From positions 62,001 through 126,000 of the forward strand of contig NCGO01000004.1 in assembly GCA_002256985.1 (NCBI GenBank): a stretch of DNA of 64,000 nucleotides. Direction: 5' to 3'. Position numbers and translations under genes: made by a program. The DNA is from Novosphingobium sp. 28-62-57 (lineage in GTDB: Bacteria > Pseudomonadota > Alphaproteobacteria > Sphingomonadales > Sphingomonadaceae). The notes below the pieces were generated by a model. It had not been told where the DNA came from. It saw nothing but the letters and a program-made list of their open reading frames with translations, and did not search any database. Shown in pieces: positions 1 through 64,000 of this stretch. Every line of letters starts with the position of its first letter. Position 1 is the first letter of the stretch.

Positions 1-345
1 GGCTATGCCAGTGGCGAGATGAAGCATGGGCCGATTGCGCTGATCGACGAAGCCGTGCCGGTGATCGTGCTGGCACCTAGCGGCCCGCTGTTCGAAAAGA
101 CCGTCAGCAACATGCAGGAAGTGCGCGCGCGGGGCGGCAAGGTCGTGCTGATTTCTGATGCCGAGGGCATTGCCGAAGCGGGCGAGGGGTGCCTTGCCAC
201 GATCGAGATGCCCAAAGTCCACCCGCTGATCGCGCCGCTGGTCTATGCGGTGCCGGTACAATTGCTGGCCTATCATGTCGCTGTGGCCAAGGGCACCGAT
301 GTGGATCAGCCGCGCAATCTGGCGAAGTCCGTGACGGTGGAATAA
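1..345 (+). CDS. glmS: Glutamine-fructose-6-phosphate aminotransferase, C-terminal end (partial)
   Basis: The last 114 residues of GlmS, which makes glucosamine-6-phosphate from fructose-6-phosphate and glutamine for peptidoglycan and lipopolysaccharide synthesis in the cytoplasm. The reading frame is open at the first base. It begins in the second SIS (sugar isomerase) domain with [11 protein letters not shown], matching the family's GE-KHGP-ALI block, and ends in KSVTVE, the usual GlmS C-terminus, where the catalytic isomerase lysine lies. The N-terminal glutaminase domain and first SIS domain are outside the window. No frameshift is visible in this part. Confidence 0.95.
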
Positions 346-449
346 GCGGGCCGCCCCGTGCTTAACCTGGGCAGGATCGGTGTGCTGGGTAAAACGGGTG
401 CAGGCGCTATTGCGCGTTAGGCATCGGCAAAAAATGTTTCGAGGGACCA

Positions 450-707
450 ATGACAGCAACATCGTCTGAACAGGATCAGCGCGAGCATTTTGCCTATTGC
501 GTGCAGGTGTTTGGCGGCGTCACCGCGGCTTCACGGCGGCTGGGTATTGATGAGCGCGCGTTGCGCCGGTTCATCAGCGGCGAAAAGCCGTTCGGCACCC
601 GGCTGCTTGAAGATACCGCTCACGCTTTGCAGGCGCTGATTGCCGAGGCCACGGCGGCTGAAAGCCAGTTGGCCGCAATGCTGGCCGGTCAGTCTTCCAC
701 CACATAG
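450..707 (+). CDS. Small helix-turn-helix-like protein of unknown function
   Basis: An 85-residue soluble protein. Residues about 18-45 (YCVQVFGG, then AASRRLGIDERALRRFISG) have the spacing of a Cro/C1-type helix-turn-helix: a hydrophobic helix, a turn at GID, and an arginine-rich second helix. The rest is an alanine-rich helix. This suggests a small DNA-binding protein, but no family could be assigned. The start ATG follows a GAGGGA ribosome-binding site. Its last 19 bases overlap the convergent DUF1989 gene. It stands alone after glmS, so the context gives no target. Confidence 0.6.
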   Translation: MTATSSEQDQREHFAYCVQVFGGVTAASRRLGIDERALRRFISGEKPFGTRLLEDTAHALQALIAEATAAESQLAAMLAGQSSTT

Positions 708-1291
708 TGGATCGGCTTGAAGCTTCCGCCGTTTGAGGCCCCGGCAGAACACGCCGTCAGACCCACGATCAGATCACGGCAGGCGCGCAGGCGGATATAA
801 TCGCCCGCCTTGCTCACCGGCGGCAGGACTTCGATCTTGCCGGTGCGTTTATCGACCGCCACGTTCATGAAAATGTTGAACGCCACCGGTATCGCGTCCG
901 GTTCAATACCATAGGGCGCAAGCGCTGCGGCCAGATTGCCAAAGCAGCCCCGGTGCACCGGCTCTTGCGGATAGAAATGGCGGAAGGTTGCCTCGCTGCA
1001 GGGCGTTAGCAGAAAATCGTGGCAACCCACGGTATCCTCGATGATTTCCAGCATCGGGTTTGATCGGTTGGACCACAGCACGTTGCCAGTGGTCAGGCGG
1101 ATCGTCTCCTCATAGTCAAAGGTCCGCCCGGACGAGATAACTTCGCGCAGGTCATGCGCGTCAAAGGCCAGAAGATCGCTAACCTGTACGCCGCGCGGAT
1201 CGATCACGCGCAGCACTTGCCCTTTGGCCAGAGGGAAAGCGGTGCCGCTGCGCGGCGGGATTTCGTGCGGCGTCATTTCGGGGGGCGTCAT
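689..1291 (-). CDS. DUF1989 (urea carboxylase-associated) family protein
   Basis: A cytoplasmic protein of 200 residues of the DUF1989 family, often annotated urea carboxylase-associated. Characterised members include CgdA/CgdB, the carboxyguanidine deiminase subunits of guanidine breakdown. Family features seen are the opening IPPRSG block, RVIDPRGVQVSDLLAF, a central TVGCHDFLLTPCS segment with conserved Cys and His, and FNIFMNV near the middle. The start at 1291 is chosen because its ATG overlaps the TGA of the upstream YqcI/YcgG-like gene (ATGA at 1288-1291), so the two are translationally coupled; a longer start at 1330 would overlap that gene heavily. No urea or guanidine carboxylase gene is nearby, so the substrate is open. 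Confidence 0.85.
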   Translation of the reverse strand: MTPPEMTPHEIPPRSGTAFPLAKGQVLRVIDPRGVQVSDLLAFDAHDLREVISSGRTFDYEETIRLTTGNVLWSNRSNPMLEIIEDTVGCHDFLLTPCSEATFRHFYPQEPVHRGCFGNLAAALAPYGIEPDAIPVAFNIFMNVAVDKRTGKIEVLPPVSKAGDYIRLRACRDLIVGLTACSAGASNGGSFKPIHYVVED

Positions 1292-1974
1292 GCGGCGCTC
1301 GCACGCTTGTCGCTGAACGGGCACTGCCATGTGTCATCCACCAGTCTGCCGCTATATTGCGCCGCTTCGCTGGCCTCGCCATGGCGGGCGAGCATCGGGT
1401 TGATGTCGCCTGCCAGCGCCACATCGCGGTTGAGGATGGTGGCGCGCATCTTGTCATAGCGGCCTTCCTCGCGCAGCCGCTCGAACTGGTCATGAAGATT
1501 GAACACCAGCGTGGGCCGCGCAAAGCGACGGGCCGGGCGCGAGGCATTGGGGTGCAGGCCGACTACGAAAAAGGCCTCTCCGCCAAAGCTGAGCGAAAAG
1601 TGCGGGTCCGCCGGATCGGCGCTGACGCGGTGATCATAGGGGTGGCCCAGCCATGCGTCCTTGTCGGCAAAAGACTGGATGCGCTGCCACATCAGGTCTT
1701 CGAACCGGGCCTCGTCGATGTCGGTCGGCCCTTCAAACGCAACCGCAAGGCTGCGCAGTCCACTGGGATCGGCGCGATATTCCGCGGCCCAGTCCATCAG
1801 CGCCTGATGAATGATCAGATCGTCCCACGAACTATCAAGGCTGTGGCAGGCCAGCACTTTCAGCGTCCCGCGCGCCATCGCAGATTTGGCACCGACGCAA
1901 GGAAATGCAGCGTCGCCAATGGTTTCGAACAAGTCTTTCTCGGCACGGGCCTGTGTGTGCTGGTCAATCAACAT
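1288..1974 (-). CDS. YqcI/YcgG family protein (GntA-like haem N-oxygenase candidate)
   Basis: A soluble protein of 228 residues. The FPC motif near residue 24, GLHPNASRPARRF, VFNLHDQFE and the C-terminal QYSGR...WQCPF are the conserved blocks of the YqcI/YcgG family. GntA of guanitoxin synthesis, a haem-dependent N-hydroxylase acting on a guanidino compound, belongs here. The length is typical. It is the first gene of a two-gene unit and its stop codon overlaps the start of the DUF1989 gene. From family knowledge it could N-oxidise a nitrogen-rich small molecule; the actual substrate cannot be read from the sequence. The upstream region to 2143 is shared with the divergent Stealth gene. Confidence 0.8.
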   Translation of the reverse strand: MLIDQHTQARAEKDLFETIGDAAFPCVGAKSAMARGTLKVLACHSLDSSWDDLIIHQALMDWAAEYRADPSGLRSLAVAFEGPTDIDEARFEDLMWQRIQSFADKDAWLGHPYDHRVSADPADPHFSLSFGGEAFFVVGLHPNASRPARRFARPTLVFNLHDQFERLREEGRYDKMRATILNRDVALAGDINPMLARHGEASEAAQYSGRLVDDTWQCPFSDKRASAA

Positions 1975-2143
1975 GTGTTTTGTTCCCTTGGACCTGTCGA
2001 ACGATCAGGTGGCGCACAGGTTCCGGCAGGCATCGGCTGCGGTCCTGCCCCATAGGAACGTTGACTTGCCCGGCAGCGCGCGTAAGGGCCGCAGCCGTCC
2101 TGTTCTATCGTGGCAGACCAAACACTCGCCCGGACGGGACAGA

Positions 2144-3100
2144 ATGCAGAATATCAACGGTGCCGCACGGATCGATGCGGTCATCACCTGGGTTGATGGG
2201 CTCGACCCGCGCCATAGTGCCAAGCGCCTGCGCCATCAGCCCCATGCACCGCGTAACATCAACGGCACCAACCCGCACCGCTGGGCCTGCAACGATGAGC
2301 TGGGTTATTGCTTGCGCTCCATTGCCAACCATGCGCCATGGATCGGGCGGATCTGGATCATCACCGATGCACAAGTGCCAGACCTATCGCGCCTGCCGAC
2401 GGAGCTGGTCGCGCGCATCACGATCGTCGATCACCTGACGCTGTTTGCCGGTCATGAAAGCGTGCTGCCGACCTTCAATTCGCTGGCCATCGAAACGCTG
2501 CTGTGGCGCATTCCGGGGCTGGCCGAACGGTTCGTCTATTTCAACGATGACGTGTTCCTGACCGGGCCATTGACACCCGAAGACGTGTTCTGTGGCGATG
2601 CCCCGGTGCTGCGCGGCGGCTGGGTGGATCAGCGCGCGATTGCTACCGATCCTGCCAGCCGCGATGATCCGACCCTGCTTAATGCACTAACGCAGATCAA
2701 CGCGGCAGCGCTGGCAGGCTTTGGGGCGGAGCGCGTGTTCCGCGCGGCCCACGTGGTCCACCCGCTGCGCCGGTCGGTGCTGGCGCGGCTTTATGATCAG
2801 CATCGCACAGCCTTTGTGGCCAACATCAGTCACCGCTTCCGCTGCGTTTCGCAGTTCCTGCCACAGGGCCTGCACAACCATGCCTGCATCGCAGCGGGCG
2901 AAGCGGTGCTGCATCTGGCCGAAGATCATCTGCATCTGCGCACCGGCGCGGTGCTGGATTACCCGCTGCCGCATGTGCGCGCCTATCTTGCCCGCGCGCT
3001 GCAGCCGCAGTTCAAGTTCCTGTGCGTCAACGATTTGCCGCAAGTCGAAGCGGCCATCCCCGACACGCGGGACTGGATCGAACGCGCCATAGCGGCTTAG
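2144..3100 (+). CDS. Stealth family (CR1/CR2/CR3) hexose-1-phosphate transferase
   Basis: A protein of 318 residues with the ordered Stealth regions. CR1 is IDAVITWVDGLDP at about residue 10. CR2 is the block from RWACNDELGYCLRSI to WIITDAQVPDL. CR3 is the block around LPTFNSLAIE and YFNDDVFL. Stealth enzymes move hexose-1-phosphate groups onto capsule or exopolysaccharide, forming phosphodiester-linked polymers; GlcNAc-1-phosphotransferase is the animal relative. The ATG at 2144 lies just ahead of CR1; the frame is open further upstream, but that would run into the divergent gene. No capsule gene is adjacent, so the acceptor is unknown. No membrane segment is seen. Confidence 0.87.
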   Translation: MQNINGAARIDAVITWVDGLDPRHSAKRLRHQPHAPRNINGTNPHRWACNDELGYCLRSIANHAPWIGRIWIITDAQVPDLSRLPTELVARITIVDHLTLFAGHESVLPTFNSLAIETLLWRIPGLAERFVYFNDDVFLTGPLTPEDVFCGDAPVLRGGWVDQRAIATDPASRDDPTLLNALTQINAAALAGFGAERVFRAAHVVHPLRRSVLARLYDQHRTAFVANISHRFRCVSQFLPQGLHNHACIAAGEAVLHLAEDHLHLRTGAVLDYPLPHVRAYLARALQPQFKFLCVNDLPQVEAAIPDTRDWIERAIAA

Positions 3101-3254
3101 TCGGTGAACGCTACTTGGTTGCGAGAGAGCTTGTAAGTGATGCGTGCAAAACGCCAACGGGCCGCGGGTCACGCATGTCTGCACAAGATACTTCCGCCAA
3201 AAAATCCCGATATCGCGCGTGACCTGCTGCGAGAAATCTCCTAAGCGGCGCGCC

Positions 3255-3650
3255 ATGAATCGCGTCCGAACTTCGCTGCTGCGCTATCGCACCATGGCGT
3301 TCGTCGTGATTCTTGCCGCCCTGTTTTTCAAGGCGCTGATCCCGGCTGGCACGATGGTCATGCCCGTCAACAAGGTGCTCACCGTGGCGCTGTGTGACGG
3401 TATGGCGGGCAACCATGCCGAGCGCGATATCGTTGTGCCGATGAAGAGCAAGCCCGTGTCGGGTGAAAACCAGCAGGGTTGCGCGTTTTCGGCGCTGGGC
3501 ATGGCGATGACCGGCTCCATCGATCCGGTACAACTGCTGGCCGCTCTGGCTTTTGTGCTGGCGCTGGCCTTTGCGCCATGGCCCGCCCTTCATGTGCAAG
3601 CCGTTACGCGCCTGCGCCCGCCGCTCCGCGCACCACCCGTTCTTTCCTGA
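3255..3650 (+). CDS. DUF2946 family small membrane protein
   Basis: A 131-residue protein with a hydrophobic N-terminal segment at about residues 12-30 (FVVILAALFFKALIPAG), a short extracytoplasmic stretch with two cysteines (LCDGM and GCAFSA), and a second hydrophobic segment at about 95-113. The FKALIPAG motif, a later cysteine and this two-segment layout fit DUF2946, a family often beside TonB-dependent copper receptors. The ATG at 3255 is chosen over the in-frame start at 3144 because it sits just before the membrane segment. The gene is 68 bases upstream of a TonB-dependent receptor and probably shares its transcript. Function in metal handling is inference. Confidence 0.7.
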   Translation: MNRVRTSLLRYRTMAFVVILAALFFKALIPAGTMVMPVNKVLTVALCDGMAGNHAERDIVVPMKSKPVSGENQQGCAFSALGMAMTGSIDPVQLLAALAFVLALAFAPWPALHVQAVTRLRPPLRAPPVLS

Positions 3651-3718
3651 ACCCCAACCGCTGATCCCGTTTTTGCGCGGCAGATGCCCGCGCCCAGTGC
3701 TTGTTCAGGAAATTTCAG

Positions 3719-5815
3719 ATGATCATTTCTCGTGTCGCCATGACCGTGGCGCTCGCCGCCGTGCCGTTTGCCCTTACCACCGCTGGCCGTGCCGAAGAGG
3801 CTGAGCTTAATCCCCAAACCATCGTGGTGACAGCGCCCCGCATCACCTCGACACAAGCGACGCAGGACGATGGCGAAACGCTGGCCACTGGGCCTGATGG
3901 CGCGGCCTTCATCGCGCGCCAACCCGGAGCGGCGCTGATCGACAATGGGGCGCTGTCGGGCCAAGTGCAGTTGCGCGGGCTGTTTGGCGAACGCATCCTG
4001 TTGCGCATCAATGGCCAGCGTTTTGCCTCGGGCGGGCCGAATGCGATGGACCCGGTGATGCATTATGCCCCGGCGGCGCTGATCGACCGGGTGGAGATTG
4101 CGCGCGGGATTTCTCCGGTGCGCGATGGTCCGGGGCTGGGTGGCGGCATCAATACCGTGCTCAAGCATGTGACGTTCGGCGATGGCCCGGAATTGGCACC
4201 ACAGGCTGATCTGACCGCGCAATATCGCAGCGTTGACGATAGCGTGGCGGCAGGCGGCATGATCGGCCTAGCCAGCGAAAGCCTGCGCATCGGCCTGATC
4301 GCTTCGAAGGAAAAGGGCGATGATACGCGCTTTCCGGGAGGGCGCATTGCCAGCACCGCGTTCGACCGGGCCGTCTATGGTTTGCAGGCGGGGTTCAAGA
4401 CTGGGGCCAGTGAGCTGAGTTTTGAATATCGGCGGCAGGAAACCGGGCGTTCGGGCAATCCGCCATTCGCAATGGATATCGTCTATTTCCATACAGACTT
4501 TGTGCGCCTTGGCTTTGAGGGCGATCTGGCAAGCGATGTGCGGTTGGAGGCACACGCCAACTTTGCCGGTGTCAGCCACCGGATGAACAACTTTTCACTG
4601 CGCCCCGCGCCTGCTGTGGCGATGCAGCGCCAATCGGATACTTATGCCGATACTTTTACCGCAGACGTGGCGCTGCGCTTTGGATCGGGCGAGCAGAACT
4701 TGCGCATCGGCGCGGACTTTGAACTGGGGGACCGGGGCTATGTGCTTTATAATCCGGCGGTCCCGGCGTTTTTCATCCACCCGCTGGACCGCGCGCGGGC
4801 AGAGCGCTTTGGCGGATTTGCCGAATGGCGCGCGGGGTTTGGCGCAATCGAGGCTGAACTGGGCGCGCGGGTGGATCGGCACAGCGCCAGCACGGCCGCG
4901 CCGCGCACCGGGCCGGGGGTTCCGGCAGGCCCCACGAATTTGGCGCTGGCCTTCGGGCGCGCTGACCGCGCTTGGGAGGGCACGACCTGGGACGCCTCGC
5001 TGCGGCTGTGGGCGCAAAGCGGCACGCTGACTCCACGCCTGACACTGGCGCGCAAGACTCGCGTGCCTAGCTTGATCGAGCGGTTCTCGTGGCTGCCGAC
5101 CGAGGCCAGCGGCGGGCTTGCCGATGGCAATATCTATGTCGGCGATGTGAATCTGAAGCCCGAGGCGGCATGGATTGCCGAGGCCGGTGTCGATTGGCAG
5201 GGCGAGACCGCCTATGCCCGCCCGGTGGTCTATTACCGGCGGATCGACGATTTCATTCAGGGTGTGCCGTTTGACAGCACGCCGGGCGTGATCAACAGCC
5301 CGGTGGAAATGGTTTCTGCCGCCAATGGCGATGCCACACCGCTGCGCTTTGCCAATGCCGATGCGGAAATCTGGGGGGCGGACGTGGCCTTTGGCGCAAG
5401 GCTGGCTGGCCCGTTGCGCGTGGATGGCGTGGCCAGTTGGGTGCAGGGCAAGCGCCGCGATCTGGCCGACAACCTCTATCGAATGGCCCCTGCCAATGGC
5501 CGCATCGCGCTGACCTGGGAAGCGCCAAGCTGGAGCGTAAGCGCCGAAGCCCAAGGGACTGCCGCACAGCACCGCGTGTCGGCCAGCAACAGCGAAGTGC
5601 GCACGCCCGGATACGTTTTGGCCAGCCTTTACAGCCACTGGATCGTGCGCGAAGGTTTGCGGGTGGATGCAGGGGTCGAGAACCTGTTTGACAAACGCTA
5701 TGTCGAACACCTTGCCGGATACAATCGCATCACCGGATCTGACGTGGCGCTGGGGGCGCGGCTGCCGGGGGCGGGCCGTTCGGCCTTTGTCCGGCTGCGC
5801 TGGGCTTTTGATTGA
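3719..5815 (+). CDS. TonB-dependent outer-membrane receptor (possibly copper type)
   Basis: A protein of 698 residues with a signal peptide (cleavage probably after TTAGRA), a TonB box-like IVVTAPR near residue 35, a plug domain (LRGLFGERILLRINGQR, then LIDRVEIARGISPV), and a 22-strand-type barrel with the usual ENLFDKRYVEH block and an aromatic-rich C-terminus. It should import a metal or metal complex through the outer membrane using TonB energy. The plug segment AMDPVMHYAP is methionine- and histidine-rich and, with the DUF2946 gene just upstream, recalls copper receptors of the OprC type; this is inference. The ATG at 3719 has AGGA eight bases ahead, better than the TTG at 3701. Confidence 0.87.
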   Translation: MIISRVAMTVALAAVPFALTTAGRAEEAELNPQTIVVTAPRITSTQATQDDGETLATGPDGAAFIARQPGAALIDNGALSGQVQLRGLFGERILLRINGQRFASGGPNAMDPVMHYAPAALIDRVEIARGISPVRDGPGLGGGINTVLKHVTFGDGPELAPQADLTAQYRSVDDSVAAGGMIGLASESLRIGLIASKEKGDDTRFPGGRIASTAFDRAVYGLQAGFKTGASELSFEYRRQETGRSGNPPFAMDIVYFHTDFVRLGFEGDLASDVRLEAHANFAGVSHRMNNFSLRPAPAVAMQRQSDTYADTFTADVALRFGSGEQNLRIGADFELGDRGYVLYNPAVPAFFIHPLDRARAERFGGFAEWRAGFGAIEAELGARVDRHSASTAAPRTGPGVPAGPTNLALAFGRADRAWEGTTWDASLRLWAQSGTLTPRLTLARKTRVPSLIERFSWLPTEASGGLADGNIYVGDVNLKPEAAWIAEAGVDWQGETAYARPVVYYRRIDDFIQGVPFDSTPGVINSPVEMVSAANGDATPLRFANADAEIWGADVAFGARLAGPLRVDGVASWVQGKRRDLADNLYRMAPANGRIALTWEAPSWSVSAEAQGTAAQHRVSASNSEVRTPGYVLASLYSHWIVREGLRVDAGVENLFDKRYVEHLAGYNRITGSDVALGARLPGAGRSAFVRLRWAFD

Positions 5816-5930
5816 GGGATCGTGGGCCGAAATGGCTCAGGACCTATAAAAGGATTGCCTAATATAATGCGGCGGGTATGGTGCGCAGGTGCAGATACGC
5901 GTTCAGGCAGGGTCTGAAGGAAAGCAAATC

Positions 5931-6806
5931 ATGACAGACAACACCAACGGCCAACCCGCCGCTGAAGAGGATTTCAAGGCCGAGGATTGGGCCGGAGAGA
6001 TGGGCGCGCGCTGGCTGGCCAACCTCGCCAGCTTTGAAAATACGATTGCGCCGGTGGGCGATGCCTTGCTGGCACATGCAGGCTTTTGCGCCGGGGAAAC
6101 AGTGATCGACCTCGGCTTTGGGGGTGGGGCGACCAGCCTTGCCATTGCGCGGGCGGTGGCACCCACCGGCAAAGTGCTGGGCATCGATATCTCGCCCGAA
6201 CTGGTGGCTGCCACCACGCGCCGTGCGGCGCAGGCAGGGATCACCAATGCCCATTTCCTTTGCGCTGATGCGGCCACGGTGGAGATTGCGGGGGAGCGGT
6301 ATGACCGGCTCTGTTCGCGCTTTGGAAGCATGTTCTTTGCGCAGCCAGTGGCTGCCTTTGCCAATCTGCGCGGGCTGTTGAAGCCGGACGGGCGGATCGA
6401 TCTGGCGGTCTGGGCCGCGCCGCGGGAAAATCCATGGATGACAGGCGCGATGCTGGTGGCCCGCAATCATGTGGACATGCCTGCGCCCGAGCCGCGCGCA
6501 CCGGGGCCATTTGCGTTCGAAGATACCGATTATATGCAAGAGGTGCTGGGTGGCGCCGGGTTCTCAAACATTGCGGTGGAGCCTCTTTCCGGCCTTTTGC
6601 CCGTCGGCGGGCCGGGTGCCACCCCGGCCATGGCCCAGCAATTTGCCATGAATGCCATGGCCTTCGGCAAACTTCTGGCCGAAGCTCCGCCTGCGGTGCA
6701 GGGCCAGGCGGCGATGGAACTGACCGAGCTTTATGCGCGCCATCACCAGCCCGGCGCAGGCGTTATGATGGGATACAAGGTCTGGCTGGTTTCCGCACAG
6801 GCATGA
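5931..6806 (+). CDS. Class I SAM-dependent methyltransferase
   Basis: A soluble protein of 291 residues with the Rossmann-type SAM site: motif I VIDLGFGGGATSL at about residue 60, the acidic end of strand 2 in LGIDIS, and FLCADAATVEI for motif II. Such UbiE/Methyltransf_25-like enzymes methylate small molecules; the acceptor cannot be told. The start ATG follows GAAGGAAAG at a good distance. The stop overlaps the start of the truncated haemoglobin gene (ATGA), so the two are translated together. A TATAAT sequence lies at 5863-5868, but no matching -35 element is evident. Confidence 0.85.
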   Translation: MTDNTNGQPAAEEDFKAEDWAGEMGARWLANLASFENTIAPVGDALLAHAGFCAGETVIDLGFGGGATSLAIARAVAPTGKVLGIDISPELVAATTRRAAQAGITNAHFLCADAATVEIAGERYDRLCSRFGSMFFAQPVAAFANLRGLLKPDGRIDLAVWAAPRENPWMTGAMLVARNHVDMPAPEPRAPGPFAFEDTDYMQEVLGGAGFSNIAVEPLSGLLPVGGPGATPAMAQQFAMNAMAFGKLLAEAPPAVQGQAAMELTELYARHHQPGAGVMMGYKVWLVSAQA

Positions 6807-7174
6807 CCCCTTATGAAGCCTTTGGCGGCGATGCCTTTGTGCGGTCGCTCTGCGCGCGGTTCTATGCGCTGATGGATGTCCTGCCAGAGGCGGCGGCGTG
6901 CCGTGCAGTGCATCCTCCATCGCTGGTGCGCGCCGAGGAAAAGCTGGTCGAATACCTGACCGGATGGCTGGGCGGCCCGCCGCTCTATACCGACAAATAC
7001 GGCCATCCACGCCTGCGCCAGCGGCATTTTGCCGCACCGATCGGCAAAGAGGAAGTGGCGGGATGGCTGCTGTGCTTTCATCAGGCATGGCGTGAATTGG
7101 CCCCGCAATCGGCGATGGCCGACGAGATTCTGGCCAAAGTGGACGCGCTGGGCTGGCACATGGCCAACCGGTAG
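6803..7174 (+). CDS. Group II truncated haemoglobin
   Basis: A 123-residue globin of the 2-over-2 type. Family features seen are the phenylalanine-tyrosine pair in FYALM (B9/B10 region), the H-bearing segment HPRLRQRHFAAPIG where His F8 binds haem, and GWLLCFHQAW with Trp at G8, which marks group II (GlbO-like) proteins. These bind O2 or NO and take part in oxygen or nitrosative chemistry. It overlaps the methyltransferase gene by four bases, so both proteins may serve one task. Two hairpins follow at once, marking the transcript end. The GGPPLYTDKYGHP segment before the haem histidine is typical of the group. Confidence 0.87.
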   Translation: MTPYEAFGGDAFVRSLCARFYALMDVLPEAAACRAVHPPSLVRAEEKLVEYLTGWLGGPPLYTDKYGHPRLRQRHFAAPIGKEEVAGWLLCFHQAWRELAPQSAMADEILAKVDALGWHMANR

Positions 7175-7194
7175 CTAGCGCGGTTTCGCGCTAG
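7175..7194 (+). terminator. Hairpin directly after the haemoglobin stop codon
   Basis: CTAGCGCG and CGCGCTAG form a perfect 8-bp stem with a 4-base loop, starting right at the end of the haemoglobin gene. No U-run follows, so it may be an RNA 3'-end stabiliser rather than an intrinsic terminator. Confidence 0.5.
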
Positions 7195-7263
7195 ATCTAA
7201 GCAGCACACTCAGAGCAGGTCTTGCCGAGGTGATCGCCCGGCTTCCCCGCTGAACGCCACCAC

Positions 7264-7298
7264 AACAATCTCTGGCTGGATAGCAGCCAGAGATTGTT
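7264..7298 (+). terminator. Intrinsic terminator
   Basis: A perfect 14-bp stem (AACAATCTCTGGCT with its complement), a 7-base loop, then a T-rich tail (TCATTTCTTTT). It probably ends the methyltransferase-haemoglobin transcript and insulates the following receptor gene. Confidence 0.75.
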
Positions 7299-7359
7299 TC
7301 ATTTCTTTTGATTTCAGGCTTGTCAGCGCCCCCACAGTCATGCAGAGGCAATTTGATAT

Positions 7360-7374
7360 TGCGACTGCATCGCA
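7360..7374. promoter_or_regulatory. Fur-box-like palindrome before the FecA-like receptor
   Basis: TGCGA-CTGCA-TCGCA is a perfect 5-bp inverted repeat around a 5-base centre, and flanking bases extend the symmetry partly (TATTGCGA against TCGCATTA). It resembles the TGC...GCA Fur sites described for alphaproteobacteria and sits 16 bases before the receptor start, where a bound repressor would block expression. Identification is by pattern only. Confidence 0.45.
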
Positions 7375-7390
7375 TTAGTGAGGGCTGATA

Positions 7391-9679
7391 ATGACGTTGT
7401 TGAGCACTTGTGCAAAAATGGCTTTGGCGCTGGCTTCAGTAACCGTGGCGGCTGCGGCCCCCGCGAAGGCCAATGCTCCAGCTTTGGCAGATGAAGCCAA
7501 CGCGCCGGTTGATGCAACAGGCCCGAAAGTCGACATCGTGGTGGTCGGAGATTCGCTTTCCGCTGCGAGCATTGCGGGCTCCACGTCGACGGTCAGCGAA
7601 ATCGACATGAAGCGCTCTCGCGTGTTTACGGTCAACGACGCGCTGCGCCAGGTGCCCGGCGTTTTTGCCCGCGACGAGGAAGGCGCGGGTGCCCGGCCCA
7701 ATATCGGGATCCGCGGGTTAAATCCGGTCCGGTCCACCAAGGTGCTGTTGCTTGAGGACGGCATTCCGCTGGGATATGCGCCTTATGGTGACAATGCGGC
7801 GTATTATCATCCGCCGATCGAACGCTTCACCGGCATCGAGGTGCTGAAGGGCGCCGCGCAAGTGCGCTTTGGCCCGCAAACCATTGGCGGTGTGGTGAAC
7901 TATATCACGCCCGATGCGCCAGAGGACGTCATGGCCCGGTTTACCGGCAGTTATGGCAACCGCGACACGCTGAGTCTGGATGGCATGATTGGCGGTGCGG
8001 CGCTGGGCGGACGGTTGCTTTTGCATGTCAATCACAAGCAGACCGATGGCAACCGCGACAATCAGGCCCTGCGCTTCACCGATATCTTTCTGAAGGGTCA
8101 GTGGGAGTTTGGTCCAGACCATGCCGTAACGCTGAAGGTCTCGCGCTTTAACGAGGACAGCCAGGTCACGTATTCGGGCCTGACCCGCGCCGAATTCGCC
8201 GCGGATCCGCGTGGCAATCCTTTCGTCAATGACGATTTCCAGACCGAGCGCTGGAACGCCACCCTTTCGCACCGCTGGGCGTTGGGGGAAGGGCTGACGC
8301 TCAAGACCGCGGCCTATTACCACTACTTTACGCGCGACTGGTGGCGGCAATCTTCGAACAGCGGTCAGCGCCCGAACGATGCCAGCGATCCGGCCTGTGG
8401 CGGCATGGCAAACCTTCTGACCACTTGCGGCAACGAGGGACGCCTGCGCGATTATGATACGTGGGGTGCCGAGAGCCGCCTGGCGATTGATCACGCGCTG
8501 CTGGGCTTTGGCGGTGAAACCGAAATCGGCGTGCGCTATCACGAAGAGCGCCAGCGCCGCCGCCAGTGGAACGGCGATAGCCCCACCGCGCGCGCACCGG
8601 GCTCGGGCGTGAACGCGGGCGTGCGCGAGAACAATGAGCGCGATGCCCGCGCCTTTGCCGCGTTCATCCAGTCCCGCATCGAGCTGGGCAAGCTGTCGAT
8701 CATTCCCGGCCTGCGCGGTGAGTTCATCGATTTTGCGCGGCGCAATCTGCCAACTGACGTGCTTTCGGGCGGACGGCCATCCGGCGCGGTAACGGCTGCC
8801 ACATCGGCCCGTCAAAGCCTCGACAAGGTGTTGCCCGGCATTGGCGCGACTTTTGACATTGCGCCTGCTGTCACGCTGTACGGCGGGGTTCACCGCGGCT
8901 TTGCACCGCCGCGTGTGGAGGATATCATTACGGCTGCGGGCGGCACGGCCGATCTTGACGCCGAGCTGAGCTGGAACTGGGAAGCAGGCATTCGCGGCAA
9001 TGTGGTAAAGGGCGTGCGCGCCGATGCCACGTTCTTCGTGATGAACTTTGAAAACCAGATCGTCGCGCAATCGGTGGCAGGCGGCATCGGCGCGACGCTG
9101 ACGTCTGCCGGACGCACTTTGCACCGGGGTGGCGAGCTTTCGCTCAACGTATCGTCGCGCGATGCGGGATGGACCACGGGCGAGACCGATGTGTTTGCCC
9201 GCATGGCGGGAACGTGGGTGGCAACCGCGCGCTACAACAGCACCCGCATCGCCACGGCACCCTGTTTTGATGGCGCGACCAGCGGCACCAATGTGGCCAC
9301 GGGCAGTGGTCCCGTTCCCTGCGGCGTGGCGCGCAATGTGCAGGGCAATCGCTTGCCCTATTCCCCCGAATGGCTGCTTTCAGCGGCGCTGGGCGTGGAG
9401 CACAAGGGCTTTACCGGGCAGGTCGAGGTGGTCAGCCAATCATCGATGTTCGCCGATGACGTGAACCTGATCGCGCAAACGCCCGATGGTCAGCGCGGCC
9501 GGATCGATGGCTGGGCGCAAGTCAATCTGGCCGCGTCCTATGGCCCGCCTCAGGGCAAGTGGGAAGTGTTCGTCTCGGCCCGCAACCTGTTTGACAAGTT
9601 GTTCGTGATCGACCGGGCACGCGGCAACCTGCCGGGCCAGCCATTCATGCTGCAAGGCGGCGTTACTGTGCGCTATTGA
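7391..9679 (+). CDS. FecA-like TonB-dependent siderophore/iron-dicitrate receptor
   Basis: An outer-membrane receptor of 762 residues. A signal peptide (about residues 1-27) is followed by a TonB box-like VDIVVVGDS, a plug domain with NDALRQVPGV, NIGIRGLNP and VRFGPQTIGGVVNYI, then a long barrel. The plug wording is that of the FecA subgroup, which imports ferric citrate or related Fe(III) complexes. Extracellular loops hold two likely disulfide pairs (ACGG...TTCGN and APCFD...VPCG). The barrel ends in SARNLFDKLFV and a terminal VTVRY aromatic. No FecI/FecR pair is adjacent; instead a Fur-like site lies just upstream, suggesting direct iron control. Confidence 0.88.
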   Translation: MTLLSTCAKMALALASVTVAAAAPAKANAPALADEANAPVDATGPKVDIVVVGDSLSAASIAGSTSTVSEIDMKRSRVFTVNDALRQVPGVFARDEEGAGARPNIGIRGLNPVRSTKVLLLEDGIPLGYAPYGDNAAYYHPPIERFTGIEVLKGAAQVRFGPQTIGGVVNYITPDAPEDVMARFTGSYGNRDTLSLDGMIGGAALGGRLLLHVNHKQTDGNRDNQALRFTDIFLKGQWEFGPDHAVTLKVSRFNEDSQVTYSGLTRAEFAADPRGNPFVNDDFQTERWNATLSHRWALGEGLTLKTAAYYHYFTRDWWRQSSNSGQRPNDASDPACGGMANLLTTCGNEGRLRDYDTWGAESRLAIDHALLGFGGETEIGVRYHEERQRRRQWNGDSPTARAPGSGVNAGVRENNERDARAFAAFIQSRIELGKLSIIPGLRGEFIDFARRNLPTDVLSGGRPSGAVTAATSARQSLDKVLPGIGATFDIAPAVTLYGGVHRGFAPPRVEDIITAAGGTADLDAELSWNWEAGIRGNVVKGVRADATFFVMNFENQIVAQSVAGGIGATLTSAGRTLHRGGELSLNVSSRDAGWTTGETDVFARMAGTWVATARYNSTRIATAPCFDGATSGTNVATGSGPVPCGVARNVQGNRLPYSPEWLLSAALGVEHKGFTGQVEVVSQSSMFADDVNLIAQTPDGQRGRIDGWAQVNLAASYGPPQGKWEVFVSARNLFDKLFVIDRARGNLPGQPFMLQGGVTVRY

Positions 9680-9757
9680 GCGCAAGCGCTCCGTAGGTAG
9701 GCAAAAGCGCGGCGTATCCTTGCGCGCTTGGAACCGTAGCACCATATCCCGAACACA

Positions 9758-10735
9758 ATGGGGGCTGCTGACACGATCATATCCGGAACTGTGCCTGCAG
9801 GCGGGCTGCGGCTTGATAAGGCGTTGGCCGATGCGAGCGGGCTTTCGCGTGAGCGGGTCAAGGCGTTATTGGGTGAGGGGCGCGTGGCGATTGGTGGGGT
9901 GCGGGCGGCCAATGCCTCGGCCAAGCCGCCTGAGGGCACGCCGTTCACGATTTCCGTTCCCGAAGCCACGCCTGCCCATGCTGTGGCGCAGGATATTCCG
10001 CTGGTTGTCGTCTATGAAGACGAGTGCCTGATCGTGGTGGACAAGCCCGCTGGGCTGGTGGTCCATCCGGCGGCGGGGAACCTTGACGGAACGCTGGTCA
10101 ACGCGCTTTTGCACCATTGCCGGGGGCAGCTTTCAGGGATTGGCGGGGTCGCGCGGCCGGGGATCGTACATCGGATCGACAAGGATACCTCGGGCCTGCT
10201 GGTCGTCGCCAAGACCGATGTGGCGCATGAGGGGCTGGCCAAGCAGTTTGCCGATCATTCAATCCTGCGCGCTTATAAATGCGTGACGGCGGGACTGCCA
10301 GTGCCGGTGGCAGGCACGGTGCGCGGGGCGATTGCGCGGTCCAGTCATGATCGCAAGAAGATGGCGCTGGTGGAGGAGGGACGCGGAAAGCATGCGGTGA
10401 CGCATTACCGGACTCTGGCACCGCTTGATGGCGCGGCTTTGGTGGAGTGCCGCTTGGAAACCGGGAGAACCCACCAGGTGCGCGTTCACCTTGCGTCAAT
10501 CGGCCATCCGTTACTGGGTGACCCAGTTTATGGACGCACACCTTCGAGGCTTCGCCCGCTGTTGCAGCGGCTCGGATTTCAGCGGCAGGCGCTTCATGCG
10601 GCTGAGCTGGGGTTCGTTCATCCGGTCACAGGCACCATGCACCGCTTCACCAGCTCGACGCCCGTCGATATGCGGGAACTGATCATCGAATTGTGCGCTG
10701 AAGGTCATGATGCAAAGGTTATGGCGCTGATGTAG
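9758..10735 (+). CDS. rluD: 23S rRNA pseudouridine synthase RluD-type
   Basis: A protein of 325 residues of the RluA/RluD family. An N-terminal S4 RNA-binding domain (GLRLDKALAD...SRERVKALL) precedes the catalytic domain with the signature HRIDKDTSGLLVVAK, whose aspartate attacks the uracil ring. Later blocks (ETGRTHQVRVH and HPLLGDPVYG) are standard. In most bacteria RluD modifies the helix 69 loop of 23S rRNA. The gene lies just upstream of rpoH, an arrangement known in alphaproteobacteria. A short intergenic region separates it from the receptor gene. Confidence 0.93.
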   Translation: MGAADTIISGTVPAGGLRLDKALADASGLSRERVKALLGEGRVAIGGVRAANASAKPPEGTPFTISVPEATPAHAVAQDIPLVVVYEDECLIVVDKPAGLVVHPAAGNLDGTLVNALLHHCRGQLSGIGGVARPGIVHRIDKDTSGLLVVAKTDVAHEGLAKQFADHSILRAYKCVTAGLPVPVAGTVRGAIARSSHDRKKMALVEEGRGKHAVTHYRTLAPLDGAALVECRLETGRTHQVRVHLASIGHPLLGDPVYGRTPSRLRPLLQRLGFQRQALHAAELGFVHPVTGTMHRFTSSTPVDMRELIIELCAEGHDAKVMALM

Positions 10736-10869
10736 AAAGTGGTGTGTAACCAAAGCCTATGGAGTCGGGCCGAAAATCTCGAAGCGGCTCCGCACAGTGT
10801 GGTCCCGCCGCCGGTCGCCCATCAGGGGGCCGATCACAGGGAACCGACGCAACGAAAGGACAAGTTCAG

Positions 10870-11769
10870 GTGAGTGAGCCAAAGAAAGCTGTAAGCGTAC
10901 CTGCCCTTGGCGGGGAAGCCAGCCTCAATCGCTATCTATCGGAAATCCGCAAGTTCCCCGTGCTGACGGCTGAGCAGGAATACATGCTCGCCAAGCGTTT
11001 TCAGGAACATCAGGATCCCGAAGCCGCCGCGCAACTGGTGACGAGCCATCTGCGGCTCGTGGCGAAGATCGCCATGGGCTATCGCGGTTATGGCCTGCCC
11101 GTTAGCGAGCTGATTTCCGAAGGCAACATCGGCCTGATGCAGGGCGTCAAGAAGTTTGAGCCCGATCGCGGGTTTCGCCTTGCGACTTATGCGATGTGGT
11201 GGATCAAGGCTTCGATGCAGGAATTCATCCTGCGCAGCTGGTCGCTCGTCAAAATGGGCACGACGGCTGCACAGAAGAAGCTGTTCTTCAACTTGCGCCG
11301 CATGAAGAAGAACCTTGAAGCATTCGAGGATTCGGACCTTCATCCTGATGACGTGAAGAAGATTGCAACTGATCTGGGCGTGCCAGAGCAGGAAGTGATC
11401 AACATGAACCGGCGCATGATGATGGGCGGCGATGCCTCGCTCAACGTCTCGATGCGCGAGGATGGCGAAGGATCGTGGCAGGACTGGCTGACCGATGATC
11501 GCCCGCTGCAAGATGAAACGGTCGCCGATGCCGAAGAGGCCAGCTATCGCCACCAGTTGCTGGTCGAAGCGATGGACAGCTTGAACGAGCGTGAGCGCCA
11601 CATCCTGACCGATCGCCGTCTGGTGGACGAGCCCAAGACGTTGGAAGAGCTTTCGCAGGTTTACAACGTGAGTCGCGAGCGCGTGCGCCAGATCGAAGTG
11701 CGGGCGTTTGAAAAACTGCAAAAAGCGATTCAGCGGATCGCGGTAGAGCGCAAACTGCTGCCTGCGTGA
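10870..11769 (+). CDS. rpoH: Heat-shock sigma factor RpoH (sigma-32)
   Basis: A 299-residue group 3 sigma-70 family protein that directs RNA polymerase to heat-shock promoters. Region 2 is clear (LRLVAKIAMGY, the ELISEGNIGLMQ block, YAMWWIKASMQEFILRSW), the RpoH box QKKLFFNLR is at residues 135-143, and region 4 ends in SRERVRQIEVRAFEKL. The chosen GTG start has AAAGGA nine bases upstream and gives the usual length; longer in-frame starts would read through non-conserved residues. A hairpin terminator follows. No heat-shock promoter was recognised with confidence in the 134 bases after rluD. Confidence 0.96.
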   Translation: MSEPKKAVSVPALGGEASLNRYLSEIRKFPVLTAEQEYMLAKRFQEHQDPEAAAQLVTSHLRLVAKIAMGYRGYGLPVSELISEGNIGLMQGVKKFEPDRGFRLATYAMWWIKASMQEFILRSWSLVKMGTTAAQKKLFFNLRRMKKNLEAFEDSDLHPDDVKKIATDLGVPEQEVINMNRRMMMGGDASLNVSMREDGEGSWQDWLTDDRPLQDETVADAEEASYRHQLLVEAMDSLNERERHILTDRRLVDEPKTLEELSQVYNVSRERVRQIEVRAFEKLQKAIQRIAVERKLLPA

Positions 11770-11822
11770 AATCTGCAGGCGAGTATTGCAGCCCTCAGGC
11801 ATATCCGAAACGGACCAAAATG

Positions 11823-11850
11823 AAACGGTCGGGCAAAAGCCCGGCCGTTT
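11823..11850 (+). terminator. Terminator after rpoH
   Basis: A 12-bp stem (AAACGGTCGGGC against GCCCGGCCGTTT, one G-U pair) with an AAAA loop, 54 bases after the rpoH stop. The T-run is only three long. The rest of the gap to 12119 holds no recognisable gene; TTGACT at 11996 and TATAAC at 12030 are too far apart to be one promoter. Confidence 0.65.
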
Positions 11851-12119
11851 CGCGTTATCCATCCCTTTTGGCGGGCAATCCGGCCGAATCGGTGTGCTCT
11901 GTCACATTTTCGAACGAGTGCGAGTGCTAGCCGTAAGAACGTGGCGAGGCTGAAAGGTTGCGCCTGCTGTCAGATAACGGGTTGGTTAACATACGTTGAC
12001 TCCCACCCGGCGCTCGGGCAGAAACCACCTATAACTAGAAAACAATTTCGGGCCGCGAAGGAAGTTTGGAAGGTGGGCACAGTTGTGCCTGCCTGAAGAC
12101 GGTTTCAGGGGGCACGGAA

Positions 12120-13853
12120 TTGAAGAAGCCTTTGTTCGCCACGTTTGCTGGTGTCGTCGCTATTGGTGTCTCCGGGACCGCTGTTCAGGCCCAACAGGCC
12201 GTCCAGACCAGAGATCAGCTTGATCTGCCCGTAAACAAGCCCGAAGCCGCGCCAGCCAGCGCCAGCGTGCGGTCCGAAGGCATCGAGGCAGGCCCTTGCC
12301 CCTTGGCGTCGAGCGATATTCGCGCAACCATCACCAGCGTTGAAATCACGGCACCGGGCGGCGTTGCCCTGCCGGGAGAAATCGCACGGTTGCTTGGCGG
12401 CATCACTCCGGCAGGCGGCGAACAGCCCATCCGGCAGGTGTGCGATTTGCGCGATGAAGTGCAATCGCGCCTGCGTGCTGCGCGTTATGTGGCCAGTGTT
12501 CAGGTTCCGCAGCAGCGCATCGATACCGGTGTATTGAAGCTGGAAGTCGTGTCGGGCCGCATCGTGGAAATGCGCGTGCGCGGGGATGTTGGGCCTTATC
12601 AGGCCCTGCTGCAGCGCAGACTTGACCAGATCAAGGCGCTCGATCCGCTTAGCGAAGCGGAAGCAGAGCGCATCCTTCTGTTGTCCAACGACATTCCAGG
12701 TCTTTCAGTAGCTCTCTCGTTGAGCCCGGCAAGCGGTCGCCCTGGGGATCTGATCGGCGAAGTGCTGGTCTCGTTCCGGTCCTTCTCGCTCCTTGCAAAC
12801 TTGCAGAACTACAACGCGGACTTCCTCGGAAGCGAAACCGGGCTGGTTCAAGCGGAATTCTATGGCCTGACGGGCATGGGCGATATCACCACATTGACCG
12901 GGCAGAGCACGTTCGATTTCAAGGAGCAGCGCATTGCGGCGCTGCGCCATGCAATGGTGCTGAACAATGCTGGCACCACGATGGAACTGCGCGGCGTATT
13001 GGCCGAAGCGCGCCCCGATATCTTGTCGCTCGATCAGCGCACGGTGTCCATTATCGCCGGGCTTGGCTTTGCGCACCCGCTGGTGCGGACCGTGACCGAT
13101 CGGGTGAAGCTGTCCGGTGGGTTCGAATATTCGCTGCAGCGTTCGCGGTTCTTCCAGCCGGGCGGGCCTTCAAGTCCACTCACGCGTGATCGCATTTCGT
13201 CGCTCTATCTGCGGCTTGATGGATCGCGGGCAAAGCTTGATGCAGGCGGCGAACAGATTGGCGGCGTGAACGGATCGCTGGAGGTGCGCCGCGGCATCAA
13301 CGTGTTCGGTGCATCGCGCGATGCTACTCCGGTTGATGGCTTTGGCATTTCCCGCACCGATGGCAGCGCGCTGGCCACCGTGGTGCGCGCCAACATCGAA
13401 GGTTTCTACAAGCTGGGGCCTGTCTTTGAACTGGCCGGCGAAGTGAACGCGCAATGGGCCAACCGCGCCCTCCTGAACTACGATACTTATGCCATCGGCA
13501 ACTTCACGATTGGCCGCGGCTATGATCCGGGTGCCAATACGGGGGACCGGGCAGTGGGCTTCGTCATCGAGCCACGCATCAACTTCAAGCTTGATCAGAA
13601 AGTCGCAGGCCAGGTCTATGGCTTCTACGAAGGCGTCAAGCTTTGGAACATCGGCCCGAACGCGACGGAAAGAGAGCGTTTCATCGCCTCGGTTGGCGGT
13701 GGTGCAAGGGTATCGTTGGCGCAAGCCATCCGCCTCGACGTGACCTACACGCACGCGCTCGACAAGCCCCTGTTGACCGGCGCGTTTTCGCGCAGGCCCG
13801 AGGACAAGGTGCTCGTGTCGATGACCTTCCAGTTCGTTCCATTCAGCATTTGA
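12120..13853 (+). CDS. TpsB/ShlB/FhaC-family two-partner secretion transporter
   Basis: An outer-membrane Omp85-superfamily transporter of 577 residues that should export the adjacent TpsA. Seen in order: a signal peptide starting KKPLFATFAG and ending near TAVQA; a proline/alanine-rich linker; a POTRA region (ITSVEITAPG to LKLEVVSGRI), which binds the TPS domain of the substrate; then a 16-strand barrel with the conserved GRGYDPG motif at the tip of the plug loop L6. It ends in SMTFQFVPFSI. The TTG start is chosen because it gives a clean signal peptide; an in-frame TTG at 12066 would add 18 residues ahead of it. tpsA follows after 20 bases. Confidence 0.88.
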   Translation: MKKPLFATFAGVVAIGVSGTAVQAQQAVQTRDQLDLPVNKPEAAPASASVRSEGIEAGPCPLASSDIRATITSVEITAPGGVALPGEIARLLGGITPAGGEQPIRQVCDLRDEVQSRLRAARYVASVQVPQQRIDTGVLKLEVVSGRIVEMRVRGDVGPYQALLQRRLDQIKALDPLSEAEAERILLLSNDIPGLSVALSLSPASGRPGDLIGEVLVSFRSFSLLANLQNYNADFLGSETGLVQAEFYGLTGMGDITTLTGQSTFDFKEQRIAALRHAMVLNNAGTTMELRGVLAEARPDILSLDQRTVSIIAGLGFAHPLVRTVTDRVKLSGGFEYSLQRSRFFQPGGPSSPLTRDRISSLYLRLDGSRAKLDAGGEQIGGVNGSLEVRRGINVFGASRDATPVDGFGISRTDGSALATVVRANIEGFYKLGPVFELAGEVNAQWANRALLNYDTYAIGNFTIGRGYDPGANTGDRAVGFVIEPRINFKLDQKVAGQVYGFYEGVKLWNIGPNATERERFIASVGGGARVSLAQAIRLDVTYTHALDKPLLTGAFSRRPEDKVLVSMTFQFVPFSI

Positions 13854-13873
13854 AGCCCGGGGGAGATAAACCG

Positions 13874-16800
13874 ATGAACAAGGCCATCAATGGCAAGCGT
13901 CGTGCCCTCCGCCTCGGCACCGGCATCGCAACTTGCATATCGACCATCGTGCTGGCGCATTCCGCATTCGGGCAATCGCTGCCCGAAGTGGCGAACGCAG
14001 GCGGTGCAAACATCAGCACGACCGGCAATACCATGACGGTTGATGCCTTGGCGGCTGACAAGGTCATCAACTGGGGCACATTCTCGGTTGCGCAAAACAA
14101 CATCGTGAACTTCGTGTCCACCGATGGTGTGGGCGGAGCTGTGGCTACGCCAGTAACGGTGATCAACCGCGTGATCGGCAAGGATGTTGGTGGAACCAAC
14201 ACGTTCTTCCCATCGATCATCGATGGCCGGATCTCGTCTACCAGCAATATTGCGGTTTGGCTGATCAACCCATCGGGCGTGCTGTTCGGGCCAAGCGGAA
14301 GCTTCAATGGCGGAAGCCTCGTTGTCTCCACGCTCGATTTCGCTTCGGGCACCGGCAGCCAGGTGTTTGGGGCAGGCAACAGGACGACTACGCTCAACAG
14401 CCGTGATGTCGTAATTGATGCGGCAACTGCGCTTGGTGCGGTGGAACTGAAGCTCGAAACCGGGCCCGGCACATTCACGTCCAGCGGCTCGGTGCTGCTG
14501 CTGGGTGAGCAGGTTACCGTTGGCAAATCGCTGACTGCGCAGGGCGATGTCTATATCGTGGCAGCAAGCGATGTGCGCGTGACGTCGCAGGTCGGCAGCC
14601 CCGTGGGCTATGCTTTCACCGCTGGGACGCGGCTGAACGGCGCGCAAGTGCTGGCCAGCGGCAACGTGCAGGGGCGCAGCATCGTGATGGCGGCCTCGAA
14701 CGGCACCAGCACGATCGCCACACTGCTGCAAGTGGACACCGGCGGCCAGTTGACGGCCACGATGGACAATGGCGGCGTGACCTTGCTCACCGCCGCACAC
14801 CCAAGAGGTATGGCAACGGCGACGGGCGCCAACATCGTCAGCGATGGCGGTTTGCGCACGCTGGGTATCGATGGCGATATCGCTGTGACGTCCAACGCCA
14901 ATGTTTCGGTTGCGCGGGCTGATGCGACCGGAAACATCACGATCCGTTCGGGCATTGGCGCAACCGACACGCTGACTGCGGGCACCGTGCAGGCGGGGGG
15001 CAATGTCGATCTGCGCTCGACCGGCAATACCACGCTGGGCATTGCCGCTATTGATACGATTCAGGCCGGTGGCACAGTGGGCATCCGTTCGACCGGAACC
15101 ATTGGGCGCGGGGCAATGTCGGGCACGCTCGCGATCCGGTCTCATGCCGAACCGACCATGACCAATGGCGAACTGTTCATCCAGTCAACCGGCAATGCGC
15201 TGCTTGGCAACGCCACGCTTGCAGCTGGGTCTGCCGGAACGGCCAACCTGACGCTGCTTTCCGGGACCGGAGCGATCACGCACGGCTCGGCAGTGGCCAG
15301 CAAGTACTCTGCATCGGCGGCCACAACGCTCGCAGCAACCGGCACGATTACCGCCGACAATTCGGCATTGGTGCCCGCAGGGACGGCGCTCTCGATCAGT
15401 GCGCCGGGCGGGATCACGCTGGGCATCGCGCGCACTACAGGGGCTGATCAGGACATTTCCCTGTCTACCACTGGTGCCGTTGTCGTCGGATCGATCACCG
15501 CATCGCGCAACCTTTCGATCGGCAGCTCTGTCAATCCGGCCCTGAGCCTGACCGCTGGTTCGCTCACGGCCACGACCGGCGCGATCAATGCTTCGGCAGG
15601 CAGCATGCAGATCGGGACGGTTACCGCGGGCCAGTCTGTAGGGCTGCGTTCTGATGGCGCCATCGAGGTGACCACTGCTGGCACTTCGGGTGACAGTCAG
15701 CCGTCTGGCAACTTCAGCGTTTCAGGGATCACAGGGGCTCGCGCCGCTTCGTTCACGGGCGGTGTCATCAATGCGAAGACCGGTCTGGTCAGCATCTCCG
15801 CCAACACCATGACGATCAATTCCGTGCAATCGGCAGGCAATGCCACGCTGAACGGAACGGCTGGAATGACGTTGGGTTCGGCGAATGTGGGCGGCAATCT
15901 GCTCGCGACCACCGCCGGAAACATCACGCTTGGCACGACAGGCGCACAAAGCATCGTTGCCGATGGCCGGATCACGATTACATCCACTGCAGGCGCGATC
16001 GGGCGCGGCATAGGGTCTACAGCGCTCACCATCCGCTCCAACGATGGCGACGTTGCACCCCCCGATGCGCTCGCGATAACCGGCCAGAATGCCGTAGCGC
16101 TGGGCAATGCCGGGCTGTTTGGCGGCACCACAGGATCAGCCGCAGTATCGGTCGAATCCATCACAGGTGCGGTCACCATCGGCACGGCGCAGGGCTCCAG
16201 CGTTACCGGAAGAGCCGCGACGACGTTCACCGCTGGCGGTTCCATCCTTGCCGACAGTGCCACAGCGATTACCGGCAATACCATCAACATCACCGGTCTG
16301 GCCGGGCTTGACCTGCAAACCGTGCGGACGGGCGGGACGGGCGAAAACATCGTCCTCACCAGCAACGGCCCGATCAGCGCAACCACGCTGGCGGCGCGCA
16401 ACAATCTGACAGTGGCAAGCCAGGGCAGTCCGGCTGCCAGCCTCTCGGCAACCACGATGACCGCGCAACTGGGCTCGATCAACGCCTTTGCGCAGGGCAT
16501 GACAGCCACGAACATCACGGCTGGACAGGCGATCAACCTGCGTTCGAATGGTGCGATTTCCGTAACCGGTGCAGCCACCGCAGGCACCAACCTGTCGGTT
16601 GCCGCCATCACGGGCGCAAATGCGCTGTCGTTCACCGCAGGCACCGCCGAAGCAACCGCCGGGAATGTCGATGTAAGGGCGATTACGACCGATATCGGCA
16701 CGACCCGCGCCGGCACCGATGTGGCAGTGTCTGGCACCACTGTAACGCTCGGCAATGTCAGCGCCGGGCTTGGCGGCACGACCGGCTCCTATACGGTCAA

Positions 16801-19800
16801 CGCCACCGGTCTGGTCACTTTGGGCAAGGCTGATGGTCAGCGTCAGACCGCGCTTGATGACATTTCCGTCACAGGCGGCACCATCGTCGAAGGCGCCAGC
16901 GGTCTTGTCGTGACGTCCGACAGCGGCGGCAGCGGCGCGCGCGATCTTGAACTCGCGACGCTGACCGGGCCGATCAGCCTTGGCACGGCCACACTCAATG
17001 GCGGTCCGGCAAGGCAATCGGCGGTCCTGGTCGATTCCACAACGCAAGTTGCGCTTGGCGCGGCTAACGGCCTGTCGGTCACGGCGACCGCCAATGGCGT
17101 GACAGGTGACGTGATCATCGAGCGGCTTACTACCGGAACCGGTGCCGCCCTGATCACCGCGAGCCGCGACGTTTCGATCGATCGCGTGACGGCAGGTGGC
17201 GACTACACCGTTAATGCTACGCGCAACATCACGCTCGGCTTCTCGGGCAGTCAGGTCCAGTCGGCGGTCGGGGCGATATCGATCACCAGCACGGGCGGTT
17301 CGATCAGCCAGGGCATGCCGGGCGTCGTGCTGACGTCGGATAGTGACGGCAATGGAGTTGGTGCACTCACGCTTTCTGCTCCGGTCGGTGCGATCAGCAT
17401 CTCGGCTCTGAATGGCGGTCCAGCCCGACAGGCTGCGATCTCGGTTGGTTCGGGATCGCACACCACCATCGGCACGGCCAATGGGCTGTCGTTCACGGCG
17501 ACAACCGGGGCCACCGGTGATTTCTCGATCGAAACCCTCAACACCGGAACAGGTGTCGCCTCGATCACGGCTGGGCGCGCTGCCACGATTGGCAATGTAA
17601 ACGCCGGCGGCAATTACACCGTCAGCGCTGCAGATCTTGTGACGCTTGGCCTTGGCGACAATGCGCGCCAGTCTGCAGCTGGGAATGTTTCGATCACCAG
17701 CACCGGCGGGTCGATCCTTGCCGGTGGCACCGGACTGGTCGTCACCTCGAACAGCGACGGCACGGGTGGCGGCACCCTGTTGCTGGACGCGCAGGGGGCG
17801 AACGGGGCGCTCTCGCTTGCCGGAGCAACGGTCAATGGCGGCACAACGGCAGAGCGGACGGATGTCACGCTGCGCGCCGTTGCCGGTATCACGCTTGCCA
17901 ACATCAATTCCGCAGCGCTTACAGTAACCGCGCGCGATCTTGATAGCACTGGCCAGATCAGGGCCACAGGCGATGCACTGTTTACGCTGAGCGGCCTTGG
18001 CACGATCAATTCTGTCGAAACGACCGGAACCGGCAGCGACATTACCATCGGTGCCGCCAGTGTGAACATCGGCACGGCCCGGTCTTCTGGCGATTATACG
18101 ATCACCACATCGGGCGCAGGCGGCGTCACGCTTGGCATGATGGCAGGGCAGGTCCATTCGGCCGCCGGAGCAATGACCATCACCGCCAACGGTGGCGGCG
18201 GCATTGCGCGTGGCCTGACGGCTGACAATCTGACGCTGACGGCCAATAGCGACGGTGCAGGCGGCGGCGCGATGCTGCTTGATGCCACTGGCGGGATCGG
18301 GCTGGGCGGTGCCACGCTCAACGGCGGAACTGCGGCAGAGCGCTCGGCTGTTACGCTGCTGGCAGATGGCAGCATCGAATTTGCGACTGCGAATTCAGCA
18401 GCCTTCACCGCCGAAGCAGGCGGGTCGTTCCTGAGCACTGGCACGATCACTGCAGCGGGCCCCGCCATGATCACTGCCGCAGGTGAGGCAGGGATCAACC
18501 GCATCATCACGACGGGCGCAGGCAACGGCATTTCAATCAGTGCCCAATCCGCAACGATTGGTCCGGTCACGTCGGCGGCAGACTATACCGTCAACACGAC
18601 CACTGGCGACATCACGCTGGGCAATGGTGCCAATCAGACGCAATCGGCGGTGGGTGCGATCCGCATGACCACTGCGTCCGGATCAATCCGGCAGGGCGGC
18701 GCAGTCACCGGAAACCGGCTCACGCTGCTTTCGAACAGCGCGGGCACGGGCACAGGCGTGATCGAACTGACCGCCACGGGCGGACAGATCGAACTGCCTG
18801 CAGCCTTCCTGAACGGTGGCCCTGCTCAGCAGTCTGACGTCACGCTGAGCGCACTCGGTCCGGTGCAACTGGCGCAAATCAATTCGGCCAACTTCACGTC
18901 GCAGTCCACCGGCAGCTTCACCGCATCCGGTCCGATTGCAGCCGTGGGGTCTGTCACGATCCGCGCGCTCAATGGCATCACGCTCGATACGGTTACGGCT
19001 GAGGGTGCGGGCAACGATGTCTCGCTCGTTTCGAACCAGGCAATCCTTGCCGACCGGATCACCGCAGCGCGCAATGTGACGGTGAGCGGCCCTGCCGCTG
19101 CCCGTGCCGCCAGCTTCACGGCTGGTACCGTTACGGCCGAGACTGGATCGGTCGACGTGAAGGCCACGGCAATCGACATGTCCAGCGTTTCGGCTGGGCT
19201 TGATCTGCTGGCCAGCGGCAATACCGTAGCCATTGGCAGCGTCACTGCCGGTCGCGATTATCGGGTCAACGCCGATGGCAATGTGACGCTGGGCAAGGCG
19301 CCGTTCCAGACTCAGTCTGCAGCTGGCGTGGTTTCGATCATCAGCACGGGCGGGTCGATTGTGCGCGGCGCAAACGCCAATGGGCTGACGCTGACTTCGA
19401 ACAGCGATGGCTCGGGCGGTGGCGACATGCTGCTTGATGCACAGGGCGCAGCAGGCGCGCTGACGCTCGATACTGTCACGCTCAATGGCGGCACGATGGC
19501 GCAGCGCACGGCGATGACGCTGAAATCGGTGACCGATACCGTGGTGGCCAACACCAATTCGGCAGCGCTGACGGCCACGGCACGTGACTTTACCAGCACT
19601 GGCACGGTGATGGCAGCAGGCGATGCCACGATCACGGCCACGCGGGCAGCCTCGGTCAACGCGATCACGACGACGGGCACCGGAAGCGACATTGGCATCA
19701 CGGCCAGCAGCGCGCTGATTGGCACGGCCAATTCTGCTGGCAACTACACCGTCACCACTTCTGGTGCAGGCGGGGTGACGCTGGGCAGGAGCGTGGGGCA

Positions 19801-21715
19801 GACTCATGCTGCGGCAGGGTCGATTGCGATCATCGCCAATGGCGGCGGCTCAATCTCGCGCGGGGCAGACAGCCTGACCGTGACATCCAATTCCGATGGT
19901 GCGGGCGGCGGGTCCTTGCTGCTCGATGCACAAGGCGGGATTGCGCTGGCAGGAGCGACGCTGAATGGCGGCACTGCGGCACAGCGCATGGCGGTGACGC
20001 TGGATGCAGGCACCGATATCGTGTTTGCCAATGCCAATTCGGCAGCGTTCACGGCAACAGCCGGGGACAACTTCACCAGCACCGGCAGCATCACGGCCGC
20101 AGGCGTGGCCGGGATCACGGCGGGCGATGCCGCCTCGATCAACGTGATCGAGACAACGGGCGCGGGCAACGGCATCACGGTGAACGCCGCCAGTGCCGAT
20201 ATTGGCCGGGTCACATCGGCGGGCAGCTATTCTGTCACGACGACGGGCGCAGTGGTTCTGGGCAATGGCGCGGGCCAGGCGCAGACGGCGCGCGGCGCGA
20301 TCACGATCAACGGCGCTTCGATCAGCGAAGGCGCGGCGGGCCTGACGCTCACTTCGGACAACGATGGCAGCGGTGGTGAACCGCTGGCGCTGACGGCGAC
20401 GACCGGGGCAATTGCACTGGGCAACGCCACGCTTAACGGCGGATCGGCGCGGCAATCGGCAGTCACGCTGAACGCCGGTACGACCATCACGACTGGCGCA
20501 GTAAATGGCCGCTCCATAACCGCAGTGGCCGATGCCTTTACCGCCAATCGCGAGCTGTCTTCGGCCACCGACATCACGCTTACGGTTGATGGCCCTGTGG
20601 CGCTGATGCAGGGTGCCAATGCGGTGGGAACTGTCAGGCTTTCAGCTACCGATGCGATGATCGGCGGCACTGTTGATGCCCGCACGATTGAGGTAACCAA
20701 TTCGGGCAGCGGCAATCTGGTGATCGGCGGCACCGCCGCATCTGAAACCGGCAAGTTCGTGCTGAACCGGGCGGAAACGGCACTGCTCAGGGCCACCGAA
20801 ACGCTGACGCTTGGGGCCGATGGCAGCGATAATGTCGAAATCAAGCAAGTAGACTTCGCCGTTCCGCGGACAGTCCGCGTGCTTGCCAATGGCCGACGCA
20901 TCGATATCACCGGACGGATCTCGTTTGATGCCGACACCACGCTGCAGCTTGGCGGCAGCACGGCGGCAAATTCGATCATCCGTCTGCAGACTGGCGCTGG
21001 CGGGACCGGGGGTGCGATCGTCAGCAATGGCGGCGTGCTCGAACTTACCGCGGCCAGCATTGTTGCCGGTTCAACAACCTTTGCCAACGACTTGGGCGCT
21101 GTCAGCGGCGCTGGTTCGCTTGCCGACGCCAGCCGCCTGAACCTGACGCCGGGAAGCTCGCTCTACAACAATATCGGCGGCACCGGTGATACGATGATCG
21201 ATGTCGGATCGATGAAGGTGACGTTCTCGAACTTTGCCATGTTCCAGAACACAAGCGATCCTGCGCGCAGCTTGCTCTCCACCGGGGTCACGCTGGGCAC
21301 TGGCAACCAGCAGGCCATCGCGCTGGATATTCAGAGCGGCTCAAGCCAGCCGGTCTTTGCGATGTTCGGTTCGATCAACGGCGTGATCAACATCGCCACC
21401 GCGCTGTTGGGCAATCCGCCGCTGGCGCACTATGACAATATCAGCGCCTCACGCATCAACGGCTGTCTGATTGGCGGCGGCAATTGCCAGTCGGTACAAA
21501 ACCTCACGCCGTCGCTGACCGCGCTGGATAATATCCGGACGACGATCTTCAGCGTGAAGCCAGACTTCCAGGTGCCGTTCGATCCGCTGGTCGGCACCAA
21601 CAATGATGCCTTGTTCGACGATGTCGGATCGTTCGGGCTTGGTGAGCTTCCAATGACTCCGATCGAATGCAGCGATCCCAATGGTGCCTGCGAAGTAAAG
21701 AAGGGTGGCAACTGA
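13874..21715 (+). CDS. Giant TpsA exoprotein (filamentous haemagglutinin-like)
   Basis: A 2613-residue secreted protein. An extended signal peptide (ending near SAFGQ) precedes the TPS domain (about residues 35-270), with VINWGTFSV, NIVNF, WLINPSGVLFGPSG and GGSLVVSTLDF, the blocks read by TpsB. The body is a long beta-helix of Gly/Thr/Ser/Ala-rich repeats. From about 16900 to 20540, eight degenerate modules carry a motif of the type TSNSDGxGGG...LNGGxAxxR. The C-terminus has two cysteine pairs (NGCLIGGGNC and ECSDPNGAC). An adhesin or surface-fibre role fits. No toxin domain is recognised. The ATG has GGGAGA upstream; the frame runs open back to 13643 inside tpsB, which is chance. Confidence 0.9.
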   Translation: MNKAINGKRRALRLGTGIATCISTIVLAHSAFGQSLPEVANAGGANISTTGNTMTVDALAADKVINWGTFSVAQNNIVNFVSTDGVGGAVATPVTVINRVIGKDVGGTNTFFPSIIDGRISSTSNIAVWLINPSGVLFGPSGSFNGGSLVVSTLDFASGTGSQVFGAGNRTTTLNSRDVVIDAATALGAVELKLETGPGTFTSSGSVLLLGEQVTVGKSLTAQGDVYIVAASDVRVTSQVGSPVGYAFTAGTRLNGAQVLASGNVQGRSIVMAASNGTSTIATLLQVDTGGQLTATMDNGGVTLLTAAHPRGMATATGANIVSDGGLRTLGIDGDIAVTSNANVSVARADATGNITIRSGIGATDTLTAGTVQAGGNVDLRSTGNTTLGIAAIDTIQAGGTVGIRSTGTIGRGAMSGTLAIRSHAEPTMTNGELFIQSTGNALLGNATLAAGSAGTANLTLLSGTGAITHGSAVASKYSASAATTLAATGTITADNSALVPAGTALSISAPGGITLGIARTTGADQDISLSTTGAVVVGSITASRNLSIGSSVNPALSLTAGSLTATTGAINASAGSMQIGTVTAGQSVGLRSDGAIEVTTAGTSGDSQPSGNFSVSGITGARAASFTGGVINAKTGLVSISANTMTINSVQSAGNATLNGTAGMTLGSANVGGNLLATTAGNITLGTTGAQSIVADGRITITSTAGAIGRGIGSTALTIRSNDGDVAPPDALAITGQNAVALGNAGLFGGTTGSAAVSVESITGAVTIGTAQGSSVTGRAATTFTAGGSILADSATAITGNTINITGLAGLDLQTVRTGGTGENIVLTSNGPISATTLAARNNLTVASQGSPAASLSATTMTAQLGSINAFAQGMTATNITAGQAINLRSNGAISVTGAATAGTNLSVAAITGANALSFTAGTAEATAGNVDVRAITTDIGTTRAGTDVAVSGTTVTLGNVSAGLGGTTGSYTVNATGLVTLGKADGQRQTALDDISVTGGTIVEGASGLVVTSDSGGSGARDLELATLTGPISLGTATLNGGPARQSAVLVDSTTQVALGAANGLSVTATANGVTGDVIIERLTTGTGAALITASRDVSIDRVTAGGDYTVNATRNITLGFSGSQVQSAVGAISITSTGGSISQGMPGVVLTSDSDGNGVGALTLSAPVGAISISALNGGPARQAAISVGSGSHTTIGTANGLSFTATTGATGDFSIETLNTGTGVASITAGRAATIGNVNAGGNYTVSAADLVTLGLGDNARQSAAGNVSITSTGGSILAGGTGLVVTSNSDGTGGGTLLLDAQGANGALSLAGATVNGGTTAERTDVTLRAVAGITLANINSAALTVTARDLDSTGQIRATGDALFTLSGLGTINSVETTGTGSDITIGAASVNIGTARSSGDYTITTSGAGGVTLGMMAGQVHSAAGAMTITANGGGGIARGLTADNLTLTANSDGAGGGAMLLDATGGIGLGGATLNGGTAAERSAVTLLADGSIEFATANSAAFTAEAGGSFLSTGTITAAGPAMITAAGEAGINRIITTGAGNGISISAQSATIGPVTSAADYTVNTTTGDITLGNGANQTQSAVGAIRMTTASGSIRQGGAVTGNRLTLLSNSAGTGTGVIELTATGGQIELPAAFLNGGPAQQSDVTLSALGPVQLAQINSANFTSQSTGSFTASGPIAAVGSVTIRALNGITLDTVTAEGAGNDVSLVSNQAILADRITAARNVTVSGPAAARAASFTAGTVTAETGSVDVKATAIDMSSVSAGLDLLASGNTVAIGSVTAGRDYRVNADGNVTLGKAPFQTQSAAGVVSIISTGGSIVRGANANGLTLTSNSDGSGGGDMLLDAQGAAGALTLDTVTLNGGTMAQRTAMTLKSVTDTVVANTNSAALTATARDFTSTGTVMAAGDATITATRAASVNAITTTGTGSDIGITASSALIGTANSAGNYTVTTSGAGGVTLGRSVGQTHAAAGSIAIIANGGGSISRGADSLTVTSNSDGAGGGSLLLDAQGGIALAGATLNGGTAAQRMAVTLDAGTDIVFANANSAAFTATAGDNFTSTGSITAAGVAGITAGDAASINVIETTGAGNGITVNAASADIGRVTSAGSYSVTTTGAVVLGNGAGQAQTARGAITINGASISEGAAGLTLTSDNDGSGGEPLALTATTGAIALGNATLNGGSARQSAVTLNAGTTITTGAVNGRSITAVADAFTANRELSSATDITLTVDGPVALMQGANAVGTVRLSATDAMIGGTVDARTIEVTNSGSGNLVIGGTAASETGKFVLNRAETALLRATETLTLGADGSDNVEIKQVDFAVPRTVRVLANGRRIDITGRISFDADTTLQLGGSTAANSIIRLQTGAGGTGGAIVSNGGVLELTAASIVAGSTTFANDLGAVSGAGSLADASRLNLTPGSSLYNNIGGTGDTMIDVGSMKVTFSNFAMFQNTSDPARSLLSTGVTLGTGNQQAIALDIQSGSSQPVFAMFGSINGVINIATALLGNPPLAHYDNISASRINGCLIGGGNCQSVQNLTPSLTALDNIRTTIFSVKPDFQVPFDPLVGTNNDALFDDVGSFGLGELPMTPIECSDPNGACEVKKGGN
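16900..20540 (+). repeat. Eight degenerate repeat modules inside tpsA
   Basis: The protein motif SNSDG/SDSDG-x-GGG followed by a hydrophobic strand, LNGG and a (Q/E)R or RQ pair occurs eight times, starting near 16915, 17337, 17750, 18245, 18732, 19400, 19887 and 20358. Spacing is about 410-670 bases, so modules have diverged in length as well as sequence. Between them are further short strands such as GNGITVNAAS and GAGGVTLG. Confidence 0.8.
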
Positions 21716-24700
21716 TGAAGCGCTTGTTTCTGGCCTCACTCTCGGTAGTGGCGCTTGCGGTTTCGGCCGCGCCGGTTGCGGCCAAAACTGCCGAATTGCC
21801 TGATCAGCTCGAATTGGGCCGCAATGGCGCGGGCAATCCGTGCGTGGCAACGCCGTTCTGGAAAGAGGATGCATTCAAGGGCAGCTACACGTTCACCTGC
21901 CGCGGACCCACCGGCAACCGCTATCTCGGCATTGTTCGCGCGGTCCGTTCCAGTTCCATCGATGTGGTTGATCGGCTGCTGGATTGTGGGCCAGGCATGG
22001 CGGTAACCCTTCCAAGCATAGGCGCGGCCACGGCCCGGCGTTGCTTTGACAAACTGCTGGGCCAGGAAACGGTCGAAACGCGCTTTTCGCGCGATGGCCG
22101 CGTCTATTCCTCAAGCGCCATTCCGGTTGCGCAGGGGCCTGCCGAGGAAGGTTTGCGGTTTCTGGCAGGCGCTGCTGCGCCAAACAACGATCGCGGGCGG
22201 ACCACGACCGCAGTGGTCGAAATTGGCGTTCTGGCACCATCGCCAGCGGTGAATGCTGCTGCGGCAGGTGCCGTGGCCAATGCCGAGGATGCGCTGGCGC
22301 AGGGCTTGCGGTTGGTGCGGCAAGGGCTGCATCTGGATGCTGCGCGCATTGTCAGCGATGCCTTGGCGCGCTTGCCGGCCGATACTGCGCAGGCGACCCG
22401 CATCGATCTGCTGCTGCTGGCTGGCCTTGCCGATTCCAACTTGCGTTTCTTTGATTCTGCCGATGATTACTTCGGCCGTGCGGCAGCTCTGCTGGCGCAG
22501 AATGCCGGCATTCCCGGTGCCGATGTGTTGCAGATGAAGAGCCGCAACTATGCGGCGCTGCATCTGATCAACAAGCGCGAATTCAGCGTCGCGGCCACGG
22601 CACTCGACGTATCGGGCATGTCCACGGCGGTTGCAAATCAGCCGCTGCTCGACACGCGTGAAGTGCAAAAGCTGAATGAGGCACCAAACACGGGCACCGC
22701 AGGATCGGCGCTCGCATCGGCGTGGGACAACCGCAGCCGCACACAGCTGGTGATCGATGCGCAGGCGGGCTGGGCGCGCAGCGTTGCGCTGCTGGGCCAG
22801 AACCGCCCGCAAGAGGCGGCTGCAGCGCTGGCCTTTGCTGACACCAGCATCGAGGCCTTGCGCAAGCAGCCCATTCCGCAACAGCAGCTCTTGTGGCTGG
22901 CCGCGCGGATTGAGCGGCAGCGCGCGCGCATCCAGTTGCGCGATGGAGACCGTACCTCTTCTCTGGCATCGCTCGACAAGGCCATCGGTTTCTTGCGGCT
23001 TGCCGAAGATGCGGGCGACAATGGCCCGGCGCTGGCACAAGTGCAGTTGGAGCGAGCCGCGGTGCTCTCGGGCGGCGGCGGTTCAACCGAAGAGGTGCTG
23101 GCCCAGTTCGATGATGCGGTGACCAGCCTGATTTCGGCCGATGCCGGGGTAGGCGGCCTTCCGGCCCAGACTCGCAGCTATCTTGATGCGCTGGTCAACG
23201 ATGCAGCACAGCGTCCGGACGGTGCCTCGCCCGAACGGTTCTTCCGCGCCATGCAGGCGGCATCGACCCCTGCCATCGCGCGTCAGTTTGTTGAATTGCA
23301 GTCACTGATCGCATCAGACCCGGCGCTTGCAGCAAAAGTGCAGGACCGTCAGGAAGTTGAACGCGAGATCAACCGTCTGCGCTTCGAGATTGCCTCGGGC
23401 ACGGATGCGGCCAAGATTGCCGAGCTGGAGGCGCGCAGAGCCGCACTGGAAAACCGCTCGCTCACATTGCAGAATGAACTGGCTGCCAACGGCTCGTTCC
23501 GCCAAGTGGTCGACACGCCCGCTTCGATGGCTGAAATCCGTACCGTGCTGAAATCTGGCGAGGGCTATCTGAAGCTCAGCAAGGTGGGCGGTTATGTGTT
23601 TGGTGCGCTGATCGATGAAAGCGGATCGCGCATCTATCGCGTCGCCCGCCCAGCGGTCGAGATTGAGCCTTTGATCAAGACCGTGCGCGCATCGATTACC
23701 GGCGGCGGTGAGAACGTGCCGGTATTCTCGGTCGCCGGGGCCAGCGCGCTTTACAAGCTGCTGTTCGGCCCAGCTGCAAGCCGCGTTGCGAACTATTCGG
23801 CGCTGGTGATCGATGGGTCAGGCGTGCTCGATACGCTGCCGGTTGGGGTGCTGGTGACAGATGATGCATCGGCCACGACGTTTGCCAAGAACCGGCGCAA
23901 GGATCCCTATAACTACACTTCGGTCGCTTTCCTTGCCCGCAAGATGGCACTGTCCACGGCGCTTTCGCCTCGGTCGCTGATCGTATCGCGCAACCTTGCG
24001 CCATCGAAGGCTCCCTATCCGTTCATCGGCTTTGCCCAGCATATGCCGACGCCGGTCGAAGCTGCCGCCGGTGGCACGATGGTGAGCATTGGCACCAGTT
24101 GCGAGGTCGAATTGAGCAAGGTGGCTGAACTCAGCCGCATGCTGGAGCCGATTGACGCGGTTGAACTGAAAGAGGCCACTGCGGCATTGGGCGTGGAAAA
24201 CGCACCGGAAGTGACGGGCGCCGAATTCACCGACACGAACGTGCGTGGCCGCACCGATCTTGATCAGTTCCAGGTGCTGCACTTTGCCACCCACGGCCTG
24301 ACCGAAGGCCAGTGGGGCTGTGCCAAGGCTCCGCCCGCGCTGGTCACCACCATCGGCGAAAGCAATTCCGATGGCATCCTTTCGTTCGAGGAAGTCGCCC
24401 AGTTGCGGCTTGATGCAAACCTCGTGGTGCTGTCGGCTTGCGATACCTCTGCCGGTGTCAATATCAACGCGGCGCGTGCAGCAGGGCAGGAAGATGTCGG
24501 CGCCTCACTCGACGGTCTGGTTCGCGCATTTCTGGCAGCGCGCGCACAGGCGGTGCTTTCAACCTACTGGCCAATTTCGGATGCCGGTGAAAGTGTGGCG
24601 CTGATCTCCGATTTCTATGCCAATGCGCGCAACGATACGATCGGCGGTGCCCTGCAAAAGGCGCAAGTGTCGCTGATGGCGGATCGGGACAGCTCGCATC

Positions 24701-24849
24701 CCCTGTTCTGGGGCGCGTTCGTGCTGGTTGGCGATGCGCAGAAATCGTTGCTGAACGGGCAGGCGAGAGCCGCGCTGATGCCAAAGGACGTGGCACCTGT
24801 GGCAACTGCCGCCCCGATTGCTGCTGGCGCAGCAACGGTCGGCCGGTAA
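21715..24849 (+). CDS. Exported TPR protein with C-terminal CHAT protease domain
   Basis: A 1044-residue protein with a signal peptide (MKRLFLASLSVVALAVSAAP...), a cysteine-bearing N-terminal domain, TPR-like helices (about 185-430), a charged coiled-coil-like stretch (about 540-600) and a CHAT domain (about 690-1020). CHAT domains are caspase-like cysteine peptidases; the expected pair is present as His860 in HFATHG and Cys909 in LSACDT. Its ATG overlaps the tpsA stop (TGATG), so it is coupled to tpsA. The domain order recalls cyanobacterial CHAT proteins beside haemagglutinin-like exoproteins. A periplasmic processing or quality-control protease for the TPS system is a reasonable guess; substrate unknown. 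Confidence 0.88.
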   Translation: MKRLFLASLSVVALAVSAAPVAAKTAELPDQLELGRNGAGNPCVATPFWKEDAFKGSYTFTCRGPTGNRYLGIVRAVRSSSIDVVDRLLDCGPGMAVTLPSIGAATARRCFDKLLGQETVETRFSRDGRVYSSSAIPVAQGPAEEGLRFLAGAAAPNNDRGRTTTAVVEIGVLAPSPAVNAAAAGAVANAEDALAQGLRLVRQGLHLDAARIVSDALARLPADTAQATRIDLLLLAGLADSNLRFFDSADDYFGRAAALLAQNAGIPGADVLQMKSRNYAALHLINKREFSVAATALDVSGMSTAVANQPLLDTREVQKLNEAPNTGTAGSALASAWDNRSRTQLVIDAQAGWARSVALLGQNRPQEAAAALAFADTSIEALRKQPIPQQQLLWLAARIERQRARIQLRDGDRTSSLASLDKAIGFLRLAEDAGDNGPALAQVQLERAAVLSGGGGSTEEVLAQFDDAVTSLISADAGVGGLPAQTRSYLDALVNDAAQRPDGASPERFFRAMQAASTPAIARQFVELQSLIASDPALAAKVQDRQEVEREINRLRFEIASGTDAAKIAELEARRAALENRSLTLQNELAANGSFRQVVDTPASMAEIRTVLKSGEGYLKLSKVGGYVFGALIDESGSRIYRVARPAVEIEPLIKTVRASITGGGENVPVFSVAGASALYKLLFGPAASRVANYSALVIDGSGVLDTLPVGVLVTDDASATTFAKNRRKDPYNYTSVAFLARKMALSTALSPRSLIVSRNLAPSKAPYPFIGFAQHMPTPVEAAAGGTMVSIGTSCEVELSKVAELSRMLEPIDAVELKEATAALGVENAPEVTGAEFTDTNVRGRTDLDQFQVLHFATHGLTEGQWGCAKAPPALVTTIGESNSDGILSFEEVAQLRLDANLVVLSACDTSAGVNINAARAAGQEDVGASLDGLVRAFLAARAQAVLSTYWPISDAGESVALISDFYANARNDTIGGALQKAQVSLMADRDSSHPLFWGAFVLVGDAQKSLLNGQARAALMPKDVAPVATAAPIAAGAATVGR

Positions 24850-24876
24850 GCAGCGAAAGCGCCATAGGGCAGGTAG

Positions 24877-24973
24877 TGCAGGGCAGCATTGCAAGAGTGC
24901 GGGGCGATACCGATCCTTGCGCAGGATTGAGCCCGAACATCGTGGCCACCCACGCTTGCAATCTGCCCTTGCA
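24877..24973. repeat. Long imperfect inverted repeat with an inner hairpin
   Basis: TGCAGGGCAGCATTGCAAG (24877-24895) pairs with CTTGCAATCTGCCCTTGCA (24955-24973) with two single-base bulges, 18 bp in total. The 59-base loop holds a smaller stem (ATCCT at 24913-24917 with AGGAT at 24923-24927). It lies after the CHAT gene and before the PAAR gene. It may be a structured 3' end, a leader RNA or a protein-binding site. Confidence 0.5.
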
Positions 24974-25039
24974 ATAAAGCCTGCCTTGGTGTGATCTTGC
25001 GCACGGCCAGCAGCGGCTTGACGATCAAGGATAGGCGTT

Positions 25040-25495
25040 ATGGGAAAGCCTGCCGCGCGCATCACCGACATGCACACTTGCCCGATGGTCAATGGGACCG
25101 TTCCGCACGTCGGTGGCCCGATCCTGCCGCCTGCCGCAATTCAGGTGCTGACCGGCTCGCTCCCGCAGGCCCGAATTGGCGACAAGGCAGTCTGCGTCGG
25201 CCCACCGGACATTATTGCGATGGGGGCCTTTACCGTCCTGGTCCAAGGCAGCCCGGCTGCGCGGATGGGCGATATGACTGCGCATGGCGGCGTGATCGTG
25301 CTGGGCCTGCCCAATGTGCTGATCGGCGATGCGGGCGGTGGCAGTGCGGGCAGCTTGTCGCAGGCGCTGGTCAATCTGCCGATCGGGGTTGAAGGGCAGG
25401 GCACGGCCTTTGCCGAAATGGCCGATGCCATGATTGCTGCAGCCAAGGAGGGCCTTCCGTTCTGCGAACAATGCAGCAAGGCCCAACTCGGTTAG
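25040..25495 (+). CDS. PAAR-domain spike tip protein of the T6SS
   Basis: A 151-residue PAAR protein that should cap the VgrG spike. It shows the PAAR repeats and metal-site residues: GKPAARITDMHTCP, then ARIGDKAVC, GSPAARMGDMTAHGG and VLIGDAGGG. About 50 extra residues follow, ending in a CEQCSK motif; no toxin domain is visible, so cargo probably binds non-covalently. The DUF4123 chaperone gene follows after 10 bases. The start is preceded by CAAGGATAGG. This is the first gene of the T6SS region. Confidence 0.9.
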   Translation: MGKPAARITDMHTCPMVNGTVPHVGGPILPPAAIQVLTGSLPQARIGDKAVCVGPPDIIAMGAFTVLVQGSPAARMGDMTAHGGVIVLGLPNVLIGDAGGGSAGSLSQALVNLPIGVEGQGTAFAEMADAMIAAAKEGLPFCEQCSKAQLG

Positions 25496-25505
25496 GCCGC
25501 GCGAA

Positions 25506-25988
25506 ATGGACGCTGCCTGGTATGCCGTTATCGATTGTGCGCAAGACCCGCGGCTGGTCGATCTCGTGCGGTCATGCCGCGATCACATGTGCCTTTTCAA
25601 AGGGCGTGACCTCGATCAGCAACTGCTGGCGGCATCGCCCTGGCTTGTGCGGATCGACAATGCAGAGCCCTTGCTCGGCATCTGGCAACAACACGGCCAT
25701 GGCGCAAGCTGGGGCATCATGATCCTGTCGCAACTGCCGATGGAGCAGTTGCATCGCCATTTGCGCCGCTTTTTGCAGGCCAAACTGCCCGACGGCATGA
25801 TTGCGCTGTTCCGCTATTACGATCCGCGCGTGTTCAACACCTATATCCGCGCCGCCACCACAGATGAACGGGCCCCGTGGTTTGCGGGCGTTCAGCAATT
25901 CTCGGTGGAATCGGCAGGTGGCACGGCGCTTCATCACTATCGCTTGGCCGAAGGAGTGTTGTTCGATGGCGCAACCAGAATCGGCTGA
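25506..25988 (+). CDS. DUF4123 T6SS effector chaperone (Tap/TEC type)
   Basis: A soluble 160-residue protein with the DUF4123 pattern: WYAVIDCAQDPRL at the start, SPWLVRID, WGIMILSQLPMEQLHRHLRRFL in the middle and LFRYYDPRVF with the arginine-tyrosine-aspartate core. DUF4123 proteins load effectors onto VgrG or PAAR and normally precede their effector gene. Here they follow PAAR directly and overlap the CPBP protease gene by 23 bases. The ATG at 25506 is chosen because homologous sequence begins at once; an upstream in-frame start would overlap the PAAR gene. Confidence 0.85.
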   Translation: MDAAWYAVIDCAQDPRLVDLVRSCRDHMCLFKGRDLDQQLLAASPWLVRIDNAEPLLGIWQQHGHGASWGIMILSQLPMEQLHRHLRRFLQAKLPDGMIALFRYYDPRVFNTYIRAATTDERAPWFAGVQQFSVESAGGTALHHYRLAEGVLFDGATRIG

Positions 25989-26835
25989 CGGCACCGCCTT
26001 GTCTGGCACCCTTGTGCCAGCGTGGCGGCAGTGGGCTGCCATTGGCCTTGGCCTGCTGCTTACATGGAGCTGGGTGCTGGTCATCGTTCATTTTGCGCCA
26101 GATATTCTGGGCACTGAGGCGTCAACGGGCATTCTGTCAGCGTTCACGCTGGTGCTTTATGGGGCACTGCTTCCATTTGCTCTGCTGGCTGGTTGGCTGA
26201 GCGGGACGAAAGTCCTGCGCGCAGGCCATGCGCCGATGCGTTGGGCGCTGATCGGGTCGGGTCTGGGGGCAGGCGGTCTTGGCTGCGCCTTGCTGATGAG
26301 CTGGCTCAATGGCGCAACGGTGCCGGGAGCAAGTGCGACGGGTCTTGGCGGATTGGTGCTGACAGGTATTGCGCTGACGCTGGTGCAATCGGCGATGGAA
26401 GAAGTGCTGTTCCGGGGGTGGCTGCAGCCGGTGCTGGTCCAGCGGATCGGGCAGATCGCCGGAATTGTGGCCAGTTCGATCACCTTCATGGCGTTCCACC
26501 TGATCGGTGGCGCAATTCAGCCGATGTCGATGCTGGTGATTGCGCTGGCCGGGGCCATGTTTGGCATGCTGGCCTTGCGCAGTGGCGGCATCATCGCGCC
26601 GGTCATGGCCCATGCTGGATGGAATGCCAGTGAAGATTCGGTGTTCGGGCTTGTGCCCAATCCCGGCAATGAAATGTTCGGATCAATCGTGGATCTCGAT
26701 CTCGTGGGGAGCCCTTGGTGGGGAGGCAGCGATGAGGGCCTGAATGCCAGCCTTGGCGCTGCCGTGGTATTGTGCGCCATCATTCTGCCGCTGCTCGTGG
26801 GCAAACGCCCATCGGCGGTGGCGGCCCATGCCTGA
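25966..26835 (+). CDS. CPBP-family intramembrane glutamic protease
   Basis: A polytopic membrane protein of 289 residues with about seven hydrophobic segments. The CPBP/Abi core is complete: EEVLFRG with Glu145, Glu146 and Arg150, FH at 177-178, and HAGWN with His216 and Asn220. Members cleave CaaX-type or other membrane substrates; some act as bacteriocin self-immunity proteins. The start lies inside the DUF4123 gene after GAAGGAGTG, indicating coupling. It sits where a DUF4123-dependent effector is usually encoded. It could be an effector, an immunity protein or a processing protease; the sequence alone does not decide. Confidence 0.85.
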   Translation: MAQPESADGTALSGTLVPAWRQWAAIGLGLLLTWSWVLVIVHFAPDILGTEASTGILSAFTLVLYGALLPFALLAGWLSGTKVLRAGHAPMRWALIGSGLGAGGLGCALLMSWLNGATVPGASATGLGGLVLTGIALTLVQSAMEEVLFRGWLQPVLVQRIGQIAGIVASSITFMAFHLIGGAIQPMSMLVIALAGAMFGMLALRSGGIIAPVMAHAGWNASEDSVFGLVPNPGNEMFGSIVDLDLVGSPWWGGSDEGLNASLGAAVVLCAIILPLLVGKRPSAVAAHA

Positions 26836-26837
26836 AC

Positions 26838-28259
26838 TTACGATGCCCCTTGGCTACGCGCCGCATCAATGCGGTCACGTTCTTTGAGGAAGGCCTGCAA
26901 GGCCGCGCCTTCAAGGCGTTTGCGGCTGGATTCGTCGGCCGGGATGCTCTGCGGGTCAACCCGTTCGCCATCGATGTGGACTTCGTAATGCAGATGCGGC
27001 CCTGTCGACCGACCGGTGGTGCCGACATCGCCGATGCGCTGGCCCTGCGTCACGCGCACACCGGCGCCGATGCCGGGGGCAAAGACATTTTGATGCAGGT
27101 AGAGCGTCCGCCAGTCATTGTCGTGGCGCAGCACGGTCAGGTTGCCATTCGCGCCTTTCATCGCGGCAAATTCAATCGTGCCATCAGCGGCAGCAAAAAT
27201 CGGAGTGCCAGTGGGCGCGGCAAAATCGGTGCCGCCGTGCAGCTTGTTGTAATGCAGCACCGGATGGAACCGCATGCCGAACTTCGAGGAAATGCGCGCG
27301 CCATCCACCGGGGTGCGCATCAGGCCGCGCTTGGTCGTCGCCCCGTTGCCATCAAACCAGCCCGCCTCTGCGCCCGGCGTTTCAAAGCGATAGAGCGCAA
27401 GGCTTTTTTGTGGCGTGGTCAATTGGGCGAACAGCAGCTTGGGCTGACCAACCGCCTGCCCTTGCGCGTTGACCTCTTGGTCGAAGGCCACCTCGAACAC
27501 GTCGCCGGGGCTGACTTCGGAGGCAAGGTTGAAGTCATAGGAAAAGGCGTTGATGAATTCGGGGATCAGCGAATCGATCAGGCCTGCCGAAACGGCAGAC
27601 GAATAGAAGCTGTCGCTGTCGATCTCACCACGCAGCACTTCGATCTTGCGGGAAACCGAGGCGAGCAGGGGCGTGACCGCATAGCTGCCATCTGCCGCCC
27701 GCGCGAGGATGGCACCGGAGCCGTCGATATGGACGGCGCGCAATTGCTGCAATTGTGCGCCGTCAGTGCCGGTCGCCAGCACGAGAATGGCGTGGATTTC
27801 TCCGCCACTGGCAAGATATGGTGCAGCCGCAGCCGCCGCAGCCGAGGCATCTTCGGGCCGGACTCCTGCGGCAACCAGCGCGCTGACCAGTTGCCCGGGC
27901 CCCGCAAGGTTCAGCGCGCGTTCTTGCAATCCGCTGCTGGCTTGGGATTCGGTGGCTGGGGCGGCGACAGGCAGCGGGCTGGTGCTGCGAGTCATCCATG
28001 CAGCGGTAGCACCCAAAGTCAGCAGAACAGCCGATCCGGCAATGGCAAGCGGCAGGCGTCTGTCCGTGCTTTGCTGCACTTTTTTGCGTTCGGGCGGCAG
28101 CGCTTTGGGTGCAGCATCGACCGGTTTGGCAGTTGCGCCGCTGGCTTCGCGCCAGAAATCGCTCAACGCCTCGTTGGAACTGCTGCCACCATCCCTGAGG
28201 TGTGGTGCGCCCGCTGGTTGCTTTACCCACTGTTTGGGATCGAAAGAATCGTCGCTCAT
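26838..28259 (-). CDS. Membrane-anchored M23 peptidoglycan endopeptidase
   Basis: A protein of 473 residues. A cytoplasmic N-terminus of about 70 residues precedes one membrane segment (LPLAIAGSAVLLTLGATAAW), an alanine-rich periplasmic stalk, and a C-terminal LytM/M23 domain with the zinc ligands His341 and Asp345 (HGGTD) and the HLH motif at 422-424 (HLHYEVH). It resembles MepM-type DD-endopeptidases that open peptide crosslinks. The ATG has AGGAGA upstream. It is divergent from tssK and ends two bases from the end of the convergent CPBP gene. It may locally cut peptidoglycan for T6SS assembly, as TagX does elsewhere with a different fold. Confidence 0.87.
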   Translation of the reverse strand: MSDDSFDPKQWVKQPAGAPHLRDGGSSSNEALSDFWREASGATAKPVDAAPKALPPERKKVQQSTDRRLPLAIAGSAVLLTLGATAAWMTRSTSPLPVAAPATESQASSGLQERALNLAGPGQLVSALVAAGVRPEDASAAAAAAAPYLASGGEIHAILVLATGTDGAQLQQLRAVHIDGSGAILARAADGSYAVTPLLASVSRKIEVLRGEIDSDSFYSSAVSAGLIDSLIPEFINAFSYDFNLASEVSPGDVFEVAFDQEVNAQGQAVGQPKLLFAQLTTPQKSLALYRFETPGAEAGWFDGNGATTKRGLMRTPVDGARISSKFGMRFHPVLHYNKLHGGTDFAAPTGTPIFAAADGTIEFAAMKGANGNLTVLRHDNDWRTLYLHQNVFAPGIGAGVRVTQGQRIGDVGTTGRSTGPHLHYEVHIDGERVDPQSIPADESSRKRLEGAALQAFLKERDRIDAARSQGAS

Positions 28260-28325
28260 CACAATTCTCCTCTCGAAGCGGGACAAGTTGCCGTGAAATA
28301 TTCACATGCAGCTATAACCATGCTT

Positions 28326-28354
28326 TTGCGATGGGTGAAGCTGTGCTTTACAGT
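28326..28354 (+). promoter_or_regulatory. Candidate sigma-70-type promoter for the tssK operon
   Basis: TTGCGA (28326-28331) and TACAGT (28349-28354) are separated by exactly 17 bases and lie 25 bases before the tssK ATG. The match is fair, not strict. No -24/-12 (sigma-54) element was seen. Confidence 0.35.
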
Positions 28355-28379
28355 ATGCTGCTGATTAACGGGGGGGCAG

Positions 28380-29720
28380 ATGTCGTTCGGAAGTCGTGTC
28401 GCCTGGCGTGAAGGGCAATTTCTTCGCCCGCAACATTTTCAGCAGGCTGATCGCGCCCTGCTGGGGCAGTTGCGCGCTCGCGCAGATTCGCTGCGTCCGC
28501 ACCCCTGGGGCTTGACCGAGGTTGAGGTGGACGAAGATCTTGCCGCCATCGGCAAGTTCATCCTTGTCCGCGCCAAAGGGGTCATGCCCGATGGCACGCC
28601 ATTCTCTATCCCCGATGATATTGCCCCGCCGCCGCCGCTCGATGTGCCGCTCGATACGCGTGATGCCGTGGTCTTCCTCACGCTGCCTGCCGCGCAGATC
28701 GGCGCGCAGGAATTTGACGAGGCAGACAGCGCCGGGCCGGACATCCGCTTTCTGGTGGAAGAGAGCGAGATTGCCGATTGCTTCTCGCAGGACCGCAGCC
28801 AGGAACCGATCGAAGTCGCGCGCCCCAACCTGCGGCTGGGCGTGACGCGGGACCAGACGTATGGCCGCATCCTGTGCGGGCTGGGCCAGATTCGCGAGAT
28901 GCAGGGCAAGAAGGTCATGTTCGATGACCGCTACATTCCGCCCTCGCTCGATATCCGCGCCTCACGCCCGTTGCGCAACGGGCTGGTCGACATTCTGGGC
29001 CGGTGCGAACAACGCTCTGATGAACTGGCCCTGCGCGCGGTTGAGGCGACCGATGGCGGCGCGGAGACTTTTGCCAGCTTCCTGCTGCTGCAGGCGCTGA
29101 ACCGCTGGATTCCGGTGCTGCGCCATCTGGAATCGCTGCCGATGGTGCACCCGGAACGCATGTATCAGGAACTGGCCAGCCTTGCCGGCGAAATCGCCAC
29201 ATTGGTAAAGCCCGAACGCAAGGCTCCGCCGCTGCCCGCCTACGATCATGAAAATCTGCGCGGCACGTTTGAGCCGCTGTTCGATCTGCTGCAATCGATG
29301 CTGTCGGCGGTGTTTGACCGGTCTGCCGTGCAATTGCCGCTGGAGCCGATGGGGCCTGGGGCTTGGACATCGACAATTGCCGACCGCAACTTGTACCAGC
29401 ATGGCTATTTCTACCTGGCCGTGCGGGCAGCTGCCTCGGCCGATGAAGTGCGGCAGATGTTCCCGGCTGTGGCCAAAATCGGCGCGGTGGAGAAGATGCG
29501 CCAGATCGTGGATTCGGCGCTGCCGGGGGTGCCGTTGCGGCACACGCCGACGCCGCCCTCGCAGCTGCGCGTTCTGCCGGGCTTTGTCTATTTCGAACTG
29601 GACCGGGGTGTGGGCGATTGGCGCGATTTCGCCACCGCCACTGCGCTCGGCCTGCACGTGGCGGGCGATTGGCCGCAGCTGCGGATGGAATTGTGGTGCG
29701 TGAAAAGGGCGGCGCGATGA
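28380..29720 (+). CDS. tssK: T6SS baseplate protein TssK
   Basis: A cytoplasmic protein of 446 residues that links the baseplate to the TssJLM membrane complex. The start VAWREGQFLRPQHFQQADR is the standard TssK N-terminus, and family blocks such as IPPSLDIRAS and YFYLAVRA follow. Length is normal. It is the first gene of the tssK-tssL-tssM-tagF-pppA-ppkA operon. In systems without TssJ, as seems to be the case here, TssK still contacts TssL and TssM. Confidence 0.95.
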   Translation: MSFGSRVAWREGQFLRPQHFQQADRALLGQLRARADSLRPHPWGLTEVEVDEDLAAIGKFILVRAKGVMPDGTPFSIPDDIAPPPPLDVPLDTRDAVVFLTLPAAQIGAQEFDEADSAGPDIRFLVEESEIADCFSQDRSQEPIEVARPNLRLGVTRDQTYGRILCGLGQIREMQGKKVMFDDRYIPPSLDIRASRPLRNGLVDILGRCEQRSDELALRAVEATDGGAETFASFLLLQALNRWIPVLRHLESLPMVHPERMYQELASLAGEIATLVKPERKAPPLPAYDHENLRGTFEPLFDLLQSMLSAVFDRSAVQLPLEPMGPGAWTSTIADRNLYQHGYFYLAVRAAASADEVRQMFPAVAKIGAVEKMRQIVDSALPGVPLRHTPTPPSQLRVLPGFVYFELDRGVGDWRDFATATALGLHVAGDWPQLRMELWCVKRAAR

Positions 29721-29754
29721 GCGTGCTGCCTGCTTGGCTGAGAGGACAATCGGC

Positions 29755-31251
29755 ATGAGCGGAGACGGTTCTTCCGATAACGGCAATCGCACGGTTTTCC
29801 GGCCATCGCCGCTGGCAGGCATGCGGGGCGGCACGCCTGCACAACCGGCTGCGCCCGTTCCGCCGCCCGCAGGTGCGGGGGCATGGGGCGCGCCGCCGCC
29901 GATGGCGCAGCCGCCTGCGCCTCCGCCACCTTCCGGCTTTGCTGCGCCGCCGTCCGGCTTCGGCGCTCCGCCTGCCGGGTTTGGAGAACCGCCGCCGTCC
30001 TTCGCCGCGCCGCAGCCCGTGATGGGTGGCGGGCGCCGGCTGAACGATGATGACATTCCGGTGCCGTCGCGCCCGCGCGATACGCGCAGCCCACTGGTGA
30101 TAGAGGCGGGCACGGTGCTGGCTTTGGCCGCATCGGTCCGGTCGGGCCGCGCGCGCATTTCGATGCCGGATTTTCACCGTGAGGCGATGGAAGCGGTTGC
30201 GGCCTATGACCGTGCGATTGCGCCGCTCTATCCCGAAGAAACCCGGATGCGCGCACGCTATGCGATCTGCGCCACGATTGACGATATCGCTCAGAACCTG
30301 CCGGGCGCGGGCAACGATGGCGCGGAATGGGCACGGCGCAGCCTTGTCGTCAGCTTCTTCCGCGAAAACATCGGCGGAGACCGGTTCTGGCAACTGGTCG
30401 ATGATCTCCTTGCCCGGCCCGGACAGAATGCCGAACTGATCGAGCTTTACGCCGATTGCCTTGCCGCCGGGTTCGAAGGCCGCTTCCGCGTTATGCCCGA
30501 TGGCCGTGCGCGGCTGCAACAGATCCTGACCAGCCTCTATGGCGCGCTGGAACATCCGCGTTCGCTCTCGCAGCTGGAAATCGCGCCGATGTGGCGCGGG
30601 GCCGATGCGCCGCTGCGCAAGATCAGCCCGTGGAGCAAGGTGGCACTGGCCGCCGCTGCGGCGCTGGCGGTGCTGCTGGCCATTTACATCGTGCTGCGGC
30701 TGCTGCTGATGACGGCGGGATCGGACTCGCTTGAAGCCACCAAGGCACTGATGCCCAAGGAAAGCTTGCGGCTTTCGCGCGTGGGTGCCGCGCCGCCCCC
30801 GGCGGTGGAAAGCGATCAGCTGGTGCGGCTGCGCACATTCCTTGAACCCGAAGTGCGCCAGAATCTGGTGGTGGTTGAGGAAGATGGCAGCACCGTGCGT
30901 GTGCGCACCACCGTAGGGCAGCTGTTCCAGTCCGGGTCTGACCAGCTGGAGCCGGGCCGCGCTGATCTGTTCGAACGCATTGGCCGCGCGGTTGAGGCTG
31001 AGCCGGGTCAGGTCACGGTTGAAGGCCATTCGGACAGCGACCAGATCAGCGGCCTTGCCTTCCCCGATAACACCGCGCTCTCGCAAGCGCGGGCACAAGC
31101 GGTGGCGGGTATTCTGGGCTCGGTCCTGACCAATCCGGGGCGCATTTCGGTGGAAGGGTATGGCGACAGCCGCCCGATCGCCGACAATGGTTCCGCCGAA
31201 GGCAAGGCGCTTAACCGCCGTGTCGAAGTCATCATTCCGCGTCAGCGCTAA
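29755..31251 (+). CDS. tssL: T6SS inner-membrane protein TssL (DotU) with OmpA domain
   Basis: A 498-residue fusion. A proline-rich N-terminus (about 1-100), also bearing the RTVFRPSPLAG start typical of extended TssL proteins, precedes the DotU domain (about 105-290), one membrane span at about 294-320, and a periplasmic OmpA-type peptidoglycan-binding domain (about 385-495: VEGHSDSD and LNRRVEVI). TssL anchors the baseplate at the inner membrane; the OmpA part fixes the complex to the wall. The ATG at 29755 has GAGAGGA upstream. The wall anchor probably compensates for the missing TssJ/TagL. Confidence 0.94.
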   Translation: MSGDGSSDNGNRTVFRPSPLAGMRGGTPAQPAAPVPPPAGAGAWGAPPPMAQPPAPPPPSGFAAPPSGFGAPPAGFGEPPPSFAAPQPVMGGGRRLNDDDIPVPSRPRDTRSPLVIEAGTVLALAASVRSGRARISMPDFHREAMEAVAAYDRAIAPLYPEETRMRARYAICATIDDIAQNLPGAGNDGAEWARRSLVVSFFRENIGGDRFWQLVDDLLARPGQNAELIELYADCLAAGFEGRFRVMPDGRARLQQILTSLYGALEHPRSLSQLEIAPMWRGADAPLRKISPWSKVALAAAAALAVLLAIYIVLRLLLMTAGSDSLEATKALMPKESLRLSRVGAAPPPAVESDQLVRLRTFLEPEVRQNLVVVEEDGSTVRVRTTVGQLFQSGSDQLEPGRADLFERIGRAVEAEPGQVTVEGHSDSDQISGLAFPDNTALSQARAQAVAGILGSVLTNPGRISVEGYGDSRPIADNGSAEGKALNRRVEVIIPRQR

Positions 31252-31269
31252 TCAAAAGAGGCGAGGCTC

Positions 31270-34200
31270 GTGAAGAAGTATCTCGGCAACTGGTGGGTCC
31301 TTTCCGGATTGGTCGTCCTGTTCCTCGTGCTGGTGCTCTGCGTCGGCCTGCCCATTTTCGTGCGAATGCTTTCGCCCTGGTGGGTGCGATTGCTGCTGTT
31401 TGCGGCGGTCGTGGTGCCATGGGGGTTGATCGGCTGGCTGCGCGTGCGCAAAGCGCGCAAGGCTGCGGCTGCCATCGAAGCGGAACTGGCCGGCCCGGCA
31501 CCCGGCGATGCTGAAGGCCAAGCCGTTTCAGCCCGCATGGCCGAGGCGCTGGCCTCGCTCCGCTCAGGTTCGGGAAAGCGCCGCGATTACCTCTATAACC
31601 GCCCGTGGTATGTAATTATCGGACCTCCGGGGGCGGGCAAGACCACCGCACTGCTCAATTCCGGCCTGCGTTTTCCCCTGTCCGACCAGTCGTTCAAGGG
31701 CGTGGGCGGCACGCGCAATCTGGATTTCTGGTTCGCCGATGAAGCGGTGATGGTCGATACCGCAGGCCGCTATACCACGCAGGATTCCGATAGCGCCGCC
31801 GATGCCAAGGGCTGGACCAGCTTCCTTGGCCTGATGAAAAAGCACCGCCCATTGTCGCCCGTCAATGGCGTGATCGTGGCCATCGGCGTCGATGAACTGC
31901 TGCAGGCCGATCGCGCTGGCCTTGATCGCCACGCTGCGCTGGTGCGCCGCCGGTTGACCGAAGTGCGCGCCACGCTCGAAGTTTCGGTCCCGGTCTATCT
32001 GCTGCTGACCAAGGCCGATCTGATCGCGGGCTTCAGCGAATTCTACGACGATCTCGATGTCGAAGGCCGCCGTGCGGTGCTGGGGGCGACGCTTCCGGTG
32101 GAAGTGAAAAAGCCCACCAGCGATGACCTTGTCGGCGCGTTCGATGCTGTGGTGGCAGCGCAACAGGCGCGGCAGGCCAAGCGCCTGTTCGAGGAAGTGG
32201 ACCAGACCCGGCGGAGCTTAATTTTGGGCTTTCCGGCGCAATTGGCCGCGCTGCGCAATCGCGTGGCCCGGTTTGTGGATGGGGCGTTCTTGTCAGGCGA
32301 TCAGCCTGCGGGCACGTTGCGCGGGTTCTATTTCACCAGCGGCGTTCAGCAGGGCGCGCCGCTTGATCGCATCCTTGCAGGCGTTGCCGAAAGCTATCAG
32401 AGCGTATCGCGGCCATCGGGCGCATCGGGGCGGACCTATTTCCTCAACCGCGTGCTGACCGAAGTGGTGTTCGGAGAAGCCGGTCTGGTCGAAGCTGATC
32501 CCGCCGCCCGCCGCCGCCAACAGGCGCGCACGACAGCGGGCGTGATCGGCGTTGCCGCGGCCGCTTCGGTGGTCGTGGCGCTGTGGGGCGTCAGCTTCTG
32601 GCAGAACCGCTCGTTCCAGTCGGCGCTGGGCCAATCGTCGGCGCAGGCCGCGACGCTGGTCCAGCAGACCGGGGTCGATCTGGTGGAAGTGCGCGATACC
32701 GATCCCGATCTGGAGCAGGCGCTCAGCACGCTGCGGGCCTTGCGCATGTTGCCGCAGGGCTATGCCGAACAGGCAGCGGGAGAACCGGGCCTGTTCAAGC
32801 GCTTCGGGCTCTATCAGTCGAGCCATGCCGATACGGCGGTGGAGGCCTACCGCGCCGGGTTGCGGCGCATCCTGCTGCCACGGCTGCTGTTGCGGATTGA
32901 ACAATACATGGCGGCCAATGCCGCTGATCCCATGGCCGTTTATCAGCCGCTCAAGGTCTATCTAATGTTGGGCGGGCAGGGGCCGCTTGATCCCGGCACG
33001 ATCAAATCGTGGGTCGAAGGCGATTGGCTGAACGAACAGTTCCCCGGCGCAGACCGCGCGCCGGTGCGCAAGGAATTAGGCGAGCATCTGGCGGTGCTGC
33101 TGGAAGATCAGGGCCTTTCGTCCGAATGGGCAGAGCGCAAGGCCCCGCTCGATGGCACGGCCATAGCTTCAGCGCGCGCAGCTTTGCAGACGCTCAGCCT
33201 TGCCGACCGGGCCTATGCCGTGCTGCGGCAAAAGGCGCTGGCCGGGGTCGAGCAGCCGTGGCGAGCCAGCGCGGCAATCTCTGCCGGGGATGCGCAGGCT
33301 TTTGCCAATGGCGCGGAAGTCATGACGCTGGAAGTGCCCTATTTCTACACCCGCGAGGGGTATGAAAAGGCCTACCTGCCGGGCTTGGTGACTGTGGCCG
33401 GCGATCTGCAGAAAGACTTGTGGGTGCTGGGCGAAGGCGCGGAAACCGCAGGCGTGCAGGCACAGGTCGAGCAGATCCGGCCGGGCGTGGCCGCGCTTTA
33501 TGCGCGCGAATACATCGATTCGTGGGAGCGCGTGGCGACATTGCCGACGCCGGGCAATCTGTTTGGCGATCCGGCGGTGCTGGGTGCGTTTGCCAAATCA
33601 CCTTCGCCGCTCAAAGTCTTGCTGATGGAATTGCGCAAGAACACCAGCTTTGCAGGCGGTGCCAAAGCGCTTGGCGATGCGGCCAATAGCAAGATCGAAT
33701 CCACGCGCTTTGGCAAGCTGGCGCAGGCGGCTGCGGCATCGTCTGTGGGCGCGCAAGTGGATGCGGCCACGGCCATCACATCGCACTTCAAGCCGGTTCA
33801 TGATTATGTCGGCGATGGTAAGGCTCCCGCACCGATCGATGATTTCGTTGGTGCCATCAAGAAAGCAGGCGAAGCCATCACTTCGGCCAAACTGGCAGGC
33901 GGCGGCATGGGGGCCGATGCCGTGCAAAGCCAGATGGCCATAGCGCTGGGAGCCGTGGCGACAAGCGCGGGCGGGGCTCCACCGCAATTGCAGAACTTTG
34001 TTGCAGCGGCCACCAGCGGCGGATCGACCGCAACGACGGCGGCAGCGCAGGGGGCGCTCAGCGATGCCTATACCCAGTCGGTCTTTCCCGATTGCCAGCT
34101 TGCCACGCAGGACCGCTACCCTTTTGTCGGAACCGCCGTGGCCGACGCTTCGCTGGCTGATATCCAGCGGATCTTTGGCCTCGGCGGTACCCTCGACAGC

Positions 34201-34734
34201 TTCATTCAGGCGCGGATCGTGCCGCTGCTGGATATGAGCGGCCCGGTGTGGCGCTGGAATCTGGAAAACCCGCAAACCGCCACGCTCAATCCTGTGACCC
34301 CCGAAGAATTCGTCAAGGCGCGGCAATTGCGCGATATTCTGGCAGGCGGGCTGAATGTGAAGATCGAAGCCAAGTCGTTTGGGGCAGGCGTGGATTCGGT
34401 TGATCTGGTGGTCGGCAACACGCGCTACAGCTTTGAGCGCGGATCATTGGGCGCGCAAAAGCCGCTGGCATGGTCGCCGCAGGGCAACCTGCCGGTGGCC
34501 TCGGTCGCGCTGATGTCTGGCGGGCAAAAAGTGGGCGGGGTGGACACCGAAGGCCCATGGGCGCTGTTCCGGCTGATGGACGCTGCGCGCAAGGAGAATG
34601 CCGGGCCACTGGCCGTGCTGGCGACGTTCGGTTCGGGCGCGCAAACGGCGGTGTTCAAGATCAGCCTGCCCAATGATCGCAATCCGTTCGGCCGGGGCGG
34701 GTTGTGGAGTTTCCGATGCCCAACAGTGCTGTAG
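31270..34734 (+). CDS. tssM: T6SS membrane-complex protein TssM (IcmF)
   Basis: A protein of 1154 residues forming the trans-envelope channel. Two N-terminal membrane spans (about 7-28 and 36-55) are followed by a cytoplasmic NTPase-like domain with an intact Walker A site (GPPGAGKT, 118-125) and VDTAGRY as switch region, a third span near residues 420-440, and the large periplasmic IcmF/DUF1215 part. The start is GTG. It overlaps tagF by 19 bases. An intact Walker A site suits regulation by nucleotide binding in systems that also carry the PpkA/PppA pathway. Confidence 0.95.
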   Translation: MKKYLGNWWVLSGLVVLFLVLVLCVGLPIFVRMLSPWWVRLLLFAAVVVPWGLIGWLRVRKARKAAAAIEAELAGPAPGDAEGQAVSARMAEALASLRSGSGKRRDYLYNRPWYVIIGPPGAGKTTALLNSGLRFPLSDQSFKGVGGTRNLDFWFADEAVMVDTAGRYTTQDSDSAADAKGWTSFLGLMKKHRPLSPVNGVIVAIGVDELLQADRAGLDRHAALVRRRLTEVRATLEVSVPVYLLLTKADLIAGFSEFYDDLDVEGRRAVLGATLPVEVKKPTSDDLVGAFDAVVAAQQARQAKRLFEEVDQTRRSLILGFPAQLAALRNRVARFVDGAFLSGDQPAGTLRGFYFTSGVQQGAPLDRILAGVAESYQSVSRPSGASGRTYFLNRVLTEVVFGEAGLVEADPAARRRQQARTTAGVIGVAAAASVVVALWGVSFWQNRSFQSALGQSSAQAATLVQQTGVDLVEVRDTDPDLEQALSTLRALRMLPQGYAEQAAGEPGLFKRFGLYQSSHADTAVEAYRAGLRRILLPRLLLRIEQYMAANAADPMAVYQPLKVYLMLGGQGPLDPGTIKSWVEGDWLNEQFPGADRAPVRKELGEHLAVLLEDQGLSSEWAERKAPLDGTAIASARAALQTLSLADRAYAVLRQKALAGVEQPWRASAAISAGDAQAFANGAEVMTLEVPYFYTREGYEKAYLPGLVTVAGDLQKDLWVLGEGAETAGVQAQVEQIRPGVAALYAREYIDSWERVATLPTPGNLFGDPAVLGAFAKSPSPLKVLLMELRKNTSFAGGAKALGDAANSKIESTRFGKLAQAAAASSVGAQVDAATAITSHFKPVHDYVGDGKAPAPIDDFVGAIKKAGEAITSAKLAGGGMGADAVQSQMAIALGAVATSAGGAPPQLQNFVAAATSGGSTATTAAAQGALSDAYTQSVFPDCQLATQDRYPFVGTAVADASLADIQRIFGLGGTLDSFIQARIVPLLDMSGPVWRWNLENPQTATLNPVTPEEFVKARQLRDILAGGLNVKIEAKSFGAGVDSVDLVVGNTRYSFERGSLGAQKPLAWSPQGNLPVASVALMSGGQKVGGVDTEGPWALFRLMDAARKENAGPLAVLATFGSGAQTAVFKISLPNDRNPFGRGGLWSFRCPTVL

Positions 34735-35258
34735 AACCCCGGCCACAGGCGCGCTGGCTGTTCGGCAAATTGCCTTCTCACGGTGATTTCGTTTCGCGCG
34801 GGATCAGCGCATCCTTGCGCGATGAACTTGATCTGTGGCTCTCGGCTGAAATGGAACAGGCGCGCGCGGCTTGGGGAGACGGCTTTGACGCGCGCTATGA
34901 AGCAGCCCCTGTGTGGCACTTTGTCGATGCGCAAAGCGATGGCAACTGGAGCGGCGGCATTCTGTGCGCATCGACCGACCGCGTGGGGCGGCGGTTTCCT
35001 TTGCTGATTTCGGCCCCTGCGCCCGATTGTGCCGGGGCCGTGGCGCTTTCGGCGGGATGCCTGGCGCTTGTGGCCCAGGCCTTTGCCGAAGGGTGGGATG
35101 CCGACCGGCTGAACACTGCTCCGCTGGAGCCTGACGCCTTGCCGTGGCAGCCCGAGCAGCCTTCATGGGCGCTGGTTGGAGAGGATGGACCAGTGGTGCA
35201 ATATGAAGGTAGAACCCCTGTCGGAGTAATCGGGCGGATGTTGGAGATGGCCGCATGA
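34716..35258 (+). CDS. tagF: T6SS regulator TagF
   Basis: A soluble protein of 180 residues with the TagF opening FGKLPSHGDFVSRG, then RRFPLLISAPAP in the centre. TagF is a repressor of T6SS assembly that acts after translation by binding Fha/TagH, in parallel with the kinase-phosphatase pair encoded next. The start lies inside tssM with TGGAG upstream, and its stop overlaps the pppA start (ATGA). Confidence 0.92.
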   Translation: MPNSAVEPRPQARWLFGKLPSHGDFVSRGISASLRDELDLWLSAEMEQARAAWGDGFDARYEAAPVWHFVDAQSDGNWSGGILCASTDRVGRRFPLLISAPAPDCAGAVALSAGCLALVAQAFAEGWDADRLNTAPLEPDALPWQPEQPSWALVGEDGPVVQYEGRTPVGVIGRMLEMAA

Positions 35259-36007
35259 CCAATGCTTTCCGCGTCGAAGACAGCGTGTTGACGCATGTTG
35301 GCAATGTGCGCAGCCAGAATGAAGACAGCTATTTTGCTGACCCTGCGGCAGGGGTCTGGGTGGTGGCTGACGGGATGGGCGGACACACCAATGGCAAGTT
35401 GGCGTCCGAAGCGCTGGTAGCAGCTGTGGGCGCGGTCAGGGTGCCTGAGCCGTTGGATGCGGCCTGCGAAGTGGTCGCCAATGCCATCCATTCGGCCAAT
35501 ACTGCGATTTTCGGCCATGCGCAGGATGCGGGCGTGCAGATGGGCTCAACCGTCGTCTCGCTGGTGGTGCGGGGCGATGAATTTGCGGTCCTGTGGTCGG
35601 GCGATAGCCGCGCCTATCTGTTGCGCGATGGCCATTTCATCCAGCTTACGCGCGATCACACGCAAGTTCAGGACATGGTCGATCGTGGTTTGCTGGCCCC
35701 TGATGATGTCGAAAATCACCCGATGAAGCACGTGCTGTCGCGCGCTGTGGGCGTGCAGGATGTGCTGGAAATCGATGCTATTCGCGATCAGATGCAGTCC
35801 CGCGATCTGTTTTTGCTGTGCAGCGATGGCCTTTACGGGGTGGTTGATGAGGCGGAAATCGCGCGGATCGTGCGCGAACAGGGCGTTGCCGCCGCCGATG
35901 CGCTGGTCGCTGCCAGTCTGGCAGGCGGCGCGCCTGACAATGTCACCGTTGCGCTGGTCAGCGTGGCCGAACCTACCCTGCTGGTCCTGAACGGAGCGTC
36001 ATCGTGA
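35255..36007 (+). CDS. pppA: PP2C-type serine/threonine phosphatase PppA
   Basis: A cytoplasmic phosphatase of 250 residues with all PP2C metal-site motifs: VRSQNEDS, VADGMGGH, GSTVVSL, WSGDSRAYL, LLCSDGLYG and GAPDNVTVAL. PppA removes the phosphate that PpkA puts on the FHA protein and so turns the T6SS off. The gene overlaps tagF and ppkA by four bases at each end, giving tight coupling. Confidence 0.94.
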   Translation: MTNAFRVEDSVLTHVGNVRSQNEDSYFADPAAGVWVVADGMGGHTNGKLASEALVAAVGAVRVPEPLDAACEVVANAIHSANTAIFGHAQDAGVQMGSTVVSLVVRGDEFAVLWSGDSRAYLLRDGHFIQLTRDHTQVQDMVDRGLLAPDDVENHPMKHVLSRAVGVQDVLEIDAIRDQMQSRDLFLLCSDGLYGVVDEAEIARIVREQGVAAADALVAASLAGGAPDNVTVALVSVAEPTLLVLNGASS

Positions 36008-38076
36008 GCGAGAACAACGGCCAGGGCGGCGACGACGAGCCCCGCACCGTTTTCATTCCGCAGCCAAGCGCGCCTGTTCCGCCGCCTGAAAGCGGTGCAG
36101 CGGCGGGAAGCTCTGCCTCCAGCGGTTGGGGCACCCCGCCGCCAGAGCAGGTTGCGCCAGCAGCACCAGAAGCGGTTGAGCCCCCGCCCGTCTCGGCGGC
36201 CCCTGAAAACCCGCCCGCATCCGCTCCCCCTGCTTTGGCCGAGACCGAATTTCCCGGCGCAACCGCGTTTCAGATGACCGCTGGCCAGATGACCAGCGAG
36301 CCGCGCGATGTGCGCGAAGGCGATGTCCTGAACCACCTCTATCAGGTGCGCCGCTTTATCGCGCGCGGCGGCATGGGGCAGGTGTTCGAAGGAGTGAACA
36401 TCAACAACGAGGATGAGCGAGTTGCGATCAAGGTGATCCTGCCGCACCTCGCCCGCGATCCCAATGTGCTGGCCATGTTCCGCAAGGAAGCGCGCACCCT
36501 CACGCGTCTGAGCCATCCCGCGCTGGTGCAATATCGCACGCTGGCCATGGAGCCGCAGCTTGGTGTGTTCTACATCGTCACCGAATATATCGACGGGCGC
36601 AACTTGTCCGACGTGCTCTCGACGATCGAGGCAAGCCCGGCGCAACTGCTCGCGCTGATCCGCACGCTGGCCGAAGGTCTCGCGGTGGCGCATTCGCTGG
36701 GCGCGATCCATCGCGATATCTCGCCCGATAACATCATGCTCGAAGGGGGGCGGCTCGAACGGGCCAAAGTGATCGACTTTGGCATCGCCAAGGACCTTGA
36801 TGCCGGAAGCCAGACGATTGTCGGCGATGGATTTGCGGGCAAACTCAATTACGTCGCGCCCGAGCAGTTGGGCGATTTTGGGCGTCAGGTGGGGTCTTGG
36901 ACCGATGTCTACAGCCTTGGCCTGACGATCCTTGCGCTGATCAACAAGCGCGATGTGAACATGGGCGGATCGCTGGTCGATGCGGTGGACAAGCGCCGCG
37001 CGGGGCCTGATCTGACCCCGGTTCCCGCCGAAGTCCGCCCTGTTCTCGAAGCCATGCTGCGCCCCAATCCGGCTGACCGGCTGCGCACGATGGAAGACGT
37101 GATCGCCGCGGTGGGTGCCAGCGGCACAAGTGCCGCGCCGGTTGCTCAGCCAGCCCCCACGCCACCCCCAGCCAAAGCCAAAGCACCGCCCAAGCCGAAG
37201 TCCGCTGCTACAGAAGGTGGTGAGGCTAATCAGCGCAAAGTGCTGATCGGCGCAGGCGTTGCCGCAGCCGTCGTGCTGCTTGGCGGGTTGGGCTATGTAT
37301 TCTCATCCGGCGGTGATGAAGCTGCAGAAGTCGCGCCTGCTGGCGCACCCAAGGCTCCGGTGGCCGGTGATGATCCGTTGAAGACCGCGCAGGCGGCGCT
37401 TGATGCCGGACTGACATCGGTGGGCTGTTCGTGGCTTGATGTCAGCGATCTGCAAGTGCAGGGCAGCGATGTAGCACTGGCTGTCAGAGGCGTGGCCGGC
37501 CGTCCGGTCGATGCGCAGAACGAGATTGGCAAATTGCTGTCGGCCCGCGGGCTGCGCGCCGCATCGATCGATTTCAGCGAAGTCTCCCAAATCAGCCCCA
37601 ATGATTGCGGCCCGATCGAAGCTTTCCGCCAGATCCGGGGCAAGGGCGCGTCGCATCTGTCCGTTCCGCAAGTGAAGTGGGAACTGGCAAAACGTCCGGC
37701 GGGCGAGCCAGATGCAGGGCAGCTTGGCGCGCCGGTCGTCATCAACTTCGATCTCAATGGCGTTGGCGGTGACATCGGCCTTGTCGGCATCGAAGAGAAT
37801 GGCACGATGGAATTTGTCGAGGGTGCTGACAGGGCCTACTTGGCGCAGGACGAAGTCGGCCCACAGCGCTACCGGCTCAAACTATCCACGACCCATACGG
37901 GATGGAGCGGGGTTTTCCTGCTGTGGGGCAACGGGCCATTCGAGCCCGCCCTGTTTGACGGCACGACAGCCTCACGCGGCGGCGATTGGGCCCAGCGCTT
38001 CCTGGCTGAAGCCAAGGCCAAAGGCTGGCAGTCCGATATGGTCTGGTACAAGACGGTGAACGAGCAGCCCGATTAA
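36004..38076 (+). CDS. ppkA: Transmembrane serine/threonine kinase PpkA
   Basis: A protein of 690 residues. An FHA-target-like, proline-rich N-terminus (about 1-100) starts with a threonine in RTVFIPQ. The kinase domain has the glycine loop ARGGMGQVFEG, the lysine in VAIKV, HRD at 236-238, DFG at 258-260 and VAPEQL. A proline/lysine-rich linker and one membrane span (about 412-432) lead to a periplasmic domain of about 250 residues with no VWA fold seen. The kinase should phosphorylate TagH in response to a periplasmic signal. Start is GTG, overlapping the pppA stop. Confidence 0.93.
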   Translation: MSENNGQGGDDEPRTVFIPQPSAPVPPPESGAAAGSSASSGWGTPPPEQVAPAAPEAVEPPPVSAAPENPPASAPPALAETEFPGATAFQMTAGQMTSEPRDVREGDVLNHLYQVRRFIARGGMGQVFEGVNINNEDERVAIKVILPHLARDPNVLAMFRKEARTLTRLSHPALVQYRTLAMEPQLGVFYIVTEYIDGRNLSDVLSTIEASPAQLLALIRTLAEGLAVAHSLGAIHRDISPDNIMLEGGRLERAKVIDFGIAKDLDAGSQTIVGDGFAGKLNYVAPEQLGDFGRQVGSWTDVYSLGLTILALINKRDVNMGGSLVDAVDKRRAGPDLTPVPAEVRPVLEAMLRPNPADRLRTMEDVIAAVGASGTSAAPVAQPAPTPPPAKAKAPPKPKSAATEGGEANQRKVLIGAGVAAAVVLLGGLGYVFSSGGDEAAEVAPAGAPKAPVAGDDPLKTAQAALDAGLTSVGCSWLDVSDLQVQGSDVALAVRGVAGRPVDAQNEIGKLLSARGLRAASIDFSEVSQISPNDCGPIEAFRQIRGKGASHLSVPQVKWELAKRPAGEPDAGQLGAPVVINFDLNGVGGDIGLVGIEENGTMEFVEGADRAYLAQDEVGPQRYRLKLSTTHTGWSGVFLLWGNGPFEPALFDGTTASRGGDWAQRFLAEAKAKGWQSDMVWYKTVNEQPD

Positions 38077-38080
38077 CCGA

Positions 38081-39748
38081 TTAACGCTGATTTGCGATTT
38101 CCTCGTAAGCGCGGCGGAATTCCTTTGCGAACATTTCCATGAACGCCTCGTCCGATCCTTGCGCCACGCCGCTGAACTCTTTTTCATAAGCCGCCCATAG
38201 CGCAGCATCGCGCGCGCCGGGCAGGATGCGCGTCAGGAAACCGCCCTGCTCTGCGCGAGCGCGGATGGCGCGCGGGCTGAACCGGTCCAGCGTGGCGCGC
38301 AAGGCCCCTTGCATGGCCTTCAGCGTGGCCATCTGGTGGGCTTGCAGGTCCTTGAACGCGTCTTCAATGGCGCGCTCGCTATCCATGAAGCCGCGATGCG
38401 GCGCATTCAGCAACTGTTCGAGCGCCTGTTCGGGCGTCCGCGCAAATTTCAGCGGGTTGTTTCCATCAAATTCCAGACTGGTCCCTTGCGCGCCCAGCTG
38501 GCTTTTGGCGCGCGCACGCGCTTCAAGCATGACGACCATGCCAGCCACCAGACGGCGCAGCAGGTTTCCGGCCATGCCCAGCGTCTGCGCCTCACCAGCT
38601 TGCAGCTTTTCAGTGCCAATCCCGGCACCGTTTGCAAAACTGGCGATGGACGCACCCTGTGGCGCAACAGGTGCCGCTACAGGGGCAGCTGCCGGGGGAA
38701 CAACCGGCGCAGGTGCCGGCGCGGCATAGGGATCAGGCGCTGTCGGCATGACCGGCATAGCCGGGGAAACGGACGGCGGCGCTACCGCAACGGGGGGCGG
38801 TGGCGGTGAAGCAAACGCAGGAGTTGCGGGCTGCGCTGCACCGCCAAATCCCCCGCGCGCCCAGTCCACCACATTGGATTGCGCAAACTTGCCCCAGATG
38901 TCGTCCGCGCCGGGCGGCGGTGGGGCTGCCGCAGGGCTGGACCATTCCGACGCAGGTTTCATCGGCGCAGGTGTTGGCACGCCCCAGCTTGAGGCAGGGC
39001 CGGTGTCGCTTGGCGGTGTCGCAGCGCCCCATCCGGAAACCGATTGTGCCGGGGCGACAGGCGTTGCAGCGGCCGAGCTGGCAGGGCCCCAGCCGCCGGG
39101 CTTGGCCGATGGCTCTGGTGGTGCCGTGTTGCCCCAGCCTGAAATCGGCGCTGCTGCCGGAGGAGGCGCAATGGGAGGTTCAACCGCCGGTGGCCCCCAC
39201 CCGCTGGCCGCTGGCGACGATGCAGCAGTGGGGGGGGCAGCGGTGGGTGGCGCGGCCCAGTTTTGCGACATTGGCCCGGTGCCTGAAATGGCCGACCCCA
39301 CGGGCCGCGCGTCCCAGCTTCCGCTCGATGCCGGAGGTGCGGCAGCTTCGGTCGAGCCGGTCCAGCCCTTCCAGTTTTCGGGAACCGGGTTGCTGTTGCG
39401 CTCTGCGGCCAGCGAGGCTGCGACATCATCGAGCGCTGCGACGATTTCGAACGGGCCAATCCGGATCACGTCACCTTGCGACAGCATGTGCGGTCCTGCC
39501 AGCCGTGCTTGTTGCCCATCCACGAACGTGCCGTTGGTGCTGTGATCGACCAGTTCATACTGGCCACCCGAAAAGCGCACTTCGCAATGGCGGGAGGAGA
39601 CATGCAGCGTCGGATCGGGCAAGCACCAGTCGGTTGTTGCGGCCCGACCAATCATCGCACCGCGCCGATCAAGCACGAGCGAGAGCGGCGATCCATTTTC
39701 CAGCCGAGTGGCATTGCGTATGGTAAGGGTCAGTGGCACGTCGCTCAA
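38081..39748 (-). CDS. tagH: FHA-domain T6SS regulator TagH (Fha)
   Basis: A protein of 555 residues. The N-terminal FHA domain (about 20-100) has GRAATTDW, SSRHCEV and STNGTFVDG, the phosphothreonine-binding loops. A Pro/Ala/Trp-rich linker with repeated SGWG-type motifs (about 130-370) precedes the C-terminal TagH domain (about 400-555). It is the output of the PpkA/PppA switch and, once bound to phosphothreonine, promotes T6SS assembly. The start is TTG with only a weak ribosome-binding site. It is convergent with ppkA, with four bases between stops. Confidence 0.92.
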   Translation of the reverse strand: MSDVPLTLTIRNATRLENGSPLSLVLDRRGAMIGRAATTDWCLPDPTLHVSSRHCEVRFSGGQYELVDHSTNGTFVDGQQARLAGPHMLSQGDVIRIGPFEIVAALDDVAASLAAERNSNPVPENWKGWTGSTEAAAPPASSGSWDARPVGSAISGTGPMSQNWAAPPTAAPPTAASSPAASGWGPPAVEPPIAPPPAAAPISGWGNTAPPEPSAKPGGWGPASSAAATPVAPAQSVSGWGAATPPSDTGPASSWGVPTPAPMKPASEWSSPAAAPPPPGADDIWGKFAQSNVVDWARGGFGGAAQPATPAFASPPPPPVAVAPPSVSPAMPVMPTAPDPYAAPAPAPVVPPAAAPVAAPVAPQGASIASFANGAGIGTEKLQAGEAQTLGMAGNLLRRLVAGMVVMLEARARAKSQLGAQGTSLEFDGNNPLKFARTPEQALEQLLNAPHRGFMDSERAIEDAFKDLQAHQMATLKAMQGALRATLDRFSPRAIRARAEQGGFLTRILPGARDAALWAAYEKEFSGVAQGSDEAFMEMFAKEFRRAYEEIANQR

Positions 39749-39869
39749 TTAGCCGCTTGGTGGCGCATTGTCATCATGCACTGCAGTGACAACCCCGTCA
39801 TGCAAATTGGAATGAGGCCAAAAATCAGACCAGCCACAGCATGCGGCAATGCCGAAAGGGACCTTGCGA

Positions 39870-40406
39870 TCATGCGCCCGCCAGAACGGTTTCTGCGATC
39901 TGCAAACTGGTGGCGATTTTTGCAGGCGGGTCTTTGCCCTTGAAGGCAGCGGTCAGCACGGCGGCCGCCGCCAATTTGGCGCAGACATCAGGCGGTGGCT
40001 GGATGGCCGGCAAATCTTCTTCGGAAATGGATCCGCCAGACAGGAAGATCGCTTTGCACAGCAGGGCTTGCGGCGTTTCATCATCAAGGCTTTCGCCCAG
40101 TTCTGCAGCAGCGCGGCGCAGCCTGTCGCTGGGATTGTCGATCCACCGCAAAGCCGCGACGATGGCCGGATCGGCACGGTCGATCCCGATTTCAATCATC
40201 GTGCGGACCGCCCAGATCACGCATTCATAGCGCGGCATCGCATGGGCGATGTAGTTGACCGCGTAAGTCTCCTCGCCCCCCTCACGCAGCAGGGCAAACC
40301 AGGCCGCCGGGGCAATTCCACGGGCTTCGGCAGGCACTTCACGCCGGTTTACACTGGCGGCAAGTTGGGCAGCATCGGCCCAGGTTGAGAGTTTCCATTC
40401 GCCCAT
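39870..40406 (-). CDS. DUF6931-like T6SS-associated protein
   Basis: A soluble, helical protein of 178 residues with no signal peptide. Features such as WFALLREGGEETYAVNYIAHAMPR and AVRTMIE match small T6SS-linked proteins assigned to DUF6931, by memory only. It lies seven bases after vgrG and upstream of tagH on the same strand, so it is probably co-transcribed with both. The ATG has GAGG at a good distance; a GTG one codon earlier is possible. A role as adaptor or accessory factor of VgrG is possible but not shown. Confidence 0.6.
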   Translation of the reverse strand: MGEWKLSTWADAAQLAASVNRREVPAEARGIAPAAWFALLREGGEETYAVNYIAHAMPRYECVIWAVRTMIEIGIDRADPAIVAALRWIDNPSDRLRRAAAELGESLDDETPQALLCKAIFLSGGSISEEDLPAIQPPPDVCAKLAAAAVLTAAFKGKDPPAKIATSLQIAETVLAGA

Positions 40407-40416
40407 CACATGTGCC

Positions 40417-42426
40417 TCAGTTGATCTTCACCAAGGAGCCCTTGGCGGTCAGGACCCCGGAGGCTTCAACCGTGGTCATGGCTGACGACAGCTTGGCCGT
40501 TGCCTGCCCTTCCATCGACAGGGTTGGAGTGGAGATCTTGATCGAGCTCGGCTCAAGCGTGATCGTACTTCCCCCGCAGGAAAGGGTGATCTTGCTGTTT
40601 GCGGTGATCTTGATCGAATCTCCGGCGCTGACCGTGATCGTCTTGGTCACATCAAGTTTGTCGTTCGACTTGATTTCGACCTTGCGGTCCTTGTGCACGG
40701 TGACGGTCTCGGTGCCCTTGACCTCTTCCTTGCGTTCGCCCTCGATCAGAATTTCTTCATTCTTGCCAACGCGTTCCTTGCGGTTCTTGCCAACGCTGAT
40801 CTCCACATCGCGGCCAACCTTGTGCGTTTCATTGTGGCGCACGCGCGTGTTCATGTCGCGCTCGGCATGGAGGAAGACTTCTTCCTTGCCAGTTGCATCT
40901 TCAAACCGCAGCTCGTTTGCGCCCGGCGCACCGGTATCAAGCGCCTCGGTCTCATCCAATTGATCGCCCTTGGTCCGCTTGTAGGTCTTGGTGCGCCAAA
41001 GGGCCTTGGTCTTGTTGTCCGGCAACTTGTACACCGGCATGTGGCTGGCATTGAACACGCGGCCGACCACGATCGGGCGGTCAGGATTGCCGTTGATGAA
41101 ATCGATCAGCACTTCGTGGCCGATGCGCGGTATGATGATGTTGCCAAGGCCCCCGGTCTGCGAAACCCGGATCCAGCAACTCGATTTGTCATCCAGCTTG
41201 CCTTCGCGGTCCCAGAAGAACTGGACTTTGATCCGCCCGAATTCGTCGACGTGAATTTCCTCGTCTTTCGGCCCGGTTACCACCGCTGTCTCTGGTCCGC
41301 GCGCCACCGGACGCGGGGTTACGATCGGCGCACGGAAGTTTACGTCGTGCGGGATGGTGGTGAATTCCACAAATGTCCGGCCCGCCGTGCCGCCTGAGCG
41401 ATATTGCTCGGCAGCCAGCGTGGTGCGGCATCGCACGATCAGATACTTGCGGTTCAACCGGGGGATCGGGTGACCTTTCAGTTGAAGATGATATCCGGTC
41501 TCGATCCCGGCATAGGTGCTCGTCCCGTCATAGCGCAGACGCTGCGCACGGCGGCTTTCGAGCACAACCGTGCTGAGGGTTTGCCCGGCCGGTTCCTGAT
41601 AATAGCGGCCCGGCCAGTTATAGACTTCAATCTGGTCCAGCGGATGCGCGCTCTTGTCCGAAGCTTCGGCTGAGCGTGCGCGGGTCGGCTCCTTGAAGTC
41701 ATAATCGCGCATGGTCACGCGCGCTTCACCCCCGGTCGTGGCCCGCTCGTGCCAAGCCTGCACGAACACGCCCAAGGATCCACCACGCTTTGTGGAATCC
41801 GCCATGGCGGCTGATGCAGATAGCGGATTGAAGGTCATCGGCCCTGCCGGCATCGGCACATGGCAGCCCGGCTTGTCGCAGATCACCATCGTATGGGCCG
41901 AGGAGCTGTGCTTGTAATAGTAGTACAGGCCTTCTTCTTCCATCAGCCGCGAAATGAAATCGAAATTGCTTTCCCCGTATTGCACACAATAGGCAAGTTG
42001 CCGTGTGCCCGATGATGCCTTGACTTCGAAATCAAGACCGCATTCGGTCAATATCGTCTTGATGATATCGATGACCGGCTTGGTCTGGAAAATCCGGAAA
42101 TTGCTGCCGCTGTCATGGATTTGCGCAGCAGGGGCGAGCACGATGCGATAGATAAAACCCTCGCCGGGCATTTCATCGACATATTCGGCGTCCACCACGA
42201 TGCCGTGGAAATAGCGCAGGACCTGGCCGTCAAGTTTGCTCTCAATCGCAGCATCCTTGCCCAGGTTGGGCAGGAGTTCGATTTCATCAAGCGAGAGCAC
42301 CTCCAGCGTGATGGCAAAGTGCTGGCTCAACGCCTCGAACGCATCGAGCCGAATGAGTTTGAGTTGTTCAGAGCCGTTGCCAAGCCGAAGGGCAAGGGCG
42401 GTCTGCCGCACCGGGTCGTCAGCCAA
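40417..42426 (-). CDS. vgrG: T6SS spike protein VgrG
   Basis: A protein of 669 residues with the gp27-like N-terminal part (ending near the KGHPIPRLN region), the gp5-like OB fold (IHVDEFGRIKVQFFWDREG, then CWIRVSQ), and the long C-terminal beta-prism of short repeats such as VGRDVEISVGKN and EVKGTETVTV. It ends at LVKIN with no extra effector domain, so it is a structural VgrG that needs PAAR and cargo from elsewhere. The start is TTG with GAGGGG seven bases upstream. It heads the minus-strand unit vgrG-DUF6931-tagH. Confidence 0.94.
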   Translation of the reverse strand: MADDPVRQTALALRLGNGSEQLKLIRLDAFEALSQHFAITLEVLSLDEIELLPNLGKDAAIESKLDGQVLRYFHGIVVDAEYVDEMPGEGFIYRIVLAPAAQIHDSGSNFRIFQTKPVIDIIKTILTECGLDFEVKASSGTRQLAYCVQYGESNFDFISRLMEEEGLYYYYKHSSSAHTMVICDKPGCHVPMPAGPMTFNPLSASAAMADSTKRGGSLGVFVQAWHERATTGGEARVTMRDYDFKEPTRARSAEASDKSAHPLDQIEVYNWPGRYYQEPAGQTLSTVVLESRRAQRLRYDGTSTYAGIETGYHLQLKGHPIPRLNRKYLIVRCRTTLAAEQYRSGGTAGRTFVEFTTIPHDVNFRAPIVTPRPVARGPETAVVTGPKDEEIHVDEFGRIKVQFFWDREGKLDDKSSCWIRVSQTGGLGNIIIPRIGHEVLIDFINGNPDRPIVVGRVFNASHMPVYKLPDNKTKALWRTKTYKRTKGDQLDETEALDTGAPGANELRFEDATGKEEVFLHAERDMNTRVRHNETHKVGRDVEISVGKNRKERVGKNEEILIEGERKEEVKGTETVTVHKDRKVEIKSNDKLDVTKTITVSAGDSIKITANSKITLSCGGSTITLEPSSIKISTPTLSMEGQATAKLSSAMTTVEASGVLTAKGSLVKIN

Positions 42427-42820
42427 ATCAATTCCCCTCGCAGAGATATCGCGGCAATCGTGCCGTACCGATGCAACCCGTGTGCTTTTTCTTTGTCATC
42501 GCGTCTGTGACTGCCGTCACCGCTACCAGAACCCGATGCGCTTATGAAGCGTGTATTCCGCAAATCGCGGATCACGAATTGAGGCTTGAAGGCACGATTG
42601 CACGGGCTCTAACACTTGCCGGCCAGTTTGTACCAAAGCGGTACTGCAGGCAGCAACACCGGAAGCGCTTGGGTACTGCCATCAGGAATCATTTGCGGCG
42701 CGGGTTGATGACCTGTAAGACTGTGGAAAGAATTAACCACAGGCGTCGCGAAAACACTACCCGGGATTGCCGGGCCGGGTTAGCCGGGGTGGGCATTGTC
42801 CCGCAGAACAGAGGTGCGCT
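42427..42820. promoter_or_regulatory. Divergent control region between vgrG and the OmpA gene
   Basis: A 394-base gap with no gene seen. It holds the inverted repeat GTACC-AAAGC-GGTAC at 42630-42644, of which part (GGTACTGC) recurs at 42672. A search by eye for a sigma-54 element gave only a mis-spaced match (GGCAC at 42591). Both flanking units must start here, so it is a likely regulator target. Confidence 0.4.
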
Positions 42821-43471
42821 ATGGTACTTAAACTCATTGCTGTGGGCGTCATGCTGACGATCCCTACTCTCGCAACCGCACAGGCAGGGCCGGTGCAGGT
42901 GAAGTCTGACAAGCAGATCGTCTGTGAACTGACGGGCGACTGCGAAGATGATACCGCTGGTCTGGCCACGCGGACAAAGCCCAAGGACAGAGGCTTCAAG
43001 ATTTACACCGACAAGGCTGATTCCAAGCCGAAGGTTCCGCCAGCGCCGGGTTATGCTGCACCCAAGACCCGCACAACGATGGCGGCAAGTGGTGCCAAGG
43101 CGGCGATCACCCCGCGCAAGGCTCCGGTTCAGGCCGGACGGTCAACGCTGTCGATCAACTTTGCCTCGGGTTCCTCCGCAATTGCTTCTGCCAGCCGTGC
43201 GCAGGCACAGATGCTGCTGAGCGCGCTGAAAAATCCTGCCACGGCGGCCAACCGCTTCATCGTTGCCGGGCACACCGATTCGGTCGGTGGTCGCGAATAC
43301 AATCTCGATCTGTCCAAGCGCCGCGCCGAAGCGCTGGTGGATTATCTGGTGGCAAACGGGGTCGAACGTTCGCGGCTTCAGCCTGAAGGCTATGGCTTTG
43401 ACAAGCCAGTTGCAGGCATGAGCGCTGCCGCCGCCGCCAACCGCCGGGTTGAAATCGTCAAGATTGACTGA
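42821..43471 (+). CDS. Periplasmic OmpA-family protein linked to the T6SS
   Basis: A protein of 216 residues: a signal peptide (MVLKLIAVGV...ATAQA), a charged linker of about 80 residues with a likely disulfide (VCELTGDCED), and a C-terminal OmpA domain (LSINFASGSSAI, VAGHTDSVGG, KRRAEALVDYL, NRRVEIVK) that binds peptidoglycan. There is no lipobox or barrel. It starts the plus-strand tssABC unit. It could act as TagL/TagN-like wall anchor beside TssL, which already has such a domain. A longer in-frame start at 42767 lacks a proper signal peptide. Confidence 0.83.
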   Translation: MVLKLIAVGVMLTIPTLATAQAGPVQVKSDKQIVCELTGDCEDDTAGLATRTKPKDRGFKIYTDKADSKPKVPPAPGYAAPKTRTTMAASGAKAAITPRKAPVQAGRSTLSINFASGSSAIASASRAQAQMLLSALKNPATAANRFIVAGHTDSVGGREYNLDLSKRRAEALVDYLVANGVERSRLQPEGYGFDKPVAGMSAAAAANRRVEIVKID

Positions 43472-43540
43472 CCGGACCCGATAGTCGGGCCAAGGGAACT
43501 GGCCTGATAATCGGGCCGGATTTCCAGGGGGCTGGGGGGA

Positions 43541-44626
43541 ATGGCATTAGACATCGCGGCCCTAACGGCGCCTCTTTCGGAAGAGGCGCCTTCGGGCCCC
43601 GATCTTTCCTATGATGATCTCCGCATGGAGATTGAGGGTGCGTTTGATCGGCCAATTAGCGCTGAGGACGGCGAATCCGATGTCGATTGGCGCAAGGTCA
43701 TCGACCAGATTCTCACGCAGGCCGAACAGACGCGCGATATCTGGCTGCCAGTCTATCTGATTCGCGCGGCAACATTTGGCCGTCGTTTTGAACTTCTGGC
43801 AGATGCTTCAGAACTGCTGGCCAGCCTGCTCGAAGAACGCTGGGCCGATGTTCATCCCCAACTCGATGAATACGGCTTTATCGGACGCAAAGCGCCGTGC
43901 GAATCGCTGACGCGGATTTCCGATTTCCTCGGGCCACTATCGCGCGTGCCCTTGATCGAACATCCGCGCTTTGGGCGCTTTTCTGCCGAAGATATTGAAC
44001 GTTTTGCGGAAAAAGGGCCGTCAGAGGATGGTTACGGCCCCTTCCGCGCAACGATCGAGGCAGGCGATCCGGAACAGTTTGCAGCATTGCTGGCGCGCTT
44101 TGACAGTATACGGCAGGCCTTTCGCCGGATCGATGGCGTGCTGACAGTCAATGCCGAGGGCGATACCGCCACCAATTTCAAACCCACGCACGAAAAGCTG
44201 GACCGCTATCGCAATGCCTTGGCCGCTGTCCTGCCGGGGCAAATGGTCGATGAACCCGCTGGCGAGGAGGGCGATGATGGCGATGCGTCATCGTCTTATG
44301 CAGGCTCGGCTGGATACGATGGCGGGGCAAACACCGCGGCTTTCTCCGGCAGCATTCGCAATCGTGATGATGTGGTGCGCGCGCTTGATGCAATTTGCAA
44401 TTATTACAAGGCGATGGAGCCGGGCAGCCCGGTGCCGTTCCTGCTGCAGCGGGCGCGCGAATGGACCAGTCTCGATTTCATGACCGTGCTGCAAGACCTG
44501 GCCCCCGGCGGGCTTGACGAGGCCGCGCTGGTGCTTCGCTCGCGGCGGCCGGGCCAGGAGCCTGCGGCGCAGACCGAAAGCGCAGGAGATGGGTGGGGCG
44601 AAACGCCAGCAAGTTCGGATTGGTGA
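43541..44626 (+). CDS. tssA: T6SS protein TssA (ImpA N-terminal family)
   Basis: A cytoplasmic protein of 361 residues starting LDIAALTAPLSEEAPSGPDL, the standard ImpA N-terminal opening, with YDDLRMEIEGAFD and VDWRKVIDQ next and LLEERWADVHPQLDEYGF soon after. TssA caps and primes the sheath/tube. The C-terminal part (about 275-340, from IRNRDDVVRALDAI to RAREWTSLDFM) is a helical domain like that of short TssA proteins. A strong GGGGGG-type ribosome-binding site precedes the ATG. tssB and tssC follow. Confidence 0.9.
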   Translation: MALDIAALTAPLSEEAPSGPDLSYDDLRMEIEGAFDRPISAEDGESDVDWRKVIDQILTQAEQTRDIWLPVYLIRAATFGRRFELLADASELLASLLEERWADVHPQLDEYGFIGRKAPCESLTRISDFLGPLSRVPLIEHPRFGRFSAEDIERFAEKGPSEDGYGPFRATIEAGDPEQFAALLARFDSIRQAFRRIDGVLTVNAEGDTATNFKPTHEKLDRYRNALAAVLPGQMVDEPAGEEGDDGDASSSYAGSAGYDGGANTAAFSGSIRNRDDVVRALDAICNYYKAMEPGSPVPFLLQRAREWTSLDFMTVLQDLAPGGLDEAALVLRSRRPGQEPAAQTESAGDGWGETPASSDW

Positions 44627-44728
44627 TCCATCACACCGACGCGGCGGCAAGGATGAATGCACTAAGGCAGTAGACACGGGGCCAAAAAACTGGCCGAATT
44701 GACAAGCGAACCGGCGATGGAGGCATAG

Positions 44729-45241
44729 ATGGCGAAAAGTGGTCAGCGGTTTATCAAGGAAAACAGGGCTCCTCGCGTACACATCGAATATGAAGTCGAA
44801 ACCTTCGGCTCAAAACAGAAGGTCGAACTTCCCTTCGTCATGGGCGTCATGTCCGATCTTTCGGGCAAGAGCCTTGTTGAAAAGAAGGCGCTGAACGATC
44901 GCGATTTCCTTGAATTCGATATGGACAACTTCGACCAGCGCATGGCCGCCATCGCACCGCGCGCCGCGTTCAATGTCGACAACACGCTGACCGGCGAAGG
45001 CAAGATGGCGGTGGACCTGACCTTCAAGACCATGGACGATTTCTCGCCGGGTGCCGTGGCCAAGGCCGTGCCCGCGCTGGCACAATTGCTCGAAGCGCGT
45101 GAGCAACTCAACGACCTCATGCTCTACATGGACGGCAAGGACGGCGCGCAGGATTTGCTCGACCAGCTGCTCAAGGACCCGGCGCTGATGAAGGCGATGT
45201 CGGCTGCGGGCAAGGGGCCAGCGGGCGAGAGCGAGGCCTGA
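44729..45241 (+). CDS. tssB: T6SS contractile sheath small subunit TssB
   Basis: A protein of 170 residues with the canonical start KSGQRFIKENRAPRVHIEYE, LPFVMGVMSDLSG in the middle and KTMDDFSPGAVAKAVP later. With TssC it forms the contractile sheath around the Hcp tube. A good GGAGG site precedes the start. Length is normal. It lies 102 bases after tssA and 83 bases before tssC. Confidence 0.96.
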   Translation: MAKSGQRFIKENRAPRVHIEYEVETFGSKQKVELPFVMGVMSDLSGKSLVEKKALNDRDFLEFDMDNFDQRMAAIAPRAAFNVDNTLTGEGKMAVDLTFKTMDDFSPGAVAKAVPALAQLLEAREQLNDLMLYMDGKDGAQDLLDQLLKDPALMKAMSAAGKGPAGESEA

Positions 45242-45324
45242 TCGCCACGCCGCAAATGGCAGCGATCGGTTGATGGATTTTCCGACCACGGCCCAGCCGT
45301 GGCAGGCAGACAGGATGGCTTGAG

Positions 45325-46815
45325 ATGGCGACGGAACAAGTACAGGGCAGTTCGGCAGCAACCGAAACCGAATTTGCGCCCGACGATTTTGCGGCACTGC
45401 TGCGCAAGGAATTCAAGCCGAGCGACGATGCTCGCGCCAACCGGATCGAACAGGCGGTCTCCACGCTGGCCCAGCAGGCGCTCGCAGATTCCGCGATCAT
45501 CGGCGACGATGTGTTCACCACGATGGACGCGCTGCGCGCCGCGATCGATCGCAAGCTGACCGATCAGGTCAACGAGATCATCCACCACGCCGATTTCCAG
45601 AAGCTGGAAAGCGCGTGGCGCGGCTTGAACTATCAGGTGATGAACACCTCGACCGGCAAGGATCTCAAGATCCGCGTTCTGAACATCGGCAAAGATGAAT
45701 GCCGCAAGATGTTCCGCCAGTATCGCGATGCCGCCTGGGATCAGAGCCCGCTGTTCAAGAAGGTCTATGAATCCGAATTCGGCCAGCTTGGCGGGCAGCC
45801 TTACGGTGCCTTCGTTTGCGATTACGCTTTCGACCATACCGGCCCCGATCTGGAAGTGATGAAGGGCCTGGCCAAGATCGGCGCAGCTGCGCACGCTCCC
45901 TTCATCGCAGGCGCAGCGCCGGGCCTGATGGGCATGCAAAGCTGGACCGAACTGTCCAACCCGCGCGATCTGGCCAAGCTGTTTGACGCGACCGACTATG
46001 CCGCATGGCGCACCTTCCGTGACAGCCCCGACAGCCGCTACATGTGCCTTGCCATGCCGCGCTTTCTGGGCCGTCCGGTCTATGGCGCGAAGTCCGATCC
46101 GGTCGAAGAGTTTGCCTTTGAAGAAGAAACGGGCGGCGATCACGACAAGTATTCGTGGGTCAATGCGGCCTATGCCATGGGCACGCGCATCACCGATGCG
46201 TTCAGCACCTGGGGCTGGTGCAGCCGTATCCGCGGCGTGGAAAGCGGCGGCACGATCGAAGGCCTGCCTGTGGCAACCTTCCCGACCGATGATGGCGGCG
46301 TCGATCAGACCTGCCCGACCGAAATCGCCATTTCCGACCGGCGTGAGGCTGAGCTTTCCAAGGCTGGCCTGATGGCGCTGGTCCACCGCAAAGGCACCGA
46401 TCAGGCCACTTTCATCGGCGCGCAAACGCTGAACAATCCGGCCACTTATGATGATCCTGCCGCAACCGCATCGGCCAACCTTTCGGCCAGGCTGCCTTAC
46501 ATCTTCTCCAGCTGCCGCTTTGCACATTACCTGAAGTGCATGGTGCGTGACTGGATCGGCGGCACCCGCAACGAACGCCAGATCGAACAGGATCTGCAGC
46601 GCTGGATTTCCAACTACATCGATGGTCAGCCTGACAGCTCGACCGAGGAAACCAAGGCCCGCCTCCCGCTCAAGGATGCGCGGATCGAAGTGATCCCGGA
46701 TGAATCCAATCCGGGCTACTACAAGGGCAAGTTCCTCTTCATCCCGCACTACCAGCTGGAAGGCATGGACGTATCGCTCAGCATGGTTTCCAAGCTGCCC
46801 AATTCTGGCGGCTAG
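45325..46815 (+). CDS. tssC: T6SS contractile sheath large subunit TssC
   Basis: A protein of 496 residues with the family blocks HHADFQKLESAWRGL, DPRD-like SEFGQLGGQPYGAFVCDY, and the C-terminal region around SANLSARLPYIFSSCRFAHY and YQLEGMDVSLSMVSKLP. It is the main sheath component and the ligand of ClpV through TssB/TssC. A hairpin 23 bases after the stop separates it from hcp. No abnormal feature is seen. Confidence 0.97.
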   Translation: MATEQVQGSSAATETEFAPDDFAALLRKEFKPSDDARANRIEQAVSTLAQQALADSAIIGDDVFTTMDALRAAIDRKLTDQVNEIIHHADFQKLESAWRGLNYQVMNTSTGKDLKIRVLNIGKDECRKMFRQYRDAAWDQSPLFKKVYESEFGQLGGQPYGAFVCDYAFDHTGPDLEVMKGLAKIGAAAHAPFIAGAAPGLMGMQSWTELSNPRDLAKLFDATDYAAWRTFRDSPDSRYMCLAMPRFLGRPVYGAKSDPVEEFAFEEETGGDHDKYSWVNAAYAMGTRITDAFSTWGWCSRIRGVESGGTIEGLPVATFPTDDGGVDQTCPTEIAISDRREAELSKAGLMALVHRKGTDQATFIGAQTLNNPATYDDPAATASANLSARLPYIFSSCRFAHYLKCMVRDWIGGTRNERQIEQDLQRWISNYIDGQPDSSTEETKARLPLKDARIEVIPDESNPGYYKGKFLFIPHYQLEGMDVSLSMVSKLPNSGG

Positions 46816-46838
46816 TGCATTTGATCACATGAGCCAAT

Positions 46839-46865
46839 GCCAGCCGGGTGTATTTCCCGGCTGGC
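46839..46865 (+). terminator. Hairpin between tssC and hcp
   Basis: GCCAGCCGGG and CCCGGCTGGC form a perfect 10-bp stem with a 7-base loop. No U-run follows. It may end or weaken the tssABC transcript, or protect its 3' end. The next 150 bases hold a 13-bp palindrome (TGTTTC-G-GAAACA, 46954-46966) but no gene. Confidence 0.55.
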
Positions 46866-47015
46866 GATAAAGAAAAGACCAAGCCTGAACTTCCGAATGC
46901 TGCTCTGGCATAAAACAGCGTAGCAAACAGAACCCTGATTTTCAGCCGGGACCTGTTTCGGAAACACATGTCTTTCGGGATCGCAACGGATTGACCGAGA
47001 TATAGGAGACGGAAC

Positions 47016-47495
47016 GTGGCATCGGATATTTTTCTCAAACTGACGAACATCAAGGGCGAGTCCAAGGATGACAAGCACAAGGGGGAGATCGATATCGCTT
47101 CCTTCGAGTGGGGCTTGCAGAACACCGGTGACATGGCGTTTGGCGGCGGCGGTGGCGCTGGCAAGGTCTCGTTCAATGACATGGCCATCGTGAAGCGTTG
47201 CGATCTGTCGACCCCTTCGCTGATGCAGGCTTGCGCCAAGGGCGATCACATCGGCGAAGGCGTGCTGACGGTGCGCAAGGCTGGCGGTAAGCAGGAAGAG
47301 TATTACAAGATCACGCTCAAAGACATCCTGATTTCCAGCATTGCCAATTCGGGCAACGACGGCGACAATCCGGTGGAGCGCCTGACCCTGAACTTTGCTG
47401 AAATCAAGTTCGACTACAAGGAGCAGACCGAAAAGGGCGGCCTTGGCGGTGTGGCCAAGTTCGGCTGGCACCTCAAGAAGAACATCGCGGTTTGA
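47016..47495 (+). CDS. hcp: T6SS tube protein Hcp (TssD)
   Basis: A secreted tube protein of 159 residues with the Hcp pattern IFLKLTNIKGESKDDKHKG, IASFEWGLQN, VSFNDMAIVKRCDLSTPSL and the final NFAEIKFDY. It lacks an effector extension. The start is GTG with TAGGAGA upstream. Hairpins lie on both sides, so it probably has a separate, abundant transcript, as Hcp is needed in many copies. Small effectors could ride in its lumen. Confidence 0.96.
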   Translation: MASDIFLKLTNIKGESKDDKHKGEIDIASFEWGLQNTGDMAFGGGGGAGKVSFNDMAIVKRCDLSTPSLMQACAKGDHIGEGVLTVRKAGGKQEEYYKITLKDILISSIANSGNDGDNPVERLTLNFAEIKFDYKEQTEKGGLGGVAKFGWHLKKNIAV

Positions 47496-47510
47496 TATCC
47501 TGCCTGATCA

Positions 47511-47542
47511 CAGAGCCCGATGGCGCATGCCATCGGGCTCTG
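47511..47542 (+). terminator. Strong hairpin after hcp
   Basis: CAGAGCCCGATGGC and its exact complement form a 14-bp stem with a GCAT loop, 15 bases after the hcp stop. No T-run follows; it may be a partial terminator or an mRNA stabiliser that raises Hcp over the downstream genes. Confidence 0.7.
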
Positions 47543-47579
47543 AGTCAGGCCAATGCAACACGGACTGGGGGCGGTCATC

Positions 47580-48368
47580 ATGGCAAATCCGGACGCACTT
47601 CTGCGCGAAGGCGATCTCGACGGTGCGCGTGCAGCGCTGGTCGATATTGTGCGCGCAAAGCCAGGTGATGACACGGCCCGTATGTTCCTGTTCCAGTTGC
47701 TGTGTGTCACCGGCGAATGGGACAAGGCCCGCAAGCAATTGCAGGCACTGGCCCAAGTTGCCGAAAACGCACAAATGCTGGCCGCGACCTACAATCAGGC
47801 CATTGATGCCGAATTGATCCGCGCTGATGTCTTTGCCGGAAAGGCCGATATGCCGGTGCTGGTGGGCATGGGCGGCTGGATCGAAGGGGTTGCCAAGGCT
47901 ATTTCCCTTTCCGCCAAGGGCGATCACGCCCAGGCAGAAGCGCTGCGCGATGAGGCCTTTGGACAAGCGCCTGACACGCCGGGAAGCCTCGATGGTCAGG
48001 CTTTCGAATGGATCGCCGATGCCGACATGCGCTTTGGCCCCACCTTCGAAGCCATTGTCGCGGGGCGTTACGGGCTGGTGCCGTTTGATGCGGTCGCTTC
48101 CATCACTTCCGAAGGCCCGCAGGATTTGCGCGATACGGTCTGGTATCCTGTGCAGCTTGCGCTGAAATCCGGCCAATCGATTGCCGCCTTTATCCCGGCC
48201 CGCTACCCCGGTTCCGAAGCCAGCAGCAGCAGCGCCATCCGCCTTGGCCGACAGACCGACTGGGTCGATGCGCAGGGCGCCGAAGCGGGCATCGGCCAAC
48301 GGTTGTGGAGCCTGTCCGAAGGCGATGATGCCGCCCTGCTCAATCTTCGCAAGCTCACCTTCGATTGA
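47580..48368 (+). CDS. tagJ: T6SS accessory protein TagJ (ImpE family)
   Basis: A soluble protein of 262 residues with the ImpE pattern: LREGDLDGARAALVDIVRAKP, RMFLFQLLCVTGEWDKA, and FEWIADADMRFGPTFEAIV followed by a DLRDTVWYP block. TagJ binds the sheath protein TssB and may assist ClpV recruitment. The ATG at 47580 is preferred for its GGGGGCGG site; an ATG at 47553 would add nine residues. The stop overlaps the tssE start (TGATG). Confidence 0.88.
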   Translation: MANPDALLREGDLDGARAALVDIVRAKPGDDTARMFLFQLLCVTGEWDKARKQLQALAQVAENAQMLAATYNQAIDAELIRADVFAGKADMPVLVGMGGWIEGVAKAISLSAKGDHAQAEALRDEAFGQAPDTPGSLDGQAFEWIADADMRFGPTFEAIVAGRYGLVPFDAVASITSEGPQDLRDTVWYPVQLALKSGQSIAAFIPARYPGSEASSSSAIRLGRQTDWVDAQGAEAGIGQRLWSLSEGDDAALLNLRKLTFD

Positions 48369-48910
48369 TGGCGCGCAGTCCTGCACAAGCGGTTCTGAAC
48401 CCAACGCTGTTTGACAAGCTGGTGGCTGGCAACGAGATTGGCGGCTTGCGCGGAGAAGAGCTTGAAAACGCAGAGGAACGGCGGGATTCGCTGCGCTTTC
48501 TCTCCGTCCCCACCATCGAACGCTTCAACGAAGCAGCCCTACGCGCCACGGTGCGGCGCGAACTGGCGTGGCTTTTGAACACCACCAATTTCGAATCCAG
48601 TGTCGATCTGGAAGCCTTTCCGCAAGTGCGCACCAGCGTGCTCAACTATGGCGTGCCCGATCTTGCGGGCCGGTCGCTGAACAGCCGCGCCGTGCTGCGC
48701 CGGGCGCGGGAAATCCGCGATGCAGTAAAATCGTTCGAACCCCGGATCGATCCGCTCACCTTGCACGTCGAACTGTCCAACAAGGTCGAACGCGAAAATG
48801 CGCTGACATTCGTGATCGAGGCCGATGTGCGGTCCGCCGTGCGGGCTGTCCCGATCAAGCTGCGCACCGATGTCGAGGCCGATTCCTCTGCGGTGACAGT
48901 GCGGGAATAG
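48368..48910 (+). CDS. tssE: T6SS baseplate protein TssE (gp25-like)
   Basis: A protein of 180 residues with the gp25 core: RFLSVPTIERFNEAALRATVRRELAWLLNT, then VLNYGVPDLAG and VEIEADVR-like FVIEADVRSAV. TssE belongs to the baseplate wedge with TssF, TssG and TssK and starts sheath assembly. The ATG shares its A with the TagJ stop codon. tssF begins five bases after the stop. Confidence 0.92.
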   Translation: MARSPAQAVLNPTLFDKLVAGNEIGGLRGEELENAEERRDSLRFLSVPTIERFNEAALRATVRRELAWLLNTTNFESSVDLEAFPQVRTSVLNYGVPDLAGRSLNSRAVLRRAREIRDAVKSFEPRIDPLTLHVELSNKVERENALTFVIEADVRSAVRAVPIKLRTDVEADSSAVTVRE

Positions 48911-48914
48911 CGCG

Positions 48915-50777
48915 ATGGATCCCCGCCTGCTCCGTTTCTACAACGAGGAACTGACCTATCTGCGCGAATCTGCGCGCGAATTTGGCGAAGAGCATGAAAC
49001 GGTCGCCGGGCGGCTGGGGCTCAAAACCCCAAACGATCCAGATCCCTACGTGGAACGCCTGCTTGAAGGCGTCGCGTTTCTCTCGGCGCGCGTCCAGCTC
49101 AAGCTGTCTGACCAATATCCTGAATTTACCCAGCACCTGCTGTCAGCCGTGCAGCCGCACTACCTCGCGCCCGTGCCTGCGATCTGTATCGCCGGGTTCG
49201 AACCGAAGGAAGGCGATCCGCTCCTGGCCGAAGGCTATGTCGTGCCCCGCCAGACCGAGCTTGTGGCCACCAGCGACGAAGCCGGGGCCAGCCCGGTCAC
49301 CTTCCGCACCGGTCATGCGGTAAAGCTCTATCCGTTGAAGATCAGCGAAGTGGAGTATCTCGGGTCACGCACGGCGGTGGCCAGCTTTGCCGCCAGCGCT
49401 GGCACGCGGGCCGAGGCAGGTTTGCGGTTGCGGTTCGAAGGCCTGGGCAACATCCCGCTGGAAAAGCTGAAGATCACAGACCTTCCGATCTATCTTGACG
49501 GCTCGGAAACCATCCCCGGCGAACTCTATCGCCAGATAATCGGCGATACCGTGGCCGTGCTGGCCCGCCCCGCCGCGTCGGCTTCGGCCACGCCGGTGTC
49601 CTTGCCCATGCCCACGCAGGCCGGTTTTGAAAAGGACGAGGCGCTGCTTCCTGCCGAGGAGCGATCCTTCCGCGGCTATCGCTTGCTGACCGAATACTTC
49701 GCCTGTCCAGAACGGTTTCTGTTTGCCGTGTTGCAAGGCTTGGACAAAGCCTTTGCACAGGCCGATGGCGGCGCCATCGATATTGTGCTGCTGTTCAATC
49801 GCAATGCGCCTGCACTGGTCGGGGCCCTGTCACCTGCAAATTTCCGCCTCTTTGCAACGCCTGCCATCAATCTGTTCGAAAAGCAGCTTGGCCGGGTGCA
49901 GGTGAACGGGGCGGATCACGAATTCCTGCTGATGCCTGATCGCACGCGCCCGCTCGATTTCGAAGTGTGGCGCATTCTCGATGTTTCGGCGCACTTGCGC
50001 GATTCCACCGATGCGCGGCCGGTGGCACCGCTCTATGCCTTGGGGGCGCTGCTTTATGATTGGCGCGATGCGCTGTTCTTCGTTCCGCGCCTGAAGTTGC
50101 GCCGCCTGTCCACGCGCGAACAGCGCCGCTTGCGCCGCGAGGATTATACCGGCACGGAAACGTGGATTTCGCTGACCGCTGCGGGCAATCCTGAACGTAT
50201 CGCCGATATCAAGGAACTGGCGGTGCGCGCGCTGGTCACCAACCGCGAACTGGCCTCAAAGCTGGCTTTTCGCGGGACCGAACACTTCGTGCCGCCCGGT
50301 GGCCCGGTGCGCGCCGTCAGCATTCTGCGCAGCCCCAGCAGGCCGCGCCCGCCGCTTGGGCTGGATGATGCGGCATGGCGGATCATCGCGCACCTTACCC
50401 CCAATTACGCCACGCTGGTGCCCGAAGATGGCAACGATCCTTCGATGTTGCGCGATCATCTTGCGCTCTATGGCCCGCGTGACAATGCCGCCTTGCGCCG
50501 CCAGATCGACGGCATCGTCTCGGTCAATTCGCGCGCGGTTGTGCGCCGGGTGCCGGGGCGCGGCGCCATGGCCGTGGCGCGGGGCAGCCGGATTACGATG
50601 ACGCTCGATGATGCCTCGTTTGAAAATGCGCGGCTTTTTCTGTTCTCCGCCGTGGTGGAGCGGTTTCTGGCCGAATTCACCTCCGTCAACAGCTTCACTG
50701 AAACGATCGTCCGCACCCCGGGCGAAGGAACGATAATGTCATGGCCGCCCCGGATCGGACGCAAACACACGATCTGA
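48915..50777 (+). CDS. tssF: T6SS baseplate protein TssF
   Basis: A protein of 620 residues opening with MDPRLLRFYNEELTYLRESA, the standard TssF start, followed by AGRLGLKTPNDPDPYVERLLEGVAFL in two parts. The rest, with YFACPERFLFAV and FVPPGGPVRAVS-like blocks near the end, fits the whole family length. Two copies with TssG form the baseplate wedge. The last 37 bases overlap tssG. Confidence 0.95.
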   Translation: MDPRLLRFYNEELTYLRESAREFGEEHETVAGRLGLKTPNDPDPYVERLLEGVAFLSARVQLKLSDQYPEFTQHLLSAVQPHYLAPVPAICIAGFEPKEGDPLLAEGYVVPRQTELVATSDEAGASPVTFRTGHAVKLYPLKISEVEYLGSRTAVASFAASAGTRAEAGLRLRFEGLGNIPLEKLKITDLPIYLDGSETIPGELYRQIIGDTVAVLARPAASASATPVSLPMPTQAGFEKDEALLPAEERSFRGYRLLTEYFACPERFLFAVLQGLDKAFAQADGGAIDIVLLFNRNAPALVGALSPANFRLFATPAINLFEKQLGRVQVNGADHEFLLMPDRTRPLDFEVWRILDVSAHLRDSTDARPVAPLYALGALLYDWRDALFFVPRLKLRRLSTREQRRLRREDYTGTETWISLTAAGNPERIADIKELAVRALVTNRELASKLAFRGTEHFVPPGGPVRAVSILRSPSRPRPPLGLDDAAWRIIAHLTPNYATLVPEDGNDPSMLRDHLALYGPRDNAALRRQIDGIVSVNSRAVVRRVPGRGAMAVARGSRITMTLDDASFENARLFLFSAVVERFLAEFTSVNSFTETIVRTPGEGTIMSWPPRIGRKHTI

Positions 50778-51847
50778 TCGACTGGTCGGCGGAAATCGCC
50801 GATCTGCAGCGCAGCGGGCTGTTTGCCGTGCTGCGCCGCGCAGAGGCGAGGGCGGCAGATAAGCCTCGCATCGGCACGGCCCGGCAGCCTGCCCAATCCA
50901 TCGTCGATCTGGCGCAGGAACCGTCGCTTGGCTTTGCGCCCAGAACGCTGGCAAAGCTGGAATTCCGCCATGATCGCGCGCGGCTCTATGGCGAGTGGCT
51001 GGGGCTGCTAGGGCCAATGGGGCCGATGCCGATCCACCTGACCGAATTTGCCGTATACGAGCGGCGCTATGCCCAAAAGCAGCCGTTTCTGGACTGGCTG
51101 AACACGCTGTCCGGGCGCATGCTGCAACTGTTCTATCGCGCCTGGGCAGAATCGCAGCCCGCGGCTCAGGCTGATCGGCCCGACGATGATCGGTTCGCCG
51201 CATGGCTCAGCGCGCTCTCGGGTGCTGGGGAAGGGGCGCAGGGCAGCTTTCACGCCCGCGCCCGGCTGCATTATGCCGCCGCCTTTGCCGGGCCGCGCAG
51301 TGCGGTGGTGATCGAGGATGCGCTCAGCCATCTGCTGCGCCAACCGGCCACTGTGGTCGAATTCATGCCGCGCTGGCGCGAAATGGAGCGCGATGATCGC
51401 TCGCAACTTGGCCGCAATTACGCCACGCTCGGGCAGGATGCGGTGCTTGGCGGGCGCATCTATAGCGCGTCGGATGCCTTCCGCGTGATCGTGCGTGCGC
51501 AGAACCACGCCGATTATCTGTCGCTGATGCCCGGCGGCACCCGCTTTGCCGTGGCCGCTGAAGCGATTGAGGCTTTCAAGCCGACCCATCTCGAATGGGA
51601 CCTCTGTGTCGAACTGGCCGATGAACACGCGCCGCCAGCGCGGCTTGATGGCAAGACGCGGCTGGGCTGGTCCGGCTGGGTCAAGCCGCGCGGCTCGGCC
51701 ATTGCGGCCATTGCCCGCCGCCGCCGCAAGCTTGGCTCAGCCACAGGTTCCGAAGCCGCTGGTGCGGCACCCCTCTCCACCGGCCCGATCCGGGCCGACG
51801 CCCATTTACGCAAGACTAGCTTGAGAAAGAGGAAGCCGTCAGCATGA
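50741..51847 (+). CDS. tssG: T6SS baseplate protein TssG
   Basis: A protein of 368 residues with the TssG pattern FAVLRRAEARAADKPRIG, PSLGFAPRTLAKLEF, LLGPMGPMPIHLTEF and LGRNYATLGQDAVLGGRI. It is the wedge partner of TssF. It starts within tssF with GAAGGA upstream and its stop overlaps the clpV start (ATGA). The C-terminal 40 residues are basic and variable. Confidence 0.94.
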   Translation: MAAPDRTQTHDLIDWSAEIADLQRSGLFAVLRRAEARAADKPRIGTARQPAQSIVDLAQEPSLGFAPRTLAKLEFRHDRARLYGEWLGLLGPMGPMPIHLTEFAVYERRYAQKQPFLDWLNTLSGRMLQLFYRAWAESQPAAQADRPDDDRFAAWLSALSGAGEGAQGSFHARARLHYAAAFAGPRSAVVIEDALSHLLRQPATVVEFMPRWREMERDDRSQLGRNYATLGQDAVLGGRIYSASDAFRVIVRAQNHADYLSLMPGGTRFAVAAEAIEAFKPTHLEWDLCVELADEHAPPARLDGKTRLGWSGWVKPRGSAIAAIARRRRKLGSATGSEAAGAAPLSTGPIRADAHLRKTSLRKRKPSA

Positions 51848-54498
51848 CCGGGATAACCTTTGAAGCCCTGTTTGGGCGACTGAATTCGACCGCGCGCAAG
51901 GCCATTGCGGAAACGGCCTTTGCCTTCTGCAAGCATCGCGGGAATCCGGAAGTGCAACTGGTGCACTGGATGCACGTGTTGATGCAAAACCCGCAGAACG
52001 ATTTCGCAGCAATTCGCACCGCGTTTAACCTGTCTGAAGATGTGCTGCAGCGCGACATTGTGGCTGCACTGGATGCCCTGCCGCGCGGAGCCAGCTCAAT
52101 CTCGGCGATTTCACCACAAATCGGTGAAGCGATTCAGGAAGGCTGGGTCTGTGCTTCCCTGCGATTTGGAGCCGGTCGAGTGCGCACTGGACACCTGCTG
52201 CTCGGCATGCTGACGGACGACAAGTTGAAGAACGTGCTGTTCGCGATCAGTCCCGAATTCCGCAAGGTGCATGCTGAGCGACTGGGCGACCAGTTTGAGC
52301 AAATTTGTGCGGCAAGCAGCGAATCGACCCAAACAGAAGGTGCTGTGGCAGCAGGTGGCGCTGGTGGCGAAGCGGGCCCCGGCCCGGTCGCCGATGGCGA
52401 GGCGCTGGCCAAGTTCTCGGTCGACCTTACGCAGCAGGCACGCGATGGCAAGATTGACCGCATCGTCGGGCGCGACAGCGAAATTCGCCAGTGCGTGGAT
52501 ATCCTGCTGCGCCGCCGCCAGAACAACCCGATCCTCGTGGGGGAAGCAGGCGTCGGCAAGACCGCCGTGGTCGAAGGCTTTGCCAAGCGCATCGTCGATG
52601 GCGATGTGCCCCCCTCGCTTCAGGGCGTCACACTGCGCAGCCTCGATATCGGGCTGATGCAGGCGGGTGCCAGCATGAAGGGTGAATTCGAAAAGCGCCT
52701 GCGGCAGGTGATTGATGAGGTGGAGGCCAGCGCCACGCCGATCGTCCTTTTCATCGATGAGGCACACACCTTGATCGGTGCTGGCGGGCAGGCTGGGACC
52801 GGGGATGCGGCCAACCTTCTCAAGCCTGCCTTGGCGCGTGGAAACCTGCGCACCATCGCGGCGACGACATATGCCGAGTATCGCCAGTATTTTGAGAAGG
52901 ATCCGGCACTTACCCGGCGTTTTCAAACGGTTGACGTGGCCGAGCCCGAAACGGACAAGGCCGTGGCGATGATCCGGTCGGTCGCGCCGATGATGGAAAA
53001 GCACCACAATGTGGTGGTGCTGGACGAGGCAGTTGAGGCGGCGGTGAAGCTGTCGCAGCGCTATGTTCCGGCGCGGCAACTGCCGGACAAGGCGGTGAGC
53101 CTGCTCGATACGGCTTGCGCGCGTGTGGCTGTTTCGCAGCATTCGACGCCGGCACAAGTGGAAGATCGCAAGCGGCGGCTCGAACTGCTGGGCGTGGAGC
53201 GCGAAATTGCGGTGCGTGAGGCCGGTGGGCAGTACACCAGCGGCGAACGCCTGCCCAAGCTGGACGAGGCGATTGCCGAGGCCACGACCGCACTGGAAGA
53301 AGTCAACGCCAAGTGGGAGCGCGAGAAGGAAGCGCTGACTGCTGTCGTGGCCGCACGCGATGCGCTGACCGAAGCGCGCAAGGCGGCAGGTGACGGGCCG
53401 GTTGAGGGTGAAGACGCGCTGAAGGATGCGTTGAAGGCCGCGCTTGGCGTGATGGCCGAGGCGCATGGTGACAATCCGATGGTGTTCGGCGTGGTCGATC
53501 AGGATGCGATTGCCGCCGTGGTGGGCGACTGGACCGGCATCCCGATGGGCCGCATGGTCAAGAACGAGATCGAGAGCGTGCTGACCATTTCGGACCAGCT
53601 GAAAAAGCGGGTGATCGGGCAGGACCACGCGATGGATTCCATCGCCAAGCGCATCCAGACCAGCCGCGCCAAGCTCGACAATCCCAACAAGCCAGTGGGC
53701 GTGTTCATGCTCTGCGGGCCTTCGGGGGTGGGCAAGACCGAGACGGCGATGGTCCTTTCGGAACTGTTGTTCTCGGGCGATGATTCACTGATCGTGATCA
53801 ACATGAGCGAGTTTCAGGAAGCGCACACCGTTTCCACGCTGAAGGGTGCGCCTGCAGGCTATGTCGGTTATGGGCAAGGCGGTGTTCTCACCGAAGCGGT
53901 TCGCCGTCGGCCCTACTCCGTGGTGCTGCTCGACGAAGTGGAAAAGGCGCACCCCGACGTCCACGAGATGTTCTTCCAGGTCTTTGACAAGGGCTTCATG
54001 AACGATGCCGAAGGGCGCTACATCGATTTCAAGAACACGCTGATCCTGCTGACCAGCAATGTCGGCACCGACCTCATCACCACAATGAGCGAGGACGAGG
54101 AGATGAAGCCCGAGCCAGAGGCGCTGGCGACCGCGCTGCGCCCCGAACTGCTCAAGGTCTTCCCGCCCGCGCTCTTGGGCCGCCTGATCGTGCTGCCCTA
54201 CTACCCACTCAGCCCCGCGATGCTGCAGGGCATCGTACGTATCCAGCTGAACCGCATCGTCAAGCGCATCGCCGACAGCCATGGTATCGTGTTCAACTAC
54301 AGCCAGGAAGTGGTCGATCTGATCGTATCTCGCTGCAACGAAGTGGCCAGCGGTGGCCGCCTGATCGATGCGATCCTGACCAACACCATGCTGCCCGACC
54401 TCTCGATCGAACTGCTGAACCGGCAGATGAACGGGGATGAGGTCAAGGTGATCGATGTCACCGTGGAAGGGGATGGGTTCGGCTACAGCTTTGGGTGA
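51844..54498 (+). CDS. clpV: T6SS sheath-recycling AAA+ ATPase ClpV (TssH)
   Basis: A protein of 884 residues. The N-terminal domain (about 1-160), which reads the exposed TssC helix, is followed by AAA-1 with Walker A GEAGVGKT at 233-240 and [10 protein letters not shown], a middle coiled-coil segment, and AAA-2 with Walker A GPSGVGKT at 625-632 and [12 protein letters not shown]. ClpV pulls apart contracted sheaths. It is the last gene of the core cluster and overlaps tssG. A hairpin follows at once. Confidence 0.97.
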
Positions 54499-54529
54499 TT
54501 TGACAGCGCTGGAAAGCGCACAAACGCTG

Positions 54530-54561
54530 AGCGTGATGCGACCACACGGTTGCATCACGCT
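54530..54561 (+). terminator. Hairpin after clpV
   Basis: A stem of 14 bp (AGCGTGATGCGACC with GGTTGCATCACGCT, one G-U pair) and an ACAC loop, 31 bases after the clpV stop. There is no long T-run. It probably marks the end of the core T6SS operon. Confidence 0.6.
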
Positions 54562-54695
54562 GGTGCTGGCACAGTATCGCAATCGGCAGTTTGGCATCCA
54601 CCACGGGTTCAGGTTATGCTGGGCAGTGTGTTGGACAAAGTGTCGGTCAGGCGGGGCGGCTTTGGAAATATGCAGCGCTCGCTCAAGGAACGGAA

Positions 54696-54908
54696 ATGAC
54701 CATCAAACTGCTCGATGTTGAAGACCGCCCGGTTGCGGTCATTACCCAAGCCAGTGGTGCCCGGGCCTTTGTCTGGAACAGCACGGGCTGGGTGGAAACC
54801 CCCGCGCTTCTCGGCAAGAGCCTCGTGGCCGGGATCACGCTCACACCTTCGGAATTTGCAAAGGAATTCCCGCAAGCCGATGTGACGAAGTTGTCAGTCG
54901 AAGGGTGA
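54696..54908 (+). CDS. Small orphan protein beside the T6SS
   Basis: A 70-residue protein of unknown family, mainly beta-type, with VAVITQASGARAFVWNSTGWV and LTPSEFAKEFP. It has a good AAGGAACGG ribosome-binding site. There is no signal peptide or membrane segment. It lies after the clpV hairpin and its last 15 bases overlap the 3' end of the opposite-strand RelA/SpoT-like gene. It could be an immunity or regulatory protein for that gene, but immunity genes usually run in the same direction, so this is weak. A longer frame back to 54591 has no better support. Confidence 0.6.
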   Translation: MTIKLLDVEDRPVAVITQASGARAFVWNSTGWVETPALLGKSLVAGITLTPSEFAKEFPQADVTKLSVEG

Positions 54909-56633
54909 GCCTTTGAGCAGTTTCTGGTAGGTGGCCTTGTCCTGTTTCAGCAGGTCTGCCGCCTTTTCCGTGCCGGGATTGTTGCGAATATAGTCGTAGT
55001 TGTGATGGCCCTGGCCAAACTTGTAGTCGGCGATAGGTTTGGGAATCAGCTGCACTTCACCCAGCGTGCCGTCGGGGTATTCGACAATGATCTTGCGATC
55101 GACATAGCCTGAATCGAGCTTCTTCCAGCCCTTGTCCTGCACGATCTTGAATTCGCTGCCGAGTTCATCGACGATTTTCTGGGCCTGCGCCTTGTCCTTC
55201 ACGAGAAATCCTCCGCGCGAAATGTCCTTGATGTCGGACGCGCGTTCGTAGTTTTCCTTGACGAACTTTTCCTTCAGCCGCCCGATATCCTTGACGCCGG
55301 GGTCCTTGAATTCAGCCCCCACCTTTTCGGAAATGCGATTGCCCGCATTGGCCAGCGATTTCTGGTTCTGCTGAGCTGCGGCATGCAATTTCTCCAGCTT
55401 GGCCAGCTCGGTTTGCTGCGGGCTGGGCTTTTTGGGAGCGGGGCTTTGCGGTGGCGGGGTTGGCTTGCTTTTGCCCGCCGTCGGGCCTGGTGCCGGTTTG
55501 GGCGACGCACCCGCCGGGGCACCGCGCGGCCTTGCCGAAACCAGCACGTCCTTGGTCTGCTTAGCGGCGCCGCCCGTTTGCCGCACTTGCAGCCGTGCCA
55601 GCACAATCGCGAGCCCGGCGGCACCGAACGCTTCGAACGCTTCGGCAAACTTTGCCGCGGCGGCGCGCAAAGCGCGCTCGCCCATGGCCTTGCTGGCAAG
55701 TTCTGCGCCGGCCCCTGCGGCCTTGGCAAAATCGATGGCGTTGGAGCCGAACATCATGATCAGTTCGTACAGGACGTAGAGATTGACCAGCACATTGACC
55801 ACCGGCACATATTGCAGCGCGATGAAGGCAGCGGTCAGCGCCACGAATTTTGCCGCATTTTCAGGGGTCAGGAGCTGTTGCAGCGCTTCGGCCACATCCT
55901 TGCGCACAAGCGCCCGGCTCATGCGCATGGCGGCGTAGATCTTGTCGTTGGTGGCAAGGGCCGCAACCGCAACCGGTGCGTCCTTGCGTGCGGCGGCGCG
56001 GGCGCGTTTGGCAGGATCGGTCAGCACGGCGCCCTGAAGCGTCCCTTGCCTTAACCCACTGGCCAGTTGCGCGCGCAGGCCCACCCCGGTCTGGATGGCA
56101 TAGCGCAACCCGAGCCGGTCCGCGTATCGTTCAAGCGTGAGTGCGGCATCGGTATTGCCGCTCAACTGCTCCAGTGCGCTGGCCGCCCTGGCACTGTTCA
56201 GGTCCGTCCGGAATTCGCCGGGCAGGCCCCAAGTGGGGGCAATGAGGATTGTGGCATCGGCCAGAACCAGATGAAGCAGCGCCTCTTCATCAAAGTTTAC
56301 CGGCACAGACGGTGCTTCTTGGCGCGTGGCTGGAACAAACACCAGCACCAGCCTGCCCGATTCAGCAGAATCGCGAAACAGCCCCAGCAGGGCCGCGTTA
56401 TCGCGCGTATCCAAGCGGCCGGGCATGATCTGGTGCAAATTTGCGCGAAGGCTGGCCACGGCGTTGCGATCGGCCAGCAATTCCGCCAGCAGCGGGCGCA
56501 CATTTGCGCGGGCATTGCGCACAATGAACGGATCGAAGGCAGATGGCGGACCAATCTGCAACGCTCCGCTTTTCAGCTGTAATGTGATCAGCCCTGACGC
56601 CACGTGCCCCGCATCCCTGTTTGCGATAAGCAT
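54894..56633 (-). CDS. Candidate T6SS effector with RelA/SpoT-like C-terminal domain
   Basis: A protein of 579 residues. The N-terminal part (about 1-255) is unrecognised. A hydrophobic stretch at 262-296 and alanine-rich helices follow, then a Pro/Lys-rich linker (about 370-405) and a C-terminal domain (about 440-575). The last has GRLKEKF, SDIKDISRGGF, a GY pair at 509-510, and GEVQLIPKP with Glu526, in the order of the (p)ppGpp synthetase motifs (G-R-K, D-R, G-Y, E-V-Q-I). RSH-fold toxins are known in T6SS effectors (Tas1, a (p)ppApp synthetase). The linker-toxin layout and position next to clpV suggest delivery by this T6SS. Enzyme type and toxicity are inference. Confidence 0.65.
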   Translation of the reverse strand: MLIANRDAGHVASGLITLQLKSGALQIGPPSAFDPFIVRNARANVRPLLAELLADRNAVASLRANLHQIMPGRLDTRDNAALLGLFRDSAESGRLVLVFVPATRQEAPSVPVNFDEEALLHLVLADATILIAPTWGLPGEFRTDLNSARAASALEQLSGNTDAALTLERYADRLGLRYAIQTGVGLRAQLASGLRQGTLQGAVLTDPAKRARAAARKDAPVAVAALATNDKIYAAMRMSRALVRKDVAEALQQLLTPENAAKFVALTAAFIALQYVPVVNVLVNLYVLYELIMMFGSNAIDFAKAAGAGAELASKAMGERALRAAAAKFAEAFEAFGAAGLAIVLARLQVRQTGGAAKQTKDVLVSARPRGAPAGASPKPAPGPTAGKSKPTPPPQSPAPKKPSPQQTELAKLEKLHAAAQQNQKSLANAGNRISEKVGAEFKDPGVKDIGRLKEKFVKENYERASDIKDISRGGFLVKDKAQAQKIVDELGSEFKIVQDKGWKKLDSGYVDRKIIVEYPDGTLGEVQLIPKPIADYKFGQGHHNYDYIRNNPGTEKAADLLKQDKATYQKLLKGSPFD

Positions 56634-56786
56634 TAGACCGTGAAAAGCCGCAACTTCATGTGCGCAAATTCACAGCTTTCCCTCCGCAAACGCACTTGAA
56701 CACTGCAGGCGCCTTATCGCAAGGTGTTCCCGACATATGGCGATACTTTGCAGCGCCGCCGGCCGCATCAGAACAGGATTTTCCGC

Positions 56787-58208
56787 TTGACCACGCCGCT
56801 CCCCGCCACTCCTTATGACCGCGTCGCCTATCCGACCACGGTCTTTCCGCAGACTCATCCCGACCGGCTGTTCACGCTGGCGCGGCTGGCCGGGTTGGAT
56901 CCGGTGCTGCCGCAAGAGGCGCGGATACTGGAGATCGGCGGCGGCAATTGCATGAACCTGATCGCTTTGGCGGCGATGTGGCCGGGCTGCGATGCCCATG
57001 GTTTTGACCTTTCGGCCAATGCCATCGCGCGCGGGCAGGAGATTGCTTGTGCATCCGGGCTGACGAATGTGACGCTGGCGGTGGAGGACATTTGCGAGGC
57101 GCATCACCGCTATCCGGCGGGATCGTTTGATTATGTCATTGCGCATGGCGTCTATGCCTGGGTGCCAGACCATGTGCGTGCGGCCACCATGGCGCTGACC
57201 GCGCATGTGCTTTCGGATCGCGGGGTGGGCTTCGTCAGCTATAATGCGATGCCCGGTGGGCACGTGCGCATGATCATGCGCGAAATGCTGCTGGATGCTG
57301 TGGGCCATATCGATGATCCCGATCAGCGCATTGCCGCGGTGCGGGATTTCCTTGAGGACTATGCCCGCCCGCGCGACGATGATGAACTGCTGGCCAAGAC
57401 GCTGCGCCAGCAGGCCGAAAACATGTTGTTGCGGCCCGATGCGGTGCTGTTTCACGATGAACTTGGCCCCTGTTTCAACCCGCAGCGGCTGCGCAATGTG
57501 GTGGCAGCAGGCAATGCCAATGGCCTGATTTTCCTGACCGATGCCGGGCGTAATCGCCAGCTCGACGGCTTCCTGCCACACAGCACGTACCTGCCCGATG
57601 ATCCTGATGCTGCGGTGCTGGATCTGGCATCGCGCGATGACTATGCCTCGCTGCGCTATTTCCGGCAGAGCCTGTTTGTGAAGCAGGCCCCGGACCGCGT
57701 GATTGACGTTGATCGGATTGCCGATCTGTGGCTGTCAACCACGATGCAGCAGCAAGAGGACGGGACGTTCAAGCACGGCGACGACGTCATCGAGATCAGG
57801 GATGAGGCGTTCGCTGCAGGATTGATCCACGCTGCGTCAATCTATCCGCAGCGTGTACCCTTGTCGCAGATTACCACCGATCCTGCACTGTTGCGCGTCA
57901 TCGTGCAGCTTTGCAGCGAATGGTATGTAAACCTGCATCCAGGCCCGGCACCGTTTCCGGTCGCTCCGTCAGACCTGCCCTGTTCGGGGCCATTGGTGCG
58001 CGGAATGCTGGAGCTTGGTGAGGTTACCTTGTGTACGATGAACCACAGCGTGCTCAAGATCGAACAGCCTGAACTGCGTGCCCTGCTGATGGCCGCAGAT
58101 GGCACCCGCAGCGTGGCGGAAATCGCTGCGCTGGGCACCGGCATTCCGCCTGAAGATACGCTGGCCGCGCTGACGGCATGTTGCTCCAAGGCGTTGATGC
58201 AAAACTGA
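56787..58208 (+). CDS. Methyltransferase with regulatory domain (PF10119-like)
   Basis: A soluble protein of 473 residues. An N-terminal segment YDRVAYPTTVFPQTHPDRL leads into a class I SAM fold (ILEIGGGNCMNLI, GFDLS, FDYVIAHGVYAWVPD), then the methyltransferase regulatory domain (about 220-330) and a C-terminal winged-helix-like part ending in a cysteine-rich AALTACCSKAL. Related proteins are taken to be protein methyltransferases. The TTG at 56787 matches the family's short N-terminus; a GTG at 56724 would add 21 residues. It is divergent from the putative effector and ends near a large inverted repeat. A link to the T6SS is not shown. Confidence 0.8.
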   Translation: MTTPLPATPYDRVAYPTTVFPQTHPDRLFTLARLAGLDPVLPQEARILEIGGGNCMNLIALAAMWPGCDAHGFDLSANAIARGQEIACASGLTNVTLAVEDICEAHHRYPAGSFDYVIAHGVYAWVPDHVRAATMALTAHVLSDRGVGFVSYNAMPGGHVRMIMREMLLDAVGHIDDPDQRIAAVRDFLEDYARPRDDDELLAKTLRQQAENMLLRPDAVLFHDELGPCFNPQRLRNVVAAGNANGLIFLTDAGRNRQLDGFLPHSTYLPDDPDAAVLDLASRDDYASLRYFRQSLFVKQAPDRVIDVDRIADLWLSTTMQQQEDGTFKHGDDVIEIRDEAFAAGLIHAASIYPQRVPLSQITTDPALLRVIVQLCSEWYVNLHPGPAPFPVAPSDLPCSGPLVRGMLELGEVTLCTMNHSVLKIEQPELRALLMAADGTRSVAEIAALGTGIPPEDTLAALTACCSKALMQN

Positions 58209-58247
58209 GGGCGATCAGCTTTCTAACCCAAGCATATCAAACCAAGC

Positions 58248-58313
58248 CCCGTTCGTGTCGAGCGAAGTCGAGACACCACGAACCGTGTCTCGACTTCGCT
58301 CGACACGAACGGG
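58248..58313. repeat. Perfect 29-bp inverted repeat of sphingomonad type
   Basis: CCCGTTCGTGTCGAGCGAAG... and its exact complement (58248-58276 and 58285-58313) flank an 8-base loop. The GTTCGTGTCGAGCGAAGTCG element is a dispersed intergenic repeat of Sphingomonadales, by memory. It lies between the convergent ends of the methyltransferase and the Dyp peroxidase genes and could work as a two-way terminator. Confidence 0.85.
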
Positions 58314-58331
58314 CAGGTGGCAGTTACGGGA

Positions 58332-61300
58332 TCATCGCGCTTTCAGGTCCGGCCCATCCTGCAACGCATTGCCCGCCAGAAACCACAGCGCCTGACGGCT
58401 GGGCATGAAGAAATAGCCGCCTCCGCGCAGCGTGATGAAGCGTTGCAGGTCTGTCAGGTGCAGCGGGGAGTTGCGGCCGTGGATGGTAAAGCCCGCCGTC
58501 TCGCCGCCTGCATCGCTGGTGTGGTGCATGGCAAAGGGATCGGGTTCCCCTTCCAGCCCGTGGAACGTGGGCGAGGCCAGCCAGGTCTGCTGCACGAATT
58601 CGAACTGCCGTTCGAGATCGGCGTTGAAGCACATGAACAAGGTGCCCAGCGCGGTCTTGCCGGCCGGGTCAAGATAGGGCCGCCCGCGCCGCAGCAACCG
58701 GTGGCGGTTGGTGACGGAAAGCTCGGCCGGATCGGTCTGGGCCAGGCTATCGCGCGGGAAGGACCGGCGCACGTGGGCACCAAAGGGGCAGCGCAGCCCT
58801 TGGGGATCGGCGTCCTTGTACAGAAAGCCATTGCGGCGCATCGCATCGGCACCGCTGCGAAAGGCCGGTGCAAAGGGGTGATCGACCAGCGTCGACCCAT
58901 CGCGCCAGCGGCCCAGCATCTTGGCCGCGATCCATTCGCGCGTGCGGTGCAGATTGCCATCTTGCGGGTTGATCGCATCGCGTTGGCGACAAACGTCCTT
59001 GGCGACGTCATCAAGCTGCTTTTCGAATTCGCTTACATCCTGTGAAAGCTGGCGGATCACCAGATAGCTGCCGTTGCGGCCAAAATCGCGCGGGGCTGTG
59101 GGGCTGCCGGTGAAATCGGGATATTCGCTCGGCTGGCCTTGCGGGGGGGCGGGCAGGCGCTGGCGGCGCAGGCCCGGGGCCAGATCATCGCGCTCCACTT
59201 GCGGGGAGGGCGGGTAGTAGCCGCGGTTGTCGGTATAGCCCAGAATGAACTCGCCCGGCTCAACTCCGTGGACCGGATCGGGCGCGCCATGCCGCCCGGG
59301 AAAGCCGCGCACCAGCGGCTGCGATACGCCATCGACAAAGCCGAACGGCTCGGTCGAAAGCTCGTCGGTGATGTCGGCGCGGGCATGGGTAAAGGGTTTG
59401 GCCGAAGCGGGCTGGAGCGTCTCGGCCCCATCCCATGCCGCGCGAAAGGCGGGAAGATCAAAGGCGTTGATGCCGGTGCGGATATGGGCGGTCTGCGTCA
59501 GGCCATGCACCTCGGCCTCGGCCAGCAGGGCGTCGATCTGCAGGGCGTGGGCATCGTCCTTGGCATAGAGCAGCAGCGCGACGTGGGTGTCGGCATCGCA
59601 CCATTCGAGGGTTTCAGGATCGCTCAGCGCGCGCCTGCGGCTTTCGTGAGCCATGCCGAGCGAGAAGGCGGGCGGAAAGCCCTGTGCCGTGCCGCTGCCT
59701 TCCAGCGCCAGTTCGCGGTCCAGCCCCAGCAGGCGCAGGCCCGAAGCCGATAGCGCCAGATTGCACACGATATCGGCGGGCGGCTTGTCGCCAAAGGCAA
59801 TCTCGTCGCGCTCCAGCAAGGCGGCGAGCCATGATTGCACGTGGGCACAGGGGTGCTGGCCGTCCTGCGGATTGGCTGCGCCGAAGTTCAATCCCACCAC
59901 ATAGCTGTGCGGATGGCGGCGCAGGCCGCCGAACATCAGCGTCTGAATCTCCTCGTACTGCAGGCCATAGGCGGGGCGGGGGATCGTGCCGAACAGGTCG
60001 AGCCAGGCCTCGGCATGGGAAGGGCAGCTTTCCAGCGCCTTGCGGTGAAGCAACCCGCTGACGATCAGGGCGTGCTTGCGGATGGCGGCGGTGGACAGAT
60101 CGGGATAGGCCGAGAACCAGAAAGGCGTGGGCTGCATCGAATTGCGGGCAAAGCGCTTCATCCGGTCGCCATCGGCCGCGCCTTTCAGGAACAGGAACTG
60201 TGTGGTGGGGAAGCCTTTGGCGTTGCTCCAGACGGCCGATACGCCTTCGGAGGACTTGGTAATGAAATCTTCGAGATAGCTCTCCCAGCTGCCATCGTAG
60301 TTGGACAGGAACACCAGTTGGCGCGTGCCTGGCAGCACCACCCAGCGCGCGGCATGGATCGTGCCGATCGTGGCGAGGAAGCCGCGCCGCATCGCGCCGA
60401 TCCGCGCCATAGTGGCAATCGCGATGAAGGCGAGCGGGAGCGAGAGCTTGCGGATCAGCGCGGGGCGCAGTTGCGTGATGCTGATCATGTGGTTCTGCAC
60501 CACGCCGGGCGCGCTTTCGCGGGCCATCATCGCGCCAAGCGCAGCGGCGGACGGGGTGCGGTCATCGGGCGTGTTGGCCTGTTCGTCGCGACGGAGCAGC
60601 AAGGCAAAGATCGCCACGATCACCACCGCCAGCAGCAGCGTTGGCAAAATTGCGCCAAGCAGCGCCGGAACCAAGCCTTCCCCGCCCAGCAGCAGCGCGA
60701 TCAGCCAAAGCGCATAAGGCACTACCAGCAAGGGCAGCCACAGGCCCCGCGCGCCCGCCAGAGCGCGTCCGATCCAGCCCAGCGTGAAGCCTGTACGTTG
60801 ATATTCGAGCCATGGCGCATCGGCGGTGTCGCAAAAGGCGAGCGCGGGGGGCTGCTTGTCGGGCAGAGCGGCCAGTTCGTCCTTCAATTGATCGGCCACC
60901 ACTTTCAGGATCGCCTGCGGCCCTTTCATCGTGGAATTGCGCCGCTCGTGCGCGATGATCCCGCGCGCGGTTTCAACGATGCGGCGGTTGGCACCGATCG
61001 CGCCCACGCCAAGGCCCGGAAGGCCATTGAACGGCAGGCCGAGAATGCGCGATGGCAGGCGCACCGCAGACTGGCTGATGCGGTGGCTGTGCTGTTTCAG
61101 CAGCGGCAGCACCGCTTCGGCCTTGTCGATCTGGCTGACGAGCTTCAGCAAAGGCAGCAACGCTGCGCCCGCGTGGTGCGCAATCGCCTCAAGCGCGGTA
61201 TCGGGATCGCCGTCTACTGTGGCCTCGATCAGGAGATGCGCCGGGCTTCCCGGTGCTTCGGGCGCAATCGCATGGATGCTGGCAAAGTGGACCAGACCGG

Positions 61301-61442
61301 TATTGCTCAAGCCTTGCGCGATGGGTCCTTCAGCCGGATTGCCCAGTTCGGCAATCTCGCGCTCGACATCCTTGATGCTGCACCATTCGGACTTGTCGCC
61401 AAAGGGGATGGCGATGGTGATGACATCCTGCGAAAGGCTCAC
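58332..61442 (-). CDS. Large membrane-anchored Dyp-type peroxidase
   Basis: A 1036-residue protein, about twice the usual Dyp size. Two membrane spans at about 233-253 and 257-283 are followed by a middle region and the C-terminal Dyp domain (about 500-1020). It keeps the GFVDG motif with catalytic Asp704, His890 as proximal haem ligand in CPFGAHVRRSFPRD, and a distal arginine candidate near 797. Dyp peroxidases use H2O2 to oxidise dyes, lignin-like compounds or other substrates. There is no Tat signal. It follows the P450 gene by 24 bases in one operon. The first 230 residues are not recognised. Confidence 0.85.
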   Translation of the reverse strand: MSLSQDVITIAIPFGDKSEWCSIKDVEREIAELGNPAEGPIAQGLSNTGLVHFASIHAIAPEAPGSPAHLLIEATVDGDPDTALEAIAHHAGAALLPLLKLVSQIDKAEAVLPLLKQHSHRISQSAVRLPSRILGLPFNGLPGLGVGAIGANRRIVETARGIIAHERRNSTMKGPQAILKVVADQLKDELAALPDKQPPALAFCDTADAPWLEYQRTGFTLGWIGRALAGARGLWLPLLVVPYALWLIALLLGGEGLVPALLGAILPTLLLAVVIVAIFALLLRRDEQANTPDDRTPSAAALGAMMARESAPGVVQNHMISITQLRPALIRKLSLPLAFIAIATMARIGAMRRGFLATIGTIHAARWVVLPGTRQLVFLSNYDGSWESYLEDFITKSSEGVSAVWSNAKGFPTTQFLFLKGAADGDRMKRFARNSMQPTPFWFSAYPDLSTAAIRKHALIVSGLLHRKALESCPSHAEAWLDLFGTIPRPAYGLQYEEIQTLMFGGLRRHPHSYVVGLNFGAANPQDGQHPCAHVQSWLAALLERDEIAFGDKPPADIVCNLALSASGLRLLGLDRELALEGSGTAQGFPPAFSLGMAHESRRRALSDPETLEWCDADTHVALLLYAKDDAHALQIDALLAEAEVHGLTQTAHIRTGINAFDLPAFRAAWDGAETLQPASAKPFTHARADITDELSTEPFGFVDGVSQPLVRGFPGRHGAPDPVHGVEPGEFILGYTDNRGYYPPSPQVERDDLAPGLRRQRLPAPPQGQPSEYPDFTGSPTAPRDFGRNGSYLVIRQLSQDVSEFEKQLDDVAKDVCRQRDAINPQDGNLHRTREWIAAKMLGRWRDGSTLVDHPFAPAFRSGADAMRRNGFLYKDADPQGLRCPFGAHVRRSFPRDSLAQTDPAELSVTNRHRLLRRGRPYLDPAGKTALGTLFMCFNADLERQFEFVQQTWLASPTFHGLEGEPDPFAMHHTSDAGGETAGFTIHGRNSPLHLTDLQRFITLRGGGYFFMPSRQALWFLAGNALQDGPDLKAR

Positions 61443-61466
61443 GCGCGGCTCCCGTGCTGATGGCGG

Positions 61467-62816
61467 TCAAATCTGTCGGCGGCTGGCAATAAAGGGCAGG
61501 TCGTCGGGCAGGCCTGCAAACAGCGCCATTTGGGCATTGCCCACCGGCGCAATCCGGCCCTGCGTGGCGGCGATTGCCTCACGCAGGATGGTCCATGCAA
61601 TGCCCCTGCCATAGCACAAGTGCGGGCCCTGCAGCGGGCCGGAGGTGATGTAGGGCCGGGCCGGATCAGGCGCAAAGCGGCCCGGATCGGGGAAGGCGGC
61701 CGGATCGCGCGATGCCGCATCGATCAGCACCACCACACGGTCCCCGGCTTGCAGATCAACGCCGCGCCATGGGCCATCGCTGCGCACGGTCCGCGTCAAC
61801 CGGCTGCCGCCAGTCAGCCGCAGCGCCTCGTTGATGGTGGCATCATGGGCCTGCTGGCTGGCGCCGGGATCGGCCAGCAGGCTGACCAACCTGTCCCAGC
61901 CGATCCCGGCCCGCGCGCCTTCGGGCGAGCAGGCAAAGGCTGCCATTTCGCTCAACGATTTGCCCACGATCAGCACCAGCGCGCCGGTCAATTCGAACAG
62001 TACGCTGCGAGCCTGTAGATCGTAGTCCTCAACCCCGGCAAATTGCGGCTTTACCGCTGCCAGTGCGCTCACCAAACTGTCGTGCGGCGCAACTTCGGGC
62101 AGGGCCAGCGCGGCGTCGATGGCATCGAGCGCGGGAGTGGCGGTTTTCCGGGCGAGCCAGCGCATCCAGCCCTTGCTGTTCACCACGGTGCCGAACACGT
62201 GCCCGAACAGCGCCTGCTGCATCAGCAGCATCGCGGCGGCATCGCCCAGTTCATCCTTGAGCCGCAAGGCCGGACCGGGGCGCATGACATTGCGGGCAAA
62301 GACCATCAGCCGCACCATTCCGGGCACGGCATCGGGCGCGGGAACGCCAATGATCCGCCGCGCCATGCGCCACGCGATCAGGAACGCATAGTCGCGCACA
62401 AAGTTTACCGGCTCTCCGGTAGAGGCCCGGCGCCGCAGCACGTTCAGGATCGCCGCGGCCTCTTCGCGCGCCATCGCGGCAACCCAGCTGCGAAAGCCGG
62501 GGGCCATGTTGGGCTCACCCTGCGTGGTCGCCTTGCCCCGTTCGGCATCGAGCCAGCCTTGCGCGGTGTGAAGCTGGCGCAGCCGCACTTGCCGCGCCGC
62601 ATCATTTTCGCCAACCAGATAGCGAGTGCCGGGCAGAACCTGCTCCAGCAGATCATCATAATGCCGCAGCGAAAAGACCGCTTCTTCGCACAAGACGCCC
62701 GAAACCACATCGTGCCGCGCCGCCACGAACACGCGCACAGCAGATTTCGGGTCTTCGGCAGCCACACAGCGTTCCAGCGCGGGGGCGGCCGGATCAAGCA
62801 GACGGCGCCCTGCCAT
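61467..62816 (-). CDS. Atypical cytochrome P450
   Basis: A protein of 449 residues of P450 size. The K-helix ExxR (EALR), the following SRLTRTV strand, FPDPGRFAPD and the haem loop GPHLCYGRGIA with the thiolate cysteine are present. Two departures stand out: the loop reads PLQGPHLCYG where FGxGxHxCxG is usual, and no acid-alcohol pair (AGxDT) is found in the likely I helix, which reads ELTGALVLIVGKSL. Such P450s often act on peroxides rather than O2. The ATG at 62816 is 20 bases after the upstream gene's stop; the open frame further upstream overlaps that gene. The Dyp peroxidase is next. Confidence 0.82.
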   Translation of the reverse strand: MAGRRLLDPAAPALERCVAAEDPKSAVRVFVAARHDVVSGVLCEEAVFSLRHYDDLLEQVLPGTRYLVGENDAARQVRLRQLHTAQGWLDAERGKATTQGEPNMAPGFRSWVAAMAREEAAAILNVLRRRASTGEPVNFVRDYAFLIAWRMARRIIGVPAPDAVPGMVRLMVFARNVMRPGPALRLKDELGDAAAMLLMQQALFGHVFGTVVNSKGWMRWLARKTATPALDAIDAALALPEVAPHDSLVSALAAVKPQFAGVEDYDLQARSVLFELTGALVLIVGKSLSEMAAFACSPEGARAGIGWDRLVSLLADPGASQQAHDATINEALRLTGGSRLTRTVRSDGPWRGVDLQAGDRVVVLIDAASRDPAAFPDPGRFAPDPARPYITSGPLQGPHLCYGRGIAWTILREAIAATQGRIAPVGNAQMALFAGLPDDLPFIASRRQI

Positions 62817-62836
62817 TGCCAATGCCGCTTCAACCG

Positions 62837-64000
62837 TCACCGCTGCAAAGCTTCCAAACGCTGCTCCAACACGATCAAGCCCATCGCGCGCACCCGGCTT
62901 GGCAAATCTGCACATTCAGGCGCGGCCAAGCCCGCTTCATGGACCTGCGCGCACAGGGCCAGAGCGTGGAGTTCGTGAATGCGGTCTTCGCAATCGCGGG
63001 CATGGGCCAAGGCAACTGCGGCTAGGTCCCGCGCGTGCGCGGCATCTCCGCGCACCAGCGCAAGCCGGGCTCGGGCCTCGTGCAGATAGTAGGTCGCCGA
63101 TGTGCGCACGTGGTGGAAATGGCCGCGCTCCACCGATTGCGTCAGAATTGCGTCCGCCTCATCCAGCAGGCCCAGTTCGATCAGGCACAGGGCCAGCCAG
63201 CTGGCACTGGCAGGTTCAAACCCCAGAAAGTTGTGGCGCAGACAATCGGCATAACCCCGGCGCAACAATTTGACCGCACGGTCTGCACGTCCCTGCCGAT
63301 AGTGCAGATAGCCGTGCGCAAGATCGGCCAGCAGCCGCGAATAGGCATGGGCATAGCGCCGAGATAGCGTGATCGCCTCAGCCACCCACGCCCGCGCCTT
63401 GGCGATCTGGCCAAGATCGGTCAGATACCACGCGCCGAACGCGCGGGCCAGAACGTGGGGGATGACCACAACCGCACCAAAGGTTTCACCGCGCAAGCTT
63501 CCGGCTAGCCGGTCTCCCAGCCGTTCGATCCGGGCGATCGCTTCAAGCGGTTCCCCGCTGGAAAAGGCGATGTAGGCCGCTGCCAGATCGGCGTAAGTGC
63601 GGCGCGGAAGGCTTTCATAGGCATCCAGATCCGCCTCGGCCAGCGCCAGCCAGCCCTTGCCGCGGCTTGGCGCGCCATCGATCCAATCGAGCAGCGCCAT
63701 GTTGATCCGGGCCACGGTGCGCTGGCCGGGGCCGAACTCGATCCGACCTTCGGCCACTGCCTCTATATCGCCGCGCAGGACTTGTTCCTGCGATAGCTGC
63801 TGCAGCGTATCGAACGCCAGCATGGCAAAGCGCGCTCGCTCTCTGGCAGCCACCGCTGCAGGCAGGCGCGCAGCCACCGTGCAGGCCCGCTCATGCAATT
63901 GCCGCACCGAATCAATGGCCGCCAGCGACAGCGCCTGAACGCAAGCCTCCCACAGATGGCTGAGCGCTTCCTGATGCAGCCCGGCCATTTCGGCATGGTT
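62837..64000 (-). CDS. TPR-repeat protein, C-terminal part (cut by window edge)
   Basis: The frame is open at the window end; 387 residues are visible. They are all helical TPR-like repeats, for instance AEMAGLHQEALSHLWEA, ALLDWIDGAPSRGKGWLALAEADL, LYHYRQGRADRAVKLLRRG-like and LIELGLLDEADAIL. This is the usual C-terminal part of large signal proteins with an adenylate cyclase or AAA/NB-ARC-type ATPase in front, but the N-terminus is missing, so the class cannot be fixed. It is the first visible gene of the P450-Dyp operon and may regulate it. Confidence 0.7.
   Translation of the reverse strand, partial: NHAEMAGLHQEALSHLWEACVQALSLAAIDSVRQLHERACTVAARLPAAVAARERARFAMLAFDTLQQLSQEQVLRGDIEAVAEGRIEFGPGQRTVARINMALLDWIDGAPSRGKGWLALAEADLDAYESLPRRTYADLAAAYIAFSSGEPLEAIARIERLGDRLAGSLRGETFGAVVVIPHVLARAFGAWYLTDLGQIAKARAWVAEAITLSRRYAHAYSRLLADLAHGYLHYRQGRADRAVKLLRRGYADCLRHNFLGFEPASASWLALCLIELGLLDEADAILTQSVERGHFHHVRTSATYYLHEARARLALVRGDAAHARDLAAVALAHARDCEDRIHELHALALCAQVHEAGLAAPECADLPSRVRAMGLIVLEQRLEALQR

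Follow-up and report, generated by a model that had tools for sequence, protein, structure and literature searches.

The window, by which we mean the whole 64,000-nt stretch analysed here (Novosphingobium sp. 28-62-57, NCGO01000004.1, positions 62,001 to 126,000), contains a single operon of a TpsB gene, tpsA and a TPR-CHAT gene, all on the forward strand (Table 1). The reading frames bear out the initial annotation, which had placed the three genes in one operon at these coordinates with an overlapping stop and start: at the junction TGATG, the stop codon TGA of tpsA and the ATG of chat have one base in common. A scan for promoters and terminators was uninformative (5 promoters vs 2.7 in shuffles, and 4 terminators vs 10.7 in shuffles).

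Table 1. Features of the operon, in window positions
Feature	Position	Strand	Basis or detail
TpsB, ShlB/FhaC-type outer-membrane transporter of two-partner secretion	12120..13853	+	TTG start; Pfam match, TpsB tree
TpsA, secreted fibre protein of 2613 aa; N-terminal domain of filamentous-hemagglutinin type	13874..21715	+	NCBIfam, PDB match
Cys pair in TpsA (SRINGC-x6-C), resembling the HMW1/HxuA periplasmic disulfide anchor; putative disulfide	21464..21487	+	Tail alignment
TpsA C-terminal motif FDPLVGTNNDALF, proposed CHAT recognition/processing site	21578..21616	+	Regex, tail comparison
TPR-CHAT protease with export signal, 1044 aa	21715..24849	+	Pfam, structure-profile match
Predicted signal peptide of the CHAT protein MKRLFLASLSVVALAVSAAPVAA	21715..21783	+	By eye, hydrophobic stretch
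New N-terminal domain of the CHAT protein, four invariant Cys (codons 21841, 21898, 21985, 22042)	21784..22164	+	Alignment
CHAT caspase-like domain	23740..24735	+	Catalytic His 24292-24294, Cys 24439-24441

The three proteins

The window TpsB reaches the Pfam ShlB model (25 bits, cut-off 22.7), and POTRA_2 falls below its threshold here (19.1 bits vs 24) and above it in a relative (L118). TpsA reaches NCBIfam TIGR01901 (37.1, cut-off 29.1), and a Pfam search of the same protein gave no match. Its N-terminus matches HxuA, the nearest solved TpsA, in the PDB (4i84, E 8.6e-7); a search started from this N-terminus found only the window TpsA itself, and the predicted structure of its tail contains no confident fold (mean pLDDT 39).

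The third protein has Pfam CHAT (PF12770; 133.9 bits, cut-off 24) as its sole Pfam match, and a profile of the clade to which it belongs finds TPR proteins of known structure (kinesin light chain; best E 2e-6). When solved structures were searched with the CHAT part of the window protein, the result was four chance coiled-coil designs, with the clade profile TPR matches only, and with the four-Cys domain no match; a PHROGs search returned nothing informative. From the chat ATG we read a Sec-like signal peptide, by eye and not by program, together with a hydrophobic stretch, in agreement with the signal peptide annotated initially. The catalytic residues that had been called intact, His860 and Cys909 of the 1044-aa form (H876 and C925 of the longest frame), are indeed present in the window protein and in 78 of 78 aligned CHATs of the survey described below (42 linked to a TPS system and 36 others), while another CHAT alignment had four extra rows, representing second stretches, with gaps at the dyad positions. 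We treat the CHAT protein as a putative protease.

Linkage and co-inheritance in the family

Among 99 family genomes, the four-Cys domain was found at 39 places in 30 genomes, and in all 39 it lies on a CHAT protein adjoining a TpsA gene. TpsB is in view at 35 of these places; in the other four the fetched DNA ended inside tpsA. No four-Cys domain apart from CHAT was seen among the 39 places, with at most 43 candidates scored per genome. The tpsB-tpsA-CHAT linkage proposed for a genome survey is thus conserved, although the 39 systems occur in three gene orders. Together with three divergent members, the 39 CHATs constitute 42 TPS-linked CHATs, which fall into a single clade (SH-aLRT 95, midpoint root), with no unlinked CHAT inside it in a tree of 78. 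The distances between CHATs and those between the corresponding TpsBs are strongly correlated (Mantel r 0.94, 50 loci, 0 of 5000 permutations), and the four Cys are present in all 31 alignment rows drawn from the 42 linked CHATs.

The survey comprised 93 CHAT matches, with neighbourhoods read at 80 of them in addition to the window. The 12 matches that remained consist of 11 at no more than 84 bits and one at 156 bits (G031:C26:7172), where a search for the four-Cys domain finds none. Three of the 80 (L108, L109 and L114) have no CHAT frame by profile, hence the 78 CHATs in the tree. Alignments A1 and A4 contain 36 and 31 of the 42 linked CHATs; L039, L040, L042 and L061 are absent because their domain start was not recognised, and the remaining ones were omitted by choice. 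Long open frames in two genomes (G351, G129) were considered as TpsA-CHAT fusions and rejected, since the frames are separate or overlapping. A Calothrix plasmid cluster (AP018209.1:106413-165000) was likewise rejected as an instance of the same system, with no TpsB or TpsA annotated and none found by the TpsB profile on its first 25 kb.

The initial annotation had also suggested that the enzyme kills on damage, and we found nothing in favour of this: no PADLOC model matches the three operon proteins at E 0.01, and a Pfam scan of 19 window ORFs reveals no CRISPR III-E, gasdermin or other defence neighbours. The likeness to CRISPR- and gasdermin-linked systems holds for the protease domain and does not extend beyond it.

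A motif in the TpsA tail that tracks the protease

The linked TpsAs have a sharply bounded near-C-terminal motif, [ED]PVTGaGN[DE]xLW, whose window version is given in Table 1. The block spans 14 positions, and directly after it the information drops to 0.3 bits, with tails that are short, variable and, by eye, often acidic. A family regex, fixed after the tails had been viewed, matches 37 of the 38 readable complete tails of the 39 systems, the 38th (L105) being degenerate, and 0 of 22 control TpsAs without CHAT, which come mostly from other TpsA subfamilies. These controls are what remained of 30 fetched loci without an adjoining CHAT after eight were dropped, either because the end of a contig or region cuts them off (L144, L159, L160, L161, L163, L165) or because of broken or unclear frames (L162, L170). 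Alongside the conserved linkage, this association of motif and protease supports the coupling of CHAT to the TPS system claimed in the initial annotation.

The family regex finds 27 of 52 other linked tails, the rest carrying variants by eye or none. A first regex had been positive in 23 of 11,823 ORFs, and every one of these was the tail of a TpsA at a CHAT locus. The motif score fails to exceed that of the best control in 8 of 81 tails; Niveispirillum (L256) and L261 have weak versions at best, and a second TPS-linked CHAT group of three loci shows no motif. The PSSM picks wrong proline-rich sites in L039, L040, L116 and L211, and control L136 reaches 18 bits in such a stretch that lies outside the final 100 residues; we do not treat these scores as evidence. 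Azospirillum L264, whose tail lies beyond the stretch read there, was not counted. Outside all counts, Thalassospira L265 has TpsB followed by TpsA, no CHAT in view and no end motif by eye, in agreement with the pattern.

Upstream of the motif lies the Cys pair, with both residues invariant in 14 aligned tails. The pattern N-x-C-x4-10-C occurs in 70 of 81 linked tails vs 1 of 22 control tails, and in 69 of these 70 the motif follows the pair on its C-terminal side. The motif is retained where gene order or fibre length differs, and in operons without the CHASE2 and small-protein genes that accompany many relatives, which leaves CHAT as the common factor. Accordingly, CHASE2 or the small secreted protein was rejected as the partner of the motif, which is present although both are absent beside the window operon and the other TpsB>TpsA>CHAT loci read. 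An outer-membrane beta-signal was rejected by argument, because TpsA is not an outer-membrane barrel and the controls lack the motif.

How the protease may act on the fibre

We consider it reasonably likely that this is a TPS system with its own processing protease, in which the tail motif is recognised and, most likely, cut by CHAT. TpsB would export TpsA until, by analogy with HMW1, HxuA and CdrA, the Cys pair near the C-terminus probably halts translocation, which would leave the final residues, including the motif, in the periplasm. The exported CHAT protein, with its four-Cys domain, TPR and caspase-like domain, would be the dedicated partner that recognises the motif there, most likely cutting the tail at or near it and altering the anchoring or release of the fibre. 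Since the operons of many relatives also encode a CHASE2 cyclase and a small secreted protein, a signal may control this step. The suggestion that the enzyme processes, anchors or releases the fibre thus stands as the favoured class of mechanism, given the linkage and the motif, and within it we infer the periplasmic location, binding, cleavage and consequence from sequence.

Two readings are special cases of the processing protease. The motif sits on the C-terminal side of the presumed anchor, so cleavage within it would not alone liberate the fibre in the way that LapG liberates CdrA; release would require a second cut, or the motif would be a docking site only. CHAT might then cut N-terminal of the Cys pair and shed the fibre in response to a signal, for example from the CHASE2 cyclase, a reading that is possible but unlikely. 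CHASE2 with a cyclase is found by Pfam in two operons and by annotation in a third, but there is no cyclase among the scanned window neighbours; PF06035, which we take to be the LapG family (peptidase family C93), has no match in the genome itself, but it occurs in 21 of 99 genomes with no clear pattern of exclusion with CHAT by eye. Alternatively, CHAT may cut at the motif and join the new C-terminus of TpsA to a cell amine. Sortase C60 substrates carry an LPXTG-type motif, a hydrophobic stretch and a basic tail, and such features are absent by eye from the TpsA tails, where neither a hydrophobic stretch nor a basic end follows the motif. To our knowledge, no CHAT protein is known to carry out transpeptidation. 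This anchoring is improbable in our view, even though the short conserved motif followed by a variable tail and the Cys/His enzyme are in its favour, and a cut after the Cys pair would suit anchoring better than release. An Arg 28 residues after the catalytic Cys in 39 of 42 linked CHATs, but also in 22 of 36 unlinked ones, is somewhat like the Arg 32 residues after the Cys of PorU, for which such joining has been proposed, and CdrA/LapG is the functional precedent for shedding, as far as the available portions of these sources describe them (PMC4560394; PMC11898600, PMC6156197). We regard as a long shot the wider proposal that Gram-negative bacteria possess another sortase-like pathway besides type IX secretion and independent of it, in which an exported CHAT transpeptidase cuts TpsA at [DE]P-V-T-G-x-G-N-[DE]-x-L-W and attaches the fibre to the cell, controlled in many species by a CHASE2 cyclase.

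The remaining readings dispense with proteolysis of TpsA. If CHAT were a tether or sensor, its TPR and four-Cys part would bind the tail and hold the fibre or sense secretion, as the TPR scaffold and the restriction of the four-Cys domain to TPS-linked CHATs in our sample would allow; the invariant catalytic His and Cys would be superfluous for a pure tether, and we give this little credence. Motif and CHAT could also travel together because whole operons do, the motif serving export or folding. The strong co-inheritance fits such shared ancestry, as does the origin of the controls, but the motif outlasts changes of gene order and fibre length and is missing from other TpsAs, and three of the 22 CHAT-less control systems, from two genomes, nest within the CHAT-linked TpsB clade and all lack it. 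Only these three separate the motif from operon co-travel, and their fibres may differ otherwise; shared ancestry alone is nevertheless a doubtful explanation.

Comparison with known systems

In a 2017 review of TPS systems, as far as its relevant sections go, genes for maturation proteases appear outside TPS operons, and several such proteases are unidentified (PMC5422565). Against this background, the sequences suggest a hitherto undescribed variant of TPS maturation that employs a protease from a family other than LapG's. In this large co-inherited group the genes for protease, transporter and fibre share one locus, and a precise tag marks the fibre. These CHAT proteins thereby gain a candidate substrate and site, the question of what exported bacterial caspase-like proteins cut becomes testable with short peptides, and the motif can guide a search for additional substrates.

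Craspase Csx29 and other TPR-CHAT proteases share the TPR, the CHAT domain and the Cys/His dyad, but Csx29 is part of a CRISPR complex, and the portions of its description available mention an N-terminal helical bundle, TPR and two CHAT domains, and no four-Cys domain (PMC10028731). PorU of type IX secretion is likewise a Cys/His enzyme, one that targets the C-terminal end of secreted proteins (PMC4560394, in part), but it is gingipain-like, and its substrates are described in extracts of PMC4804311 as having a conserved C-terminal domain, not a short motif as in TpsA; no Pfam or NCBIfam match to a gingipain-like enzyme or type IX C-terminal domain was found in the three proteins at E 0.1. FhaB of Bordetella is also a TpsA matured by a protease, but that protease, SphB1, is an autotransporter of the subtilisin type whose gene lies outside the fha locus, according to the review sections cited above (PMC5422565). 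HMW1 and HxuA leave a C-terminal disulfide anchor in the periplasm, a feature predicted for the window TpsA as well, and no CHAT partner is described for them in the relevant parts of the sources (PMC5422565, PMC8151025).

A parallel in function is CdrA/CdrB with LapG in Pseudomonas aeruginosa, where, in the passages concerned, a TPS fibre anchored by C-terminal cysteines is cut near its C-terminus by the periplasmic protease LapG under second-messenger control (PMC11898600, PMC6156197, PMC5422565). Unlike CdrA/LapG, the window system has its protease gene inside the operon and a conserved motif C-terminal of the Cys pair, and some CHAT operons contain a CHASE2 cyclase, in contrast to the control of CdrA/LapG by c-di-GMP. 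The protease families differ as well, LapG presumably belonging to C93 and the window enzyme to CHAT.

The window operon and the recurrence of its linkage

The three genes that the initial annotation had placed in one operon, encoding TpsB, TpsA and a CHAT protein, are present as stated, with one base common to the tpsA stop and the chat start (TGATG). Among the matches listed, the closest named relative of the window CHAT protein, 85% identical, belongs to Novosphingobium sp. 17-62-19 (locus L231). The window's own genome (4.1 Mb, 39 contigs) encodes five CHAT proteins, including that of a second TpsB>TpsA>CHAT operon located elsewhere (L035); the neighbourhoods of the other three (L036-L038) showed no adjoining TpsB or large TpsA-like ORF.

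Coordinates and basis of the features read in the window
Feature	Position	Strand	Basis
TpsB	12120-13853	+	ORF reading and domain searches
TpsA	13874-21715	+	ORF reading and domain searches
CHAT protein	21715-24849	+	ORF reading and domain searches
CPBP/Rce1-like membrane protein, M23 peptidoglycan peptidase (minus strand), type VI secretion cluster	25801-54498		
1036-aa protein, C-terminal match to DyP-type peroxidase	58332-61442	-	

The type VI secretion cluster, downstream of the operon, carries genes for TssK, TssL, TssM, TagF, PP2C, a kinase, VipB and a ClpV-like protein. On a plasmid of Sphingomonas parapaucimobilis (L254), a TPS-CHAT-CPBP-M23 block lies between tssH and tssK, and the window-type TPS-CHAT operon may be part of a T6SS island.

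A profile search for CHAT (PF12770) gave 93 matches in 45 of 99 family genomes, the window's genome included. We read 80 neighbourhoods plus the window, fetching more downstream DNA where required; gene orders and counts are based on our ORF caller and our own reading. The initial annotation had suggested surveying genomes for a conserved tpsB-tpsA-CHAT order, and the linkage does recur in the family sample, in three gene orders, each on one strand: TpsB>TpsA>CHAT (the window type, with a variant at L039 in which TpsA>CHAT is found and TpsB lies farther along), CHAT>TpsB>TpsA, and CHAT>~680-aa gene>~270-aa gene>TpsB>TpsA. The ~680-aa gene encodes CHASE2 plus a cyclase according to Pfam at both loci tested (L118, L133) and to the annotation at L255, and is assigned from size and place alone at the remaining loci. 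At three loci read (L118, L132, L133), a cysteinyl-tRNA synthetase, identified by eye, lies 3' of tpsA. In public annotation the genes are labelled 'filamentous hemagglutinin N-terminal domain-containing protein', 'CHAT domain-containing protein', 'CHASE2 domain-containing protein' and 'hypothetical protein'.

A single CHAT clade with a four-cysteine domain

In a midpoint-rooted tree of 78 CHATs, all 42 from the three gene orders form one clade (SH-aLRT 95) with no other CHAT inside it; outside fall 33 unlinked CHATs and three odd ones (L041, L067, L073). The latter, from two genomes of one genus, represent a separate TPS association, CHAT(~770-810 aa)>TpsA(~810-980 aa)>TpsB, in which the CHATs have no four-Cys domain and the TpsAs no tail motif. 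The N-terminal domain of the clade contains four invariant cysteines in 31/31 rows aligned. A search with this domain, scoring at most 43 candidates per genome, located it at 39 places, spread over 30 of the 99 genomes, each of them, judged from coordinates, the start of a linked CHAT; the divergent L039, L040 and L042 were missed. A TpsA-like large ORF is in the operon at all 39 places. TpsB is visible at 35, in one case as a fragment where the region ends; at the other four (L053, L082, L102, L107) the fetched region stopped inside tpsA. Distances between CHATs correlate with those between TpsBs (Mantel r 0.94, 50 loci), and the operon has therefore been inherited as a unit.

The confirmed matches, the best 80 of 542 to the CHAT profile in named genomes, come mainly from Sphingomonadales; the remainder are from Caulobacterales, from two gammaproteobacteria and from a small number of records with less clear labels. 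By our reading, TpsB or a TpsA-like ORF adjoins CHAT in 72 of these 80, and the other eight begin <1.8 kb from a contig end. One record (L178) is labelled Bacillus sp. 2B10 yet carries a Sphingomonas-like TPS-CHAT operon, probably through mislabelling or contamination. At E 1e-20, 58 of 398 genomes sampled from the phylum match the whole profile, many in the CHAT part only. Two Azospirillum plasmids (L263, L267) carry a hypothetical protein, a cyclase and TpsB in that order, and the stretches read have no CHAT by profile and no clear TpsA adjoining TpsB.

The TpsA tail

A short motif near the TpsA C-terminus, [ED]PVTGaGN[DE]xLW, was first spotted in the TpsB>TpsA>CHAT order, and later fresh looks revealed it in the second and third orders, in named loci and on plasmids. 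The first regular expression matched 23 of the 11,823 ORFs of 81 + 40 loci; every match lies in a TpsA from a CHAT locus and starts no more than 50 residues before its stop. We ran unsupervised EM (one site per sequence) on the C-terminal 100 residues of the linked TpsAs, reduced from 88 to a non-redundant 81; it returned IDEPVTGAGNEAL at 24 bits, with leave-one-out scores above the best of 22 controls, mostly other TpsA subfamilies without adjoining CHAT, in 73/81 tails. Because the control tails alone also yield a pattern (19 bits, 22 sequences including related rows), the EM score by itself is no proof. Over 80 sequences, conservation reaches 3.8 bits at Pro, 2.8 at Asn/Asp and 4.3 at the last aromatic, then drops sharply to 0.3 at the next position. 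Tails are complete in 38 of the 39 four-Cys systems, the last (G065) ending at a contig end; the motif regex matches 35 of 36 such tails, and reading by hand showed the motif in two more. It matches none of the 22 control tails, and 13 times in 266,055 residues outside tails (0.005 per tail).

The form of the motif varies. The window subfamily has the majority PFDPLxGxNNExL, in which the Leu and one Asn do not change across 14 aligned tails. The motif of L105 is degenerate, a gammaproteobacterial locus (L250) carries SGANESLW and Caulobacterales carry TGTGSEEIW. The TpsAs of L039, L040 and L116 terminate in letters such as SGSGNPSQW and that of Niveispirillum (L256) in just a final W, ends that represent either variants or absence of the motif. 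Additional degenerate VTGT-type copies follow the canonical motif at L135 and L155. Three control TpsAs (L136, L138, L158) share the C-terminus P-V-Y-P-R-K-x-A-R-[HN], possibly a different tail system.

A cysteine pair, N-x-C-x4-10-C, occurs within the last 220 residues of 70/81 linked TpsAs versus 1/22 controls (72/81 versus 11/22 for the looser C-x4-10-C). The best-scoring motif site is C-terminal of this pair in 69 of 70, at a median of 57 residues, a few sites being wrong and proline-rich. In a quick TpsB tree of 68 rows, three CHAT-less systems (L150 and L166 of genome G053, L154 of G072) are nested in the linked clade of 49 with support 100. A genome search found no CHAT in either genome, and the motif is absent from all three TpsAs (best tail scores -2.8, -9.1 and -3.2); motif and CHAT are thus missing together each time, in small numbers. 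L154 retains the cysteine pair though it is motif-less, so pair and motif are separable.

Proposed processing of the fibre and comparison with LapG

Reviews (PMC5422565, PMC8151025) describe how in certain TpsAs, HMW1 and HxuA among them, a C-terminal disulfide of this kind retains the tail in the periplasm; by analogy the motif would sit there, and the CHAT protein, with its predicted Sec signal, would be in the same place. The best reading of the sequences is that the CHAT protein would act as a dedicated C-terminal processing protease of TpsA. Were it instead a pure tether, a catalytic dyad would not be expected to be kept, and the dyad (His860/Cys909 in the window) is invariant in 78/78 CHATs. 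In open PMC full text we found nothing tying the CHAT domain to two-partner secretion, filamentous hemagglutinin, a hemagglutinin with a protease, CHASE2 or sphingomonads, and among the matches listed for two-partner secretion and caspase, none concerns TPS-CHAT operons by title or abstract start.

The CHAT protein belongs to another protease family than LapG, whose family is PF06035. This profile matches 21 of the 99 family genomes, with no clear mutual exclusion seen between LapG and CHAT, and has no match in the window's own genome, which fits CHAT as a LapG stand-in. Under second-messenger control, periplasmic LapG cleaves CdrA close to the C-terminus (PMC11898600, PMC6156197). This cut of a TPS fibre is a precedent for the proposed processing by CHAT. 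The putative CHAT protease differs in being encoded inside the TPS operon and in that the motif lies beyond the presumed cysteine anchor; for this reason a cut at the motif alone should not shed the fibre. The readings left are that the tail is trimmed, that it undergoes a sortase-like exchange, or that the motif serves as a docking site while the cut falls elsewhere.
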